A DNA stretch of 64,000 nucleotides from Aquisalinus flavus (GTDB lineage Bacteria > Pseudomonadota > Alphaproteobacteria > Caulobacterales > Parvularculaceae). The notes beneath the pieces are model-generated. The model was given only the letters and a program-made list of their open reading frames with translations, was not told where the DNA came from and did not search any database. Positions within the stretch are counted from its first letter, which is position 1, and the number at the start of each line of letters is the position of its first letter. The DNA is taken from assembly GCF_022559625.1 (NCBI RefSeq), contig NZ_CP042288.1, positions 2,366,155-2,430,154 on the forward strand, given 5' to 3'. The position numbers and the translations under genes are program-made. This document shows positions 1 to 64,000 of the stretch, piece after piece.

Positions 1-516
1 ATATTGCTGCCACAGGTATAGCCCGGTGATGATCGCGACGGTCAGCATCTTCACGCCGCTCTTGACGAACTCGCCGATCCCGTCCGGGCCGTATTTCTGC
101 TTGGCATTGTCGATCGGATTGATCTTGCTCATCTTCGGCTTGATCTTGTCCGTCGCGAAAACGATCGATTGCTGCGCCACGAGGGAGGAGATGATGAACG
201 CCGCCGGAATGACGAAGACCGGCGCCAGCAGCGACCCGAAGCTGATCATCAGATCGGCAAACAGCTTCTTGTCGGGATTGAACAGCAATTCATAGGCATA
301 GGCATCGGGCATGGCGAGGAAGCTCGTCAGCCGGCTCGCCATCGCCGTCGCCGCACTGCCGCCGACCAGCATGATCATGACCGCGAATCCGGCATAGAGC
401 ATGAAGGTGTTCGCCTCGCGCGACTGCGGTACGTCGCCCTTCTTGCGCGCCTCGGCAATCTTGTGCGCGGTGGCGTCGAATGACTTTTCCTGGCCTTCGT
501 CCTGTCCCTCGGCCAC
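1..516 (-). CDS. flhB: Flagellar export gate protein FlhB (N-terminal part, cut by window edge)
   Basis: Inner-membrane switch protein of the flagellar type III export apparatus. I read it directly from the minus strand, starting at a GTG at 516 with three bases between it and the fliR stop. The 172 visible codons show the typical soluble N-terminus with AHKIAEARKKGDVPQSRE, followed by two or three hydrophobic segments and the conserved SKINPIDNAKQKYGPDG stretch. The C-terminal cytoplasmic domain with the NPTH self-cleavage site lies beyond position 1. It follows flhA and fliR in the same direction, as in many alphaproteobacterial export operons. The family call is firm; the GTG start is inferred from the position of the family motif. 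Confidence 0.9.
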   Translation of the reverse strand, partial: MAEGQDEGQEKSFDATAHKIAEARKKGDVPQSREANTFMLYAGFAVMIMLVGGSAATAMASRLTSFLAMPDAYAYELLFNPDKKLFADLMISFGSLLAPVFVIPAAFIISSLVAQQSIVFATDKIKPKMSKINPIDNAKQKYGPDGIGEFVKSGVKMLTVAIITGLYLWQQY

Positions 517-519
517 GGC

Positions 520-1305
520 CTATCTCCCCATCGCGATGATGTCGTCGAGCACGCTGGAGAAGCCGCCGGCCCAGACTGTCAGGATCGTCGTCGCGCACAG
601 GAAGAACAACAAGAGCCCCGCCCCGGTGATCGCCGGGATACCGACAAAGGCGACCATCAGCTGCGGCATTGCCCGGCTGATCGCGCCGAGCATCACGTTA
701 TAGATGAAGTTCAGGATCACGAAGGGCAGCGACAGGGCGAGCGCGAAGGAAAACGCTTCCATCGAGCGCTCCACGGACCAATAGGCCGCCGTATCGGTAT
801 CGGCAAACGCGCCGAGCGCGAACGTGTCATAGGACTGGATCAGCACACGGATCGCCTCGATATGCAGATCCATGGTCACCGCCAGCGCCGTGCCGGCGAG
901 GATCAGGATCGAGGAGATCGTCGTATTGGGCTCTTCCGACGTGGAGCCAAGCAGCTGCGACAACGACATCGCCTGGGCGATGATCGTGCCCGCCATCTGC
1001 AGCACCCAGATCATCACCCGGAAGGCAAAGCCGAGAATGAACCCGCTGAACGCCTCGGCAAAGAACGCTGCCGTGATCGTCGCCGCGCTGGTCGTGTCGA
1101 CTTCATAGCGCGCGAGCACCGGCGGCACGATCATCCAGGTGATGACGAAGGCCGCGATCAGCCGCGCCCGCATGGGGATCTGCGTCTCGCCAATGCCTGG
1201 CAGGAAAAACGCCAGCACCGATACCCGCACGAAGACGGCCATGACGCTGGCGATATAGTCGCCATTGTCGAGGATCATCTGGTTGACGGGTTCGAGAAAC
1301 TCCAT
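520..1305 (-). CDS. fliR: Flagellar biosynthetic protein FliR
   Basis: Polytopic membrane component of the flagellar export gate, which forms the core channel with FliP and FliQ. The 261-residue product has the usual family length. It is dominated by hydrophobic segments and carries the family-like stretches FFLPGIGETQIPMRARL near the N-terminus and ILNFIYNVMLGAISRAMPQ in the C-terminal half. The ATG at 1305 lies 11 bases after the flhA stop, and flhB starts 3 bases beyond its own stop, so the three genes are probably co-transcribed. No fliP is present among its neighbours here. Confidence 0.93.
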   Translation of the reverse strand: MEFLEPVNQMILDNGDYIASVMAVFVRVSVLAFFLPGIGETQIPMRARLIAAFVITWMIVPPVLARYEVDTTSAATITAAFFAEAFSGFILGFAFRVMIWVLQMAGTIIAQAMSLSQLLGSTSEEPNTTISSILILAGTALAVTMDLHIEAIRVLIQSYDTFALGAFADTDTAAYWSVERSMEAFSFALALSLPFVILNFIYNVMLGAISRAMPQLMVAFVGIPAITGAGLLLFFLCATTILTVWAGGFSSVLDDIIAMGR

Positions 1306-1316
1306 GGCGCGGAGTC

Positions 1317-3401
1317 TTACGCGATTCCCACGATCGCAGGCTGTTCTGACGGCGGGATTTCCTCATAGGCGATGACCGGGTTGCGGATGCCCTTGGCCGC
1401 CAGCACGGTCTTCAGGAAGCGGCGGCGGCGGGTCGAGGTCGCGATCGCCGCATAGGTCCCGCGCGAGGCGGAATGGTTCAGCTTCTCCTGTATGGCGCCG
1501 GCGAGGCGATTGAACTCGCCTGGCGGCAGGGCGATGTCGGTCTGGCCGTTCTTGCCGGTCAGCTCGTGCTCGGTGAACAGCTCTTCCCATTTGGGGCCCA
1601 GCTGGACCAGGGGCAGCTTGCCGGCATCGTCGCGCAGCTTGAAGATGAACTGGAACGACAGGCGCTGGCGCACGAACTCCGCGATCTGTTCGGCCGAATT
1701 GAGCGAGCCTTTCACTTCGGAGATCGTCTCAAGGATTACGGCGAGGTTGCGGATCGAGACCCGCTCTTCCAGCAGCAATCGCAGGACCGATTGCAGCGTG
1801 TCCTCGGGCACTTTATCCGGCACGAATTCGTCGAGAATGCGCTGATTGCCCTTGGAACGCTCCGGGCTCGTGAGATGGGTGAACGCGTCGAGGATCTCGC
1901 GCAGGGCCCGGCGGGTCATCAGCTTGCCGAAATTGGCCTGGATCGTTTCGAGGATATGGGTCGCCAGCACTTCCGGCGCCTCGACCACCGGCACGCCGTT
2001 CATCAGCAGTTCCTCGCGCTGGCCGGTCGCCACCCAGCGCGCCGACGCGCCATAGACAGGCTCCTTGACCTTGTCGCCGCGGATCTCCGGATGGGCATTG
2101 TCTTCCATCAGGGCGAGCAGATGGTTCGGCACGATCTTGTTGGCGGCAACCTCCGTGCCCTGGATCTTGATGCGGTATTTCCCGGACTCGAGCGACGCAG
2201 AATCCGTCAGACGGATCGATGGAACGATGAAGCCATATTCCTCGGCGATATATTTCCGGATCTTCTCGATACGCTGGTCGAAGCCGAATTCCGGGTCCAT
2301 CGTCACCGGCACGAGGTCCTTGGCAAGCTCGATATGGATATCGTCAAGGTCGAGCACATCGCCGAGCAGCTTCTCCGGCTCGATCGCATCCTCCGCCTTC
2401 TGGCGTTTCACTTCGGTCTCTGCTGCCTTCTTGCGCTTTTGTTGTTCCTGCCAGGCGAAGAACGCGAGAATCCCCGCCGCGACCGTGAACGGCAGGAAGG
2501 GCAGGCCCGGCATCAGGCCGAAAACGAGAAGGATGCCGGCGACGGTATAAAGCGCGGCCGGATGCTTGCCGAGCTGGTCGAAAAGCGCGAGGTCGACCGA
2601 CCCCTCGCCCCGGCCCTTGGACAGGAGAAGCGCGGCCGAGATCGAGATGATGACGGCCGGGATCTGCGAGACCAGCCCGTCGCCCACCGTCAGGATCGAA
2701 TAGTTCTGCACCGCCTCGCCGAAGGAGAGCTGGTGCACGCCGAGGCCGATCGCCATGCCGGCGATCAGGTTCAGGAGCGTAATCAGAAGCCCGGCAATCG
2801 CATCGCCCTTGACGAATTTCGACACACCGTCGAGCGAGCCGAGGAAGGACGCTTCCTCCTGTTCGACCTCGCGGCGGCGCTTGGCTTCTTCATGGCTGAT
2901 GGCGCCGGCGGCAACGTCAGAGTCGATGGCGAGCTGGCGGCCCGGCATGGCGTCGAGGGCAAAGCGCGCGCCAACCTCAGCCATCCGGCCCGCGCCCTTG
3001 GTGATGACCATGAAGTTGACGATGATCAGCACGCAGAACACGATCAGGCCGAGAAACATGTTCCCGCCCATGATGAACATGGCGAACCCCTCGATCACCC
3101 CGCCCGCGGCATCGGTGCCGGTATGCCCTTCACCGATGATCAGCTTGGTCGAGGAGATGTTCAGTGACAGCCGCAGCAGCAGCGAGGCCAGCAGGATCGA
3201 CGGGAAGGACGAGAAGTCGAGCGGCTTTTCGATGAACAGGGTGATGGTGAAGATCAGGATCGCGAAGGCAAAGGACGCCGTCAGCCCGACATCGAGCATC
3301 CACGCCGGAATCGGCAGCACCATCATGACAATGACGACCATCAACGCCAGCGCGAGCAGCACTGTCGGCTGGTAGAGCGACCGGATACTCAGCTCAGGCA
3401 T
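1317..3401 (-). CDS. flhA: Flagellar export protein FlhA
   Basis: Large gate protein of the flagellar type III export system. Its cytoplasmic domain forms a nonameric ring that receives chaperone-substrate complexes. The 694-residue length is normal. The N-terminal half has about eight membrane segments. The FHIPEP-family signature is seen as GAGRMAEVGARFALDAMPG near residues 135-155, followed by the charged cytoplasmic loop AKRRREVEQEEASF. The C-terminal half is the soluble substrate-docking domain and ends in the typical basic TRRRRFLKTVLA region plus a short acidic tail. It is transcribed toward fliR and flhB. Confidence 0.96.
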   Translation of the reverse strand: MPELSIRSLYQPTVLLALALMVVIVMMVLPIPAWMLDVGLTASFAFAILIFTITLFIEKPLDFSSFPSILLASLLLRLSLNISSTKLIIGEGHTGTDAAGGVIEGFAMFIMGGNMFLGLIVFCVLIIVNFMVITKGAGRMAEVGARFALDAMPGRQLAIDSDVAAGAISHEEAKRRREVEQEEASFLGSLDGVSKFVKGDAIAGLLITLLNLIAGMAIGLGVHQLSFGEAVQNYSILTVGDGLVSQIPAVIISISAALLLSKGRGEGSVDLALFDQLGKHPAALYTVAGILLVFGLMPGLPFLPFTVAAGILAFFAWQEQQKRKKAAETEVKRQKAEDAIEPEKLLGDVLDLDDIHIELAKDLVPVTMDPEFGFDQRIEKIRKYIAEEYGFIVPSIRLTDSASLESGKYRIKIQGTEVAANKIVPNHLLALMEDNAHPEIRGDKVKEPVYGASARWVATGQREELLMNGVPVVEAPEVLATHILETIQANFGKLMTRRALREILDAFTHLTSPERSKGNQRILDEFVPDKVPEDTLQSVLRLLLEERVSIRNLAVILETISEVKGSLNSAEQIAEFVRQRLSFQFIFKLRDDAGKLPLVQLGPKWEELFTEHELTGKNGQTDIALPPGEFNRLAGAIQEKLNHSASRGTYAAIATSTRRRRFLKTVLAAKGIRNPVIAYEEIPPSEQPAIVGIA

Positions 3402-3449
3402 TGATCCCCATCATAGACCCTGCACGACAGCCCCTTCTTCTGGTTATTG

Positions 3450-3713
3450 TTATTGCGAGATGACGGGAAGAACCCGTTCATCGAACAGAGACAGCATCAC
3501 CCGGGCCATGAACCCGGACGAGGCGAAAAACACGACCAGCATGATGGCGAGCTTCGGTACGAAGGTCAGCGTCATCTCCTGAATGGATGTCAGCGCCTGC
3601 AACAGGCCGACAATCACGCCGGCGAGCAACGCCGCGATCAGCAGCGGCATCGAGATGATCGCCGCCGCCCACAGGAATTCCCGCAGGATGGAGAGGATTT
3701 CAAGCTCGCTCAT
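3450..3713 (-). CDS. fliQ: Flagellar biosynthetic protein FliQ
   Basis: Small two-helix membrane protein of the export gate. The 87-residue product matches the family length. It has two hydrophobic segments separated by the conserved loop QALTSIQEMTLTFVPKL, which is diagnostic of FliQ. It lies between fliE and flhA on the same strand, about 48 bases from the flhA start. The family call is secure from the loop motif alone. Confidence 0.95.
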   Translation of the reverse strand: MSELEILSILREFLWAAAIISMPLLIAALLAGVIVGLLQALTSIQEMTLTFVPKLAIMLVVFFASSGFMARVMLSLFDERVLPVISQ

Positions 3714-3743
3714 ACGCGTTCCGGCTCCGGTCCTGTGCCGGTG

Positions 3744-4067
3744 TCAGACCGGCATTCTGAGCAGTTCCTGATACGCTTCCACGACGCGGTTGCGGATCGT
3801 CACTGCGGTTTCCAGCGCGACTTCTGCCCGGGCCAGCGCCTCAACCACGGAGTGCGCATCGGCATTGCCGGTCGTCATCGCTTCGGCGGAAGTCTCGGCG
3901 TGTTCGAAAACATCGGCAAACTGTTTTGCCGCGTCGGCAAGATTGTCCGTCGCGCTCGACGGCTTGGCGCCGCCGAGATCGGGACCTGAGGCCTGCTTGG
4001 AATCGGGCGTCAGCGCCTGGCGGGCGCTGGCATAATTCTTCAAGGCACCAAGAGAAGACGCTTCCAT
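3744..4067 (-). CDS. fliE: Flagellar hook-basal body protein FliE
   Basis: Proximal rod adaptor that links the MS ring and the export gate to the rod. The 107-residue product has a variable N-terminus. Its C-terminus is typical of FliE: a helical region with VALETAVTIRNRVVEAYQE and the terminal LLRMPV. It sits directly after flgC with a 23-base gap, giving the order flgB-flgC-fliE-fliQ-flhA that is common in Alphaproteobacteria. Confidence 0.94.
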   Translation of the reverse strand: MEASSLGALKNYASARQALTPDSKQASGPDLGGAKPSSATDNLADAAKQFADVFEHAETSAEAMTTGNADAHSVVEALARAEVALETAVTIRNRVVEAYQELLRMPV

Positions 4068-4090
4068 GTCTCAATACCTCCTTGTTCGGG

Positions 4091-4483
4091 TTACCGTCTC
4101 AGCAATGCGATCAGGCTGGAATACATTTCCCGCGCCTGCTGAAACGCGGTCAGGTTGGCCTCATAGGACCGGCCTGCCTCCTTGGCATCGGCCATTTCGA
4201 TCATCATGTCCACATTCGACTTGGTGACATAGCCATCCTGGTCGGCGAGCGGGTGGAACGGCTCATAGACCTTGTCGCCCGGCGTCTTGTCCGTGCGCAC
4301 CGGCCCGACGGTCAGGGTCCCTTCGCCCGTCTCGTTGTCATAAACGGTCGCGAAGGAGACGAGCTTGCGCTGATAGTCATTGGTGTCGGCATTCGACAGG
4401 TTTTCGGTGACGATGCGCATGCGGAAAGACTGTGTGCTCATGCCGCTTGCCGCAGCACTCATGGATTTTCCGAGTGAGTCCAT
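4091..4483 (-). CDS. flgC: Flagellar basal-body rod protein FlgC
   Basis: Proximal rod subunit. The 130-residue product has the N-terminal rod-family segment with SAAASGMSTQSFRMRIVTEN and LSNADTNDYQRK (the equivalent of the common SSNLANANTPGY motif). It also has the C-terminal rod helix ending AFQQAREMYSSLIALLRR. The mid-protein tract YVTKSNVDMMIEMADAKEA is typical of FlgC rather than FlgB. It lies 26 bases downstream of flgB. Confidence 0.95.
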   Translation of the reverse strand: MDSLGKSMSAAASGMSTQSFRMRIVTENLSNADTNDYQRKLVSFATVYDNETGEGTLTVGPVRTDKTPGDKVYEPFHPLADQDGYVTKSNVDMMIEMADAKEAGRSYEANLTAFQQAREMYSSLIALLRR

Positions 4484-4509
4484 TTTCTATCCCTCCCTGA
4501 TTTTTCCGC

Positions 4510-4857
4510 CTAGACGTTCCGGCCGAGCGCAAGGCGGAAGATGTCGAGCGTCTTCTTGTAGACCGCCAGCGCCATGTCATGCTGGCCCTTGGCCTCTGCC
4601 GTTTTCAGCATCTGCTCGTCGAGCGAGACATTGTTGCCGTTCGGGGAAACCACGGCTTTCGTTTCCATCCGAACGATGGGAGCTTCCATGGTGTCGACCG
4701 CCCCGAGCTGGCGGGCCTTGCTGAAGTAATCCTCAAAGGGCTGGAGGTCCTGCGCTTTATACCCGGGGGTGTTGGCATTCGCTATATTGTCCGACAGCAC
4801 CGAATGGCGCTGGGCGGCGTAGCGGGACAGGGCAGAGAAGCTGTCGAGAATTTTCAT
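4510..4857 (-). CDS. flgB: Flagellar basal-body rod protein FlgB
   Basis: Proximal rod subunit, 115 residues. The N-terminus carries LSDNIANANTPGYKAQDLQP, the diagnostic rod motif. The C-terminal helix reads AVYKKTLDIFRLALGRNV. It is the first gene of the minus-strand flgB-flgC-fliE-fliQ-flhA-fliR-flhB run and faces fliI across a 101-base AT-rich divergent promoter region. Confidence 0.95.
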   Translation of the reverse strand: MKILDSFSALSRYAAQRHSVLSDNIANANTPGYKAQDLQPFEDYFSKARQLGAVDTMEAPIVRMETKAVVSPNGNNVSLDEQMLKTAEAKGQHDMALAVYKKTLDIFRLALGRNV

Positions 4858-4924
4858 GGGGCAATTCGCGATTTGTTTACGAAGGTTAACGATTCAGTAA
4901 AAAATGCCGCGATATCGTTATCAA

Positions 4925-4932
4925 ATGGTTAA
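4925..4932. promoter_or_regulatory. CtrA-like half-site in the flgB/fliI divergent promoter
   Basis: The 101 bases between flgB and fliI (4858-4958) are AT-rich. They contain ATGGTTAA at this position, whose complement TTAACCAT is the half-site form of the CtrA recognition sequence known from Caulobacter. Two further GGTTAAC words lie close by, near 4884 and 4949. The assignment rests on motif match and recurrence in other flagellar promoters of this window. Direct binding is inferred. Confidence 0.35.
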
Positions 4933-4958
4933 TAAATCCTAACACCGGTTAACTTTTC

Positions 4959-6311
4959 ATGCGCGTCACCCGGCTGGAATCAGCCCTGTCCTCCCTGTCG
5001 ACCGCCGCCGACCAGCCCTTCTGGGGTCATGTCAGCGCGGTAAAGGGCGATGTCGCGAGCATTACCGGCCTGTCCGGCGTCGCCCATCTCGGCGATCGGG
5101 TCACCATCGAGAACGGCCATGGCCACCAGATCGGCGGCGAGGTCATTTCCATGGACGAGGCAAGCGCCATAGCGATCCTCTATGACGAGGCAAGCGCCAT
5201 CCGCGTCGGGGCCAAGGCAAGTTTCGGCCGGCAGGTCGGCCCGAAGCCCTCTCCGTTCTGGACCGGGCATATCCTCAACCCGTTCGGGCTGACAGCGGAT
5301 GGCAAGAGCCCGCCATCGGGCGCGCTGGAAATGCCGCTGAAGAACCCGCCGCCGCCAGCCCCCCGGCGCAAGGCGCTCGGTGCACGGCTCAATACCGGCC
5401 TGTGCGCGCTCGATACCTTCCTGCCCCTGTGCCGGGGCCAGCGCCTCGGCCTGTTCGCGGGGTCAGGCGTCGGCAAGTCGGTCATGCTGTCGGAGCTCGC
5501 CCGCCACATGGAGGCCGACATCGTCGTCCTCGCCCTGATCGGCGAACGCGGGCGCGAAGTGCGCGCCTTTGCCGAGGACGCGCTGGGTCCGGAAGGGCTG
5601 AAACGTTCCGTCGTGTTTGCCGCCACCTCGTCTGACCCGGCCCCGCTGAAAAAGCGCGCCGCCTATATGGCGATGGCGACGGCGGAGTATTTCCGCGACC
5701 AGGGCAAGCATGTACTGCTGCTGTTCGATTCCCTGACCCGCTTTGCCGAATCCCATCGCGAAGTGGCCCTTTCGGCGGGCGAGACGCCCTCCTTGAGGGC
5801 GTTTCCGCCATCGACCTTCCGCGCCGTGGCCGGGCTGTGCGAGCGGGCGGGGCCGGGCCTCGACGGATCCGGCGACATCACCGCCGTTTTCTCCGTCCTG
5901 GTCGCCGGATCGAACATGGAAGAGCCGGTCGCCGACATGGTCCGCGGGATCCTCGACGGCCATGTCGTGCTCGATCGACAGATCGCGGAAAGGGGCCGGT
6001 ATCCGGCCATCGATGTTCGCCGATCGGTCTCGCGGTCGCTGCCCCATGCGGCCAGCGCTGCGGAGAATGGGGTGCTGTCGCGCGGGCGGGCGCTTCTGGG
6101 CGCCTATGAGGAAGCGGCGCCGATGATCCGCGCCGGATTGTACGCGCCGGGCACCGATCCTCTGCTCGACGAGGCGGTCAAGGTCTGGCCGCAGCTCGAC
6201 AGGTTCATCGGCGAGAAATCTCCGGGCGAGACCCATGAAAGCTATGAAAGGCTGATGCAGATCCTCGCCATGCAGCCCGAGGCAGTGGACGAAGCCGGCA
6301 ATAAAGCCTGA
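4959..6311 (+). CDS. fliI: Flagellum-specific ATPase FliI
   Basis: ATPase of the flagellar export apparatus, related to the F1 beta subunit. The 450-residue length is normal. Walker A is FAGSGVGKS around residues 166-174. The catalytic-site region is ALIGERGREVRAF near 192-204. Walker B is HVLLLFDSLTRFA near 251-263, and the arginine-finger region follows. It is the only plus-strand gene in this part, divergent from flgB, and its stop at 6311 directly abuts the end of the DUF1217 gene. An oddity is an in-frame near-duplication, DEASAIAILYDEASAI, with a 17-base exact repeat at 5154-5170 and 5184-5200. Confidence 0.96.
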   Translation: MRVTRLESALSSLSTAADQPFWGHVSAVKGDVASITGLSGVAHLGDRVTIENGHGHQIGGEVISMDEASAIAILYDEASAIRVGAKASFGRQVGPKPSPFWTGHILNPFGLTADGKSPPSGALEMPLKNPPPPAPRRKALGARLNTGLCALDTFLPLCRGQRLGLFAGSGVGKSVMLSELARHMEADIVVLALIGERGREVRAFAEDALGPEGLKRSVVFAATSSDPAPLKKRAAYMAMATAEYFRDQGKHVLLLFDSLTRFAESHREVALSAGETPSLRAFPPSTFRAVAGLCERAGPGLDGSGDITAVFSVLVAGSNMEEPVADMVRGILDGHVVLDRQIAERGRYPAIDVRRSVSRSLPHAASAAENGVLSRGRALLGAYEEAAPMIRAGLYAPGTDPLLDEAVKVWPQLDRFIGEKSPGETHESYERLMQILAMQPEAVDEAGNKA

Positions 6312-7151
6312 TCAGATATTGGACAGCAAAAGGTTGGCGATGCCGACGGACCCCAGCCCGCCGCCGCCCTGAAGCACTTGCAGCGCGCTGTAGCCGGGCG
6401 TCAGCGCCGATGGACCGGCCTCGACCTGGCGGCGCAGCTGGAACCGGCGGATCATGGTCTCGACATTTTCCGGATCGGCCAGCGCCGATACGGACTTGTC
6501 ACCAAATAGCTGAAACGACTTGTCGGCGAGGATTTCCGTCTGGCGGTCGAGATCAAGCTGGGAAAATTCCTGGGGCAGGTTGAACGCCGCCTCGACCACT
6601 TCGCGCAGCGGCAGCGAGGCGGTGATCTTCAGCCAGCCACCGACCTGTGACAGGTTTTCGTTATTGGCGATCGCGCCGATCTCTCGTTCGAAGTTCAGGG
6701 CAAGGCGCATATCGTTGTCGACATTGCCCACCGCCTGTTCGAAGGCGCGGGTGCGGTAATTCTCGACGATACGCTCGATCTGCTTGTCGGTCGGGTCGAA
6801 CCCGCCATTGCCATAGCCAAAGGCGCGGGCAAATTCCTGGTATTGAGGATTGCCGAGCTTGTTGGCGAAAGCATCATCGCTCAGCGTGCCTTCTTCGAGG
6901 ATCTTGCGCACCCAGGCGCCCTTGTTGATATCATCGCCAAGGCCAAAGGCCTCGAGCGCGACGGTCAGCAAGCGGCGGTCGGTGACCAGGTCCTCGACCT
7001 TGGTCGCGCTGCGGATGTTTTCCTTGAAATAATCGATATTGCGCGCGATCTCGGGCGACTTGGTAAAGCTTTCGAACTGGCGGTCATAGGTCCGCTGAAC
7101 GAATTTCCAGCCGGTATAACCGTTCAGGGGAATGACCGGCGTGAAGCTCAT
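6312..7151 (-). CDS. DUF1217 family flagellar-associated protein
   Basis: The 279-residue product matches my knowledge of DUF1217 proteins encoded in alphaproteobacterial flagellar loci. It opens with FTPVIPLNGYTGWKFVQRTY, followed by ESFTKSPEIARNIDYFKENI and ALEAFGLGDDINKGAWVRKI. No signal peptide or membrane segment is evident, and it is rich in predicted helix. Its ATG overlaps the flbT stop (ATGA at 7151), so it is translationally coupled to flbT and probably belongs to flagellin or filament control or assembly. The biochemical role is unknown to me. Confidence 0.85.
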   Translation of the reverse strand: MSFTPVIPLNGYTGWKFVQRTYDRQFESFTKSPEIARNIDYFKENIRSATKVEDLVTDRRLLTVALEAFGLGDDINKGAWVRKILEEGTLSDDAFANKLGNPQYQEFARAFGYGNGGFDPTDKQIERIVENYRTRAFEQAVGNVDNDMRLALNFEREIGAIANNENLSQVGGWLKITASLPLREVVEAAFNLPQEFSQLDLDRQTEILADKSFQLFGDKSVSALADPENVETMIRRFQLRRQVEAGPSALTPGYSALQVLQGGGGLGSVGIANLLLSNI

Positions 7152-7594
7152 CAGACAGCCTGTTTCAGCATTGGCTCACCCATCGCCTGGCGCGAATGGG
7201 CATAGTTCAGGAGCTCTTCTTCGGCCGGCAGGATCGCCTTCAGATGGCAGATGATCGAATAATAGCGGCGCTCCTGCAGGGATTCAACGGCTTTGCCGAG
7301 TCGCTCGGCCGGGTCGCCCATCCGGAATACGCCAAGGAGGTCTTGCAGGGCGCCGGCCAGTTTCTTGCGGCCTTCGGCTTCCTCGATATCGCAGGAGATG
7401 AGGAGCTGGGCGATGTAGTAGGCGCGCTTTACAGGGGTGTTGACGTCTTTCGGATGGATGGCATCGCTAACCCGCAACACGTTGGCGTCGTCATTCTCGA
7501 TGCGGATCTGGGCACGCTTGGCCCCGTTCTGCACGACAACACCGTTGATGATGAACTTCTCGTTCGGTCGCAGGTTCAGTACCAGTCCAGCCAT
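7151..7594 (-). CDS. flbT: Flagellin post-transcriptional regulator FlbT
   Basis: FlbT is known from Caulobacter to act on the 5' untranslated region of flagellin mRNA and to destabilise it when hook assembly is incomplete. The 147-residue product begins LVLNLRPNEKFIINGVVVQN, the hallmark N-terminus. It continues with the family stretch PVKRAYYIAQLLISCDIEEA and then helical C-terminal sequence. It lies one base after flaF and overlaps the DUF1217 gene. Possible RNA targets in this window are the leaders of the four upstream flagellin genes. Confidence 0.95.
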   Translation of the reverse strand: MAGLVLNLRPNEKFIINGVVVQNGAKRAQIRIENDDANVLRVSDAIHPKDVNTPVKRAYYIAQLLISCDIEEAEGRKKLAGALQDLLGVFRMGDPAERLGKAVESLQERRYYSIICHLKAILPAEEELLNYAHSRQAMGEPMLKQAV

Positions 7595-7595
7595 G

Positions 7596-7985
7596 TTACG
7601 CCGCCTCCTCCGCGTCGGGAACGATCCCGGAAAGTCCGCCGATCATTGCCCTATTGATATCGACCAGCACGTCGCGCGATGCCTCGCCGCGCAATACTTT
7701 CATCGTGTGCCGGCTGGTAAAGTCCGCAAGCTGAAGGAGCATGCCGCGCAGCTCCTGGGAAAGCTGGTTGTCGCTGTCGACGACATCGACGGCGATGATA
7801 TTCCACAGGCGGACATTTTCGTGCATCGCCTCGGCGAGATCGGCAAAGCCGCCAATCGTATCCGTGTCCGCTGCAGCGATGCGGGCCGTGATCGACGAGA
7901 AGACTTTCAGTTCGATCTGCTTGCCGGAAGCGGTCTCGCGGTTGCTTGTCGCGTAGGCCTTGGCAGCTAGTCCACTATTAAACAT
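7596..7985 (-). CDS. flaF: Flagellar biosynthesis regulator FlaF
   Basis: FlaF acts with FlbT in controlling flagellin synthesis and secretion in Caulobacter and relatives. The 129-residue product has the typical N-terminus with AAKAYATSNRETASGKQIEL and an all-helical body. The family stretch NVRLWNIIAVDVVDSDNQLS is present, as is DFTSRHTMKVLRGEA. It is the first gene of a flaF-flbT-DUF1217 operon and lies 82 bases after the last flagellin gene on the same strand. Confidence 0.94.
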   Translation of the reverse strand: MFNSGLAAKAYATSNRETASGKQIELKVFSSITARIAAADTDTIGGFADLAEAMHENVRLWNIIAVDVVDSDNQLSQELRGMLLQLADFTSRHTMKVLRGEASRDVLVDINRAMIGGLSGIVPDAEEAA

Positions 7986-8067
7986 TCAAATAACCCTTTA
8001 CCTGGCCGTCTCATTATTCATCCGGACGCCCTGGGCTGAAGATATCGCCAGCGCGGATAAAAATTGG

Positions 8068-9327
8068 TTAACTACGGAACAAGGATAGCAGCTGCTGCGG
8101 CGAGGCATTGGCGATCGACAGCGCCTGGACGCCCAGCTGCTGCTGGACCTGAAGCGACTGGAGCCGGGCCGAGGCCTCTTCCATATCCGTATCCGTCAGG
8201 GCAGAGATGCCGGCTTTCATCGCATCCATTAGCCTGCCAACGAATTCCATCTGGTTGGATATCCGCTTTTCGGCGGAACCGAATTCAGCCGCGACATCCA
8301 CGGTCGCCTGGATCGCGCGCTCGATGGTGCCGAGGGCGGCGGCGGCGCCTTCAGAGGTCGTCACATTGATACTGGCGGCGTCATAGACGGCCCCCTTGGC
8401 GACGTTGTCGTCAGAGGTCACAGTATCGAGGCGCACGGCGATCGTGTCGGTGCCGTCGGTGACGCCCGAGGTGAAGCTCAGCGTATCGCCATCGGCGGTG
8501 ACGTTCAGGACATCCGTATCGAGGGAGTTCGCGGCAACGTAATCCGCATAGGCAGCGGCGAGGCCCGCGGCGACATCGGCAGCCGTGTCACCATCGCGGG
8601 CGACATAGGCGATATTGGCGGCGCCCGTTGCCGTTCCTGCCGTCGTGTAACTGGCCGGAACGAAAGCGGAGGAGTCTGCATCCGTGCCCGTCAGCCCGAT
8701 AGAATAGGCGACCCCTGCAGTCGGCGTGCCGACGGCAATATCCTGCGATTGCGTGGCGTTGAGTGTCGCGGCGGACCCGCCGGTACCGGCGGCATAGACG
8801 CCGGCCGCAGTATCGACGACCTGCGCCGCCATCATGTCCTGGCGGTCGACGCGGATGCTGGATGTGGCAAGCCCGGAGGCGGACCGGTCGAGCGAGGCCA
8901 GGATGTTCACCGTGTCACCGCCCTTGAGCAGGTTGACGCCATTGAACTGTGCCGCGTCGATGATCGAGGTGATCTGGTCATTCAGGCGGTCGATATCCGT
9001 CTGCAGCTTTTCGCGGTCCTGGCCTTCTTCCTGGGAGGCGATGATCAGGCCCTTCATGTCTTCGAGAAGGCCTTCGATCTGCTCTGCACCGGCGCGGGCG
9101 ACCGCGACCGTCGATGCGCCGAGATTGAGTGATTCGTTGATCTTGGCGAACCCGCCGACATCGGATTCCATCACCTTGGAGATCGCCCAGATCGCGGCAT
9201 TGTCCTTGGCGGAGTCGACCTTCTTGCCCGTTGCAATCTGCGACTGGACCTCGCTGAGATTCTTGCTGATCCCCTTCAGCGTATCCAGCGCGACAAGCGC
9301 GCTTTTATTGAAGTTGATACTGGACAT
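8068..9327 (-). CDS. Flagellin 4 (divergent paralogue, nearest flaF)
   Basis: Filament subunit, 419 residues when started at the ATG at 9327. That start gives SSINFNKSALVALDTLKG and is preceded by GAGGGAG about 10 bases upstream. A longer frame from 9369 adds 14 residues without family support. The N-terminal D0/D1 region and C-terminal helices are well conserved with the three neighbours. The C-terminus is ASPQQLLSLFRS instead of GSSQTILSLFRG, so this copy is diverged at its filament-core end. The central region around residues 170-310 has the shared GVAYSIGLTGTDADSS block. Export and filament assembly are inferred from the family. Confidence 0.94.
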   Translation of the reverse strand: MSSINFNKSALVALDTLKGISKNLSEVQSQIATGKKVDSAKDNAAIWAISKVMESDVGGFAKINESLNLGASTVAVARAGAEQIEGLLEDMKGLIIASQEEGQDREKLQTDIDRLNDQITSIIDAAQFNGVNLLKGGDTVNILASLDRSASGLATSSIRVDRQDMMAAQVVDTAAGVYAAGTGGSAATLNATQSQDIAVGTPTAGVAYSIGLTGTDADSSAFVPASYTTAGTATGAANIAYVARDGDTAADVAAGLAAAYADYVAANSLDTDVLNVTADGDTLSFTSGVTDGTDTIAVRLDTVTSDDNVAKGAVYDAASINVTTSEGAAAALGTIERAIQATVDVAAEFGSAEKRISNQMEFVGRLMDAMKAGISALTDTDMEEASARLQSLQVQQQLGVQALSIANASPQQLLSLFRS

Positions 9328-9342
9328 AGGATTGGCTCCCTC

Positions 9343-9350
9343 ATGGTTAA
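9343..9350. promoter_or_regulatory. CtrA-like half-site upstream of flagellin 4
   Basis: ATGGTTAA lies 16 bases upstream of the flagellin 4 start. The rest of the gap to the next gene (9351-9543) has several CTTAA words and a small hairpin CCCGG-CGGAA-CCGGG at 9491-9505. The half-site is very close to the start codon, so it could repress rather than activate, or it could be chance. Confidence 0.25.
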
Positions 9351-9543
9351 GTGCCACTTTGAGACACATTTCTTAACGCATTTGGTAAACACAACCTTAA
9401 GAAACGCAAAAAAGCCTTAAGGCCCGTCAAGAATTCTTAACGGACCGGAAGGCCTGGCAGGGCTCGCGGCCTGCCTGCGCTCATGTTTTACCCGGCGGAA
9501 CCGGGCTCAGGGACGGGCTGAAATCGCCCGGCCCTTAAGGGGT

Positions 9544-10797
9544 CTAGCCGCGGAAGAGCGACAGGATCGTCTGCGAAGAACCATTGGCGATCGACAGCGC
9601 CTGCACGCCCAGCTGCTGCTGGACCTGAAGCGACTGGAGACGGGCCGAGGCCTCTTCCATATTGGTATCGGTCAGGGCCGAGATGCCGGCCTTCATGGAG
9701 TCCATCAGCTTGCCGACAAACTCGATCTGGTTATCGATGCGCTTTTCGGCAGAGCCGAACTCGGCCGCAGCATTTACCGTTGCCTGGATGGCAGTTTCGA
9801 TCGTGGCAAGAGCGGCGGTCGCACCGGAAACAGTGGTCACATCAATCGCATCGACATCGGCAAGGGTCCCCCCCGCGACGTTGTTGTCGCTGACGATCGT
9901 ATCGATATGCACGTCGATCGTGTCGGTCCCGTCCGTGACCGTCGATGTCGCGATGATGTCATCGCCCGATGCGGTGAAGTTCAGCACATTGGTGTCGAGA
10001 CCGTTGTCCACTGCATACTGGGCATAGGCAGCCGCGAGGGCAGCAGCAATATCAGCCTTCGTATCGGTGCTCTTTGCGACATAGGAAAGCGGTTCTGAGG
10101 CAGCGGCGCTGCTGCCACTCTGATAGGTTGCCTCCGTAAACGAGGAATTGTCGATATCGATCCCGTGGAACCCGAGCGAATAGGCAACGCCTGCGACCGG
10201 ATCGTCGAGCGTCAGTGTGCGCGTCTGCGTCGCATCGAGGTAAAGAACGGTGTCACCAAAGGCGAATGTGCCGCTGGTATCGACATATTGCGTAGCGGTA
10301 CTGAGGTCCTGGCGATTGACCGAGATATTGGATGTACCGACACCCGTCGAGCTTCTGTCGAGAGAGGACAGCACATTCATCGCAGCCCCGTCTTTCAACA
10401 AGTTGACACCATTGAACTGCGCCGCGTTGGTTACCGAGGTAATCTGGTCCTTCAAACGGTCGATATCGGTCTGGATCTTGTCCTGGTCCTGGCCTTCTTC
10501 CTGGGAAGAAATGATCAGCCCCTTCATGTCCTCGAGCAGGCCCTCGATCTGTTCGGCACCGGCGCGGGCAACGGCGATGGTCGCGGAACCGAGGTTCAGG
10601 GATTCACTGATCTTTGAGAAACCGCCCACATCCGATTCCATGACCTTGGAGATCGCCCAGATTGCGGCGTTGTCCTTGGCTGAACCGACAGATTTCCCCG
10701 TCGAGATCTGAGCCTGTATGGTACCGAGATTCTTGTTGATACCCTTCAGGGTATCGAGCGCGACAAGCGCACTTTGGTTGAAGTTGATGCTGGACAT
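9544..10797 (-). CDS. Flagellin 3
   Basis: Filament subunit of 417 residues, starting SSINFNQSALVALDTLKG and ending GSSQTILSLFRG. The last 171 bases (9544-9714), including the stop, are identical to those of flagellin 2 (10940-11110). The central domain is the most different of the four, with GVAYSLGFHGIDIDNSSF in place of the GLTGTDADSS block. The gene therefore looks like a mosaic, with recent sequence sharing at the end and an old, diverged middle. A GGGAG ribosome site precedes the ATG at 10797. Confidence 0.95.
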   Translation of the reverse strand: MSSINFNQSALVALDTLKGINKNLGTIQAQISTGKSVGSAKDNAAIWAISKVMESDVGGFSKISESLNLGSATIAVARAGAEQIEGLLEDMKGLIISSQEEGQDQDKIQTDIDRLKDQITSVTNAAQFNGVNLLKDGAAMNVLSSLDRSSTGVGTSNISVNRQDLSTATQYVDTSGTFAFGDTVLYLDATQTRTLTLDDPVAGVAYSLGFHGIDIDNSSFTEATYQSGSSAAASEPLSYVAKSTDTKADIAAALAAAYAQYAVDNGLDTNVLNFTASGDDIIATSTVTDGTDTIDVHIDTIVSDNNVAGGTLADVDAIDVTTVSGATAALATIETAIQATVNAAAEFGSAEKRIDNQIEFVGKLMDSMKAGISALTDTNMEEASARLQSLQVQQQLGVQALSIANGSSQTILSLFRG

Positions 10798-10877
10798 GAC
10801 AGGTCTCCCGTCTGTTTTGATTCTTCTTTTGTCGAAGGATCGGCGGAAGCTGTTCCTCAGCCGGCCGTTACGGTTGA

Positions 10878-10885
10878 TTAACCAT
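10878..10885. promoter_or_regulatory. CtrA-like half-site upstream of flagellin 3
   Basis: TTAACCAT on the plus strand (ATGGTTAA on the gene strand), about 80 bases upstream of the flagellin 3 ATG and just past the terminator of flagellin 2. It is the same octamer found in the flgB/fliI and fliM/motB promoter regions. Assignment to CtrA is inference. Confidence 0.35.
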
Positions 10886-10900
10886 AAGCAACGGCGCCGA

Positions 10901-10929
10901 AAAAAGGCGGACCCGGAAGGTCCGCCTTT
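10901..10929 (-). terminator. Rho-independent terminator of flagellin 2
   Basis: On the minus strand this reads as an 11-base stem, AAAGGCGGACC with GGTCCGCCTTT, around a short loop and followed by further T residues. It lies 11 bases beyond the flagellin 2 stop. It separates flagellin 2 from flagellin 3, so each flagellin is probably its own transcription unit. Confidence 0.85.
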
Positions 10930-10939
10930 CGGTTAGTCC

Positions 10940-12202
10940 CTAGCCGCGGAAGAGCGACAGGATCGTCTGCGAAGAACCATTGGCGATCGACAGCGCCTGC
11001 ACGCCCAGCTGCTGCTGGACCTGAAGCGACTGGAGACGGGCCGAGGCCTCTTCCATATTGGTATCGGTCAGGGCCGAGATGCCGGCCTTCATGGAGTCCA
11101 TCAGCTTGCCAACGAATTCCATCTGGTTGTCGATGCGCTTCTCGGCGGAACCGAATTCGGCGGCGGCATTGACACTTGCCTGGATGGCGGTCTCGATCGT
11201 GTCGAGCGCCGCAGCGGCACCTTCGGCCGTTGTGACGTCGATGGCATTGACATCGCTCAGAGCGCCCTTGGCGACGTTATCGTCAGATGTCACCGTGTCG
11301 AGACGGACGGCGATCGTGTCCGTACCATCGGTCGACCCGGAGGTGAAGGTCAGGTCGGCGCCGCTGGCGGAGACGTTCAGCACGTCCGTGTCGAGCGCGT
11401 TGTCGGCAGCATAGGTCGCATAGGCAGCGGCCAGGCCTGCGGCAACGTCAGAGGCGGTGTCGCCATCTTTTGCGACATAGGCGATATTGGCGGCGCCTGT
11501 GGCCGAACCGGCAGTCGTGTAATCGGCCGGGACGAAGGCCGACGAGTCAGCGTCCGTGCCTGTCAGGCCGATCGAATAGGCAACGCCTGCGGTCGGCGAG
11601 CCGACGGTCAGCGTACGGGACTGGGTGGCATCGAGTGTTGCCGTGTCCGTACCTGTACCGGCAGCATAGGTGCCGGCTGTGTCGACGGACTGGGCATTGG
11701 TGGTGAAGTCCTGACGCGTGATCGAGATCGTCGAGGTGGATACGCCCGTCGATGACCGGTCAAGCGATGACAGGACGGACAGACCTTCGTTGCCGCCTTT
11801 GAGCAGGTTGACGCCATTGAACTGGGCAGCGTTGACGATGGAAGTCATCTGCTCGTTCAGGCGGTCGATATCGGTCTGGATCTTGTCCTGGTCCTGGCCT
11901 TCTTCCTGGGAAGAAATGATCAGCCCCTTCATGTCCTCGAGAAGGCCTTCGATCTGCTCAGCGCCAGCGCGGGCGACAGCAACAGAGGAAGAGCCGAGAT
12001 TCAGGGATTCATTGATCTTGGCGAAACCGCCGACGTCGGATTCCATGACCTTGGAGATCGCCCAGATTGCGGCGTTGTCCTTGGCGGAACCAACGGACTT
12101 GCCGGTGGAGATTTGCGATTGAATATTACCGAGGCTCTTGTTGATTCCTTTCAGGGTATCGAGAGCGACGAGCGAGCTTTGATTGAAGTTGATACTGGAC
12201 AT
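10940..12202 (-). CDS. Flagellin 2
   Basis: Filament subunit of 420 residues with the shared N-terminus SSINFNQSSLVALDTLKG and C-terminus GSSQTILSLFRG. Its central domain is close to those of flagellins 1 and 4 (SIGLTGTDADSSAFVPADY and YVAKDGDTASDVAAGLAAAY). Its 3' end is identical to flagellin 3 over 171 bases. AAGGAA precedes the ATG at 12202. It is a separate transcription unit with its own terminator. Confidence 0.95.
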   Translation of the reverse strand: MSSINFNQSSLVALDTLKGINKSLGNIQSQISTGKSVGSAKDNAAIWAISKVMESDVGGFAKINESLNLGSSSVAVARAGAEQIEGLLEDMKGLIISSQEEGQDQDKIQTDIDRLNEQMTSIVNAAQFNGVNLLKGGNEGLSVLSSLDRSSTGVSTSTISITRQDFTTNAQSVDTAGTYAAGTGTDTATLDATQSRTLTVGSPTAGVAYSIGLTGTDADSSAFVPADYTTAGSATGAANIAYVAKDGDTASDVAAGLAAAYATYAADNALDTDVLNVSASGADLTFTSGSTDGTDTIAVRLDTVTSDDNVAKGALSDVNAIDVTTAEGAAAALDTIETAIQASVNAAAEFGSAEKRIDNQMEFVGKLMDSMKAGISALTDTNMEEASARLQSLQVQQQLGVQALSIANGSSQTILSLFRG

Positions 12203-12241
12203 GATACAAATTCCTTAATTCAGATAGATTTCGAAAGAACT

Positions 12242-12263
12242 GGCGGCCCCTTTCGGGGCCGCC
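12242..12263 (-). terminator. Strong hairpin after flagellin 1, possible terminator
   Basis: GGCGGCCCC and GGGGCCGCC form a perfect nine-base stem with a TTTC loop, nine bases past the flagellin 1 stop. The tract after it on the minus strand (AGTTCTTTCG) has only a weak T run. It may act as an mRNA-stabilising 3' hairpin or as an imperfect terminator. Confidence 0.55.
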
Positions 12264-12272
12264 ACTATTGGA

Positions 12273-13529
12273 TTAGCCGCGGAAGAGCGACAGGATGGTC
12301 TGCGAGGAGCCGTTGGCGATCGACAGCGCCTGCACGCCCAGCTGTTGCTGGACCTGAAGCGACTGAAGACGGGCCGAGGCCTCTTCCATGTTGGTATCGG
12401 TCAGAGCCGAGATACCGGCTTTCATGGCATCCATCAGCTTGCCAACGAATTCCATCTGGTTGTCGATACGCTTCTCGGCGGAACCGAATTCAGCACCCGC
12501 ATTGACGGTACCCTGAATGGCGGTTTCGATCGTTGCGAGAGCGGCAGCCGCCCCTTCGGTCGTGGTGACGTCGATTGCGGCAACATTAGTCAGGACACCG
12601 GCAGCGACGTTGTCGTCAGACGTTACCGTGTCGAGACGAACGGCGATCGTGTCGGTACCATCGGTAGCACCCGACGTGAAGTCGAGGTCGGCGCCATCGG
12701 CGGTGACGTTCAGGACAGACGTGTCGAGCGAGTTGTCTGCGGCGTAAGCTGCAAAGGCAGCAGCAAGGCCGGCAGCAACGTCAGCAGCTGTATCACCGTC
12801 GCGGGCGACATAGGCAATGCTGGCAGCACCGGTCGCCGTTCCGGCGGTTGTGTAATCGGCCGGCGTGAAGGCAGAGGCATCAGCGTCCGTACCCGTCAGG
12901 CCAATAGAGTAGGCAACACCGGCAGTCGGCGTGCCGACCGTGATGCTGGCAGTCTGGGTTGCGTTCAGCGTTGCAGCCGAGCCACCGGTACCGGCAGCAT
13001 AGGTGCCGGCGGTATCGACGGATTGCGTGGCTTTCAGGTCCTGGCGGCTGACAGAGATCGTCGAGGTGGCAACGCCGGTGGACGAACGGTCAAGCGAGGA
13101 CAGAACGGACAGCGTGTCCTGGCCTTTGAGCAGGTTGACGCCGTTGAACTGGGCAGCGTCGATGATCGAGCCGATCTGGTCGTTCAGGCGGTCGATATCC
13201 GTCTGGATCTTGTCCTGGTCCTGACCTTCTTCCTGCGAGGAAATGACAAGGCCCTTCATGTCTTGCAGAAGGCCTTCGATCTGTTCGGCACCGGCGCGGG
13301 CGACGGCGACCGTGGAAGAGCCGAGGTTCAGGGATTCGCTGATCTTGGAGAACCCGCCGACGTCGGATTCCATGACTTTGGAGATCGCCCAGATGGCGGC
13401 GTTATCCTTGGCCGAACCAACGGCTTTACCGGTCGAGATTTGCGACTGGATGGTGCCGAGATTCTTGTTGATCCCCTTAAGGGTGTCGAGGGCGACGAGC
13501 GCACTCTGGTTGAAATTGATGCTGGACAT
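12273..13529 (-). CDS. Flagellin 1 (first of the tandem array)
   Basis: Filament subunit of 418 residues. The N-terminus SSINFNQSALVALDTLKG and C-terminus GSSQTILSLFRG match flagellins 2 and 3 at the protein level, but the nucleotide sequence at the 3' end differs from theirs at several positions. The central domain carries SIGLTGTDADASAFTPADY and YVARDGDTAADVAAGLAAAF. The leader upstream of the ATG contains a strong hairpin beside the ribosome site, the kind of structure on which FlbT could act. Confidence 0.95.
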   Translation of the reverse strand: MSSINFNQSALVALDTLKGINKNLGTIQSQISTGKAVGSAKDNAAIWAISKVMESDVGGFSKISESLNLGSSTVAVARAGAEQIEGLLQDMKGLVISSQEEGQDQDKIQTDIDRLNDQIGSIIDAAQFNGVNLLKGQDTLSVLSSLDRSSTGVATSTISVSRQDLKATQSVDTAGTYAAGTGGSAATLNATQTASITVGTPTAGVAYSIGLTGTDADASAFTPADYTTAGTATGAASIAYVARDGDTAADVAAGLAAAFAAYAADNSLDTSVLNVTADGADLDFTSGATDGTDTIAVRLDTVTSDDNVAAGVLTNVAAIDVTTTEGAAAALATIETAIQGTVNAGAEFGSAEKRIDNQMEFVGKLMDAMKAGISALTDTNMEEASARLQSLQVQQQLGVQALSIANGSSQTILSLFRG

Positions 13530-13547
13530 AGGTTTGATCCCTCAATG

Positions 13548-13564
13548 CGCGCGTTTGAAACGCG
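13548..13564 (-). promoter_or_regulatory. Hairpin in the flagellin 1 leader, next to the ribosome site
   Basis: GCGCGTTTGAAACGCGC is a near-perfect dyad 19 bases upstream of the ATG and immediately 5' of the GAGGGA ribosome site on the gene strand. In Caulobacter, FlbT acts on a structured flagellin leader; flaF and flbT lie downstream in this window. The regulatory role is inferred from position and structure. Confidence 0.45.
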
Positions 13565-13728
13565 CTTATTTGCGTATGCCTGCCCAAAGGGGACAGCCAT
13601 TTCGAACTGACATGAATGTGTGGTCAGTAACCTACGTCTTCCTGACGTTTCCGGGGTACACCGGCACAGCCAATCCGGGCTGTATGATCGGACTTTAGAC
13701 AATCAAACGATAAATTTTAGTTAATCGG

Positions 13729-14115
13729 CTAGACTGTTTTCTGACGGGAGATAATCGCCTCGGTTGAAACGATGCTTTTGCCGGTCGGTGAATAGGCGCC
13801 GACATTCGACCGCTCGCCGGCGATCTGAACAAGGCGAGCCTGTGCCGCCCTCGATCCATTGTAGGCGGCTTTCAGCAGCACGCCATTGTGCACGGTGAGT
13901 TTCTGAAGGACAGAAAGTCCCCGCCTCAGGGTCTCATCGAAGCCATCGGGCCCGGACTGCGCCAGAAAGGTTTCCACCTCCCGCACGAGCGCGGTCTTGC
14001 GATCGGCAATCTCTCTCAACCCGGCATAGTCGCCTGACAGGAGCATGATGTTTTCCTGCTCGAGCAGGCCATTCAGGTCAGACAGGGATTGTTTGATGGC
14101 AACGACGTCCGGCAT
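13729..14115 (-). CDS. FlgN-like flagellar export chaperone
   Basis: A 128-residue helical protein when started at the ATG at 14115, one base after the FlgJ-like gene's stop. An upstream in-frame ATG at 14148 would overlap that gene by 32 bases and is less likely. The stretch LSDLNGLLEQENIMLLSGDY followed by ADRKTALVREVETFL resembles the FlgN pattern (an acidic LLEQEN helix, then a lysine-rich second helix). FlgN chaperones bind FlgK and FlgL. The family assignment is by pattern and neighbourhood and is not certain. Confidence 0.65.
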   Translation of the reverse strand: MPDVVAIKQSLSDLNGLLEQENIMLLSGDYAGLREIADRKTALVREVETFLAQSGPDGFDETLRRGLSVLQKLTVHNGVLLKAAYNGSRAAQARLVQIAGERSNVGAYSPTGKSIVSTEAIISRQKTV

Positions 14116-14116
14116 G

Positions 14117-14467
14117 TCAGAGACCCTTGTCAATTTCGGGCGGTGCATCGTTCCGGTCCTGATAAACCGCCAGCCGCTTGTAGATCGTATCCGCCAGGCC
14201 GAAACCGCCCTGGTCGGCGAGGCGCTCGGCGAGCTGGTCTATATAAAAAGTCGTGAACGCTTCGGCGCCCTTGCCATCGCCGCTCGTCAGCGAGTCTGCC
14301 AGACCGCTATAGACCAGCATCTGGGCAATGAAGCTCTGCTCGAAACGCTTTGCCGCATCGCGTAGACGCGCCTCCTCGTCCGCAGCTGGTTCCGGGGCAC
14401 GGACGCCGGTGCCCGGTCCTGTCACGGCGGTCGTTGAATGGGCGTTGAGCGATACTGCGTCGGCCAT
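14117..14467 (-). CDS. flgJ: FlgJ-type rod-binding protein (single domain)
   Basis: A 116-residue protein matching only the N-terminal rod-capping domain of FlgJ. It has LRDAAKRFEQSFIAQML, followed by GAEAFTTFYIDQLAERLADQ and GGFGLADTIYKRL. The C-terminal muramidase domain of enterobacterial FlgJ is absent, which is usual in Alphaproteobacteria, where a separate lytic transglycosylase opens the cell wall. It is coupled to the FlgN-like gene and divergent from fliK across a 111-base AT-rich region. Confidence 0.88.
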   Translation of the reverse strand: MADAVSLNAHSTTAVTGPGTGVRAPEPAADEEARLRDAAKRFEQSFIAQMLVYSGLADSLTSGDGKGAEAFTTFYIDQLAERLADQGGFGLADTIYKRLAVYQDRNDAPPEIDKGL

Positions 14468-14578
14468 GCGCTGAGAACCGTCTGTTTACCTCTGTTACCA
14501 AACCCTAAACAGGCGTTCGTAAAGGATTGGTAAACCATTTGAAGGTTAACAAGGTTCGCAGAGTTTGAAAGGTAGTCG
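14468..14578. promoter_or_regulatory. Divergent promoter region flgJ/fliK
   Basis: The 111 bases hold several TTAAC- and GTAAAC-type words (near 14485, 14531 and 14545) but no exact ATGGTTAA octamer. The region is much more AT-rich than its flanks. It should contain the start signals for both transcription units. No single promoter can be fixed by eye. Confidence 0.4.
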
Positions 14579-16855
14579 ATGCAATTTCTGTCTGACCTGT
14601 TGTTCTCTGGGGAAGACCTGCTGCAGGCATCCGCAGCACCCGTCGCGAATGGGCTTGGCCCGCGCGCGGGAGATGGCATCTCGCTCCAACTTCAACAGGA
14701 AAGCCGCGCCTTCGCCAGCGCCTTCGATGCCGTTTCCCGGGTAGAAATTTCCGCAGATCCGTTAACCTTTGACGCCCCTGCCCCGCCAGCCCCTGCCACT
14801 GAAGCCCCTGCCACTGCCGCCCCTGCCCCTGTGGTGCCTGCCGCTGCCGCGTATTCCCCCAGCCGGTTCGCGCACGACCTGTCCGCCGCCCCTGAAGAGA
14901 TATCCCCGGTCACGGAGTATGGTGTAGAACCCCGTAAGGCCAATAGCCTGAACGATCAGGGCTATGCGGTTGTCGAGCTGCCCGCTGCCACGGCGCCGGC
15001 TCCTGCTGGGAACGAACAGAGGCGCGAGCGAGAGATGACGAACGCGGTGGAGCGGGAACCAGGACAATTGCGCGTGACGAGCGGCCCTGCAAATCAATCC
15101 GACTCCGGGCAAGTACCTGCAGCCGCTGACGAGACGGCCGCAGACACGACGCCGCCTGTTCTGGATAGGCAGACCCCTGCAAGACATGAAGCGACGCCGG
15201 ACGAGATCGCGCCAAAGGCAACGGCCGGGGTCACCGTTGCCACCGAGGGTGCGGCTGCCACCGAGATCACACGAGACACATGGGCCACTGGTGTGACAGG
15301 CGCGCCTGACAACCTGCGCCGGAGTGACCGTGCCGATGAGCCGACGCCCTTTGCGTCCGTCGCAGGATGGACAGAAGGCAAGGCGCGCGACATAAACAGC
15401 ATCCCGGCGCGACCCGCGCCGGCAGGTGGCGCCACGGCGCCCCAGGCAATGGCAGCGCTGCCCGAAACGCCCATGCCCCCGGAAAGCAGCGCCCTCGGCA
15501 ATACCTCCCGGCCCGGAAATTCCCCTGCACCGAACGTCCCGCCGGCAGCGGGCCCGGCAGCGGAAAGACCGGCACTGTCCGTATTGCAACAGTCTGCGGC
15601 TCCCGGAGAGTTGCGCGCAAGCGCCGACGCGGTTGTGCCGCAAGCGGCCAGCACGGCAGCAGCAATAAGCCTGACCGAAACCGCCGGACAGACCTTGGCG
15701 GCACGCCAGGCCGGCGAGCAGGTAGCCGTTCCGACACAGACGAATCCGGCCTCTCCTGTTGCCCCACAGGACACAATAACCGAGCAGGTCGCGCCGCACT
15801 CGGCCAAGCCGCAATCGCACGCGCCAAAACTGCCAAATATTCCGTTCGCGATCACAGTCGTCACCCGCGCGGCCGTCCCGGCGAACGCAGCTCAGGCGAT
15901 GCCGGCAGTCCCAGCAGGTCTCGCCATCGAGACGGGTCTCTCCGTACCGGTCGCCAGTGCGGTACTCACGCCGTCGGCCAATGCCGCCGTCGCGACAGCG
16001 CCTGTCGACCCCGCGCCGGCACCAGCCGCGCAGACCCTCGACCCGGCTGTGCGCACACCGCCGATCGCAGCTGACGTCCGCACGGCACAGGCGCAGCCGC
16101 AAACCATTCAGGGTACGGCGCATCAGCCAGCTCAGGAAGGCATGGTAGCGGCACCGGCGACACAAACACCGGCAGCGCCGGCCGCCGCGCAGGCGACGCC
16201 CGGGAATCCTGCGCCTGTCCCGCCGGCCCACCCCGCGGGCGGACCTGCCGCACCGCAGACTGACACGGCTTTCACGGCGATTGACTTTTCCGAAGGACCG
16301 ATAAAGACCGTACAGCAATCAATTCCCGGCCAGGCGGAAGCACAACAGGCCTTGTTGACGCCCGGGAGCTCAGCATCCGCGACCGCCCCCGCAAGCGGGG
16401 TCACACGGATGATCGCTGACCCGGCGATCCAGAGCCAGGCATTACAGCAGCTTGCCACCGCCATCGAAGCATCACACAAGGGATCGGGCAGGATGGAACT
16501 GCGTCTGGACCCGCCAGAGCTCGGTCGTGTCAGCATTGATTTCCGGTTTGATGGCGATCACCGGGTCACGGCCATTCTGCATGCGGACCAGCCGGAAACC
16601 GCCAGCCTGATGCGCCGCAGCCTCGATATTCTGATGCGGGATCTGGCTTCTGCCGGCTTTACCGATATCAATCTGAGCATGGGCAGCGGCGGGCGCGAGG
16701 CCGCACAGCAGCAGGCAGGCCAGCAACAGGCCGAGCGTCCCTCTCATGCAGGCGGGCAATACGCATCGGCCAGAGACAGTGAAACACAGGCGCAGAAAGC
16801 GCCGAAGGGATACAGACCGGCATGGTCTGCGGATACGATAGATATCAGGCTCTAG
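14579..16855 (+). CDS. fliK: Flagellar hook-length control protein FliK
   Basis: Secreted ruler protein that sets hook length and switches export specificity. The product is 758 residues. A very long, low-complexity, Ala/Pro/Thr-rich region makes up about residues 50-600. A conserved C-terminal hook-length domain lies near 640-710, with MELRLDPPELGRVSIDFRF and RRSLDILMRDLASAGFTDIN. The tail is Gln-rich. The gene ends 13 bases before flgD, its usual partner. The call rests on the C-terminal domain and context; the N-terminal part is not alignable by eye. Confidence 0.92.
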   Translation: MQFLSDLLFSGEDLLQASAAPVANGLGPRAGDGISLQLQQESRAFASAFDAVSRVEISADPLTFDAPAPPAPATEAPATAAPAPVVPAAAAYSPSRFAHDLSAAPEEISPVTEYGVEPRKANSLNDQGYAVVELPAATAPAPAGNEQRREREMTNAVEREPGQLRVTSGPANQSDSGQVPAAADETAADTTPPVLDRQTPARHEATPDEIAPKATAGVTVATEGAAATEITRDTWATGVTGAPDNLRRSDRADEPTPFASVAGWTEGKARDINSIPARPAPAGGATAPQAMAALPETPMPPESSALGNTSRPGNSPAPNVPPAAGPAAERPALSVLQQSAAPGELRASADAVVPQAASTAAAISLTETAGQTLAARQAGEQVAVPTQTNPASPVAPQDTITEQVAPHSAKPQSHAPKLPNIPFAITVVTRAAVPANAAQAMPAVPAGLAIETGLSVPVASAVLTPSANAAVATAPVDPAPAPAAQTLDPAVRTPPIAADVRTAQAQPQTIQGTAHQPAQEGMVAAPATQTPAAPAAAQATPGNPAPVPPAHPAGGPAAPQTDTAFTAIDFSEGPIKTVQQSIPGQAEAQQALLTPGSSASATAPASGVTRMIADPAIQSQALQQLATAIEASHKGSGRMELRLDPPELGRVSIDFRFDGDHRVTAILHADQPETASLMRRSLDILMRDLASAGFTDINLSMGSGGREAAQQQAGQQQAERPSHAGGQYASARDSETQAQKAPKGYRPAWSADTIDIRL

Positions 16856-16868
16856 GAAGGAGACTGGC

Positions 16869-17531
16869 ATGGATGTTACAGGCATCACCTCGACTTCGGC
16901 GCAGACAAGCGCCGGGGCTGCAAATCAGAGTTCCAATCCGATCTCCGAGGATTTCGACACGTTCCTGACGCTGCTGACGGCGCAGATCCGCAACCAGGAT
17001 CCGCTGGCACCTCTGGATTCGACGCAATTCGTCGAACAGCTGGCGACATTCTCCTCTCTCGAGCAGCAGGTGCGGACGAATGATCATCTCGAGAGTATCT
17101 CGCTGATGATCGCCGAGCTCTTCACCAGTACCGCCGGTGACTGGGTCGGCCAGGATGCCGCCGTGACCACATCCTGGCTGCCCTATCAGGGCGGCGCGGT
17201 CAGCTTCACCGCCGATATACCGGCCGAGGCCGATCAGGCGCTGATGGTGCTGCGCGATACAGCCGGCGAAGTGGTCGACACCCAGTCCCTCGACCCGGCG
17301 CAATCGCCGTGGAGCTGGGACGGCAAGACATCAAAGAACGCCGACGCCGAGCATGGTCTGTATCAGATGGTGATCGAACTCTATCAGGGCGGTCAGCCGC
17401 TCGGCATGATGGAGCCGAAGATCATCTCAAAGGTGACGCAAGCCTCGATAGAAAATGGCGAGATCATGCTGGGGTTCGAGAACAACATGACCCAGAGCGC
17501 CACCAAGGTAACCCGCGTCGCGGGGGAATGA
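16869..17531 (+). CDS. flgD: Flagellar hook assembly (cap) protein FlgD
   Basis: The hook cap scaffolds FlgE polymerisation. The 220-residue product has the diagnostic N-terminal segment FDTFLTLLTAQIRNQDPLAP and TQFVEQLATFSSLEQQV. A beta-rich FlgD/FLN-like region follows, with SPWSWDGKTSKNADAEHGLY. It is co-oriented with fliK and preceded by AGGAGA. It converges on fliL. Confidence 0.96.
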   Translation: MDVTGITSTSAQTSAGAANQSSNPISEDFDTFLTLLTAQIRNQDPLAPLDSTQFVEQLATFSSLEQQVRTNDHLESISLMIAELFTSTAGDWVGQDAAVTTSWLPYQGGAVSFTADIPAEADQALMVLRDTAGEVVDTQSLDPAQSPWSWDGKTSKNADAEHGLYQMVIELYQGGQPLGMMEPKIISKVTQASIENGEIMLGFENNMTQSATKVTRVAGE

Positions 17532-17606
17532 TCGCCCGGCAGGACGCGGTACTGCCCGTCCTGACCTGCCTGTGCCCAGTAGGATCTTTGTCCTGGTCCA
17601 GCCTTG

Positions 17607-18161
17607 TTACTGATCCTGTCTGGCAAGATCCAGAATGAGGACGTCGCGGACACCTTTTGCCTGCACCGTCTGCACGGCAGTCAGCAGCCGCATGCGAATT
17701 TCGGCATAGTTGGACGGATCCGTCATCCGTCGGGCAAACCGGCCCTCGTTTGACAGCGCGATAAGCTCCGTCATGATGACGTCGCGCAGCTTCGGGTCCA
17801 TCGCATAAAGGCTCTCGCCCAGGTTCGGATCGATCTCCAGATTGAGGTCGAGAATGACCAGGGACTGGACATTGCTATCGCTGACGACCGGCACGATGAA
17901 CTGGCGGGAGAATTTGTAATAGGCCGTCGAGCCGGTATTCGCCGGATTGCCGCCATGCGCATCTTTCTTTGACGATTTCTCTTGCGCCCCGGCGTTTTCC
18001 GCGCCCGCCGGTCCCGCATTTTCCCCCGGCGCTGCGGCTGTTGCAGCCGGCGCGGCATTGCCGAAGAAGCGCTTGTCACCGGGCTTCAGCGCATCGGCGG
18101 CGATCGCCCCGCCGATCACGAAAATGACCATGATGAAGCCGCCAACGAGATTCTTGATCAT
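17607..18161 (-). CDS. fliL: Flagellar basal-body-associated protein FliL
   Basis: Stator-associated inner-membrane protein. The 184-residue product has one N-terminal membrane anchor (VGGFIMVIFVIGGAIA), then an Ala/Gly/Lys linker at about residues 35-75. The periplasmic FliL domain follows, with KFSRQFIVPVVSDSNVQSLV and the C-terminal FT-like helix. It follows flgH with an 11-base gap at the end of the minus-strand flgG-flgA-flgH-fliL operon. Confidence 0.9.
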   Translation of the reverse strand: MIKNLVGGFIMVIFVIGGAIAADALKPGDKRFFGNAAPAATAAAPGENAGPAGAENAGAQEKSSKKDAHGGNPANTGSTAYYKFSRQFIVPVVSDSNVQSLVILDLNLEIDPNLGESLYAMDPKLRDVIMTELIALSNEGRFARRMTDPSNYAEIRMRLLTAVQTVQAKGVRDVLILDLARQDQ

Positions 18162-18172
18162 GGATACCCCTC

Positions 18173-18898
18173 CTAGAACGGAATGACCTTGTTCAGGATT
18201 CTCGATCCATTGCTGCGCGAGACTGCATCGTTGAGCTGGCCGACACCGCCATAGGCGATCCGGGCTTCGGCGATCTTGTCATAGGTGATGGTATTGAGCC
18301 TGGTGATGTCTTCCGGTCTGATCAGGCCTGTCACCTGCAGCTGGCGCGTCTCGTGATTGACCCGGATCTCCTGCGTGCCGACGACATAGAGATAGTCATT
18401 CGGCAGGACCTGGATGACCTGGGCGGCAAGGCGCAGGGTGAGTTTTTCCTGCCGGCTGATCGCCCCGTTGCCAGAGGCAGTCCGCTCACGGCTGAGATCG
18501 ACCCCGGGGCTGAGTGTCGCGCCGCCCGGCAGCACGCCGTTCGCCCATTCCGGGAAGCCAAAAAGGGCGTCTACGGAGAAATTTTCTTCATTGGCGCGGC
18601 CTGCACTCATCGAATTCTGGAATTCCGCTTCCTCGTCGAGTTCGATCACCACGGTGACGATGTCGCCAAGTTTGGACGCGCGCCGGTCCCCGAACAGGGA
18701 AGTCGGGCCGCTGCTCCACAGGGAGGTCGCCGAGGCACCATCCCTTGGCGGCTCGGCATAGGATGCCGGCAATGGCGAATAGGACGAGCCCGGTGCCGTC
18801 AGTGGCGCCTGCGCCGGATAATAGGCCGGCGAGCCGGACGCGCAGGCCGCGGCAGCGAGCGAAAGAACGGCAAGGCCAAGGAGGTTTCTTTTCATCAT
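18173..18898 (-). CDS. flgH: Flagellar L-ring lipoprotein FlgH
   Basis: Outer-membrane ring subunit, 241 residues. It starts with a lipoprotein signal ending in the lipobox LAAAAC, so the mature N-terminus is a lipidated Cys near residue 19. The body has the family stretches SLWSSGPTSLFGDRRASKLG and VRVNHETRQLQVTGLIRPEDI (first 20 residues of the latter). It ends with a typical GSRILNKVIPF. Its start codons (two adjacent ATGs) overlap the flgA stop. Confidence 0.95.
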   Translation of the reverse strand: MMKRNLLGLAVLSLAAAACASGSPAYYPAQAPLTAPGSSYSPLPASYAEPPRDGASATSLWSSGPTSLFGDRRASKLGDIVTVVIELDEEAEFQNSMSAGRANEENFSVDALFGFPEWANGVLPGGATLSPGVDLSRERTASGNGAISRQEKLTLRLAAQVIQVLPNDYLYVVGTQEIRVNHETRQLQVTGLIRPEDITRLNTITYDKIAEARIAYGGVGQLNDAVSRSNGSRILNKVIPF

Positions 18899-19317
18899 GG
18901 TACTGTCACTCGGTCAGGCCCTGTCACGAGAGCCCGGACCGTCTTGCGGGATTCAAGGTTCATCACGTCGACCAGCTCGCCGGTCGATCCGGCACCGAGC
19001 GCCCTACCCGCCGTGACGATGGTCAGTGTGCCGAACTGATAGGTCATGGTGACCATGGCGTTGCGCTGGACGAGGATCGGCTCCTGCAGGTGCATGTGCG
19101 TGATCTCGCTGCCGGCATAGACAGTCCGTTTCAGCTGCTTGCCGATATAGGCGTCGCGGACGGTATAGGGGTCCTCGTTCGCCGCCGGATAGATATCGAT
19201 ATCGGCATTGGTCAGGATACGTCCGCGCTCCAGCGTCGTGACCGCCATGACATCGGCGGCGGCGGCTGGCGCGAGAGCGGCGGCAAACGTCACGATGATG
19301 GCGGTCAGCTTTATCAT
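18895..19317 (-). CDS. flgA: Flagellar P-ring assembly chaperone FlgA
   Basis: Periplasmic chaperone for FlgI. The 140-residue product has a signal peptide (ending around APAAA-ADV) followed by the SAF-type domain, with ERGRILTNADIDIYPA and LKRTVYAGSEIT. It is shorter than enterobacterial FlgA, as is usual in Alphaproteobacteria. Its start and stop codons overlap flgG and flgH, which indicates translational coupling. Confidence 0.92.
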   Translation of the reverse strand: MIKLTAIIVTFAAALAPAAAADVMAVTTLERGRILTNADIDIYPAANEDPYTVRDAYIGKQLKRTVYAGSEITHMHLQEPILVQRNAMVTMTYQFGTLTIVTAGRALGAGSTGELVDVMNLESRKTVRALVTGPDRVTVP

Positions 19318-20102
19318 CAGCGCACCCGTGTCGCGGCGGCCAGCATCTCGTCGGCGGCGGAGATGACTTTCGAATTCAGTTCGTAACCGCGCTGCGCTTC
19401 GATCAGCTCCGAAATCTCGGCTACGACATCGACGCCTGATTCTTCCAGATATCCCTGGCGCATGACGCCGATGCCCTGGGTGCCGGCGGCGGCGGTGATC
19501 GGCGCGCCGGAGGCGGCCGTCTCGCGATAGAGGTTTGACCCCATCGCCTCGAGACCCTTTTCGTTGGCAAAGACCGTCATCGTGATCTGGCCGATCTGCT
19601 GGCCGGCAGGGGCGTCATCGAAAAACGCTGTCACCGTGCCGTCGGCGCTGATCGTGATTTCCCGCGCGTCGTTGGGAATGACGATATTGTCAGCCAGCGG
19701 ATAACCATCGGCGGTCACGACAAGACCGTCGGCCGACCGGTTGAACTTTCCATCGCGGGTAAAGCCGCTTTCGCCGCTGGGCAGCTCGACCTCGAAAAAG
19801 CCCCGCCCTTCGATGGCGAGGTCGAGGTCGCCACCGGTGTTTTCCAGGACGCCCTGGACCATTTCCATGGAGACGACGGACGGGCGCACACCCATGCCGA
19901 GCTGGATCCCCGCAGGCACGGTCGTACCGGTTTCCGACGAGACGGCACCCGGCGGCAGCAATTGCTGGTAATGCAGATCCGCGAATTGCGCCGAGCGCGG
20001 CGCATAGGCCGTCGTGCTCATATTCGCGATATTGTTGGAAATGACCTCGACGCGCATTTGCTGCGCAGCCATTCCGGTTGCGGCAATCTTCAGTGAGTTC
20101 AT
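19317..20102 (-). CDS. flgG: Flagellar distal rod protein FlgG
   Basis: Distal rod subunit, 261 residues, the usual length. It has the N-terminal motif EVISNNIANMSTTAYAPRSA and the central GRGFFEVELPSGESGFTRDG. The C-terminal rod helix is SELIEAQRGYELNSKVISAA. It starts the flgG-flgA-flgH-fliL run and is separated from flgF by 116 bases, unlike the common adjacent arrangement. Confidence 0.96.
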   Translation of the reverse strand: MNSLKIAATGMAAQQMRVEVISNNIANMSTTAYAPRSAQFADLHYQQLLPPGAVSSETGTTVPAGIQLGMGVRPSVVSMEMVQGVLENTGGDLDLAIEGRGFFEVELPSGESGFTRDGKFNRSADGLVVTADGYPLADNIVIPNDAREITISADGTVTAFFDDAPAGQQIGQITMTVFANEKGLEAMGSNLYRETAASGAPITAAAGTQGIGVMRQGYLEESGVDVVAEISELIEAQRGYELNSKVISAADEMLAAATRVR

Positions 20103-20218
20103 GAAGGCCTCCTGCCTCTACTGCCGGTACGTCCTGTACCCTTAATCTACTGCCGGACCTGATGGTCCGTATGCCCTTTGACCGCAGACGCTATCCTCGC
20201 TGCCTGCTGGCGTGACCC
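20103..20218 (-). promoter_or_regulatory. flgF-flgG intergenic region with hairpins
   Basis: On the minus strand the region carries GGACC-ATCA-GGTCC (about 20155-20168) and, nearer flgG, a GTAC...GTAC dyad. An AGGAGG ribosome site lies just before the flgG ATG. The spacing suggests either an internal promoter for flgG or a processing or attenuation point between flgF and flgG. Confidence 0.35.
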
Positions 20219-20956
20219 TTAGCCCTGTCTCATCGTCCTTGCGACGTCGCTGACGCGCTGGTCTTCCTGGTCGAGAATTTTCTGGTTCATTTCGTAATTG
20301 CGCTGCACCTCGATCAGGCGCGATATTTCCATGATCGGCTGTACGTTCGACGCTTCGAGATAGCCCTGCATGATACGCACTTCACTCTCGACCGGGTCGA
20401 ACCCGTCGAGAGGACGCCACAAATTCGACCCCTCCCGTGCGATCATGCCGGGCGGTGTATCGACCACGACAATGCGCCCGACCGGGTTACCGTCGGTACT
20501 GATGGTTCCATCCTGTGCGATGACGATGTCAGTGACATCGATCGGAATCTCGAATGGCTCACCCTCTGCGCTCAAGAGCGGCATGCCTTCCGGATTGACG
20601 ATCATGCGCTGGTTGTTGAGCATGAACACGCCGGCTCTTGTAAGGCGCTCGCCGTTCAGCCCCTCGACGACGAAGTATCCGTCGCCGTCAATGGCCAGAT
20701 CGAGAACGCCGCCTGTCTGGTCGAGAAAGCCCTGCTCATTGGAATAGAACTGCGTGCCGACACTGCCTTCGGACAGGTCGTTGTCGATACTGCCTTCTTT
20801 GTCGGCGGCCGACAGCCGATCGACGGCCTCGGAGAACAGGAACCCGCTTTTCTTGTAGCCGGTCGTGTTGACATTGGCGATGTTATTGGCGATCGACGAC
20901 ATCTCCCGCAGCAGGGACGATTGCCGCGATACGGTCATATAGGCTGCGCTATCCAT
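20219..20956 (-). CDS. flgF: Flagellar proximal rod protein FlgF
   Basis: Rod subunit, 245 residues. It has the N-terminal MSSIANNIANVNTTGYKKSG motif, the central DGDGYFVVEGLNGERLTRAG and a C-terminal SRLIEVQRNYEMNQKILDQE helix. The ATG overlaps the last eight bases of the upstream 617-residue protein gene, so it is probably translated in a coupled way from the motA operon. Confidence 0.95.
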   Translation of the reverse strand: MDSAAYMTVSRQSSLLREMSSIANNIANVNTTGYKKSGFLFSEAVDRLSAADKEGSIDNDLSEGSVGTQFYSNEQGFLDQTGGVLDLAIDGDGYFVVEGLNGERLTRAGVFMLNNQRMIVNPEGMPLLSAEGEPFEIPIDVTDIVIAQDGTISTDGNPVGRIVVVDTPPGMIAREGSNLWRPLDGFDPVESEVRIMQGYLEASNVQPIMEISRLIEVQRNYEMNQKILDQEDQRVSDVARTMRQG

Positions 20957-22802
20957 TGGTCAGCACCTCCCTCAAAATCAATATATCTTCCGGGTGCGTT
21001 GCAAGCAGCTTCTCCAGCGCCTGCAGGCTTGCCTGGGTCGGCAATTGGGCGAGTGCACCGCTCTGACCCGACATGTAGCTGGCAAGTGCGTGACGCGCTT
21101 GCGTCTGGCTGTTCGCATCCTCCACCAGCATCGCGGCATAGGCATCGCGCGCCTGCGCCCACTGGCCGGACGCCCAGGCAATGCGGGCCTGTCCTTCAAG
21201 ATTGCGCATTGTACCCGGACCCCGCCGCAATACGTCGAGGGCTTCCCGTTCCCGGCCAAGCCGGTGCAGCGCCGTTGCAGCAACCGCCATCATCACGGGG
21301 TCTTCGCTGTTGCGCGTCAGTGACAGCGCCTCGTCATAGCGACGATCGGCAACATAGGCCCGTGCCAGCAATTTGCGCTCCTCGTCGCCCAGCGTCTCGA
21401 AAGGCAATTGCTGCATCAGGGAGATCGCCTGTTCCGGCAAGCCGAGATCGAGGGCCGCCCGGGCTGCCCCAATCGTCAGCACCGCCTCCCTGTCGATCCC
21501 GTCGAAAAAGGGCCGATGGGCAATGTAACCGTTGAGCGCGGCAAACCGTGTCGTCGCACTGGTGCGCGACAGCGCCGTCTCGAACAGTCCTGCAAGCGTC
21601 GTCTTCATTGTGTCGCGGTCGGCGATGGTCGGATACTGATATTGCGCGGCGATTTCCACCGCACGCGAATACTTGCCGGTTTCAGCAGCGAGGCGCACTT
21701 CCATGAACGCTTCAGGGAAGCTCTGAGGGGCACCGTTGGACCGCACGGCGACATTCTCGAGGTCGCGGTAATACCCCGGATAATGCTCGCCTTCCTGCTG
21801 CGGTTGCAGGTCGCTCAGCATCAGGATCGCCTGCGCCTGAAGCGGGCCCTCCTGCTGGGCGAACCGCTCTACCGTGTTCAGCGCGACATCCACATCGACG
21901 CCGTTATGGGCATTGATCAGCGCGCGGAGATAAATCACCTGCGTCGTCCCTGGCAGGGTTTCCTCGGTGGCGATATCATACAGCTTTTCGGCGAGGATCC
22001 ACTGGCCGTTCTCTGCGGCGGTAATGCCGAGGCGGGTGGCAAAATCGACACGCAGATGCGGCGGCAATTGTTTCAGCTCATTGGCGACAGACGCGGCCAG
22101 GAAAACCGCCGTCGAAGGCTGGAATTCGACGAGGGCGACGGCGCGCCACAGCCGGGCCGGACCGGAACAGGCCGCATCGACCGATTTCAGGACGTTGCCA
22201 TCGCTGATGCGCCCGGCAACCGTTTCGCCCATGTAAAGAACTGTCCGTGCCCGCTCATCCGTGGCGAAAGGCCTGACAAGCGACATCGCCTCTTCGGCAA
22301 AACCGAGGGCGAGATAGTGTTTTGCCAGCCTGATGGAGGATTCCGCGTCCGGCGCCGCTGCGGAACCGGCGATCGCGATCTGCATGCGCGAGGCTTCCTC
22401 CCAGGAATAGACCCGCTCGCGGAAGGCAAAGAGATCATTATCCTGGCAGGTGGCGCTGATCAGCTCGGCCGGCACCTCGTCGTTGGTCGTATAGCCGGTC
22501 TCCTGCAGGATTGCGCCGATATCCGCATAGCCGTCTTCGTCCGTGGCGGAAATGATGGCGGCGGGGGAGTTCGCGGCCGCAGGCTGCTGACCGGACTGTT
22601 CCGGCCCTGCAGATTGCTCGTCCTCACGCAGGGATACATAGCCCTCTTCGAGCGCGTCCTGCAGGATACGCTCGAGCGCATCTTCGGTACGCGACAGGCT
22701 GCTGCCGGCCTCGCTGTCATCCGCTTCCTGCGCCAGAGCCCCGGCGGTCGGGCCGAGGCTGAGGGCAGTCGAAAACAGTAGCGATGCGAAAATCCGCGTC
22801 AT
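20949..22802 (-). CDS. Periplasmic helical-repeat protein of the motA-flgF operon, function unknown
   Basis: A 617-residue protein I do not recognise with certainty. It has a clear signal peptide (LSLGPTAGALAQ then EADDSEAG) and an acidic, low-complexity linker to about residue 80. A long alpha-helical, Ala/Leu-rich body follows that looks like degenerate tetratricopeptide-type repeats: LAKHYLALGFAEEAMSLV, GITAAENGQWILAEKLYDIA, AATALHRLGREREALDVLRR and ARIAWASGQWAQARDAYAAM. The ATG overlaps the motA stop by four bases, and its stop overlaps the flgF start by eight. It should therefore be made with the stator protein and a rod protein. A role like that of the periplasmic MotC of rhizobia is possible, but I cannot show homology. 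Confidence 0.75.
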   Translation of the reverse strand: MTRIFASLLFSTALSLGPTAGALAQEADDSEAGSSLSRTEDALERILQDALEEGYVSLREDEQSAGPEQSGQQPAAANSPAAIISATDEDGYADIGAILQETGYTTNDEVPAELISATCQDNDLFAFRERVYSWEEASRMQIAIAGSAAAPDAESSIRLAKHYLALGFAEEAMSLVRPFATDERARTVLYMGETVAGRISDGNVLKSVDAACSGPARLWRAVALVEFQPSTAVFLAASVANELKQLPPHLRVDFATRLGITAAENGQWILAEKLYDIATEETLPGTTQVIYLRALINAHNGVDVDVALNTVERFAQQEGPLQAQAILMLSDLQPQQEGEHYPGYYRDLENVAVRSNGAPQSFPEAFMEVRLAAETGKYSRAVEIAAQYQYPTIADRDTMKTTLAGLFETALSRTSATTRFAALNGYIAHRPFFDGIDREAVLTIGAARAALDLGLPEQAISLMQQLPFETLGDEERKLLARAYVADRRYDEALSLTRNSEDPVMMAVAATALHRLGREREALDVLRRGPGTMRNLEGQARIAWASGQWAQARDAYAAMLVEDANSQTQARHALASYMSGQSGALAQLPTQASLQALEKLLATHPEDILILREVLTNG

Positions 22803-23668
22803 GCAGCCGCCTTCTTGGACTCTTTGAGGGCCTCGTCGATCTCGACAAAGCTGGGACGTACCCTTTTTGGAGCGTTTCGGCGGGCAACCTCAATACAGAT
22901 ATTGGCCGGGTGCTGGTGCAGCGAGGCGACCAGCACTTCGCGAATCAGCGAATAGAAGCTGTGCTCTTCCTCGCGCACATGTTTCACATAGGCCGCAAAC
23001 GGACCAACGATGCCATAGGCCAGAAACACGCCGAGGAAGGTACCGACGAGGGCACCGCCGATCATCTGACCGAGCACTTCAGGCGGCTTGTCGATGGAGG
23101 CCATGGTCTTGATGACGCCGAGAACGGCGGCGACGATGCCAAGTGCCGGCAATGCATCGGCCATGTTCTGGAGCGCGTGGGCGCCGTGCAGCGCCTCCTC
23201 TTCCATGGTCTCGAGCTGCTTTTCCAGCAGCTCCTCGACCTGGTAGACATTGTCGAAATTCATGATCATCGAGCGGATCGTGTCGCAGATCAGCTCAACG
23301 ACGTAATGATCCTTCTGAATCTTGGGGTATTTCCGGAAGATCGCGGATTCCTGCGGCGCCTCGATATGGGCCTCGACATCGACCGGACTCTGGCGCAGCA
23401 CGTTGACAAGATCGTGCATCAGGCAAAGCAGGTCGCGGTAATCGTTCTTCTTCCACTTCGGCCCTTTGAACACGGCCATTATATCGCTGCCGACATGCTT
23501 GATCGTGGAAAAGGAATTGCCGGCGATAAACGCCCCCATCGCCGCCCCGCCGATCATCATCATCTCGTAAGGCAGAGAATGCAGGATAATACCAAGCTTG
23601 CCGCCGGCGAGCATATACCCGCCGAACACCATGACCACAGTGATAAAAAGACCCAGCAGCGCGTTCAT
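22799..23668 (-). CDS. motA: Flagellar motor stator protein MotA
   Basis: Proton-channel subunit of the stator, 289 residues, the normal length for the alphaproteobacterial type. It has four membrane segments, the N-terminal LGLFITVVMVFGGYMLAGG and the cytoplasmic loop with charged residues. The two C-terminal helices carry ADALPALGIVAAVLGVIKTM and GGALVGTFLGVFLAYGIVGP. motB is not adjacent: it lies beyond fliM on the opposite strand. The upstream region (23669-23793) has GTTTAC-AAAGT-GTAAAC at 23692-23708 and several TTAAC words. Confidence 0.96.
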   Translation of the reverse strand: MNALLGLFITVVMVFGGYMLAGGKLGIILHSLPYEMMMIGGAAMGAFIAGNSFSTIKHVGSDIMAVFKGPKWKKNDYRDLLCLMHDLVNVLRQSPVDVEAHIEAPQESAIFRKYPKIQKDHYVVELICDTIRSMIMNFDNVYQVEELLEKQLETMEEEALHGAHALQNMADALPALGIVAAVLGVIKTMASIDKPPEVLGQMIGGALVGTFLGVFLAYGIVGPFAAYVKHVREEEHSFYSLIREVLVASLHQHPANICIEVARRNAPKRVRPSFVEIDEALKESKKAAA

Positions 23669-23691
23669 AGGACAGCATTAACCTTTTGATG

Positions 23692-23708
23692 GTTTACAAA
23701 GTGTAAAC
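23692..23708. promoter_or_regulatory. Inverted repeat upstream of motA
   Basis: GTTTAC-AAAGT-GTAAAC is a perfect six-base dyad about 25-40 bases upstream of the motA ATG, in an AT-rich gap. It could be an operator or part of a promoter. The regulator is not identifiable. Confidence 0.3.
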
Positions 23709-23793
23709 ACTTCTTAACGATATCCGGATTGTCTTAAGGAACCTTACCTGTCCCTTACCGGCCACACTGATGTTGATTCCCCCCGCCAGCATG

Positions 23794-24729
23794 TCACGAC
23801 GCGTCGGCGAAATCGGCAAAGAACTCTTCCGACGGATCGCTCATCAGCTTCACCGCCTTGAACTGTTTCATGACGCCCAGCGCCGCGGTCGCGACCGGCA
23901 GGTGCCCGTGGCCGCCCCAGGCCGTGAGGCAGAGCTCGTTCAGGCTGACACCCGGCAGCGGAATGACCTGGCCGACTTCCAGGCGCGCGCATTCGGCAAC
24001 GGTCATCGGGCAGCGCTCCAGCACGGCGCGAAGCTGGACGCGCGCAGACATGGCAGCGCTCAGCATATGCGGCGGCCACGGATCTTCCGGATCATCGACG
24101 GATTTCGAGGGCGCGTTGGCGAGCAGTGTCGAGAGCTTCTCGATCGGCTGGAACGGCATCAGGAATGTCAGCGGCGCGGTCTTGTCGAGGCCGATAGTCA
24201 GATCGAAGGTCAGCGCCAGCAGCGGCGATTTCTCATCGTCGATGGAAATGCCGGAAAGCTTGGTCGTGCCATTGCGGTAGGACGCGCCGGTGAAGGGGCT
24301 CGCCTTCTCAAGGCCATCGCAGGACTGCCTGAAGCCATCGAACAGCGCGGTCATGACCGGTTGCAGGAGCAGCACGTCCAGCATACCCGGCTCATGGGTT
24401 TGCGCTTCGTCGCCGGCGAGGCTGTCATCGCCGGTCTTGCGGCCGAGGATGATGGCGCAAAGCGCCCGCGACGCATGGCCGATACAGGCGGCCGGCACCT
24501 GTTTTGACGCCATCAGGAAGACTGCCTGAGCCCCCTCATTGGCCGCGCGATATTCCTCATACGTCACGCGTCTGGAGGAAATCGACTTCACCATGACCGC
24601 GCCGATTTCCTCTTCCTCGAGGCGGCGGCAGACCAGGCGCGCAAAACCATCCCACAGGGGCTGCAACCCCTTGGTCTCGTCTGTGACAGCCGGCCGTGCC
24701 GTCAGTTTCTGGCGCAGGATGGAACCCAT
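23794..24729 (-). CDS. fliM: FliM-like flagellar motor switch protein (divergent)
   Basis: The 311-residue product fits a FliM-type protein by length, context and overall plan. A middle domain (about residues 30-215) is followed by a C-terminal surface-presentation (SpoA) domain, with RAVLERCPMTVAECARLEVG and QVIPLPG. The N-terminal LSQ-EIDALL-type CheY-binding motif of canonical FliM is not visible. The start reads GSILRQKLTARPAVTDETKG instead. It lies between motA and the divergent motB. It could alternatively be a FliM/FliN-like paralogue, with the main switch genes elsewhere. Confidence 0.75.
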   Translation of the reverse strand: MGSILRQKLTARPAVTDETKGLQPLWDGFARLVCRRLEEEEIGAVMVKSISSRRVTYEEYRAANEGAQAVFLMASKQVPAACIGHASRALCAIILGRKTGDDSLAGDEAQTHEPGMLDVLLLQPVMTALFDGFRQSCDGLEKASPFTGASYRNGTTKLSGISIDDEKSPLLALTFDLTIGLDKTAPLTFLMPFQPIEKLSTLLANAPSKSVDDPEDPWPPHMLSAAMSARVQLRAVLERCPMTVAECARLEVGQVIPLPGVSLNELCLTAWGGHGHLPVATAALGVMKQFKAVKLMSDPSEEFFADFADAS

Positions 24730-24797
24730 GACTCCGGCTTGCTCTGATTTGCGTGACTTCTGAAGGTGCGATTGTCGTGATCGACCGGTTTAGGAAT

Positions 24798-24805
24798 GGT
24801 TAACG
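24798..24805. promoter_or_regulatory. CtrA-like half-site in the fliM/motB divergent promoter
   Basis: ATGGTTAA (within AATGGTTAACGGG) lies in the 24730-24885 gap, 69 bases from the fliM start and about 80 from the motB start. A second dyad, GTAAAC-GAGTA-TTTAC, follows near 24833-24847. CtrA assignment is inference from the known Caulobacter motif. Confidence 0.35.
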
Positions 24806-24885
24806 GGAACCCGGAAATGCCGACTATCCGTGTAAACGAGTATTTACGCCAATAGGGTAGTGTTCACCCTGTCATTCAGTTGCGT

Positions 24886-25749
24886 ATGGGTACCGGGGTG
24901 TTGTCAAACCAAGTTCAGCCAATCATCAAGCGAAAGAAGAAGGTGATCGCTGCCGCCCACCATGGTGGCGCGTGGAAGGTCGCCTATGCCGACTTCGTCA
25001 CCGCGATGATGGCGTTCTTCCTGCTGATGTGGCTTCTCAACGCCACGACCGAGGACCAGCGCAAGGGGATCGCAGACTATTTCAACCCGTCGATCCCGAT
25101 CAGCCGGATCTCCGGCGGCGGCGCGGACGCGCTCAACGGCTCCTCCGTCTTCAGCGACAAGGAAATGGCAAAGGACGGCGTCGGCTCCATGGATATCAAG
25201 TATTTCGACGGGAACAGCAAGGTCGACGTCGCCGATCTGGGGCTGGCATATTCCGCCACGGACACTGACGAAGCCGTCAAAACCGAAATTGACGGGATGA
25301 CGGCCAACAGCGTCGAAAGCCTGAAGCAGAAACTTGCCGGCGAGGCTGCGCAGATCTCCGACCACATCATGATGAAAATGACGGCTGAAGGTCTCGTGAT
25401 CGAGCTCGTCGAATCCGATGGAGCGCCGCTGTTTGCCAGCGGTAACGCCATGGCATCGCCGCTTCTGGAAGACTTGCTGGTGCTGGTCGCCGGCTCCTTC
25501 GGAAAGATCGGTAACGACATCAAGCTGGTCGGCCACACCGACGCCAAGCCCTATCGCTCGGGCACCGGCTATTCGAACTGGGAGCTGTCGACGGACCGCG
25601 CCAATGTCTCGCGCCGCCTGTTGATCGATGCCGGTTTCCCGGCAGAACAGATCACCGAGGTGTCGGGCAAGGCCGCGACCGATCCCCTGATCGCCGAGGA
25701 TATCTACGCCGCGCAAAACCGCCGGATTTCCATCACGATCCTGCAGTAG
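24886..25749 (+). CDS. motB: Flagellar motor stator protein MotB
   Basis: Peptidoglycan-anchored stator subunit. From the ATG at 24886 it has 287 residues. A TTG at 24880 and a GTG at 24898 are other possible starts, and none has a strong ribosome site. A basic N-terminus precedes the single membrane helix VAYADFVTAMMAFFLLMWLL, whose Asp (about residue 36) is the proton-carrying site. The C-terminal OmpA-like domain has DIKLVGHTDAKPYRSGTGYS and LSTDRANVSRRLL. It is followed by flgE after 115 bases. Confidence 0.94.
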   Translation: MGTGVLSNQVQPIIKRKKKVIAAAHHGGAWKVAYADFVTAMMAFFLLMWLLNATTEDQRKGIADYFNPSIPISRISGGGADALNGSSVFSDKEMAKDGVGSMDIKYFDGNSKVDVADLGLAYSATDTDEAVKTEIDGMTANSVESLKQKLAGEAAQISDHIMMKMTAEGLVIELVESDGAPLFASGNAMASPLLEDLLVLVAGSFGKIGNDIKLVGHTDAKPYRSGTGYSNWELSTDRANVSRRLLIDAGFPAEQITEVSGKAATDPLIAEDIYAAQNRRISITILQ

Positions 25750-25864
25750 ACAGATCAATGCGCCGGCCATGCAAGCGATATCAACCGATTGAAATCAGTC
25801 CGTTAGCCCTTTGTTAACCACAGTGCACAATTCTTAACGCACCATACAGCGATAGGATTTTGCT

Positions 25865-27166
25865 ATGAGTATATCTTCTTCCCTCAATGCGGGGGTAATG
25901 GGCCTTGCGGCCAATGCCTCGCGCCTTGCCTCCATCTCAGACAACATCGCCAACTCCGCAACGATCGGCTACAAGCAGAGCGAGGTCGATTTCTCAGCCA
26001 TGGTCCTCAACCAGGGCCAGACCGGCTACAGCGCCGGTGGTGTCAGTTCGCGGTCCTACAAGAATGTCGACGCGGAAGGCGCCCTGATCAACACGGGCAA
26101 CTCCACCGACATCGCCGTCGACGGCCGCGGCATGCTGCCGGTGACCGACAGCAATGGCGTCACCGCCTCGGCCTCGGCCCGCACGCTGATGCTGACGCCG
26201 ACCGGCTCCTTCACCCCGAACGACCAGGGCTTCATGTCGACGCTGAGCGGCCTCTACCTGATGGGCTGGCCGGCAGACGCCAGCGGCAACATCCCGTCCG
26301 TCAGCCGTAACTCCGCCGTCGGGCTGCAGCCGGTAAACGTCGCCGCCAACCAGTTCGTCGCCTCACCGACGACCAACATCAATCTCGGCGTCAACCTGCC
26401 GTCCTCAGCAACCGAAGCCGGCGCCGCAGGGTCCCCCTTCGACCTGCCGGTCGAATATTTCAACAGCCTCGGTTCCTCGGAAACGCTGACGCTCAGCTTC
26501 TCGCCGACCGTGCCGGGCGCCGGTGCCAGCAATGCCTGGACCGTTTCCGTCAACGACAGCGCCAATCCCGGTGCCCCGGTTGCCTCCTTCACCATCGACT
26601 TCAACACCGGCCTTACCAATGGCGGTACTGTCGGTACGGTGACCGGTGGTGCCGGCGCGGCCTACGACGCAGCCACTGGCGAGATCACCATCAACGCCGC
26701 ACACGGACCGGTCAGCCTCTATGTCGGTACCGCCGGCAGCCGCGATGGCCTGACCCAGCTCGATGCAGCCTTCTCGCCGACAAGCGTGACCAAGAACGGC
26801 TCGCCGATAAGCGAGCTGCAGTCGATCGAGATCGACGACAAGGGCATGCTGGAAGCCGTCTATGAAAGCGGCCTGCGGCGTACCCTCTACCAGATCCCCG
26901 TCGCCGATGTGCCGAACATGAACGGACTCAAATCACAGGGTGATCAGGCCTACTCCCTGTCCCGCGACTCCGGTGAAGTCTACTTCTGGGATTCCGGTAC
27001 CGGCGCCGTCGGCACCACGCAGGGCTTCACCCTGATGGAATCGACGACCGATATCGCCGCCGAACTGACCGATCTGATCGAGACCCAGCGGGCCTACTCG
27101 ACCAACGCCAAGATCGTGCAGACTGTTGACGAGATGCTGCAGGAAACCACCAACCTGAAACGGTAA
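25865..27166 (+). CDS. flgE: Flagellar hook protein FlgE
   Basis: Hook subunit, 433 residues. The N-terminus has SISDNIANSATIGYKQSEVD, the flagellar rod/hook motif. The centre is Gly/Ser/Thr-rich, and the C-terminal helix is LTDLIETQRAYSTNAKIVQT. The size is in the normal range and clearly larger than FlgF or FlgG, which supports FlgE. The upstream gap holds GTTAACCAC and CTTAACG words near 25815 and 25834. It leads the flgE-flgK-flgL-flgI run. Confidence 0.93.
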   Translation: MSISSSLNAGVMGLAANASRLASISDNIANSATIGYKQSEVDFSAMVLNQGQTGYSAGGVSSRSYKNVDAEGALINTGNSTDIAVDGRGMLPVTDSNGVTASASARTLMLTPTGSFTPNDQGFMSTLSGLYLMGWPADASGNIPSVSRNSAVGLQPVNVAANQFVASPTTNINLGVNLPSSATEAGAAGSPFDLPVEYFNSLGSSETLTLSFSPTVPGAGASNAWTVSVNDSANPGAPVASFTIDFNTGLTNGGTVGTVTGGAGAAYDAATGEITINAAHGPVSLYVGTAGSRDGLTQLDAAFSPTSVTKNGSPISELQSIEIDDKGMLEAVYESGLRRTLYQIPVADVPNMNGLKSQGDQAYSLSRDSGEVYFWDSGTGAVGTTQGFTLMESTTDIAAELTDLIETQRAYSTNAKIVQTVDEMLQETTNLKR

Positions 27167-27221
27167 CCGGTTCCTGACCTAGGCTGACGGATCACATCGA
27201 TCCACATCGACAGGCGATACA

Positions 27222-28673
27222 ATGAGTATTTCACGTGCCTTATCGAACGCGACATCCGGGCTCTCAGCGACTGCGCTGAGGGCCTCGATCGCGTCGAACA
27301 ACGTGGCCAATGCGAACAATCCCGGCTATGCACGCCGGGATTTGTCCGTTGCCGAGCGTGCCTATGGCGGCGTGATTGCCTCTGGCGTCAACCGCGCCCA
27401 GGACCTTGTCCTGACCGCCGACCGGCGTATTGCCGAGGCCTCCTACACCCGCGCTGATGTCACGGCGAACAGCCGCATCCAGTTCAGCCAGGCCCTTGGC
27501 GATCCGGAGACAGGCTACGGACTTTTTTCCGTCTTCCGGAATTTCGAATCAACCCTGACCGACCTGTCAGTGACCCCGGAGTCTGCAGCGCTGCAAAATG
27601 CGCTCCTCCTGGCGGGGAATGACCTGAGCGCAGAATTCAACAATCTCAGCGAGATGATCACGCAGGAGCGCGTCGCCGCCGACGAGGCGATCGCTGCCGG
27701 CGTCGAGACGGTCAACACAGCCCTCGCCGATATCCGCAATATCAACAAGAGCCTGATGAGCGCCGATCCCGGAAGCGAGGCCGCTGCCACCTTGCAGGAC
27801 CAGCGCGAGAGTTTGATCGACGAGGTTTCACGACTTATCCCCGTCAAGGTCATCCGCAACGATAATGACCAGGTTCACCTGATGACGCGCGAAGGCGTCT
27901 ATCTGTTGTCGGAGAAAGTGCACGAGGTCGAGTTCACCCGGTCCCATATGATCACGGCCAGCGATTCCTATCCCGCGTCCGGGCTTTCGGGGCTCAGCGT
28001 GAACGGTGTCGACATCACACCCGGCGGCACGAGCCAGATGGCCGTTCAGTCCGGGGCGATGGCGGGCTATTTCGATATTCGCGACCGCATCGCGCCGGAA
28101 TTCCAGGCCCAGATAGATGCTCTCGCCGCCGACCTCGTCAGCCGGTTCGAAAGTGCCGGGCTCGACCCGACACTGACACCCGGTGATGCCGGTCTGTTTA
28201 CGGATGATGGCGCTGCACTGAACCCGGCAGACACGGCCGGGCTTGCCGGGCGCCTGTCGATCAATGCCGCCGTTGACCCGGCTCTTGGCGGCCAGCTCTG
28301 GCGCCTGCGCGATGGCATCAATGCCGCCGCTGCAGGCCCGACAGGGAATGGCGCGATCTTCAATAACATGATCGACGCGCTGACGACCAAGACTGCATCG
28401 CTTGGCACCGCCGGCCTGCCGGGAAATTTTTCGATGGCAGAGTCCATCGCCGAAGTGAACGGCGCCGTCGGCGAGGCCCGCACCCGGTCAGAGGCAACAA
28501 CCGCCTCGGCCATGGCCCGTGCAGACATCCTGGCACAGGCGGAACTGAAGGTCGGCGCCGTCGATACCGACCAGGAAATGCAGGCTTTGCTGCTGATCGA
28601 ACAGGCCTATGCCGCCAATGCGCGCGTCATCCAGGCGGTCAACGACATGATGCGCAGCCTGATGGAGATATAA
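27222..28673 (+). CDS. flgK: Hook-filament junction protein FlgK
   Basis: First hook-filament junction protein, 483 residues. It has an N-terminal ASNNVANANNPGYARRDLSV motif, a long helical region and a variable middle. The C-terminal helix is ALLLIEQAYAANARVIQAVN. Its stop is one base before the flgL ATG. The FlgN-like chaperone encoded at 13729-14115 is its likely export partner. Confidence 0.94.
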   Translation: MSISRALSNATSGLSATALRASIASNNVANANNPGYARRDLSVAERAYGGVIASGVNRAQDLVLTADRRIAEASYTRADVTANSRIQFSQALGDPETGYGLFSVFRNFESTLTDLSVTPESAALQNALLLAGNDLSAEFNNLSEMITQERVAADEAIAAGVETVNTALADIRNINKSLMSADPGSEAAATLQDQRESLIDEVSRLIPVKVIRNDNDQVHLMTREGVYLLSEKVHEVEFTRSHMITASDSYPASGLSGLSVNGVDITPGGTSQMAVQSGAMAGYFDIRDRIAPEFQAQIDALAADLVSRFESAGLDPTLTPGDAGLFTDDGAALNPADTAGLAGRLSINAAVDPALGGQLWRLRDGINAAAAGPTGNGAIFNNMIDALTTKTASLGTAGLPGNFSMAESIAEVNGAVGEARTRSEATTASAMARADILAQAELKVGAVDTDQEMQALLLIEQAYAANARVIQAVNDMMRSLMEI

Positions 28674-28674
28674 G

Positions 28675-29682
28675 ATGATCAAGGGCGTGCCGAACCTGTT
28701 GACCTACACGCGCATGAACCAGGCGACGACGGAGATGCGGGCGCGCATGCGCGATGCCTCCCTCGAAGCCGTGACCGGCAGGCATGCCGATATTCCCGCC
28801 GCGACCGGCGCGAAGATCGGCGAAGCCAATCTGATCAAGAAGGGCCTGCAGGATATCGACAGCCGCATCGGGCTCTATGGCCTCGTCTCGGCCCGGGTCG
28901 AGACGATGGTCACCTCGCTCGGCAATATCCGCAACGCCTTCGACGATATCGGCGCGCGCGCCCTGACGACGGTCGATTCCGGCGACTCCACCGGCATGCG
29001 GACGATTGCGACCGAAGCCGAAGTAGCGCTGGAAAGCGTCTTCTCGATGCTGAATGTCAGCCAGGGCAACCGCACGCTGTTTTCCGGCGATGCGGCGCAG
29101 ACGGCACCACTCGGGCCGGCGCAGGACCTGCTGGCCGACGTCGAATCGATCATGACCTCGTCCAGCGACCCGGTTGTGGTCAATGCCGCACTGGATTTCT
29201 ACTTCAATGATCCCGCGGGCGGGTTCCAGACCACGATCTACAAGGGCGGCGAGAACAATGCCTCCAGCCTCGTGCTCGGCAATGGTACCCGCGTGGATTA
29301 TACAGTGAAGGCGGACGATCAGGCGATCAAGGACACGATCCGCGGCCTTGCCGTGCTGGCCACGAACCGCTCGCTGCCAATGACACAGCCGGGTGCTGAT
29401 TATCGCGCCGTCGTCACCGCCGGGGTCGATAGCCTGGAAGTCGGCCGCGCCGGTATTCTCGACATGGAAGCGAAGCTGGGCGTCACGCTGGGCGCCATCG
29501 AGAAGGGCATCGACAATGATGGCCATGAGCGCATCGTGCTCAGCGCCGTTTACCAGACCCTTGTCGGCCGTGACCAGTATGAAGCCGCAACCGAACTGAA
29601 ACAGCTGGAGACGCAGCTGGAGACGAGCTATCTGCTCACCTCCCGTCTCTCGGCCCTGAACCTGACCAACTTTATTCGCTAG
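28675..29682 (+). CDS. flgL: Hook-filament junction protein FlgL
   Basis: Second junction protein, a flagellin homologue of 335 residues. It starts with VPNLLTYTRMNQATTEMRAR and has the diagnostic SVFSMLNVSQGNRTLFSGDA in the middle. A flagellin-type C-terminal helix ends LTSRLSALNLTNFIR. It is directly downstream of flgK and 29 bases before flgI. Confidence 0.92.
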   Translation: MIKGVPNLLTYTRMNQATTEMRARMRDASLEAVTGRHADIPAATGAKIGEANLIKKGLQDIDSRIGLYGLVSARVETMVTSLGNIRNAFDDIGARALTTVDSGDSTGMRTIATEAEVALESVFSMLNVSQGNRTLFSGDAAQTAPLGPAQDLLADVESIMTSSSDPVVVNAALDFYFNDPAGGFQTTIYKGGENNASSLVLGNGTRVDYTVKADDQAIKDTIRGLAVLATNRSLPMTQPGADYRAVVTAGVDSLEVGRAGILDMEAKLGVTLGAIEKGIDNDGHERIVLSAVYQTLVGRDQYEAATELKQLETQLETSYLLTSRLSALNLTNFIR

Positions 29683-29711
29683 CCAACTATATCCAACAGG
29701 CGAAGCAGCAT

Positions 29712-30836
29712 ATGAGCACCACCATGATGAAAAGAACAGCAGCCGCCTTCGCCCTGGCAATTGGCTCGTGTCTCGCCGCCCTGTCGCCCGCTAGCGCCGA
29801 TGTGCGGCTGAAGGATCTCGTCGACGTGGAAGGCGTGCGCGGCAACGATCTTGTCGGCTATGGCCTCGTCATCGGCCTCAACGGCACGGGCGACACGCTG
29901 CGCAACTCTCCCTATACGGAGGAGGCTCTCGCCAACATCCTCGAACGGCTCGGCGTCAATGTTCAGGGCGAGGATTTCCGGCCCAACAACGTCGCTGCAG
30001 TGCTCGTCACTGCCGAGCTGCCGCCCTTCTCCCGCCGCGGCTCGCGCATCGATGTCACGGTCTCCTCCATCGGCGATGCCAAGTCCCTGTCAGGCGGCAC
30101 GCTGGTCATGACGCCGCTCAATGCAGCGGATAACCAGATCTATGCCGTCGCCCAGGGCTCTGTCCTCGTCTCCGGTTTCAAGGCCGAAGGCGATGCCCAG
30201 TCCGTTGTCGAGGGCGTGCCCACCGCGGGCACGATCCCGGGCGGTGCCTTTGTCGAGAAGGAAATAGATTTCACTTTCGCCCAGATGCCGCGCGTGCGTC
30301 TTGCCCTGCGCGATCCGGACTTCACCACGGCAGAGCGGGTCGAAACCGCGATCAACCAGTCGACCGGCACGCCCATCGCGCGGATGATGGATGCCGGCAC
30401 GGTCGAGCTGTCGCTTGCCGATGGCATCGACCCGGCCCGCCTGATGAGTCGTATCGAGAACATCACCCTGCAACCGGCGCAGAAGGCGCGGGTCGTCATC
30501 GACCAGCGCTCCGGCACGATCGTTCTGGGCGCGGATGTTACCGTTTCGACCGTCGCCGTCAGCCAGGGTAATCTGTCGATCCGCATCACCGAGACGCCCG
30601 TGGTCTCCCAGCCGAACCCGTTCTCGCGCAATGGCGAAACCATCGTCGTGCCGCGCACCACGGTCGATGTGTTCGAGACCGGCCCCGGCAATATCGCGAC
30701 GGTCCAGCAGAACGTGACCCTGTCCGACCTCGTCTCCGGCCTCAACGCCCTCGGCGTCTCGCCGCGCGAGATGATCGACATCCTGAAAACGATGAAAACC
30801 GCTGGCGCCCTTCACGCGGAACTGGTGCTGCAGTAG
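29712..30836 (+). CDS. flgI: Flagellar P-ring protein FlgI
   Basis: Periplasmic P-ring subunit, 374 residues. It has a signal peptide (LAALSPASA then DVRLKDLVDV) and the strongly conserved VRGNDLVGYGLVIGLNGTGD. Further family stretches are FSRRGSRIDVTVSSIGDAKS and the C-terminal LNALGVSPREMIDILKTMK. It is the last flagellar gene of the cluster and converges on the ROK kinase gene, with eight bases between them. Confidence 0.97.
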   Translation: MSTTMMKRTAAAFALAIGSCLAALSPASADVRLKDLVDVEGVRGNDLVGYGLVIGLNGTGDTLRNSPYTEEALANILERLGVNVQGEDFRPNNVAAVLVTAELPPFSRRGSRIDVTVSSIGDAKSLSGGTLVMTPLNAADNQIYAVAQGSVLVSGFKAEGDAQSVVEGVPTAGTIPGGAFVEKEIDFTFAQMPRVRLALRDPDFTTAERVETAINQSTGTPIARMMDAGTVELSLADGIDPARLMSRIENITLQPAQKARVVIDQRSGTIVLGADVTVSTVAVSQGNLSIRITETPVVSQPNPFSRNGETIVVPRTTVDVFETGPGNIATVQQNVTLSDLVSGLNALGVSPREMIDILKTMKTAGALHAELVLQ

Positions 30837-30844
30837 GCGCCTTG

Positions 30845-31753
30845 TCAGGCGAGATCCGCTGCCTGTCGGGCAAGCGCCAATGCCCCGGCAATGCCGGAAA
30901 TATCCGGCAGGCCGGGCGGCACGATATAGGCGGTCATATCCCCGGCTGAAGGGCCATCGGCATAGGCATTCAGCAGCTCCGCTGTCTTCATTCGAACACG
31001 GTCGATCAGCCCTGGCGTCTTCATCACCCCGCCGCCAAAGGTGATCTTTTCCGGCATATGCGTCAGCGTAATCACCAATGCGAGATGAGCGAGATAGAAG
31101 GCCTCGATCTCATGGGCTTCATGGTCCGGGGGCAAGTCGGACAAGGACCGGCCCCACCGCGCCATGATCGCCGGGCCGCTGGCGAGCCCCTCGAGGCAGG
31201 CCCCATGATAGGGGCACTGCCCTGCAAATGCGTCAGCGCCGTTTCTGGGCGGATAGATATGCCCGAATTCGTAGTGAGACGTGCCCTGAAGGACCCTTCC
31301 CTCCGCGACCAGCCCGGCCCCGATGCCGGTGCCGACCGTGACATAGGCAAGCGACCGCGCGCCCTGCCTGGCGCCTCCCGGCAATTGGGCAAGATATTCG
31401 CCGAGCGCTGCGCCGCTGACATCGGAACTGATCGCGACAGGCACGCCATAGCCGGAAAACGCCGTCAGATAGTTCGCCCCCGGCCAGCCGGGCTTTGGCG
31501 TCCGTCCGACGACACCATACTGCTCTGACGCGGCGTCGACATTCACCGGCCCGAAAGCGGCAATGCCGATACCCGCCAACCGGCCGTGCTGTCCGATCGC
31601 GTGATCGAAAAAGGCGCGGCAGGCGGCGAAGGTCTGCTCGGGCCCCGTCGTCGGTATGGTGACCCGATGGCGGATATCGTCCGGCCCATATCCCACCGCG
31701 CAAACGAATTTCGTGCCGCCAGCCTCGATGCCGCCAAACAGCCTGCCGCTCAT
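30845..31753 (-). CDS. ROK family sugar kinase, probable fructokinase
   Basis: ATP-dependent hexose kinase of the ROK family, 302 residues. The phosphate-binding start is FGGIEAGGTKFVCAVG. The catalytic and zinc-binding region has HYEFGHIYPPR and GQCPYHGACLEGLASGPAI, the His/Cys zinc pattern of ROK proteins. The GGIEAGGTK start is typical of fructokinase members acting on fructose or mannose, so that substrate is likely but not proven. It lies next to a secreted glycoside hydrolase on the same strand, separated by 138 bases. Confidence 0.88.
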   Translation of the reverse strand: MSGRLFGGIEAGGTKFVCAVGYGPDDIRHRVTIPTTGPEQTFAACRAFFDHAIGQHGRLAGIGIAAFGPVNVDAASEQYGVVGRTPKPGWPGANYLTAFSGYGVPVAISSDVSGAALGEYLAQLPGGARQGARSLAYVTVGTGIGAGLVAEGRVLQGTSHYEFGHIYPPRNGADAFAGQCPYHGACLEGLASGPAIMARWGRSLSDLPPDHEAHEIEAFYLAHLALVITLTHMPEKITFGGGVMKTPGLIDRVRMKTAELLNAYADGPSAGDMTAYIVPPGLPDISGIAGALALARQAADLA

Positions 31754-31891
31754 GCTAATGCCTCCAGTCCGGATTCAGCGATAAACCAGGGCGACGGGAT
31801 GAACCACTGCGGCGTAATCACAGGATATCGGCATCGCCTCGTTTTTGTCTCTCGGAAACCGTAGCCGATCAAGGATGCACCCGGACGTTTT

Positions 31892-33319
31892 TTACTCAAG
31901 AACGGGGATGGCGTCACGCTCGGCAAGCAGCATTGGACTGTCATACATCGGCAGGTGAAAAACGACTGCGGCATCTTCCCGCCGCCACGACTGTTCAGGC
32001 ACGCCGTAGACGATGCCTGTGCGCAGATCGACGAGAACAGGCGTGTCGAACGCAACCCCTTCGAGACGGAGATCCGCGTAGGTGACGCCGGTGGTATCGT
32101 CGGGCGGGGCGTCAAAGAACCAGTATGCGATCACGCTGGCCTTGCCGTCCTGGCCGTACGCATCGACATTGAGGGATCGCAGCGACGTCGACTTGTATGA
32201 CGGCAGGGCTACAGGCTTGAGCCGGTCATCAAAAACCGAGAAAACCGACTGTGCTGCGCGATAGGCGGGCTTGCGATAGGCGATCGACTTGTCGGCGTTG
32301 GTAGCCAGCAGGCCCTTGTAGTTCATCTCAACCTTTTGCCACTGATAATGCAGGTCGGCCATCGTGAAGAGATTGAAAGGAACGCTCTTGGCATGATGGG
32401 CAAGCATCCGCCGCAAATTCCACTTCGCCTGGATCGTTTCGGTCATATGCCTGCCCTGAAGCGCGAAGTAGTCCTGGTATCCGGACGTAGCGCCGGTTTC
32501 GCCCTGACGGACATCGAAATCGCCGCCGACCTCGGCTATGTGCCGTCGCAGCTGGTCCACGATTTCAGTCGAGTCAGGATTGTCGGGATAGCTGTGAAAC
32601 GTGACGGCATCGATCAGGTGAAGTTGCTCGCGCGCGGCCACTTCGTCGAAAAAAGCCCGGGCATAATCAACATCATCGGCCAGCGCGAGGGCATAGACCC
32701 CGGCATCCGGTTGTACCCGGCGCACGATCCGGGCCGTGCGGATGAAGAGGGCCGCGTAATCGGCTGCGCCGGCGGTATCTGTGTGATTGAGATCGGGTTC
32801 ATTCCAGACTTCCCACTGGTCGACACGGTCGCCATAGCGATCAACGATCGCCTCGACCCACCGGTCCCAGGCTGCCAGCGCATCCGGTGACGTCGGAAGC
32901 CCGCCCCCGAGCCCGTAATCGCCGCCGCCGGGATAGGCAGGATTGCCGTAGCTGAGCTGTATCCATGGTTTGACGCCCAGGGCGCTTGCACCATCGACAA
33001 TATCATCCAGCCACTGCCATTCATAGACACCCTGACTGGTCTCGGTTTTCGCCCACCCGCCCTGCAAGCGGATTCCCTTGGCCCCGAGCGGGCCAAGATG
33101 GTCGGCATAGTTTGCAAATACCGCGTAGTCGCGATCCAGTGTCTCGCCACCGATCGACCATGAAGAGGACTCGATCTCGTTCGCCGCCAGCGCACGGACC
33201 TGGCCTATTGCCTCGAGATCGACACCAATCGTGGGCCGTATCTCCTGGGCCATGGCCGGGGCACAAAGAAACCAGAATGCCGTGAGGATGCTCAGGCCGG
33301 GGAAGAAAAAAGGGCGCAT
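31892..33319 (-). CDS. Secreted clan GH-A glycoside hydrolase (GH39-like)
   Basis: A 475-residue exported enzyme. The ATG at 33319 gives a clean signal peptide (FWFLCAPAMAQ); longer frames to 33379 add non-signal sequence. The TIM-barrel part has GVKPWIQLSYGNPAYPGG and the acid/base motif WEVWNEPDLN. A likely nucleophile is the Glu in RQGETGATSG about 110 residues later. A small beta-rich C-terminal domain follows. The pattern fits family 39 and relatives (beta-xylosidase or similar), but the substrate cannot be read off. It is 138 bases from the ROK kinase and may supply its sugar. Confidence 0.75.
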   Translation of the reverse strand: MRPFFFPGLSILTAFWFLCAPAMAQEIRPTIGVDLEAIGQVRALAANEIESSSWSIGGETLDRDYAVFANYADHLGPLGAKGIRLQGGWAKTETSQGVYEWQWLDDIVDGASALGVKPWIQLSYGNPAYPGGGDYGLGGGLPTSPDALAAWDRWVEAIVDRYGDRVDQWEVWNEPDLNHTDTAGAADYAALFIRTARIVRRVQPDAGVYALALADDVDYARAFFDEVAAREQLHLIDAVTFHSYPDNPDSTEIVDQLRRHIAEVGGDFDVRQGETGATSGYQDYFALQGRHMTETIQAKWNLRRMLAHHAKSVPFNLFTMADLHYQWQKVEMNYKGLLATNADKSIAYRKPAYRAAQSVFSVFDDRLKPVALPSYKSTSLRSLNVDAYGQDGKASVIAYWFFDAPPDDTTGVTYADLRLEGVAFDTPVLVDLRTGIVYGVPEQSWRREDAAVVFHLPMYDSPMLLAERDAIPVLE

Positions 33320-33442
33320 TCCAGATGAATGCCACGCCTTCGGATGCCGGTCAACGAATGGCCTCATCCAATGAAGCACGGCAGGCTGCGTCGGGATGGT
33401 CGCGGGAACGGCACCAACAGCAATTCTCCCCCAACAAGAATT

Positions 33443-33456
33443 TTGACTTAAGTCAT
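33443..33456 (+). promoter_or_regulatory. FNR box upstream of hemN
   Basis: TTGAC-TTAA-GTCAT is a near-ideal FNR/FixK-type dyad (consensus TTGAT-N4-ATCAA). It is centred about 41 bases upstream of the hemN ATG. An FNR-family regulator gene lies right after hemN. Oxygen-dependent control of hemN is inferred. Confidence 0.75.
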
Positions 33457-33490
33457 CCGCCCCGGCATTGCATCGGGCAATGCTCGCCGC

Positions 33491-34837
33491 ATGAAGGAAC
33501 CCTGGCAGAAATATCTGGACCTGTCGGTCCCGCGCTATACCAGCTATCCCTCGGCGCTATTCTTCGGGCCGATGGAGCCAGCACCCTATCGCCATGCCCT
33601 GCGCGAGATCGGTCCCTATGAACCGGTCTCCCTCTATATCCACGTGCCCTTCTGCCAGCAGCTTTGCTGGTATTGCGGCTGCAATATGCGCGTCGAGAAC
33701 CGTTATGAGCGCACGCGGCCCTATCTCGATGCCCTGAAGAGAGAAATCCATCAGGTCGCTGCGGCGCTTGCCGGGCGCGGGCGAACCTCGCAGCTGCATT
33801 TCGGTGGCGGCACGCCGAACTTTCTCCACGCCGAAGACCTGATCAGCATTCTCGACGAAATCGAGAACGCCTTCGGCCTGACCGACGGCACCCCCATCGC
33901 GATCGAGCTCGATCCACGGCTTTCCTCTGCTGCCAGCATTACCAACCTTGCCCGGATCGGCGTGACCCGCATGAGCATCGGCGTGCAGGATTTCGACCCG
34001 TTCGTGCAAGCTGCGATCAACCGCATCCAGTCCTATGAGCTCGTGCATGACTGTGTCGCCGCGATGCGGACAAGCGGCGTCGGCGATATCAGCTTCGACC
34101 TGCTCTACGGGCTGCCAAGACAGACCGAGCATACGATGCGCGAGACCCTGCGCAAGACGCTGAGCCTCGCCCCGGACCGTGTCTCGCTGTTTGGTTATGC
34201 CCATCTGCCGGACCGGCTGAGGCACCAGCGGCTTATCGATGATGCCGAGTTGCCGGGACGGTCCGAACGTTCGGCCCTGGCAGAGCTTGGCGCGGACACG
34301 CTTGTCTCTGCCGGCTATCGCCGTATCGGATTTGACCATTTCGCCCTGCCGCATACTGCGATCGCCAATGCGGACGCGGCAGGCCGCCTGAACCGCAATT
34401 TCCAGGGCTTCACCGAAGACCAGGCGCGCTGTGTCATCGGCCTCGGCCCCAGCGCCATCAGCTCGGTCAATGGCGTCCATGCCCAGAATGAAAAATCGGT
34501 CGACGGCTATACAAGGCTACTGGACGAGGGACATTGGGCGACGACGCGAGGTATCGTAAGCACGCCGGAGCAGCGCCTCATCGGCGACTGGATCCACGGC
34601 CTGCTTTGCCGCCACGAGGCCTGTCTTGCCGAATATTTCAACATTGCCGGCAGGGAGCAATCAGCAATGGAAAGCCTGATGGACCGGCTGGCGCCCCTGC
34701 AAAGGGACGGTCTCATCCAACTGTCCGGCGACCGGCTGACCATCGAACCCGGCGCGCGGCTGTTGTCACGGGCGATCGCGGCCGTGTTCGATCCTGCAGT
34801 GCATAATAGCGGCGCGCGCCTGTCACCGGCCGTGTGA
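33491..34837 (+). CDS. hemN: Oxygen-independent coproporphyrinogen III oxidase
   Basis: Radical-SAM enzyme that makes protoporphyrinogen IX for haem when oxygen is low. The 448-residue length is normal for HemN. The iron-sulfur motif is PFCQQLCWYCGC (Cys 55, 59, 62, plus the HemN-typical 64). The SAM-binding GGGTPN follows near residue 110. The N-terminus carries VPRYTSYPSA, typical of true HemN as opposed to HemW. It is followed by the FNR-type gene on the same strand, 45 bases on, and preceded by an FNR box. Confidence 0.95.
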   Translation: MKEPWQKYLDLSVPRYTSYPSALFFGPMEPAPYRHALREIGPYEPVSLYIHVPFCQQLCWYCGCNMRVENRYERTRPYLDALKREIHQVAAALAGRGRTSQLHFGGGTPNFLHAEDLISILDEIENAFGLTDGTPIAIELDPRLSSAASITNLARIGVTRMSIGVQDFDPFVQAAINRIQSYELVHDCVAAMRTSGVGDISFDLLYGLPRQTEHTMRETLRKTLSLAPDRVSLFGYAHLPDRLRHQRLIDDAELPGRSERSALAELGADTLVSAGYRRIGFDHFALPHTAIANADAAGRLNRNFQGFTEDQARCVIGLGPSAISSVNGVHAQNEKSVDGYTRLLDEGHWATTRGIVSTPEQRLIGDWIHGLLCRHEACLAEYFNIAGREQSAMESLMDRLAPLQRDGLIQLSGDRLTIEPGARLLSRAIAAVFDPAVHNSGARLSPAV

Positions 34838-34882
34838 TTTGCCGCTCTAGCAATCCTTTGCGGAATTGCCTAATCTGCCCCG

Positions 34883-35602
34883 ATGCGTGGGACCGATACA
34901 CCTGAAATACATTGTGGCAAGACTATCGGGGCGATGAATTTCTGCTCGCTTTGCGACGTGCGCCCGCAATCGATCTGCGCGGAGATGAACGAGGACGAAA
35001 TCCGTGCCATCTCCAAGACAATGGCCCACCACTCCGTCAAGGAAGGCCACGCCATCGCGACCGAGGGCGAACCGGTCAGCCATCTCAATATCATCGTCAG
35101 CGGGACGTTCCGTCTTGTCAGGATGCTGGAAGATGGACGCCGCCAGATCACCGGATTCATGTTCCCCGGCGATTTCGTTGGCATGAGCCGGGGTGACAGT
35201 TCCTATACGGCAGAAGCTCTGGAGCCCTCTCTCATCTGCAGTTTTGCCCATAATTTCCTCGACCAGATGAGCGAGAAGCATCCCGGCATCAAGGACCGGC
35301 TGATCGCCCGCGGCTCCAGCGAGCTTGCCAAGGCGCAGGACCACATCGTTCTCCTCGGCAAGAACACGGCAGAAGAACGGGTGCTTAGTTTCCTGAAACT
35401 GATCGGTCGCGCCCGCCGCGGTGACGACCGATTATCGACGCGCATCTATCTGTCCATGCCGCGCCAGGATATTGCCGATTTTCTCGGCCTGCGTATGGAG
35501 ACGCTCAGCCGCACCTTCGCGAAGCTGAAAAAAACCGGACACCTGAAGACAGTGTCCGGCCGCTTTGTCGAGTTGGGAGAGGCATTCGAACGGGCCGGTT
35601 GA
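34883..35602 (+). CDS. FNR/FixK-family oxygen-responsive transcription regulator
   Basis: CRP/FNR-family regulator of 239 residues (222 if the internal ATG at 34934 is used). Cysteines at 21, 24 and 32 (FCSLCDVRPQSIC) plus Cys 119 (SLICSF) match the four ligands of an oxygen-labile 4Fe-4S cluster, as in Fnr/FnrL. The cyclic-nucleotide-like beta roll lies at about 50-130. The helix-turn-helix near 185-215 has RQDIADFLGLRMETLSRTF, with the Glu-x-x-Ser-Arg residues that read TTGA half-sites. Matching boxes lie before hemN and cydA/cydD. It is most like FnrL. Confidence 0.92.
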   Translation: MRGTDTPEIHCGKTIGAMNFCSLCDVRPQSICAEMNEDEIRAISKTMAHHSVKEGHAIATEGEPVSHLNIIVSGTFRLVRMLEDGRRQITGFMFPGDFVGMSRGDSSYTAEALEPSLICSFAHNFLDQMSEKHPGIKDRLIARGSSELAKAQDHIVLLGKNTAEERVLSFLKLIGRARRGDDRLSTRIYLSMPRQDIADFLGLRMETLSRTFAKLKKTGHLKTVSGRFVELGEAFERAG

Positions 35603-35614
35603 CCGGCTCTTTTT
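35594..35614 (+). terminator. Rho-independent terminator overlapping the regulator stop codon
   Basis: GCCGG-TTGA-CCGGC followed by TCTTTTT. The stop codon TGA lies in the loop. It ends the hemN-fnr unit before the convergent cydX gene. Confidence 0.7.
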
Positions 35615-35635
35615 CTGGGAAAGGTTCTGTTCCTG

Positions 35636-35761
35636 CTAGGGCGCAATTTCCGGATCCGGACTTTCATCCGCACGCGTTGATTTCAGTTCGAACCAGAGCG
35701 CGTTGAGAATGCCGACCGTCGCGGCGAGACCAAGGCCCAATATCCAGGCAAAGTACCACAT
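35636..35761 (-). CDS. cydX: Cytochrome bd oxidase small subunit CydX
   Basis: A 41-residue membrane protein found by reading the minus strand between fnr and cydB. It starts MWYFAWILGLGLAATVGILN and continues ALWFELKSTRADES, which matches the CydX/YbgT pattern (MWYFAWILG, one helix, then LWxE). CydX stabilises the haem groups of the bd oxidase. It starts 13 bases after the cydB stop with a GGACGA ribosome site, so the operon order is cydA-cydB-cydX. Confidence 0.95.
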   Translation of the reverse strand: MWYFAWILGLGLAATVGILNALWFELKSTRADESPDPEIAP

Positions 35762-35774
35762 GAGTGTCGTCCTT

Positions 35775-36920
35775 TCAGTAAGCGTGTGAGGATTTGGCGA
35801 TACCGTCTTCAGTCACCTTGCCGCGCATCACGTGGAACACCCAGGCGGTGTATCCGAGGATGAGTGGCAGGAAGATGATAACGGAGATCAGCATGTTGCG
35901 CAGTGTGTTGCGGCTGCTCGAGGCGTCGAAAACCATCAGCGAGTGATCGGGCATGATCGTCGACGGCAGGATGAACGGGAACATGGTCACGCCCACCGTT
36001 GCGATGATGAAGGCAACACCGGTGCCCGAGGCAAGTAGCGTCAATCGCTCGACACCACCGGTCTTGAAGCCGACAGCTGCCCCGGCAAGGCCGATAAATC
36101 CGAGAGCCGGGACGATGGCGAGCAGTGGCACGTTCATGTAATTGGCGAGCCACGCCCCCCGCGCGACCTCGACACTCTTGGCAAGCGGGTAACTCGGTCC
36201 TGCCCAGTCTGCCGTGCTGGTCAGCACATAGCCGCCGAGCCAGCCAAATGAGAGAATGGCGCCGCCGAGGGCAAACAGCACGACACTGGCAAGCGCCGCG
36301 TAGAAGCCGATCCGTCGCGCCCGGGCGGCAATCTCACCTTCGGTCTTCAGCACGATCCACGCCGCGCCATGCATCAGGATCATGGCGATGGAGACGATGC
36401 CGCAGAAAAGGGCAGCGGGATTGAGCAGTCCGAACAGCGTGCCTTCATACATCGGGCGCAATTCGTCCGTATAGTAAAAGGGTACGCCGACCATGGCATT
36501 GCCGACTGCAACGCCGAAGATTACCGGCGGCACGGCACCGGAGATGAACAGTGCCCAGTCCCAATTGCGCCGCCATTTCGCTCCATCGCGCTTGGAGCGA
36601 TACTTGAAAGCGACCGGGCGCAAGATCAGGGCAAAGAGCACAATGAACATTGCCAGATAGAAACCCGAGAATGACAGCGCATATAGCGCCGGCCAAGCGG
36701 CGAAGATCGCACCGCCGCCAAGGATGAACCAGACCTGGTTACCCTCCCACACCGGGCCGACCGTATTGATGATGACCCGGCGTTCCTCGTCCCTCTTGCC
36801 GATAAACGGCATCAGCGCCGCGGCACCCATGTCGAAACCGTCAGTGACGGCGAAGCCAATCAGCAGGATACCCAGGAGTGCCCACCAGATCAGTCTAAGT
36901 ACTTCATAATCGAACAGCAT
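35775..36920 (-). CDS. cydB: Cytochrome bd ubiquinol oxidase subunit II
   Basis: Membrane subunit of the high-affinity quinol oxidase, 381 residues with about nine helices. It has the N-terminal LIWWALLGILLIGFAVTDGF and DMGAAALMPFIGKRDEERRV, then TVGPVWEGNQVWFILGGGA. These are all hallmark CydB stretches. The C-terminus has DASSSRNTLRNMLISVIIFL. It follows cydA by 19 bases. Confidence 0.97.
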   Translation of the reverse strand: MLFDYEVLRLIWWALLGILLIGFAVTDGFDMGAAALMPFIGKRDEERRVIINTVGPVWEGNQVWFILGGGAIFAAWPALYALSFSGFYLAMFIVLFALILRPVAFKYRSKRDGAKWRRNWDWALFISGAVPPVIFGVAVGNAMVGVPFYYTDELRPMYEGTLFGLLNPAALFCGIVSIAMILMHGAAWIVLKTEGEIAARARRIGFYAALASVVLFALGGAILSFGWLGGYVLTSTADWAGPSYPLAKSVEVARGAWLANYMNVPLLAIVPALGFIGLAGAAVGFKTGGVERLTLLASGTGVAFIIATVGVTMFPFILPSTIMPDHSLMVFDASSSRNTLRNMLISVIIFLPLILGYTAWVFHVMRGKVTEDGIAKSSHAY

Positions 36921-36939
36921 TGTCTTGTCCTTTCAGGAA

Positions 36940-38529
36940 TTATTCTGCAGGTGTCAGCGCCGGCGTGCGATTGCCGCCCTCACCCATACCTGGCACGAGA
37001 TCGTCGATCGCATCGACCACCGCCGGCCCCTTGCTGATCGCGGCGAGCATCAGGCGCACTTCGATCACGGCGAGGATGCCGTAGACGAGCGTAAATCCGG
37101 TGATGGTGATGGCGATGTCCAGCAAGGTCAGGTTCGAGGCGGCGAGGAAGGTCGGCAAGACACCCTCGATCACCCATGGCTGGCGGCCGAACTCGGCGAC
37201 GAACCAGCCTATTTCCATGGCGATCCACGGCACGGGGATCGACCATACCGACAGATGCAACAGCCAGCGCGGCAGAGGATCCTCGCGCGAAATCATCCAC
37301 AGGGCGGCAACGAACAGCCCCAGCAGCAAGACGCCGGACAACACCATGACACGGAAGGTGAAGAACAGCGACGGCACATGGGGTACCGTGTCCCACGCCG
37401 CGGCGCGGATCTGTTCCTCGGTCGCTGCCATCGGATCTTCAGTGTATTTCAACAGCAGCTTGGCATAACCCAGGTCGTCCTGATACTGCGCAAACTGTTC
37501 GCGCGCAGCCGGACTGGCCCGGTCGGCCTTGATCGCCTCCAGCGCATCCCAGGCATAGAGCCCGTTGCGGATACGGTCCTCGGCATGGTCGACGAGGTCA
37601 TAGATGCCGGGGATTTGCGTATCGAAAGACCGCGTGCCGATCAGCCCCATGACCCATGGCACATGAATGGCTAAATGAGTCTCGCGCGCCTCCATGTCGG
37701 GCAGGCCGATGATGGTGAAGGATGCTGGCGCTTCCTCCGTCTCCCACATCGCTTCCATTGCAGCGAGCTTCATTTTCTGATGATCGGTGATCGCATAGCC
37801 GCTCTCGTCGCCAAGCACGATGACCGACAGGGTCGAGGCGACACCAAAGGCCGCAGCAATGGCAAAGGAGCGCTTCGCCAGCTGCATATGGCGGCCGCGG
37901 AGCATATAGAATGCCGAGATGCCGAGCACAAAGACGGCGCCGGTGACATAGCCCGCGCTGACCGTGTGAACGAATTTTGCCTGAGCCACCGGATTGAACA
38001 GGACAGCCATGAAATCGGTGACTTCCATGCGCATCGTATCGGGGTTGAAGGCCGATCCGACCGGGTTCTGCATCCAGCCATTGGCGATCAGGATCCACAG
38101 CGCCGAAAAGTTCGTACCCAGTGCCATCAGCCAGGTGACAGTCATGTGAGTCACCGGCTTCAGGCGGTCCCAGCCAAAGAAGAACAAGCCGACAAAGGTC
38201 GCCTCGAGGAAGAAGGCCATCAGCCCCTCGATCGCCAGCGGCGCCCCGAACACGTCACCGACATAGTGCGAGTAGAACGCCCAGTTCATCCCGAACTGGA
38301 ATTCCATCGTGATGCCGGTGGCAACCCCGAGGGCGAAATTGATGCCGAACAGGACACCCCAGAATTTCGTCATCTCGCGCCAGATGGGCTTGCCGGTCAT
38401 GACATAGACTGTCTCCATCATCGCGATCAGGATCGAGAGACCGAGTGTCAGCGGCACGAAGAGGAAGTGATACATCGCTGTCAGCGCGAATTGCAGGCGC
38501 GACAGGTCAACGATTAAGGGATCAGGCAT
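36940..38529 (-). CDS. cydA: Cytochrome bd ubiquinol oxidase subunit I
   Basis: Haem-bearing subunit of the bd oxidase, 529 residues from the ATG at 38529 (PDPLIVDLSRLQFALTAMYH). A longer frame to 38580 lacks family support. His 21 corresponds to the haem b595 ligand, and the FVHTVSAGYVTGAVFVLG helix holds the second His ligand. Further typical parts are FGMNWAFYSHYVGDVFGAPL and the long Q-loop region. The promoter region shared with cydD has an FNR box at 38595-38608, 66 bases upstream. Confidence 0.97.
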   Translation of the reverse strand: MPDPLIVDLSRLQFALTAMYHFLFVPLTLGLSILIAMMETVYVMTGKPIWREMTKFWGVLFGINFALGVATGITMEFQFGMNWAFYSHYVGDVFGAPLAIEGLMAFFLEATFVGLFFFGWDRLKPVTHMTVTWLMALGTNFSALWILIANGWMQNPVGSAFNPDTMRMEVTDFMAVLFNPVAQAKFVHTVSAGYVTGAVFVLGISAFYMLRGRHMQLAKRSFAIAAAFGVASTLSVIVLGDESGYAITDHQKMKLAAMEAMWETEEAPASFTIIGLPDMEARETHLAIHVPWVMGLIGTRSFDTQIPGIYDLVDHAEDRIRNGLYAWDALEAIKADRASPAAREQFAQYQDDLGYAKLLLKYTEDPMAATEEQIRAAAWDTVPHVPSLFFTFRVMVLSGVLLLGLFVAALWMISREDPLPRWLLHLSVWSIPVPWIAMEIGWFVAEFGRQPWVIEGVLPTFLAASNLTLLDIAITITGFTLVYGILAVIEVRLMLAAISKGPAVVDAIDDLVPGMGEGGNRTPALTPAE

Positions 38530-38594
38530 GGACGGCTCCTGGTTGATTTTCCGGTTTCTTGTCTGCCACTTGCCATGCAATGCCCGCGCGGTTT

Positions 38595-38608
38595 TTGACC
38601 TAGCTCAA
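38595..38608. promoter_or_regulatory. FNR box in the cydA/cydD divergent promoter
   Basis: TTGAC-CTAG-CTCAA is a TTGA...TCAA dyad of the FNR class with a four-base spacer. It lies 66 bases from the cydA start and 35 from the cydD start. One site could serve both operons. The cognate regulator is probably the product of 34883-35602. Confidence 0.75.
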
Positions 38609-38642
38609 AATCTCCACCGGGTGTCCGGGCTAGGTATCGGGC

Positions 38643-40208
38643 ATGAAGAGAACACCGACACCCGAAACGGCACTGGAGCGGCGCTTGCGCGGGCAGGCTG
38701 GCATGGCCGCACGCCTTAGCCTGCTTGCAGGCGGCGCGGCGTTTGCCCTTCGCATTGCCATGCTGGCCGGTCTTGCCGTGATCACCGGCGCGCTGGTCAT
38801 GGATGGTGCCGCCGCTCTGCCGATCATGGTGGCGGCAGGGGCGTGCGCGGTCGGCCTGATCGTTGCTCAACGTGTCGCAGCAAGAGCGACAAGGCAGGCG
38901 GAGCGCGACGTTGCAAATCGCGTTGCCGGTCTCTATCGCCACTTCCTCCAGACACGTGCACCCTCAACGGTTCACGCCTATGATACCGGCGATCTGGTGA
39001 GCCGCATCTCCCGTCACCCCGGCGCCATTGCAAGCGCGGTAATCACGGTAAAGAACACGCGTAGCCTGATGGCGATCGGCCCGTTAATGGCAGCCGGACT
39101 GATCGCCTGTCTGTCACCGGCGGCCGCCGGATTGCTTGTCGCTTCCCTGCCGATCATGATCGTCTTCTTCATCCTGGTCGGCGGACTGACGAAGTCCAGG
39201 GCACAGACCCAGGAGGCCGCGCTGTCTCAGCTGTCCGGCATTTTCGGCGACCGTATCCGCTGCCTGCCGACAATTGCCGCCAATCATGATGTGACCGCCC
39301 AGGCAGACGTCATCGGGGCGGCGCTGGAAAAGCACCGCCGCGTCAGTCTCGATGTATTGAAAGTCGCCTTCCTGAACTCGGCGGTCCTCGATTTCTTTTC
39401 GTCGCTCAGCATCGCCATGCTGGCGATCTTTTTCGGGCTCGGCCATCTCGGGCTCCTGCACATTCCCGGTTTTTTCGGCCTGCCGCTCGGCTCTTCCCTT
39501 GCAGTCCTGATGCTGGCACCGGAATTCTTCAATCCCCTGAGGCGGTATGCGGAGCTTTACCATGTCGCTGCCGAGGGAAAGGCCGCCCTTGCTTCTATGG
39601 CGTCGATCGATGCGACACCATTGGCCGAGGATGTGCGCCTTGCTGCAAACGGCCACAGCACAATAGGCTGGCACAATCTGGTTTTGCCCTATGTCGGAAC
39701 GGTGCCCGACGCCACCCTGCCGGCAAAGGGCCTCGTCATCGTCAACGGCCCCAGCGGCAGCGGCAAGACAACGCTCTTGCGCGCGCTCGCCGGGATCGAA
39801 CCGCCTCTTGCCGGGCAGATCCTCCTGCCCGTCGAAATCAAACAGGCTTGGAGCAGCAGCGATATCTACCTGACACCGGAGAGAATCCGGACCCTGTATG
39901 ATCAACGCCCGTCGCTTTTTTCCGGTGACCCGCGTTTCGCGGGAGGCGTCATCGCCCCCGAAACCCTGTCCGGCGGCCAGAGCATGCGTTTGGCCCTCGC
40001 GGCGGCGCTGGCAAGCGACGCGCAGGTACTTTTCATCGATGAACCGACCGCCAAGCTCGATCCTGTCAGTGCGAACCACATCCACAAAACGCTGAAAGCA
40101 GAGTCACGCGACCGGCTACTGGTCGTCGCAAGCCACGATCGGGCCCTGATTGCGGCAGCCGATCAAGTCGTTTCATTCAACCACCGCCTGAGGGAAGTTG
40201 CATCATGA
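38643..40208 (+). CDS. cydD: Cytochrome bd assembly ABC transporter CydD
   Basis: One half of the CydDC thiol exporter (glutathione/cysteine) needed for bd oxidase assembly; 521 residues. The N-terminal membrane domain (about 1-330) is followed by an ATPase domain. This has Walker A VNGPSGSGKTTLL, signature LSGGQSMRLALA and Walker B VLFIDEPTAKLD. Its stop overlaps the cydC ATG (ATGA at 40205-40208). It is divergent from cydA, with a shared FNR box. Confidence 0.93.
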   Translation: MKRTPTPETALERRLRGQAGMAARLSLLAGGAAFALRIAMLAGLAVITGALVMDGAAALPIMVAAGACAVGLIVAQRVAARATRQAERDVANRVAGLYRHFLQTRAPSTVHAYDTGDLVSRISRHPGAIASAVITVKNTRSLMAIGPLMAAGLIACLSPAAAGLLVASLPIMIVFFILVGGLTKSRAQTQEAALSQLSGIFGDRIRCLPTIAANHDVTAQADVIGAALEKHRRVSLDVLKVAFLNSAVLDFFSSLSIAMLAIFFGLGHLGLLHIPGFFGLPLGSSLAVLMLAPEFFNPLRRYAELYHVAAEGKAALASMASIDATPLAEDVRLAANGHSTIGWHNLVLPYVGTVPDATLPAKGLVIVNGPSGSGKTTLLRALAGIEPPLAGQILLPVEIKQAWSSSDIYLTPERIRTLYDQRPSLFSGDPRFAGGVIAPETLSGGQSMRLALAAALASDAQVLFIDEPTAKLDPVSANHIHKTLKAESRDRLLVVASHDRALIAAADQVVSFNHRLREVAS

Positions 40209-41818
40209 TCCGTATACCGCTGCCCGCCCTCTGGACTGACAAATCGTGGCGGCCTGCGCTGATAATTGCCTTGGTGACGGCACTATCGGGCCTGTTGCTC
40301 GTCGGTGTTTCCGGCTGGTTCCTGTCATCCGTTGCGCTGGCAGGGGCAGCGGCCGGCGTCGGTGCAACGGCAGGGGCCGCTGCTTTTGCCTATAATTATC
40401 ACCTGCCCGCGGGCTTGATCCGGCTGTTCGCGATCACGCGGACTGCCGGAAAATATGCAGAGCGTCTGGCCGGCCATGCTGCCGCGCTGCGTGACCAGAT
40501 GAAGCACCGTACCCGGCTCTTTCGCGACATGGCTTCAGCGCGTACTGTCTATGAAGATGGCTGGCAGCTGTCGCGCGACGACCAGCTCGGCGCTTTCATC
40601 GACGATGTCGAGAAGGTGGAGTTCGCCACTCTTCGGGCCAGCCTGCCTGCCATGACAGGCATGGTGCTGGTGGCGGTCTGCCTCGTTGCCACTGCCATCA
40701 CAGCACCGCTGGCGCTGCCCTTTACCCTCCTGCTTCTCGTAGTCGTCGCGTTCTATTCCCGCCACATGGCCGAAAAGGCCGCACAGCAGTGCCATGACGC
40801 CCAACAGGTGGAGGCCGACTGGTCCCGCACGCTTGGCCGCCAGATCAATGCCCTCGTTCCCCTCGCCGGGAATGGCGATCGTAAGGCGGCGTTGGCTGGG
40901 TCCTTTGCGCTGATCGAACAGAGCACGCACTCGCGTTCCGAACAGGCACGCCTCCTCGCCGGTGTCGAAACAGCCACGGGTCTGGCCGCACCGATGTTGA
41001 TGATGCTGACGATTGGTATCGCGTGGCAGACCGGCATGACGGGTGAGACACTTCTACCCGCCATCTTTGCAGGATTTCTTTGGCTTGCTGCCGGAGAAGC
41101 CGTGTCCGGCCTGCCCCGCCTTCTGCTCGCCCGGGCGCAGGCTCGCTATGCTGAGCAATCTCTGGAGAGCTGGCAGGGCGCAGAGGAATACGCCCGCGAC
41201 TCTACCACGCCGCTACGACTGACCGTGGAACAAAGAGATGTATATTCGCCGATCGGGACAAAGCTCTGTACAGTCTCGGGTTTCACCGCCGAGCGCGGCA
41301 GAGCCGTGGCGATCACCGGGCCGTCCGGATGTGGCAAGACGTCGCTGATAAAGGAAATCGCCGGATGGACGGACTGGCGGGGGAAAACCCCTGCCCCGCT
41401 CGGCGCAAGGAGAATTGTCGCGCGATCGATATGTCATCTGTCCTTGCATGATGCCGCAATCATGGCAGCCAGCGTGCGCGATAATCTTTTCTCAAGCGCA
41501 GACGATACCAGCCTTTGGCAAGCGCTTGAGACTGTCGAACTCGCCGACAGAATTCGGCAGAACGGTGGTCTCGACAGCGCTCTTGAGCAGGACAGCCTTT
41601 CACTCGGCGAAGCCCGGCGCATTTCTCTTGCCCGGGCCATCCTCTCCCGCGAGCCGGTGGTGCTGCTCGATGAACCGGGCGAGCATCTGGATGCGGCCCA
41701 GGCAAAACGCCTTATGCAAAAGCTGCTGGTCGAATGCCGGAACCGGATCGTCGTCTACGTCACCCATGATGAGAGACTGGCCGCGCTGGCGCAGGAGCAG
41801 GTCCACATGGGCTTTTGA
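40205..41818 (+). CDS. cydC: Cytochrome bd assembly ABC transporter CydC
   Basis: Partner half-transporter, 537 residues. It has six predicted membrane helices and then an ATPase domain with Walker A ITGPSGCGKTSLI, a slightly altered signature LSLGEARRISLA (Leu-Ser-Leu-Gly-Glu in place of LSGGE) and Walker B VVLLDEPGEHLD. The N-terminal LVGVSGWFLSSVALAGAAAG is typical of CydC. It is coupled to cydD by overlapping codons. Confidence 0.93.
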   Translation: MIRIPLPALWTDKSWRPALIIALVTALSGLLLVGVSGWFLSSVALAGAAAGVGATAGAAAFAYNYHLPAGLIRLFAITRTAGKYAERLAGHAAALRDQMKHRTRLFRDMASARTVYEDGWQLSRDDQLGAFIDDVEKVEFATLRASLPAMTGMVLVAVCLVATAITAPLALPFTLLLLVVVAFYSRHMAEKAAQQCHDAQQVEADWSRTLGRQINALVPLAGNGDRKAALAGSFALIEQSTHSRSEQARLLAGVETATGLAAPMLMMLTIGIAWQTGMTGETLLPAIFAGFLWLAAGEAVSGLPRLLLARAQARYAEQSLESWQGAEEYARDSTTPLRLTVEQRDVYSPIGTKLCTVSGFTAERGRAVAITGPSGCGKTSLIKEIAGWTDWRGKTPAPLGARRIVARSICHLSLHDAAIMAASVRDNLFSSADDTSLWQALETVELADRIRQNGGLDSALEQDSLSLGEARRISLARAILSREPVVLLDEPGEHLDAAQAKRLMQKLLVECRNRIVVYVTHDERLAALAQEQVHMGF

Positions 41819-41898
41819 CCAGCTGCGTGGAGCGCAATTGCCGGCGACAAAAACTGATGAACCGGCCGTCTCGTATCCGTTCTCGCGACGCCTGCTGA

Positions 41899-44427
41899 TT
41901 ATTTCGTTTCAATCCGCAAATGCTCGATGACGATATTGTCGTCGAGGCGCCAGAGCTTGATCGTATGGGCGCCGGCACTGAGGTCATCGAACTCTGCCGT
42001 CAGGGTGAATCCGTTGTCGCGCACGGCCGCATCCCAATCCACCTGCTCCTGGCGTTCCGGCCCGCAGCAATGGGGAATGAGATCGAGGTTCAGCACCTCA
42101 ACCGGACCATCATCGAGCGAGATGCCAAGGCGAACGCCTTCCTCGCCAATGGTATCGAGTGTCGGGGAGAGCCGGACGCCGACCACGATATCGCCGGCAC
42201 TCTCTAGATCGATATCGTATTCCAGACGCATGCCATCCTCGACAGTGGTCGCGGGCTGACCCTGCGGCGTGGCGATCATCGCTCCGCTGCCGAACTGGCC
42301 AAGATTGGCGATCGCGCTCCATTCCAGATCGCCGCCCGGTACCGCCCGGTCAAAGTCGGTGGCGTCGATCAGCATGTCCGCCCGCTCGACCGTGCCGCTG
42401 AAGCGAACGGAGGCTGGCGTATCGCCAGCCACCCGGATCACCTCCGGCATCATGTCCTGATCCGGCCCGCGCCAGTCCTCAAACCCGATATTGGCCTGGG
42501 CCATCATATGGTTCCACTTGCCGTCCTCGAGCAGGTGATAGGCCTCGGCGAGAGCGGCATCGCGCGCAAACGCCGCTTCTGCCTGATCGGCGAAATAATT
42601 CGCGCGCGGATCGTCCGCTGCGGCCAGAGCCCGGTTCCACGCGACCGCATGGTACAGCTCATAGATATTGGCCATGGACAGGATCGGGTATTCGACCAGC
42701 TGGTACCAGGCACTGAGCTGGTCTTCATCGAGGACCTCTTTCACTGCTTCCATGTCGGCGACCAGCGCTTGCCACTGATCGAGATACATGCCGAGTTCGC
42801 CACGGGTCAGGCTGTTGCCCTGTATCGTGCCGATCGGCCAGGTGCCGGCGTCGATCAGTTCCGGCTTGCGTCGCGCCGCATAGCGGCTGTAGCGGGTCAC
42901 CAGCGCACCAATCGCCTCCGCATGCGCCGGCCCGAATGTTTCCGCTGCCCATTCCGCCGGGAAGGACGCGACGGCATCGGGGGTCATCTCTTCCGGGTCC
43001 CAAGCATGGGTGAGGAAGAAGTCGAGCGGAAATTCCATCGGCTTGATGTCACCGACATTGACGATCCAGACATCCTCGACGCCGCGGCGCCAGGCAAGAT
43101 CCATCTGCTGCCAGGTCTTTTCGATCTGGTTCGTGTTCGTCCATTTATAGCTGCGCGGCGCGCCGACATAATCAAAATGATAATAGACGCCGAAACCGCC
43201 TGTGCGGTCGAGGTCCTTCGTCGGCAGGCGGCGGTTCTGGCCCCAATTGTCGTCGGCAAAAAGCAGCGTCACGTCGTCGGGCACGGACATGCCCTGATCG
43301 TAGTAATCCTGCACTTCCTTGTAGAGGGCCCAGACCTGCGGCGTTTCGGATGCAGGCTCGCCGGTGACGTCGGCGATGATCTCGCGCTGGTCGGCAACGA
43401 CCTGTTCGAGCAGATCGATCGCCGTGTCTTCGGACATCGCCTCATCGCCATCGCCGCGCATGCCGATGGTGACGACCTTGTCGAAATCCTTCGCCCGCTC
43501 CATCCCCTCGCGCCAGAACTCCTGCAGGCCCTCCGGGTTGGTGCTGTAGTTCCACGCGCCCTCGCCATGGCGTTCCCACTCGACATGGGCGCGCATCAGC
43601 GGCTCGTGATGCGACATGCCGACAACGATACCCATGTCATCGGCCATCTGGCCACTGCGCGGATCGTCACCATACAGAGATTTCCCCCACATGGCGGGCC
43701 AGATGTAATTGCCCTTCAGGCGCAGCAACAGTTCGAAGACATGCTCGTACATATCGGCATTGACACCGCCGAACTTCTCCCGCGCCCAGCTGCCAAGCGC
43801 CGGATCCTCATCATTGATGAACAGCCCGCGATATTTCACCACGGGACGGTCATCGCGGGTGCCGGCTGTGATGGACACGTCGTCGCGCTGCACCACCGGC
43901 ACATCGGCGAAATAATGCCACGGCGAGACGCCGATGTCTTCGGCCAGATCATAGGTGCCGAACACGGCGCCGCGGCGGTCGGACCCGGCGATCACCAGTG
44001 CCGCCGGCACGTCCGGCCAAGGATTATCGACAACGGTGATGGAGAATGCCTCCCACTCGCCCTCGATGGCGGACAGGTCGATCAGCCCGGCGCGGGCGAG
44101 ATCGTCGATCATTCCGGCATGGCCGGCAACGCCGACGATCACGACAGGGCCCTCGACCCCGGCCTTCCCGGTCGCGAGGACCGCATCCTGACCGCTGACC
44201 CGTTCCAGGTCCCGTGCAAGATCGGCGGCGACACGACGCACTGCCGGGTCGGCGTCGCCATCGACCAGCACGGCGGCGGGCATTCCCGAGAGAATCAGTT
44301 CCATGGCACCGCCCTGGCCGGTGAAGCAGACCGATGCCGGTGCGGCGCATTCCGATGACTGGGCCCAGGACAGAACCGGCGTTACGAGGGTCAGGACGCC
44401 GGCAAGGGCTGGCAGCAACGGTTTCAT
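41899..44427 (-). CDS. Secreted GH115 family hydrolase, probable xylan alpha-glucuronidase
   Basis: An 842-residue exported enzyme. The ATG at 44427 gives the signal peptide KPLLPALAGVLTLVTPVLSWA; an upstream frame to 44610 is not credible. The family stretches are KYRGLFINDEDPALGSWARE and NADMYEHVFELLLRLKGNYI, then WPAMWGKSL. A C-terminal beta-rich domain begins at about residue 680. GH115 enzymes remove 4-O-methyl-glucuronic acid from xylan side chains, and the length fits. It lies between cydC and tRNA-Arg, transcribed on its own. Confidence 0.88.
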   Translation of the reverse strand: MKPLLPALAGVLTLVTPVLSWAQSSECAAPASVCFTGQGGAMELILSGMPAAVLVDGDADPAVRRVAADLARDLERVSGQDAVLATGKAGVEGPVVIVGVAGHAGMIDDLARAGLIDLSAIEGEWEAFSITVVDNPWPDVPAALVIAGSDRRGAVFGTYDLAEDIGVSPWHYFADVPVVQRDDVSITAGTRDDRPVVKYRGLFINDEDPALGSWAREKFGGVNADMYEHVFELLLRLKGNYIWPAMWGKSLYGDDPRSGQMADDMGIVVGMSHHEPLMRAHVEWERHGEGAWNYSTNPEGLQEFWREGMERAKDFDKVVTIGMRGDGDEAMSEDTAIDLLEQVVADQREIIADVTGEPASETPQVWALYKEVQDYYDQGMSVPDDVTLLFADDNWGQNRRLPTKDLDRTGGFGVYYHFDYVGAPRSYKWTNTNQIEKTWQQMDLAWRRGVEDVWIVNVGDIKPMEFPLDFFLTHAWDPEEMTPDAVASFPAEWAAETFGPAHAEAIGALVTRYSRYAARRKPELIDAGTWPIGTIQGNSLTRGELGMYLDQWQALVADMEAVKEVLDEDQLSAWYQLVEYPILSMANIYELYHAVAWNRALAAADDPRANYFADQAEAAFARDAALAEAYHLLEDGKWNHMMAQANIGFEDWRGPDQDMMPEVIRVAGDTPASVRFSGTVERADMLIDATDFDRAVPGGDLEWSAIANLGQFGSGAMIATPQGQPATTVEDGMRLEYDIDLESAGDIVVGVRLSPTLDTIGEEGVRLGISLDDGPVEVLNLDLIPHCCGPERQEQVDWDAAVRDNGFTLTAEFDDLSAGAHTIKLWRLDDNIVIEHLRIETK

Positions 44428-44753
44428 GGCATTTCCTCTTATGGTCGCACGGTAGAGCTTGGTTGCTCCATAATAGGGCAATGGGGGTATTTCTCCAGTG
44501 TCTTGATGGCGCAGCATTCCTGCCGGATGATACCTGCCTCGGCACTTCATTTCACATTTGGTAAACTGAGGGGCGGACACAGAGGGGCGGACACCGAGGG
44601 ACGGTGACATGGGCCGCTGCCTGGCGTAACAGACCGCGACGAACCCGCGATCCTTCGACGAGGCAGTAAGAACCGCTACACGCAGCCCGATAGTTGAAAG
44701 GCTTCCCCTACACAGGGATAGTATCGGGGAGGACTTTTGCGTTGAAAACGAAG
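44428..44753. other. Gene-free region between GH115 and tRNA-Arg
   Basis: This 326-base stretch should hold the GH115 promoter. I see no plausible protein gene or RNA. The only structure is a short direct repeat at 44568-44604 and a weak CCCC...GGGG dyad near 44705-44730. Confidence 0.5.
44568..44604. repeat. Short tandem direct repeat
   Basis: GAGGGGCGGACAC occurs twice at a 14-base period (44568-44580 and 44582-44594), with a degenerate third unit GAGGGACGG. It is probably a small slippage duplication upstream of the GH115 gene. Confidence 0.7.
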
Positions 44754-44830
<77 letters not shown>

Positions 44831-45012
44831 GGTTGGTCCTGTTCGGAACGGACCATGGCTAGGCTATAGGGGAAACTCGCGGGGCGGGCAACATGCGTTT
44901 GCGCACAGCCGCCCTGCAAAAGGGCATCCATGAAGGCGGGGCCCTGACGGGACCGCCCCTTCGCTCTTATCCGGGTGCGGGTCCCAGTGCTGGCCCAAGC
45001 GCCGGCTGATGC

Positions 45013-45783
45013 CTATTCGTCGCCAGCGGCCGGTTTGTTGACCGTGATGTTGACGATCTTGCCCGGCGACTGCCGGTCTGCCTCGACGAGGACGCGGACG
45101 AATTCGGCCGTGCTTTCCAGGCTCGCCTGATGGCTGTCAGCGCTGATGCCGGCGAGCTGCGCCGCGCCTTCATCGGCGAATACCTGCTGCATGTTCAGGG
45201 CATTGGCCGACAGGTCGCCAAGATAGGATTTCTGGCTGACGGTCTGGGTCGCCGTGATCAGGCTCTCCTGCAGCATCTCCGCCTGGACGAGGAAGACGCT
45301 GAGCGAGGTAACGAAATTGCCGCGCGGCATGCCGTAATCGGCAATCTCGTAGCGGTTGATGAAGGCGGACCCGCCCTCTTCGACGCCGGCGCTGGTGAAC
45401 GGGTAGCGGTAGTTGAACGAGGTCACCGTGCGCTGGTCGATATCGCCGCCGAAGACAGCGGTCATCGACACGCCGACACAGCCGGCGGCAACGCCGCTCT
45501 TGCAGGCGGTCGGCATCAGCACGAAGGACATGCCGCTCGGCGCCTCGGCGATGATCACCTTCTGGCCCTGCGGGGCGGTGCGGCCCTGCCATTTCAGGCC
45601 AAGCTCCTGCAGGATGGGGACGATGTTCTCGACATCATAATCATACATCAGCTTGCCGGCATCGGTAATGATCTCGGTCGCGTCCGGCTTGGCCGACAGG
45701 CTGTTGCCCTGCGCCGCCGCGGCGCCGATACCAGCGCCAGCCACCAGCGCGGCAATCGCAATCCCTGCACTCAGTCTCTTCAT
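45013..45783 (-). CDS. Exported YbjN-domain-like protein
   Basis: A 256-residue protein from the ATG at 45783, which gives the signal peptide AGIAIAALVAGAGIGAAAAQ; the frame continues upstream to 45870 without support. The mature N-terminal half resembles the YbjN fold: a start around DYDVENIVPILQELGLKWQG, a mid strand with CVGVSMTAVFGG, and NRYEIADYGMPRGNFVTSLS. The C-terminal 80 residues are helical. Two cysteines (ACKS and GCVG) lie 8 residues apart. The function is unknown; the domain call is by pattern only. Confidence 0.6.
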   Translation of the reverse strand: MKRLSAGIAIAALVAGAGIGAAAAQGNSLSAKPDATEIITDAGKLMYDYDVENIVPILQELGLKWQGRTAPQGQKVIIAEAPSGMSFVLMPTACKSGVAAGCVGVSMTAVFGGDIDQRTVTSFNYRYPFTSAGVEEGGSAFINRYEIADYGMPRGNFVTSLSVFLVQAEMLQESLITATQTVSQKSYLGDLSANALNMQQVFADEGAAQLAGISADSHQASLESTAEFVRVLVEADRQSPGKIVNITVNKPAAGDE

Positions 45784-46051
45784 GATCAAACCCCTTCCCA
45801 CAGATATCTCGGCCATGCTTTCCGGCCTCCCCGACGACCGGAAAACCTCGGCAACCCCATTGCCCGTCAAGGCTACTGTAAAAAGCCTAGCCGGTAAATG
45901 CGGCTCTGGCGAGTCCGCAATAGCCGGCGCCCTCAGCCCGCAGGACAGGCCAGATTTTCACTGACAGGTAACCAAATCCGTGCTTAGACGCGACTCTCCG
46001 GTGCCTGCCCTGTGGCTGGCGTCCCTACCTCAAACGCGAAGCACCTTGACC

Positions 46052-47677
46052 ATGACCGACAACGACAAGCCCCGCGGGGGCAAACCCTCCCCATCTTCCG
46101 GCCGTTCTGGCGGCCCTTCTTCTGGCCGTTCTGGCGGCAAGCCCGATGACCGCGCCTTCGAGGGCAAACGCCGCGAAGCGCGCCCGGACTCGCGGTCGGA
46201 CTCGCGGTCGGACGACCGTAAGGGCCCACCGCGCAAGGGTCCGCCGAAAGGCCCCTTCAAAGGACCAAGACCGCCGCGCCGCGAGGAGCGCCGTCCTGAC
46301 GAGTCAGCCGAGGAAGGCGCCCGCCGCCTCGCCAAGGCCGCTGAAGAAAAATATGATTTCCTCGAGAGCAAGATGCCGGGCCTGGCGGCCCGCCGCGCCG
46401 CGCTCGACATTCTCGCGATCATGCGCCGCGGCCGCTCGCTCGACGAAGCGCTGGCGCAGGGGCGCTCCTTTACCGTGTTGCAGGGCCCCGACCGCGCCTT
46501 TGCCCGCAATATGGTGTCGACCTGCTGGCGCCGGCGCGGGTCCATCGATGCGATCATCGGGGCTTATCTCGACCGGCCGCTGCCGGGCAAAAGCATCGAG
46601 GTGATGGATATTCTGCGTCTGGCCGCGACACAGCTCGTCCTGCTCGACACGCCGGCCCATGCCGCCGTTGCCACCGCAACGGAACTCGCCGGGCAGAAGC
46701 AGGAAACGCGTGGCTATGCCAAGCTGGTCAACGCGATCTGCCGGCGCATCGCCGAGAAGGGCAAGGACCAGCTGATCGCCCTGCCGCTGCGCACCGACAC
46801 GCCGGGCTGGCTGTGGCGCTCGCTTGAACGGGCCTATGGCCCGGCGCTGGTAACCGCGATCGCCGAGGCGCACCGGACCGAGGCGCCGCTGGATCTGAGT
46901 CTGAAACCGGGGGCCGACATATCCGCCCTGACGGTGCTGGACGGCACGATCTCCCATTTGCCGGGGCATGTCCGTCTGTCCGCCGCCCATGATGTCACCG
47001 CTCTGCCGGGCTTTGAGGCCGGCGACTGGTGGGTACAGGATATCGCAGCCAGCCTGCCTGCCCGCCTGCTCGGCGACGTCACCGGCCAGCGCGTGCTCGA
47101 CCTGTGCGCAGCGCCGGGGGGCAAGACGCTGCAGCTCGCCGCCGCCGGGGCCAGGGTCACGGCGCTCGACATTTCCGGTAATCGCCTCAGGCGCCTGCAG
47201 GAGAACCTTGCGCGCACGGGCCTGCCCGCCGAAACGATCAAGGCCGACATGCTGGTCTGGGAGCCGGCAGAGGATTCCGGCGGCGCCTTCGATGCCATAT
47301 TGCTCGATGCGCCCTGCACCGCGACCGGCACGGTCAGGCGCAACCCGGATGTCGCCTGGGCCAAGTCGGAACAGGATGTGAAGGACCTGACCGCTCTCCA
47401 GACGTTGATGATCGACCGGGCGCTGGGCTTCCTCAAGCCCGGCGGGCTTCTGGTCTATTGCGTCTGTTCGCTGCTGGTCCAGGAAGGCGAGGACCAGGTC
47501 AAGGCGGCGCTGTCGCGTCATGGCGGGCTGGCGATCGACCCGATTGCGGAGGTCGCCCTGCCGGGGCTTGAGAAGGCGATACGCAAGGATGGTACGATCC
47601 GCACACTGCCTTCGATGCTGGCGACGACCGGCGGCATGGACGGGTTTTACGCCGCCGCCCTGCGCAAGCCGGCGTGA
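46052..47677 (+). CDS. rsmB: RsmB-type 16S rRNA (cytosine-C5) methyltransferase
   Basis: A 541-residue protein from the ATG at 46052; the frame is open from 45980. Residues 1-75 are a basic low-complexity tail with Ser/Gly/Arg and DSRSDSRSDD repeats. A NusB-like RNA-binding domain follows at about 95-230. The SAM-dependent methyltransferase domain has VLDLCAAPGGKTLQLAAAG and ILLDAPCTATGTVRRNPDVA (catalytic Cys in the DAPC motif). The second cysteine lies in YCVCSLLVQEGE. It methylates C967 in the family; the tail is unusual. Confidence 0.88.
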   Translation: MTDNDKPRGGKPSPSSGRSGGPSSGRSGGKPDDRAFEGKRREARPDSRSDSRSDDRKGPPRKGPPKGPFKGPRPPRREERRPDESAEEGARRLAKAAEEKYDFLESKMPGLAARRAALDILAIMRRGRSLDEALAQGRSFTVLQGPDRAFARNMVSTCWRRRGSIDAIIGAYLDRPLPGKSIEVMDILRLAATQLVLLDTPAHAAVATATELAGQKQETRGYAKLVNAICRRIAEKGKDQLIALPLRTDTPGWLWRSLERAYGPALVTAIAEAHRTEAPLDLSLKPGADISALTVLDGTISHLPGHVRLSAAHDVTALPGFEAGDWWVQDIAASLPARLLGDVTGQRVLDLCAAPGGKTLQLAAAGARVTALDISGNRLRRLQENLARTGLPAETIKADMLVWEPAEDSGGAFDAILLDAPCTATGTVRRNPDVAWAKSEQDVKDLTALQTLMIDRALGFLKPGGLLVYCVCSLLVQEGEDQVKAALSRHGGLAIDPIAEVALPGLEKAIRKDGTIRTLPSMLATTGGMDGFYAAALRKPA

Positions 47678-47699
47678 CATTAAGCAAGAATTAACCTTC

Positions 47700-47813
47700 A
47701 ATCCCGGCAAATACCTGAAACCGATAGGTTTTTCCGATCAGTGTCGGTACCGGTTTGTCTTGAAAAGCGGACGGGGATTGACGATATTAGTCAGGAAACT
47801 CTTGGAGAGGTAC
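47700..47813 (+). ncRNA. Possible ybhL leader RNA upstream of the BI-1 family gene
   Basis: The ybhL motif is a short conserved RNA element known upstream of ybhL (BI-1 family) genes in Alphaproteobacteria. Here the leader has GATTGAC-GATATTA-GTCAGG, a small stem-loop near 47776-47796, followed by AAACTCTTGGAGAGG just before the ATG. A plausible promoter is TTGAAA (47760-47765), a 17-base spacer and GATATT (47783-47788), which would put most of this outside the transcript. I cannot align to the Rfam model by eye, so this is a suggestion. Confidence 0.3.
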
Positions 47814-48536
47814 ATGAACGATTTAAACCAGTATTCCAGCACCACGCGCACCGGCGAAGGTCTTGCCGTTGATGAGGGCCTGCGCAGCTACATGCTCGGC
47901 GTCTACAACTATATGGGCCTCGGTCTCGCGGCCACGGCCGTTATCGCCATGCTGTTCATCAGCAATCCGGCGCTCAGCGCTGCCGTCGGCGGTCTCAGCT
48001 TCATCCCGTTCATCGCCCTGATCGGGGTCAGCTGGTTCGGCAGCAAGATGATCTTCAGCACCGGCTCACGCGCCGTCGCCCACGGCATCTACTGGCTGTA
48101 TGTCGGCCTCTGGGCCGTGCTGATCGGCCCGATGGTCGCTGCCTATGTCGGCCTTGGCATGGCGCAAATCGTCTATCAGGCCTTCTTCATCACCGCCGCC
48201 ATGTTCGGTGCGACCAGCCTCTACGGCTACACCACCAAGCGTGACATGTCCGGCATGGGCGGGATCCTGACCATGATCGGTATCGGTCTGCTGCTCGCAA
48301 TCGTCGTCAACTTCTTCTTTGCCTCGACGCTTATGAGCCTGCTGATCTCCTTTGCCGTCGTCATCTTCATGGCGGTCGTCACGGCCTTCGAGACCCAGAT
48401 GATCAAGAATCTGTATCGTGAAGGGGCCGGCGAAGCCAATGCCCGCGCCTCGATCTTCGGTGCCTTCGCCCTTTACGGGGCTTTCGTGACCATCTTCATC
48501 CATATCCTGAATATTCTCGGGATCATGCGCGAATAG
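47814..48536 (+). CDS. Bax inhibitor-1/YccA family membrane protein
   Basis: A 240-residue integral membrane protein from the ATG at 47814, which has a GGAGAGG ribosome site 4 bases upstream. Seven hydrophobic segments are visible. Family stretches include VYNYMGLGLAATAVIAMLF, YQAFFITAAMFGATSLYGYT and the conserved C-terminal DTQ-like FETQMIKNLY with ASIFGAFALYGAFVTIFIHI. It is probably the ybhL-type homologue (calcium-leak or membrane-stress proteins in the wider family). A strong terminator follows. Confidence 0.93.
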   Translation: MNDLNQYSSTTRTGEGLAVDEGLRSYMLGVYNYMGLGLAATAVIAMLFISNPALSAAVGGLSFIPFIALIGVSWFGSKMIFSTGSRAVAHGIYWLYVGLWAVLIGPMVAAYVGLGMAQIVYQAFFITAAMFGATSLYGYTTKRDMSGMGGILTMIGIGLLLAIVVNFFFASTLMSLLISFAVVIFMAVVTAFETQMIKNLYREGAGEANARASIFGAFALYGAFVTIFIHILNILGIMRE

Positions 48537-48562
48537 CGACAAGCGATTGATATTCCTTCAGA

Positions 48563-48589
48563 AAAAGCCTCCTTCGGGAGGCTTTTTTA
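48563..48589 (+). terminator. Rho-independent terminator of the BI-1 family gene
   Basis: AAAAAGCCTCC-TTCG-GGAGGCTTTTT, an 11-base perfect stem with a UUCG tetraloop and T tract, 27 bases past the stop. Confidence 0.95.
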
Positions 48590-48710
48590 TTGCCGCCGCC
48601 ATACGGGCGCGAAGATTTCCCTTGTGGATCAGCGCGCATAGCGGAAAAGTGAGCCCAGACACGGGCTTGCGAGTTTCCGTGGGCCGGGCAGGGCATCTAG
48701 TATTCAGTGT

Positions 48711-49958
48711 ATGATCTTTTTCGAACCGTCTTTCCCCGCGATGACAGGCGGCGATGCAAATGCGTTGCCTGCCTATGAGCACTATTGCGCCCAGCTCCTC
48801 GGCTATGGCCCCCGGCTGCGCGATCTCTTCGCGGCGGCCGATGCCGCACCCGACTGCATCCTGCTCAATGCCAATGCTGCCTGTCTGCACCTGGCCTTCG
48901 AAGGGCGCGAAGGATGGGAGCATGCAGCGCCCTATCTCGTCAAAGCCGGCAAGGCGCTTGGCATTGCAACCGAGCATGAGCGCCAGTTCTGCGATGCTGT
49001 CGCCGCCTGGTCGCGGCGCGACTTCAATGGTGCCCTCTTCCGGTTCGAGGCTCTGGCACGTGACTGGCCAGCCGACCTTGTCGCGATCAAGTGGGGCCAG
49101 TACCACGCCTTCAATCTTGGCGATCAGGCCGCCCTGTTACGCCTTGGCCAGATCGCGACGGAGCATCATGCCGGCAAGCCTTATGTTCATGGCCTGCTAG
49201 CCTTTGCGCTTGAGCAGTCCCACGATCTGCGCGGGGCTGAGCGCGAAGCCCGCCTCGCCGTTGAGGTCGCGATCGACGATGCCTGGGCACACCATGCTCT
49301 GGCCCATGTGATGGAGACGGAGGGCCGGGCGCAGGAGGGCGTCAAGTGGATGGCCCATTGCGCCCATATCTGGGACGCCAAGGGGACCTTCATTCGTGAA
49401 CATAATTGGTGGCACACGGCACTTTTTCATCTGGCCCTCGGCAATGAGGCAGCGGTGTTCGAGATTTTCGACGGCCATCTGTGGGGCGAATGGCCGGAGT
49501 TTCCGCAGGAGCAGATCGGCGCGGCATCGATGCTGTGGCGGCTGGAATTGCAGGGCTTTGATGCCGGCGACCGCTGGCAGCCGGTGGCCGACCAGGCCCG
49601 TACCCGTAAGGACGATCATCTCTTCCCCTTTCATGACCTTCACTATCTGTTCGCCCTGGCGCGCTGTGGCAGAGATGGGGAGACCGAGGATTTCATTCAC
49701 TCGCTGGAAAATCGGGCGGGGGAATGTTGTGAGAACACGAGCACCGCCTGGCAGCAAGCTGCCGTGCCGGCTGCGCGCGGTATCGTCGCTTATGCTCGTG
49801 GCGACACGGACAATGCCGTCAATCACCTGACGGCGGCAATGCCCTATCTGGAAAAAATCGGTGGCAGCCATGCCCAGCGCGCCATTTTCGGGCAGACCCT
49901 GGACGCTGCCCGCAGGCTGACCATGGCCTTCGAGGGCAGCAGCAACAGCGCGGGCTGA
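48711..49958 (+). CDS. TTC38-like tetratricopeptide repeat protein
   Basis: A 415-residue soluble helical protein resembling the bacterial TTC38 family. The characteristic parts are AWAHHALAHVMETEGRAQEG, the HNWWHTALFHLALG stretch and HDLHYLFALARCGRD in the C-terminal third. Repeats of helix pairs run through most of the chain. The role is unknown in bacteria. It is on its own strand between the BI-1 gene and the DUF3775 gene, with only 3 bases before the latter's end (convergent). Confidence 0.82.
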   Translation: MIFFEPSFPAMTGGDANALPAYEHYCAQLLGYGPRLRDLFAAADAAPDCILLNANAACLHLAFEGREGWEHAAPYLVKAGKALGIATEHERQFCDAVAAWSRRDFNGALFRFEALARDWPADLVAIKWGQYHAFNLGDQAALLRLGQIATEHHAGKPYVHGLLAFALEQSHDLRGAEREARLAVEVAIDDAWAHHALAHVMETEGRAQEGVKWMAHCAHIWDAKGTFIREHNWWHTALFHLALGNEAAVFEIFDGHLWGEWPEFPQEQIGAASMLWRLELQGFDAGDRWQPVADQARTRKDDHLFPFHDLHYLFALARCGRDGETEDFIHSLENRAGECCENTSTAWQQAAVPAARGIVAYARGDTDNAVNHLTAAMPYLEKIGGSHAQRAIFGQTLDAARRLTMAFEGSSNSAG

Positions 49959-49961
49959 AGA

Positions 49962-50387
49962 TCAGGGTTGTTTGGACTGCGCCGGCGTGTGCAGACGGAC
50001 CACATTGCTCTGGTCAGCCTGCTCGATCCGGCTCAGCGCTGAGGCGAGATATTCCGACGACATCGGCATCTCGAGAAGGTCGTCGAGACTCAGGCCCTCT
50101 TCCCGCTTGATGCGTTCGCGGGCGGCGTCCAACTCGCTCTCCTCCTCCATCCCGATAAGGACCAGTGCGGAGATATCCTCTTTCTGCGAATCGTTGAGCG
50201 AGGTGTAGACGCCTTCGAGGTCCGCACGATCGACCCGCGTACTGTGCATTTCGAGATTGTCGTGAACATCGTCAGTGTCGTTCGATCCATCATTCTGCGA
50301 GGTCGTCGCTTCTACAGCGTGCCATTTCCGCAGGTAAACAATGATTTGCTCGACAATATCGGGACTGATTTCGAGAGTAGCAGACAT
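49962..50387 (-). CDS. DUF3775 family protein
   Basis: A 141-residue protein from the ATG at 50387. The frame extends to 50456, with a Cys/Arg-rich start that looks non-coding. The pattern LEISPDIVEQIIVYLRKW, then SLNDSQKEDISALVLIGM and the acidic ARERIKREEGLSLDDLL, then SSEYLASALS near the end, matches DUF3775 as I know it from Alphaproteobacteria. No function is known to me. It is 117 bases downstream of the DUF2794 gene on the same strand. Confidence 0.72.
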   Translation of the reverse strand: MSATLEISPDIVEQIIVYLRKWHAVEATTSQNDGSNDTDDVHDNLEMHSTRVDRADLEGVYTSLNDSQKEDISALVLIGMEEESELDAARERIKREEGLSLDDLLEMPMSSEYLASALSRIEQADQSNVVRLHTPAQSKQP

Positions 50388-50504
50388 TCGCTCAACATTT
50401 CTTTCGACGTAACGATGCAGACGGCAAACACGGCAAGTCTGTGGAAGTTCGGTCACATTGGCGTCATGATGAAGCCGGCCTATGCCGGGGGGCGGGCACC
50501 GGGC

Positions 50505-50849
50505 TTAATTGGCCAGTTTCAGCTTCTGGCGGTCGAAGTAGCGCAGCACCTGCTCCAGATCGTGCCCCCGCTTCAATACCTGCCCGGTCATTGAAATGAC
50601 CGAATATGCACCCTGCTTCTTCGCCAGTTTCGGGGTTTTCTCGATGCGATAGAGCGGTGCTTCCGACGTACGCCGGAAGATCGAGAAAACGGCGGCATCG
50701 CGGAGGCTGTCGATGGCATAATCGCGCCAGTCGCCCGACGCGACGAAGAACCCGTAGACATTGAGGATCTTGCTAAGCTCGCCGCGATTGAAGGCAACCA
50801 CGGCCGGTTGCCGGTGAGACTGCTGCTGCGCTGGTTCAAAGGGCGTCAT
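50505..50849 (-). CDS. DUF2794 family protein
   Basis: A 114-residue protein from the ATG at 50849. It has the strongly conserved block VAFNRGELSKILNVYGFFVA, GDWRDYAIDSLRDAAVFSIF, RRTSEAPLYRIEKTPKL and RGHDLEQVLRYFDRQKLKL, which identifies DUF2794, a family confined to Alphaproteobacteria. The function is unknown. The 246-base region upstream to the divergent AEC gene has no other gene that I can support. Confidence 0.88.
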   Translation of the reverse strand: MTPFEPAQQQSHRQPAVVAFNRGELSKILNVYGFFVASGDWRDYAIDSLRDAAVFSIFRRTSEAPLYRIEKTPKLAKKQGAYSVISMTGQVLKRGHDLEQVLRYFDRQKLKLAN

Positions 50850-51131
50850 TGTGAAAAACGTATGACAGCTTTGGCCCTCTGACAAGTCTCGTTACTCTTG
50901 TAGCGGATCAAACCGGCTCGCGGCCGAAAGCGCGAAATCGCCGCAATTTGCCCATCCCGATGCCCGAATGCTCCGCGATAACCGGTCCTCCAGGCGGGAG
51001 TGTGCGTCGCCGGAATACGCCCCCCAGCCCCTCCGCTGACGTATCGCGTCTCCCGTCTGGACCATTCCCTTTCCGCATCGTCGCTACAATTCTGGCTGTG
51101 ACGCTGCGCAAGCTGTGCTAGCCCTCGGCTT

Positions 51132-52076
51132 ATGTCCAGCCTGTTTGCCACGCTCATCCAGCTTTACGGCGTCATCGCTGCCGGCTGGCTCGCCGGCCGG
51201 CTCGGCGTGATGGGGCAGAATGCGGCGCAGGTTCTGTCGCGCTTCGTCTTCCTGTTCGCCATGCCGGTCGCGGTGTTCGGCTTCTTTGCCGCCGCGCCGC
51301 CGCCGGACGCTCAGGTATTGCCGATGATGGCGGCCTATTTCCTTGCAGCCGCGATCATGATGCTTGTCACCGGCCTTGCCGCACGCAAGCGCTATGGCCT
51401 CACCGTGCCGGAAACGGGTGCCCATGCCTTCGTCTCGACCTGCGGCAATGCGATCTTTCTCGGGCTGCCGATCGCGCTCAGTATCGATGGCTGGGGCCAG
51501 CCCTTCCTGATGCTGATGCTGATCGAAGGGACCTTCGTCTATGGCGCATCGGTTCTTCTCTTTCAGTGGCCGGAAAACGATGGCAGCGGCGTCAAGGTAA
51601 GCCGGTTACTGCTTCAGGCCCTTGGACGTACCCTGCGTACCCCGATCGTACTCGCGACGTTGACAGGTCTTGCCACTTCCGTCACTCAAACTGCCCTGCC
51701 GCCGATGATTGCCGACTTCGCGCGCTTCTTCGGTGCCGCCGCCGCGCCGACCGGCCTGTTCGTCGTCGGGCTCTATATCGCCGCCTTGCCGAAGGCAGAG
51801 CTCGGCAGATATGTCGACATGATCGTGATGACAGGCACGGCGAAGCTGTTGCTCTTGCCGGGCCTGACCTTCCTGCTCGGCGGCCTGTTCACCGGCTGGA
51901 ACATGACGCTGGTCGCGACAGCAACCTTTTTCACCAGCCTGCCGCCTGCCGTCTCTGCCGTGGTGCAGGCAAGCCATTTCGGGGTCTATGAGCGCCGCTG
52001 CGCCGCTGCGCTCGTCACGCTGACCCCGCTCAGCCTGATCTCTGTCACAGTGCTGCTGCTGATCCTCGCCGGCTAG
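51132..52076 (+). CDS. AEC family (auxin efflux carrier type) transporter
   Basis: A 314-residue membrane protein with about ten helices in two fivefold halves. Typical parts are the N-terminal [40 protein letters not shown] in helix 4 and the C-terminal [20 protein letters not shown]. Substrates in this family include malate, malonate and aromatic compounds; none can be assigned here. Its TAG stop shares the palindrome CTAG with the stop of bioB on the other strand (52073-52076). Confidence 0.9.
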
Positions 52077-53059
52077 AACAGTTCCAGCCCCAGCTCGCGG
52101 AACAGCGCCTCGTCGCGGCTCTCGCCCGGATTGTCCGTGGTCAGAAGACGCTCGCCGACGAAGATCGAGTTTGCACCGGCAGCAAAGCACAGAGCCTGCG
52201 TCTCATCGCTCATCGCCTCACGTCCGGCCGAGAGCCGAACCATGGAGGCCGGCATCATGATGCGCGCAATGGCAATGACGCGGGCAAACTCGATACCGGA
52301 AATCTGTTTCTCGCCATCGAGCACCTCATCGCCCAGCGGTGTGCCACGCACCGGCACCAGCGCGTTGATCGGCACGCTTTCCGGGTGCGGCGTCATGCGG
52401 GCGAGCGCGATCAGCAGCCCGGCGCGGTCCTCCGCCTGTTCGCCCATGCCGATAATGCCGCCGCAGCAGACTTTCATGCCGGACTGGCGCACGCGTTCCA
52501 GTGTCTCGATCCGGTCCTCGAAGGTCCGTGTCGAGATGACACGGCTATAATCCTCCGGCGAGGTATCGATGTTGTGGTTGTAGTAGTCGAGCCCGGCATC
52601 GGACAGCGCCCTCGCCTGACTGTCCGACAGCATGCCGAGCGTCATGCAGGTCTCCAGCCCCATGGCCTTCACGCGGCAGACCATCTCGGTCAGCGTGTCC
52701 ATGTCACGGTCCTTCGGCTCACGCCATGCTGCTCCCATGCAGAAGCGCGAGGCACCGCTTGCCCTGGCGGCCTCAGCCTCCGCAACCACAGCCTCGACAG
52801 CCATCAGCCTTGAAGCGGTCAGCCCGGTCTTGAATTTGGCCGACTGGTTGCAATAGCCGCAATCCTCAGGGCAGCCGCCGGTCTTGATCGAGCATAGCTG
52901 CGAGGCCTGTACGGCATTGGCCCGGTGATGCTGGCGATGAACCGTCTGTGCCCGGAACAGCAATTCGGTGAATGGCAGGGCGAACAGCGCCTCTACTTCC
53001 TCCCGCGTCCAGTCATGGCGGCTTGCCTCTGCCGCCGTGGCGGGAATCGTATCGAGCAT
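52073..53059 (-). CDS. bioB: Biotin synthase
   Basis: Radical-SAM enzyme that inserts sulfur into dethiobiotin; 328 residues. The SAM-cluster motif is [16 protein letters not shown] (Cys 63, 67, 70). [15 protein letters not shown] and the conserved [16 protein letters not shown] are typical, as is the Arg/Asn-rich 2Fe-2S site region LSAGREAM. Its ATG abuts the MFS gene's stop with no gap, so the two are likely co-transcribed. No other bio genes are present. Confidence 0.96.
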
Positions 53060-54739
53060 TCAGGTCTCCTTGCCGGCTTTATCTGAGCTATCCGGGTCCC
53101 GGTCGAGATCGCGCTCCCGCGACGGGGCCGTCTCGAACATGCGCAGAAAGCCGAATATCTGATGTTTCGGTCTGGTCTCGAATGACTGTTTTTCGATTGT
53201 ATCGTCAATGAAAAAGGCCGCAACCATGGCCGAGGCGAAGGACAGGGCAACGCAGACCCAGACGAGGGCACGGAAGCTTTCGGCCATGGCGGCTTTATAG
53301 ATTTCCGCCTGCTCGCCATAGAGGTAATCGCCGGCGCCATAGTCGATCACTTCAGCAATCATGCCGCCGGCCCGCTCATAGGCGAAGGCGGAGATGACGC
53401 CGAAGCCGACAATGGCGAACAGCGTTGCAGCCCGCGCGAGCGCATTGTTGATGCCGGACGCCGCGCCATGGCTGTCTTCCGGTGTCGCATTGAATATGGC
53501 GGTCGTCATCGCGGGTGCGACCAGCGCCATGCCGACACCGAAGATCAGCATCGACATGAACGCCCCGAAGATCGAATCCGACCACGGGAAGACACCCATG
53601 GAGCAGAAGGCGAGCGCGCAGGTCAGCGAGCCCGCGGCGAGCATCAGACGCACGCCGACGCGCTTCATCAGATAGCCGGAGATCGTCGTGATCATGACCA
53701 TCGGCACGGCGAAGCCGAGAAACGCAATGCCCGACTGGTCGACCGAATAGCCCCAGGCGTCGTTGAGGACGATCGGGTAGAACACGAAGATGCCGCCAAG
53801 GGCGCCATAGATCAGCATGGTCACGACATTGACCGCGTTGAACATGCTCGACTCGAACAGCCGCGGCGGCGCCATCGGCGTTCGGGCAGTACGCTCGACA
53901 CGGATCAACACGCCGATGGCGATGATACCGATGAGAATTGCGAGTCCCCAGACGCTGGTCAGGAAGCTCATCGGCTCGACATTGCGGGTCTCCGACAGCG
54001 TGATCAGGCCGAAGGCGATACCGCCGCAGCCGATAATGGCAAGCACCGCCCCCTTCCAGTCGATCCGGTCCGGCTGGCGCGGCGGCGGGCGCGATGTCGT
54101 CATCAACAGGGTGATGGCGAGCGCGGCGAGGCCGAAAGGGATGTTCATGAAGAAGATCCAGCGCCACGAAACCTGTTCGGCGAGGATACCGCCGATCGGC
54201 GGGCCGAGCCCGGTCATCAGCGCCGAGGCGGCGGACCAGATGCCGATCGCCGAGCCGCGATGCTCGCGGTCGAAGGCATTGGCGATCAGGGTCAGCGACA
54301 TCGGCGTCAACAAGGCGGCACCGATCCCCTGCGCCGCGCGGGCGGCGATCAGGATTTCCTCCGTCGGGGCGATGCCGCAGGCGAGCGAGCCGAGGGAGAA
54401 GACGCCGACGCCCCAGGCGAAAACGGCGCGGCGGCCGTAGAAATCGCCCAGCGAGCCGCCGATCAGCATCAGCGAGGCGAGGAACATCATGTAGATCGAG
54501 GCGATCCAGAGCATGTCGCCGAGGCTTGCGCCCAGCCCCTCCTGGATCGGATCGAGGGCGAGGGTCACTGCCGTGCCATTGATGAACGCCATGGACGAGC
54601 CGAGGATCGACGCGGCGAGCACGGCCATGCGCTCACGCGGCTGGTAGTCCAGCCACGGTTGTTCCACATTGGGGGTGCCCTGCCCGCTTGCGGTCATTGC
54701 AACCGCCGGGCCGCCCGAGTTCTGCTCAGCGTCAGCCAT
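53060..54739 (-). CDS. MFS drug:proton antiporter, DHA2 (EmrB/QacA) type
   Basis: A 559-residue membrane protein with about 14 helices, the size of DHA2 transporters. Motif A-like LIGGSLGDFYGRRAVFAWGV and motif C-like ALMTGLGPPIGGILAEQVSW are present. The last 80 residues include a soluble, charged tail (DRDPDSSDKAGKET). It likely exports drugs or hydrophobic compounds; the substrate is unknown. It sits directly upstream of bioB. The 299 bases upstream (54740-55038) contain no gene I can support. Confidence 0.9.
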   Translation of the reverse strand: MADAEQNSGGPAVAMTASGQGTPNVEQPWLDYQPRERMAVLAASILGSSMAFINGTAVTLALDPIQEGLGASLGDMLWIASIYMMFLASLMLIGGSLGDFYGRRAVFAWGVGVFSLGSLACGIAPTEEILIAARAAQGIGAALLTPMSLTLIANAFDREHRGSAIGIWSAASALMTGLGPPIGGILAEQVSWRWIFFMNIPFGLAALAITLLMTTSRPPPRQPDRIDWKGAVLAIIGCGGIAFGLITLSETRNVEPMSFLTSVWGLAILIGIIAIGVLIRVERTARTPMAPPRLFESSMFNAVNVVTMLIYGALGGIFVFYPIVLNDAWGYSVDQSGIAFLGFAVPMVMITTISGYLMKRVGVRLMLAAGSLTCALAFCSMGVFPWSDSIFGAFMSMLIFGVGMALVAPAMTTAIFNATPEDSHGAASGINNALARAATLFAIVGFGVISAFAYERAGGMIAEVIDYGAGDYLYGEQAEIYKAAMAESFRALVWVCVALSFASAMVAAFFIDDTIEKQSFETRPKHQIFGFLRMFETAPSRERDLDRDPDSSDKAGKET

Positions 54740-55038
54740 ACCATACCTGGCGACACCCTAGCCTGTATCGGCGCAATTGCGAGACCTGCTGTTGCCCCTG
54801 ACACAAAAAAGCCCGCTTTGCGGATGGGGTCGGAGCCAGGCGCGACGGCGGATCAGCGCCGGTGTCACGATGCCTCCCGCCCGGATCTCGCCTTCCCCTT
54901 CACCGGCGCGACGGCAACTTGCCTCAGCGGCTGGCACCACGGCGCGCCCGCTCTTGCGGCGACAGGGGGCGAGCGAACCTTTGGCTAGTTTGAAGTGTTT
55001 GTAGCGCAATAGAAAATCAACCGATGGAGTCCCCCTGC

Positions 55039-55218
55039 ATGTCCACATTTGGCATTTACCTGATCGGCTATATCATTTTCGTGGCCGGCGTCGTCTGGGG
55101 CCTGAGCCTCCTCGGCGTACCGCCCGTCTGGCTCGGCGTTACCGGCGTCGTCCTCGCCGGTCTCGGCATCCTGACCGGCGTCGGCAAGACCCGGAGACGC
55201 GACAGCAACACTGAATAG
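55039..55218 (+). CDS. Small two-helix membrane protein, function unknown
   Basis: A 59-residue protein from the ATG at 55039, preceded by GGAG at a nine-base spacing; an ATG at 55024 is in frame but has no ribosome site. Two hydrophobic segments (TFGIYLIGYIIFVAGVVWGL and WLGVTGVVLAGLGILTGV) are separated by GVPPVW, with a basic C-terminus (GKTRRRDSNTE). Small proteins with this GVPP-W layout are common in Alphaproteobacteria, but I know of no function. A terminator follows. Confidence 0.75.
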   Translation: MSTFGIYLIGYIIFVAGVVWGLSLLGVPPVWLGVTGVVLAGLGILTGVGKTRRRDSNTE

Positions 55219-55243
55219 CGCATCAATCGACTTTCTTCTCGAG

Positions 55244-55275
55244 GGGGCTGGTTGCACGACCAGCCCCTTGTTTTT
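55244..55275 (+). terminator. Rho-independent terminator
   Basis: GGGGCTGGT-TGCACG-ACCAGCCCC, a perfect nine-base stem, followed by TTGTTTTT, 26 bases after the small membrane protein gene. Confidence 0.93.
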
Positions 55276-55342
55276 ACACGACTTTCAAGCCCGCCCGGAG
55301 ATCCCGCCAGCGCCCGGTACCAAAATTCGTGGCCGTCCCTCC

Positions 55343-55371
55343 TTGAAATGTCTTTGCACTTTGTTTTATAA
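55343..55371 (+). promoter_or_regulatory. Sigma-70-type promoter for the DUF2141 gene
   Basis: TTGAAA, a 17-base spacer, then TTATAA, ending 42 bases before the ATG. The match to consensus and spacing is good in an otherwise GC-rich window. A GAGGAG ribosome site follows at about 55401-55406. Confidence 0.55.
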
Positions 55372-55413
55372 AGTACATGGGTTTTCGAAGCCCGCTAACC
55401 GAGGAGAAGTCAA

Positions 55414-55875
55414 ATGTCAAAGTCACTCATTACCCGCCTGACCTGCGCCGCCGCTGCAGCCAGCATGACGCTCGGCGCTGCCAGCGCCGCGACTGCAGCC
55501 GACGTGTCGATCACCCTGACTGGCGTCAAGGCAGGCGGCACGCTCTATGTCGGCCTGCAGACCGAAGACCAGTATATGAGCATGAACACAGTCGGCGGCG
55601 AGAGCATGAGCGTCAATGCCGATGGCGACCTCACCGTGACGCTGGACGGGATCGCGCCCGGCACCTATGCGTTTTCGATCTGGCATGACATCAACGCCAA
55701 CCAGCAATTCGACATGGCCCCGCAGGGCTGGCCGGAAGATGGCTGGAGCGCCTATAACGTCACCTCGATCATGGGCGCGCCGAGCTTTTCTCAAGTCTCC
55801 TTCGAGGTGACCGAAGACGGGTTCGAAACGAGCGAGCCGATGATCTATCCGGAATACTACATGAATATGCAGTAG
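55414..55875 (+). CDS. Exported DUF2141 family protein
   Basis: A 153-residue exported protein. The signal peptide ends around ASAATA-ADVS. The mature part is a beta-rich domain of the DUF2141 type, with VSITLTGVKAGGTLYVGLQT, LDGIAPGTYAFSIWHDINAN and QQFDMAPQGWPEDGWSAYNV. These correspond to the family's GxYA-hDxNxNGxxD core. The cysteine in the signal region (LTCAAAAAS) is not in a convincing lipobox. The role is unknown. It has its own promoter and a 3' hairpin. Confidence 0.87.
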   Translation: MSKSLITRLTCAAAAASMTLGAASAATAADVSITLTGVKAGGTLYVGLQTEDQYMSMNTVGGESMSVNADGDLTVTLDGIAPGTYAFSIWHDINANQQFDMAPQGWPEDGWSAYNVTSIMGAPSFSQVSFEVTEDGFETSEPMIYPEYYMNMQ

Positions 55876-55893
55876 GCTGAGGTTTAGGTGCAC

Positions 55894-55922
55894 CAAGCCT
55901 GCAAGGCAGTCTTGCGGGCTTG
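55894..55922 (+). terminator. 3' hairpin after the DUF2141 gene
   Basis: CAAGCCTGCAAG-GCAGT-CTTGCGGGCTTG forms a 12-base stem with one T-G pair, 18 bases after the stop. No T tract follows, so termination efficiency is unclear. Confidence 0.6.
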
Positions 55923-55992
55923 GGTTGAATGCGGAAGCGAGACTCCAGCGCGATTCGCCGTCGAGTTTCTTTTCATATTATCCCGCTTGTCA

Positions 55993-56137
55993 TCCCGGCC
56001 AAGCGAAGCGCGAGCCGGGACCCATTTTCCAGAGGCGTGGCCATGATAAAAAATTTGTTCCGCATGGGGCTCTCTTTTCTCGTCACCGATAAGCCTCTGG
56101 AAAATGGATCCCGGGTTGATGCTGTGCATCCCCCGGG
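55993..56137. repeat. Palindromic repeat element with 22-base inverted arms
   Basis: Arms at 56015-56036 and 56093-56114 are inverted copies with one mismatch (the core is CATTTTCCAGAGGC and its complement), 56 bases apart. Inside the left edge, TCCCGGC and GCCGGGA form a smaller hairpin (55993-56020). To the right, CCCGGG-TT-GATGC-TGT-GCATC-C-CCCGGG forms another (56110-56137). The TCATCCCGGCC...AGCGAAGCG...GCCGGGA(C/T)CCA style resembles dispersed palindromic units seen in many alphaproteobacterial genomes. Copy number cannot be judged from one window. Confidence 0.6.
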
Positions 56138-56238
56138 AAGACAAGAAAGGCAGCACCAAAAGCACCGTCAGCATGGCTGCGGTGTGAAGAATTGAACGAT
56201 CCGCCTTCGCTGACGCTTCGGCGCGACAAGGAGGGGGC

Positions 56239-56303
56239 CCGTGCATGGCGGCCATCGCCTCATTTATAATAATAATGACTGGCATAGCTCTCGCCATGCA
56301 CGG
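56239..56303. repeat. 12-base perfect inverted repeat around an AT-rich core
   Basis: CCGTGCATGGCG (56239-56250) and CGCCATGCACGG (56292-56303) bracket a 41-base core with TTTATAATAATAATGA. A direct repeat, GCATAGCTCTC, overlaps the right arm (56282-56292) and recurs at 56328-56338. The structure resembles an RNA hairpin or attenuator and is discussed with the leader frame below. Confidence 0.75.
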
Positions 56304-56331
56304 CGGTGATCGATGCGGGGCCAAAGTGCAT
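56260..56331 (-). other. Possible attenuator leader peptide (23 codons), orphan
   Basis: On the minus strand GGGAGAGCT precedes an ATG at 56331. The 23-codon frame ends ASHYYYK-stop, with three Tyr codons in a row. A second ATG at 56285 has the same GAGAGCT context and begins MPVIIIINEAM, with four Ile codons in a row, in another frame that overlaps the first. Runs of one amino acid in a short frame inside an inverted repeat are typical of transcription-attenuation leaders for amino-acid operons. No biosynthetic gene follows on this strand: the next gene is DUF2141 on the opposite strand. The rest of 55876-56608 holds no gene I can support. Confidence 0.35.
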
Positions 56332-56608
56332 AGCTCTCCCGCCCGGGGGCTACCCCGGGTCACCGTTCCGCCGGACGATGCAAAGCTGTACACACCCTCC
56401 AATGCCGGCAGAAACCTGATACGCCGGTGCTCCGTGCAGGTCACACTTCGCGAGCGGCGTCTCCACCGGGTCCTCACCCGGCTTGGGGAGAGTTATACTT
56501 GCCTTTCGGGAGGCGGGGATAAGTATCTCTCTACTTTTTCCCTGTTGTCATCAAGTCAGTTCCCGGGGTTGATGACGAGAAAGGCGCACTCAAGGCGGCG
56601 TATACGAT

Positions 56609-59182
<2,574 letters not shown>

Positions 59183-59201
59183 TCAAAGGGTTTTTTTGAG
59201 A

Positions 59202-60371
59202 CTAACCGGCCTGTTTCACCATGCCGTCGCGGACGGTGAAAGACTGGGCGCGGCGGCCCCAGGCGGCGAACAGATCCGGGTCGGTCCCGGTCATGAAAAC
59301 CTGCAGGCCGGTCTCCTCCAGAATGTCGAACAGAGCGGCGCGGCGGTCTGGATCGAGATGGGCCGCGATCTCGTCAAGCAGCAGCACGAGCGGCACGCCT
59401 GAAATGATGTCGGAGGCTTCCTGGCGCAGCGATCTGGCATTGGCGAGGACGAGACCGATCAGCAGCGCCTTTTGCTCGCCGGTCGAACACAGCCGTGCCG
59501 CCTGGCCCTTGGCCTTGTGGGTGACAAGCAGGTCGGTGCGATGCGGCCCGGCAAGGGCGCGGCCCGCCTCGGCATCGCGCGGGCGCATGGCCCGCAGCCT
59601 TGCCTCGAATGCCTCCTCCACCTCGGCCGCCTTCATCGACTGCAATTGTTCTTCCAGCGTGCCGTCGAGGGCGACGCCGGCGGCGGGGAACACCGCCTCG
59701 TCGATCTGCCGCGCCCCGGCAGCGAGGCGGCGGGCCATGTCGAGCCGGGCGGCGGCCATGGCAACGCCGGCTTCGGCCATTTGCGTTTCGAGGACGCCGA
59801 GCAGGGTCTCATCGACCTGGGGCCAGCGCTCCAGCACTTTGGTGCGCTGGCGCATCGCCTTTTCATAGGTCGCGGCGGCGCGGCCATGGGCGGGATCGTG
59901 GGACATGGTCATGCGGTCGAGGAAGCGGCGGCGTTCGGAGGCGCCTTCCATGAACAGCCGGTCCTGCGCCGGGGTCAGCCAGACGAAGCGGAGATAGTCG
60001 AGCAGCGCGGTAGGGCCGCTGGCCGGCGAGCCGTCGATGCGGGTGACGCGCTTGGTCTCGCCCCGGCTGTCGGGCGCGGGAGCGATGCCGGTGCCAAGCC
60101 GCGTCTCGCCACCATAACGGTCTTCGAGGACGGCGCTGACCGACCAGCCGCCACTTGCCGGATGACCGGGGCTGCCCAGGCGCGCCAGCTCGTCCATCTT
60201 CGCGCCGCGCATGCCGCGCCCGGCGGAAACCATGGACAAGGCCTCGAGCAGGTTCGTCTTGCCAGCGCCATTAGGCCCGGTCAGCACGACGGGCCGGCCA
60301 TCGAGCGCGAGGTCGAGGCCGGCATAGGAACGGAAATCGGTCAGGGTTATCCGCCTGATGCGGAAGCTCAT
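59202..60371 (-). CDS. recF: DNA replication and repair protein RecF
   Basis: SMC-like ATPase that loads RecA at gaps; 389 residues. Walker A is LTGPNGAGKTNLLEALS (about 31-47). The ABC-type signature is LCSTGEQKALLIGLVLA, and Walker B is VLLLDEIAAHLD. The N-terminus RRITLTDFRSYAGLDLAL is typical. It starts 8 bases after the dnaN stop, indicating co-transcription. Confidence 0.95.
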   Translation of the reverse strand: MSFRIRRITLTDFRSYAGLDLALDGRPVVLTGPNGAGKTNLLEALSMVSAGRGMRGAKMDELARLGSPGHPASGGWSVSAVLEDRYGGETRLGTGIAPAPDSRGETKRVTRIDGSPASGPTALLDYLRFVWLTPAQDRLFMEGASERRRFLDRMTMSHDPAHGRAAATYEKAMRQRTKVLERWPQVDETLLGVLETQMAEAGVAMAAARLDMARRLAAGARQIDEAVFPAAGVALDGTLEEQLQSMKAAEVEEAFEARLRAMRPRDAEAGRALAGPHRTDLLVTHKAKGQAARLCSTGEQKALLIGLVLANARSLRQEASDIISGVPLVLLLDEIAAHLDPDRRAALFDILEETGLQVFMTGTDPDLFAAWGRRAQSFTVRDGMVKQAG

Positions 60372-60379
60372 CAGCCCGG

Positions 60380-61498
60380 TCAGACCCGAAGCGGCATCAG
60401 CACGTAGAGCGCGTCGGTGTCTTCCTCATCATAGATAATCGTCGGCGAGGACGGGTCGGCGAATTTGAACGTCACCGTCTCGCCGTCGATCTGGTGGGAC
60501 ACGTCGATCAGATATTTCGCGTTGAAGCCGATCTCCAGCCCTTCGGCATCGAAATCGACGCTGAGCTCTTCCAGCGCGCTGCCGGCCTCCGGGTTGTTGA
60601 CCATCAGCTTCAGCCGGTCAGCGTCGAGCACCATCTTGACCGAGCGTGTCTTGTCGGCGGACACGGTCGAGACCCGGTCGACAGCCCTGGAGAAATCCTT
60701 GTTGTCGAGCTTGAGGATGCGGTCATTGCCGGACGGGATGACGCGCTGATAGTCCGGGAAGGTCCCGTCGATCAGTTTCGAGGTCAGCGTCAGGGTGGCG
60801 AACGTGAAGCGCACCTTCGATTCCGAGACCATGACCTGCACGGTCTCCTCGGCATCGTCGAGCAGGCGGCGCAGTTCGGTGACCGCCTTGCGCGGGATGA
60901 TCACGCCCGGCATCGATGCGGCGCCATCGGGCAGGGCGGTGTTGAGGCGCGCCAGCCGATGACCGTCGGTCGCGACCGCACGCAGGCATGGGCCGTCATC
61001 ATCCTCATGGGCATGGAAATAGACACCGTTGAGATAATAGCGGGTCTCCTCCTGGGACATGGCAAAGCGCGTCTTGTCGATCAGGCGGCGCAGGGCCGGC
61101 GCCGGCATGGTGAAGGTCGTGCCGTCCTGGGCCGCGGTCAGCATCGGGAAGTCCTGGTCCGGCAGGACCGCGAGGGAGAATTCCGACTTGCCGGCGGACA
61201 GCTTCAGGCGGCCATTGTCGCCATCCGTATCCAGACGAACCTGCGCCCCTTCGGGCAGGCGTCGGACGATCTCGTACAAGGTCAGGGCCGATGCGGTGAT
61301 TGCGCCCGGCGTCTCAACATCGGCGGTGACCTGCTCGGCAATCTCGATATCGAGGTCGGTCGCGGTCAGCGACAGGATCGAGCCCTCGGCCTGCAGCAGC
61401 ACGTTGGACAGGATCGGGATCGTATTGCGGCGTTCCACAACGCTTTGCACGTGGCCAAGGGCCTTCAGGAATACGGACCGTTCGATGGTGACCTTCAT
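60380..61498 (-). CDS. dnaN: DNA polymerase III beta subunit (sliding clamp)
   Basis: Processivity clamp, 372 residues, the standard length. It has three similar domains. Typical parts are the N-terminal ERSVFLKALGHVQSVVERRN and TIPILSNVLLQAEG, the central DGHRLARLN and the C-terminal PSSPTIIYDEEDTDALYVLM, then PLRV. It is separated from dnaA by 166 bases with a strong hairpin, so it may have its own promoter. Confidence 0.97.
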   Translation of the reverse strand: MKVTIERSVFLKALGHVQSVVERRNTIPILSNVLLQAEGSILSLTATDLDIEIAEQVTADVETPGAITASALTLYEIVRRLPEGAQVRLDTDGDNGRLKLSAGKSEFSLAVLPDQDFPMLTAAQDGTTFTMPAPALRRLIDKTRFAMSQEETRYYLNGVYFHAHEDDDGPCLRAVATDGHRLARLNTALPDGAASMPGVIIPRKAVTELRRLLDDAEETVQVMVSESKVRFTFATLTLTSKLIDGTFPDYQRVIPSGNDRILKLDNKDFSRAVDRVSTVSADKTRSVKMVLDADRLKLMVNNPEAGSALEELSVDFDAEGLEIGFNAKYLIDVSHQIDGETVTFKFADPSSPTIIYDEEDTDALYVLMPLRV

Positions 61499-61609
61499 TG
61501 AGCACGCCTTTTCGTCAGCAGGTATCAGCGGATACGCGAGAACCGGACCCGATCCATTCGGCGGATTTGGGCCGATCTCGCAAGTCAGGGGAGCTGACTA
61601 TAAGCGAAA

Positions 61610-61635
61610 GGCCGGGGCAATGACCAGCCCCGGCC
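61610..61635 (-). terminator. Hairpin between dnaA and dnaN
   Basis: GGCCGGGGC and GCCCCGGCC form a perfect nine-base stem with an eight-base loop, 29 bases past the dnaA stop. On the minus strand only TTTCGC follows, so it is a partial terminator or a 3'-end stabiliser that may uncouple dnaN from dnaA. Confidence 0.65.
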
Positions 61636-61664
61636 CTGATTTTCATGGCGCAGCCAGCACGATT

Positions 61665-63185
61665 TCAGTCGCCGAACTCGTCCATCAGGCGGGAGATGCG
61701 CTCGCCGAATTCCGGGCTGGTCTCGGCCAGCACCTCGGCCCGGTCCAGCGAGGACAGGACGGTGGTGTGATCGCGGTTGAGACAGGCGCCGATTTCCTTC
61801 AGCGGCGAGTCGGTCAGCTTGCGCGCCAGAAGGCAGAAGGCGTGGCGGCCCTTGACGATGATCTGCGGGCGGCGGCGGCTCTTCAGGTCGGCGACAGACA
61901 GGCCGAAGGCGTCGGCGACAGCGCTCATCAGGTCGTCGAGGGTGAACTCCTTCTTGCGGAAGCGCTGCATTTCCTGCAGCACCGACAGGACATAGGCATC
62001 GCTCATAGGCTCTGCATCGGCGGAGCGCTGGCAGGTCTCCGCCCGCAGGCGGATCGAGCGATAGGCGCCCTCGATCTCGCGGATCGAGGCATCGCAGCGG
62101 CGCGCGATCATCTGCAGGTAACGCTCCTCGACGCAGACGCGGTTGCTGGTGCAGTCATAATCGGCCATCTGGCGCAGGATCTTCAGGCGCAGGCCGAAAT
62201 CCGGCTTGTCCACCTGCACGGCAAGGCCGCCGCCGAGGCGGTCAGTCAGGCGATGGTTGAGGCCGGTCTCGGCCAGCGCCGACGGCGCCATGGAGCCGGC
62301 GACGATCACCGTGGCGCCCTTGGCGACGAGGCGGTCGATCAGCGTCAGCAGCTCTTCCTGGGTCGCCTTCCGCCCACGGAGCATATGGACATCGTCGACC
62401 ATCAGCAGGTCGATCTGGTCGAGATAGGCGCGCAGCTCCGGCAGGCTTTTCGACATGACGGCAGTGACATAGCCGTTCAGGAGGTTGTCATAGGTCAGGT
62501 ACAGCACCTTGTCGCCCGGCCGGCGGCCCAGCCAGTCAAGGCCGATCGCGTTGAGCAGATGCGTCTTCCCGCGGCCAGGACCGCCATGATAGTAGACGAC
62601 GCCGGTCGTCTCATTATCGAGGACGGAATTGGCCGCGGCCTGGGCGAGGCGGTTGCAGTCGCTGACGCAGAACCGCCCGAAAGACAGGGTGGCGTTGAGC
62701 GGCGCGGCAATGTTGAGACCGGGATCGGCTTCCGGCGCCTGCCCGGCCGGTGACGGCACGGCCTGAATCCGACGCGGCGGCGCGAGCGGACGGCGGGCAT
62801 CATTGGCAGCGGCCATTTCGCGAGCGGCAATACCCTTGTTTGCGACGATCTTCATGCCGCCGGACGGCTTGCGGCGCACCGGCACCGACGCGACGATGCC
62901 GCCATTGCCGCCACGCACCTGGAAGGACTGCACCGGGCCGCACTTCTCGCGCCAGATATCGACCATGTCCTCGGAAAAGCGCTCGCAAATCTGTTTGGCG
63001 GTGAACTGTGACGGCGCGGAGATCACGACGCGCTCTTCTTCGTAATCATCCAGCTCCAGCATCTTGAACCAGCTCTCATAGGTCGCGACACCATAGCGGC
63101 CGCGCAGCGCCTTCTTGTAATCCTCGAATTTGCGTTCCCGGGACTGGCGTTCATGGAAATTGCGTTCTGGCGTATCGTTAAACAT
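61665..63185 (-). CDS. dnaA: Chromosomal replication initiator protein DnaA
   Basis: AAA+ initiator that opens oriC, 506 residues from the ATG at 63185; an upstream frame to 63239 lacks support. Domain I is at about 15-90 (LRGRYGVATYESWFKMLELD). A variable, basic linker (domain II) runs to about 160. The AAA+ domain has Walker A GGPGRGKTH (201-209) and Walker B LLMVDDVHML. Domain IV has the DNA-recognition helices VKGRHAFCLLARKLTDSPL and the signature LNRDHTTVLSSLDRA. The domain I-II boundary is divergent, but all catalytic motifs are present. Confidence 0.96.
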   Translation of the reverse strand: MFNDTPERNFHERQSRERKFEDYKKALRGRYGVATYESWFKMLELDDYEEERVVISAPSQFTAKQICERFSEDMVDIWREKCGPVQSFQVRGGNGGIVASVPVRRKPSGGMKIVANKGIAAREMAAANDARRPLAPPRRIQAVPSPAGQAPEADPGLNIAAPLNATLSFGRFCVSDCNRLAQAAANSVLDNETTGVVYYHGGPGRGKTHLLNAIGLDWLGRRPGDKVLYLTYDNLLNGYVTAVMSKSLPELRAYLDQIDLLMVDDVHMLRGRKATQEELLTLIDRLVAKGATVIVAGSMAPSALAETGLNHRLTDRLGGGLAVQVDKPDFGLRLKILRQMADYDCTSNRVCVEERYLQMIARRCDASIREIEGAYRSIRLRAETCQRSADAEPMSDAYVLSVLQEMQRFRKKEFTLDDLMSAVADAFGLSVADLKSRRRPQIIVKGRHAFCLLARKLTDSPLKEIGACLNRDHTTVLSSLDRAEVLAETSPEFGERISRLMDEFGD

Positions 63186-63861
63186 GTTCAGCCTTTCGCG
63201 CGCATCTTCTCGGTACGGACGACATAGCCGGTCCGTCACGCGCTGTTTTCGCGTTAATGGTTAAATGGTTAAATAGAGGTGGAGAGGTAAAAGCGTCGCT
63301 ATAAACCGGACGCGAGGCACCGGACTGGAAGGTAGCGCGTCTTGAGACCGGAAACCATGATGCCGTTGGCTGAAGAGGTTTTCCCGTTGCGTATCCCAAG
63401 AGTCGTTTTCATTATCCTACCCGCTTTTCTAAAATATCCCACACAGACCGAGTACGGACTATATCCCGTTTTCGATCGCCCCGCATGAACTCTCTACCGA
63501 ATTTTTGGCCGACAAAGGCCTTCCTTCTGGCTTCCGCTTCGCCGCCGGACCACCACCTTGAGGGGTAATCACTCGTCCGCGTTCGCCATAATGTCCAGCA
63601 ATAAAAGCGCATTGACCGCGCATGATCAAGCCCGGATTTGGTGCATTTGGTGTCATTTCATGACAAAAAAGTTGCACCGGGTTATTGACTCATTGAATCT
63701 AAAAACCTTTTTCCGGCAAAAAATATTTAGTGAACTTTTTTGCATATCCACGCTTTCATATTTTGAGCATATGGCTGGATTTCAGCAAATTCGACGGCAT
63801 TCAGTGCGTCCAGCACCGAGTGCGCCAGATCATATCGTTGACACAGGGTTGATTTAAAATG
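63186..63861. other. AT-rich gap upstream of dnaA; regulatory region, possible origin
   Basis: About 675 bases without a credible protein gene, clearly AT-richer than the rest of the window, especially 63690-63760. It holds the tandem ATGGTTAA pair and two GANTC sites 3 bases apart (GACTC at 63687-63691 and GAATC at 63695-63699), the methylation target of CcrM in this class. Only weak DnaA-box-like words were found (for example CATATCCACG near 63742), so I do not call it oriC. In Caulobacter the origin lies near hemE and not here. Confidence 0.5.
63257..63272 (-). promoter_or_regulatory. Tandem CtrA-like half-sites upstream of dnaA
   Basis: ATGGTTAA occurs twice back to back (63257-63264 and 63265-63272). 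Read on the dnaA strand this is TTAACCAT-TTAACCAT, followed by TAACG, 72-88 bases upstream of the dnaA ATG. TTAACCAT is the CtrA half-site form. Binding is inferred. Confidence 0.45.
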
Positions 63862-63890
63862 AAAAAACCCGCCGCCTCGAAAAAGGCGAC
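63862..63890 (-). terminator. Rho-independent terminator of rpsT
   Basis: On the minus strand GTCGCCT-TTTTCG-AGGCGGC (one T-G pair) is followed by GGGTTTTTTC, 42 bases past the rpsT stop. Confidence 0.85.
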
Positions 63891-63931
63891 AGGCTCCGTA
63901 TACTGATATTGCTGCGTCAGCGAATGAAATC

Positions 63932-64000
63932 TTACGCCGACAGGGCCTTGATGCGACCGGACAGGCGGGAGATTTTTCTCGACGCCATGTTCTTGTGGAA
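63932..64000 (-). CDS. rpsT: 30S ribosomal protein S20 (C-terminal end, cut by window edge)
   Basis: The last 22 codons and the TAA stop are visible on the minus strand: FHKNMASRKISRLSGRIKAL then SA. The HKN-AxRK-SRL pattern is the typical C-terminus of ribosomal protein S20. rpsT next to dnaA is a common alphaproteobacterial arrangement. The start of the gene lies beyond 64000. Confidence 0.9.
   Translation of the reverse strand, partial: FHKNMASRKISRLSGRIKALSA

Follow-up and report, generated by a model that had tools for sequence, protein, structure and literature searches.

The window, i.e., the whole 64,000-nucleotide stretch of Aquisalinus flavus DNA that was analysed, contains a block of flagellar genes in which a long reading frame is locked between motA and flgF. 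The features that matter here are the following:

20949..22802, minus strand: motK homologue without an AMIN domain, ATG start, 617 aa (signal peptide 1-24; acidic linker with a predicted helix at 34-52; TPR-like solenoid 119-617)
22799..23668, minus strand: motA, stator subunit (TIGR03818 MotA1, 363.9 bits, above cut-off), overlapping the motK start by 4 nt
23794..24729, minus strand: fliM-like gene ahead of motA, matching Pfam FliMN_C and, weakly, TIGR01397
24880..25749, plus strand: motB, expected partner stator subunit (Pfam MotB_plug and OmpA), divergent from motA
20219..20956, minus strand: flgF, proximal rod, overlapping the motK stop by 8 nt and followed by flgG, flgA and flgH

On the basis of family matches, the minus-strand genes run in the order fliM-like gene, motA, motK homologue, flgF, flgG, flgA, flgH and a 184-aa gene, with motB and flgE on the opposite strand and flgI further on (in the neighbourhoods compared, the labels flgK, flgL, flgD and fliK were assigned by eye). 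The flgE gene, at 25865, comes directly after motB, with no motC between them. The motA stop and the start of the motK homologue share the four nucleotides ATGA. A first-pass annotation of this DNA had reported the 617-residue frame and its overlaps of 4 and 8 nucleotides with motA and flgF, and both were confirmed, on the minus strand. The GC content by codon position is 0.68/0.47/0.74; this pattern, together with the same slot being held in 64 of 65 relatives' loci, indicates a real gene, and a chance ORF was rejected because the frame is conserved across these 65 loci. The opposite-strand ORF at 21408-22781 (457 aa) we take to be spurious.

Other genes of the window were also considered. 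The fliM-like gene encodes a very divergent FliM (40 bits, with a family cut-off of 219.6). The 184-aa gene at 17607-18161 keeps its place behind flgH in relatives and looks FliL-like by eye; Pfam and NCBIfam gave no match for it. At 8068-13529, on the minus strand, four similar flagellin-like genes lie in tandem, one of which was confirmed as a flagellin by Pfam.

The encoded protein begins with a signal peptide, recognised by inspection, with an AxA site after residue 24. The following 94 residues (25-118) contain 22 D+E vs. 3 K+R, and the AlphaFold2 model (mean pLDDT 80.5) is all-helical, with a helical solenoid from residue 119 onwards, a region in which Pfam gives weak TPR matches between residues 442 and 606. 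The signal peptide, acidic linker and helical-repeat body described in the first-pass annotation were therefore all recovered. The predicted helix at 34-52 corresponds to a conserved helix of a longer, AMIN-bearing form of the protein, described below. The only two cysteines, C119 and C212, are invariant, as is E171, in 44 of 44 aligned homologues; since both cysteines are so conserved, a C119-C212 disulfide is plausible.

Searches against family and structure collections added little to this picture. Pfam, at E values up to 0.1, returned only TPR-type families, and NCBIfam named no family, giving only a SctY match below its cut-off. A clear hit to a non-motility family, which the first-pass annotation would have taken as evidence against a role in the motor, did not emerge from either collection beyond generic TPR. 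MotX, MotY and FlgT were rejected as identities, none of them giving a family match in Pfam or NCBIfam. When the model was searched with Foldseek, the top matches were eukaryotic TPR proteins and the first flagellar match, chain 9hmf_K of the Campylobacter jejuni periplasmic scaffold, ranked 31st. Sequence profiles compared to PDB chains gave weak matches, mostly to helical-repeat proteins and LpoA, and none to C. jejuni. The predicted solenoid is of the common TPR kind both in Foldseek and in VIA-align; the fold alone does not identify the protein and says little about its function.

A more informative result was obtained with MotK. This protein, named in 2024, is described in Cereibacter sphaeroides as a periplasmic TPR protein of 652 aa, encoded in the operon fliL2-pflI-motE-motA2-motK, which binds MotE and MotB2 and is required for Fla2 rotation; motK and motE mutants are paralysed, and both proteins bind MotB2 (PMC10954123). 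The annotation's term "unrecognised" consequently does not hold, while its leads, MotC and MotK, proved to be good ones. A MotK profile was built from 11 proteins, the window protein being excluded. All are encoded in loci with the order fliL2-pflI-motE-motA-motK, in Rhodovulum, Ruegeria, a Dinoroseobacter MAG and other genomes; one belongs to a Neomegalonema MAG and one to a MAG titled Rhodobiaceae. The comparison is therefore with Rhodobacterales relatives in the published gene order, the C. sphaeroides protein being known here by description. The window protein was scored among 2516 targets, made up of itself, 60 MotK proteins, 200 shuffled sequences and 2255 further ORFs. It matched this profile with 99.4 bits (E=2.8e-29), and the best targets not counted as MotK had E values of 0.0027 and 0.013. 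The same profile recovered 4 of 4 AMIN-bearing Parvularculaceae proteins (all with E values of at most 4e-44) and, at E < 1e-3, 43 of the 45 short homologues, and AMIN-bearing MotK proteins of the window's own family align with the window protein. The target at E=0.0027 is a 412-aa gene lying between motA and flgF in a Hellea MAG (L085, 6259-7497); it is possibly a shrunken MotK, and a MotE search of that genome gave no match.

The profile match, the place after motA and the presence of MotE in every MotK-positive genome (see below) lead us to conclude that the window gene is a MotK homologue. With MotK of C. sphaeroides and its Rhodobacterales relatives it shares the position behind motA, a Sec-type signal (by inspection in the window protein), a TPR-like body and a MotE in the same genome. 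It differs in that C. sphaeroides MotK has eight predicted beta strands at residues 23-119 (PMC10954123), whereas a search of the window protein with an AMIN profile gave no match up to E=10 and its AlphaFold2 model lacks, at the N-terminus, the beta domain that is a feature of canonical MotK and of the PflA/FssB spoke family. An AMIN-only query of the window genome likewise gave no match, although a negative in that kind of search carries no weight. Moreover, flgF follows the window motK, and motE, pflI and fliL2 are found at another locus, together beside fliF near 3,061 kb and about 670 kb from motK (FliL and FliF were assigned by family match, pflI by position). The absence of the canonical AMIN domain and the place of motE in another operon speak against the MotK reading, and because an AMIN domain and an operon shared with motE were looked for and not found, the label "canonical MotK" is withheld from this protein. 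The best explanation, to which we give a probability of roughly 0.8, is that it is a periplasmic TPR spoke of the E-ring/stator scaffold, of MotK lineage, that has lost the N-terminal AMIN domain.

The distribution of the family was examined at several depths. Using the window protein as query, 21 of 61 genomes matched, the window's own included. An 18-row MotK profile matched 80 of 200 genomes of the order, and MotE matches were obtained in 187 of the 200, including all 80 MotK-positive ones; the profiles include proteins taken from genomes that were searched, and in many of the genomes that carry no MotK the MotE match is weak. The scatter through non-flagellated genomes that would have told against a motility function was gauged by MotE, and MotK was matched in 0 of the 13 genomes without a MotE match. 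Inspection of the neighbourhoods of the 80 positive genomes, two of them seen through presumed named equivalents (L052 and L053 for G001 and G004), revealed that 11 represent FssB-like genes or fragments. In three, the match comes solely from the AMIN region, and the two of these genes that were checked encode N-acetylmuramoyl-L-alanine amidases with Pfam AMIN. The other 66 comprise the window and 65 relatives' loci.

The genomic place of motK is well conserved. In the window's order motA lies directly upstream in 64 of the 65 relatives' loci, the exception (L182) starting at a contig end, and flgF or flgG lies downstream in all 65; this count leaves out 14 of the 60 order-level loci, which are FssB-like, amidase or fragment (L153-L165 and L180). 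In 52 of 60 named loci motA and motK overlap by 4 nt, and in the other eight by 1 nt. Among the 11 Rhodobacterales-type profile loci, one ends too soon to show the gene after motK; in the other 10, flgF comes next in one (L097) and not in nine; of these nine, six have flhA as the first or second gene after motK and three have other genes there. As to the check suggested in the first-pass annotation, whether homologues always sit between motA and flgF, adjacency to flgF is not general.

When named genomes were scanned with the window MotA, the nearest of the best 80 of 126 loci belonged to Aquisalinus luteolus (97% in MotA), to which the window is sister in the MotA tree; the others among these 80 came from Hyphomonas and other Hyphomonadaceae, Parvularculaceae, Rhodobacterales and a few Caulobacteraceae. 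Named and order-level loci overlap in genomes, and their counts were never summed. MotK homologues occur in Parvularculaceae, Hyphomonadaceae and Rhodobacterales, and the suggestion of a lineage-specific component must be abandoned; in the NCBI taxonomy Aquisalinus and Hyphomonas belong to different orders. In plasmids, a tblastn search with the window protein gave no match and a MotE search gave two partial ones. Three loci of Hyphomonadaceae type (L050, L062 and L073) stand in records titled Acidobacteria or Sulfopaludibacter, which are probably mislabelled or mis-binned MAGs.

The comparison of the homologues showed that two forms of MotK exist. Ten of the 17 close relatives (L028-L037) encode a longer protein, of about 717-821 aa, which begins with an extra domain of roughly 100 residues. 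Modelled with AlphaFold2, one AMIN-bearing protein (L082, pLDDT 75.5) shows eight strands at 26-117, the number reported for MotK; its model aligns with Escherichia coli AmiC (4bin) with Z 11.2 and rmsd 3.2 over 102 residues, the model range 18..476 giving the outer limits only. It is also the AMIN region of the MotK profile that picks out amidases with Pfam AMIN.

The two forms differ in their neighbourhood. In all 10 AMIN-bearing close relatives the genes upstream of motA are fliL2-pflI-motE, as published, whereas in the seven AMIN-less ones fliM precedes motA and no motE is nearby; in the window, the slot held by motE in AMIN-bearing relatives is occupied by the fliM-like gene at 23794..24729, as the neighbourhood comparison indicated. 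Of 46 order-level loci, scored with an AMIN profile that also scored the 15 proteins it was built from, nine are AMIN-bearing and motE-linked and 35 AMIN-less with fliM before motA and no motE nearby; the remaining two are L124 (AMIN-less and motE-linked) and L182, which starts at a contig end. Without exception, the named loci in which a motK was recognised, 62 in all, fall into 17 that are AMIN-bearing and motE-linked and 45 that are AMIN-less, 18 of the 80 named loci being left out for having no recognised motK above 350 aa (the FssB-like L156 was not counted). In the sequences compared, AMIN loss thus tracks the separation of motK from motE.

In the MotA tree (47 rows; a quick tree without bootstrap), 21 AMIN-less rows form one group with an SH-aLRT value of 98. 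The AMIN-less motK of L124 (4010-5899), still linked to motE, stands apart from this main group, among AMIN-bearing rows. The tree needs two AMIN changes and does not set their direction, gain or loss. Considering that the Rhodobacterales proteins, the longer Parvularculaceae form and Caulobacter CC_2058 (PMC10954123) all carry the domain, two independent losses, the second in the Parvularculaceae locus L124, would be the simpler reading. A bolder scenario would place the first loss in the ancestor of the flagellar loci of Aquisalinus and Hyphomonadaceae, as motK parted from motE, with a second loss in L124; the spoke would then work off the wall, bearing load only between MotE and MotB, and would represent a missing step from MotK/PflA to the AMIN-free MotC. 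This we advance tentatively, being more inclined to doubt it than to accept it. In the accessible text of the literature on MotK, CC_2058, Aquisalinus and the stators of Hyphomonas we found no AMIN-less MotK; the supplementary tables of PMC11870540, which lay outside this search, may list such genes. What is new is therefore the AMIN-less variant, the protein itself being of an already recognised kind that is not confined to one lineage.

The link between MotK and MotE was followed in further genomes. In three other AMIN-less genomes (G005, G037 and G041) motE lies about 14 kb from motK. In Paracoccus, all nine loci (L101, L104, L105, L106, L108, L109, L110, L116 and L118) have motE and motA and no motK behind motA, which is followed by flhA. 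MotE was found in all nine genomes, and a whole-genome MotK search gave nothing in eight of them and one weak partial match (E=3.5e-4, in a 1054-aa frame) in the other; therefore, MotE can persist where MotK is not recognised. In Parvularcula oceani (L090, 10001-11574) motA is immediately followed by flgF, the motK slot being absent, and the genome gave no match to MotK and only a weak one to MotE, perhaps representing a natural deletion of the module. Taken together, Paracoccus and P. oceani indicate that the module is dispensable or replaced in some lineages.

Other periplasmic TPR proteins of flagellar motors were compared. FssB of Caulobacter crescentus (CC_2058) resembles the window protein in having a signal peptide and TPR, and its deletion paralyses the flagellum: as described, filaments are kept and do not rotate, as in a motB mutant (PMC7885107). 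The FssB-like genes that occur in further families of the window's order mostly encode about 960-1150 aa and are weakly similar, Caulobacter's own gene being compared by description; five of the 11 are directly beside motE and none is beside a recognised motA. The five (L153, L154, L155, L156 and L162) encode proteins of about 1070-1150 aa. Two of them, L156 and L162, give weak matches to the Rhodobacterales-type MotK profile (22 and 45 bits), a hint that FssB-like proteins and MotK may be related. PflA of C. jejuni is likewise a periplasmic TPR spoke of the motor scaffold and has been proposed as a homologue of MotK and MotC; unlike the window protein, it has an AMIN-like beta-sandwich and a partner, PflB (PMC11870540).

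It might be argued that the window protein is mainly a stability partner of MotE rather than a load-bearing spoke, and that paralysis follows from the loss of MotE. In fact, MotE of C. sphaeroides is severely reduced without MotK, MotK being still detected without MotE (PMC10954123), and MotC of Sinorhizobium meliloti is degraded in the absence of MotE (PMC13023049). However, MotK-sfGFP is found at the flagellated pole in a manner dependent on MotA2 and MotB2, which suggests a structural place at the stator (PMC10954123). In the window clade, moreover, the gene is coupled to motA and not to motE, and we regard a mere stabilising role as unlikely.

In rhizobia, motC is encoded next to motB. The window gene, compared here by gene position and description, is not: it lies behind motA, and the window motB is directly followed by flgE. 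When rhizobial motB was searched for, none was found at E 1e-80, and at 1e-20 general MotB matches appeared that were below the family cut-off. MotC of S. meliloti is described as a periplasmic partner of MotE that has TPR and no AMIN (PMC13023049), and the lack of this domain in the window protein would fit a MotC-type rather than a MotK-lineage protein. The strong match to the MotK profile and the alignment with AMIN-bearing MotK of its own family make such an assignment very improbable, even if MotC, known to us by description, and MotK may be one family. Least credible of all is a service in rod assembly or in the passage of the rod through the wall, as the first-pass annotation had also considered and as the 8-nt overlap with flgF and the constant flgF or flgG downstream in the window's order could suggest, given that the next gene is not flgF in nine of the 10 Rhodobacterales-type loci with sequence beyond motK, that Pfam finds only TPR-type families and no hydrolase domain in the protein, and that the Caulobacter FssB mutant still makes filaments (PMC7885107). 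A rod-passage enzyme was rejected, Pfam finding no such domain. What stood of the first-pass interpretation is a periplasmic helical-repeat protein tied to the stator.

We return then to the MotK-lineage spoke, for which the best reading by analogy would be a stator-recruiting element that bridges MotE and MotB without wall binding of its own. MotE is placed in the E-ring, with MotK, MotC and PflA as its TPR partners (PMC13023049, PMC11870540). That the window protein lies in the periplasm, binds MotE and MotB and is needed for rotation is inferred from MotK of C. sphaeroides and FssB of Caulobacter. The window protein would be exported by Sec, its signal peptide being removed after residue 24, and its TPR solenoid would connect the periplasmic part of MotB with the MotE ring (E-ring), whereby stators would be recruited to the motor or opened there. 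A cell lacking the protein would build its flagellum but be unable to turn it. Anchoring to the wall, which has been proposed as part of MotK action (PMC10954123), would here come from the OmpA domain of MotB itself and not from the window protein.

These results extend the MotK family to Parvularculaceae and Hyphomonadaceae by sequence evidence and not just by resemblance of structure. Should the AMIN-less form prove to be a working spoke, stator anchoring by the wall-binding domain of MotK, as put forward in the literature, cannot be general. The motor of Hyphomonas neptunium was reportedly imaged by cryo-ET by Chen et al. in 2011 (cited in PMC13023049), and this organism would be a ready test case, provided that the AMIN-less form is present there.
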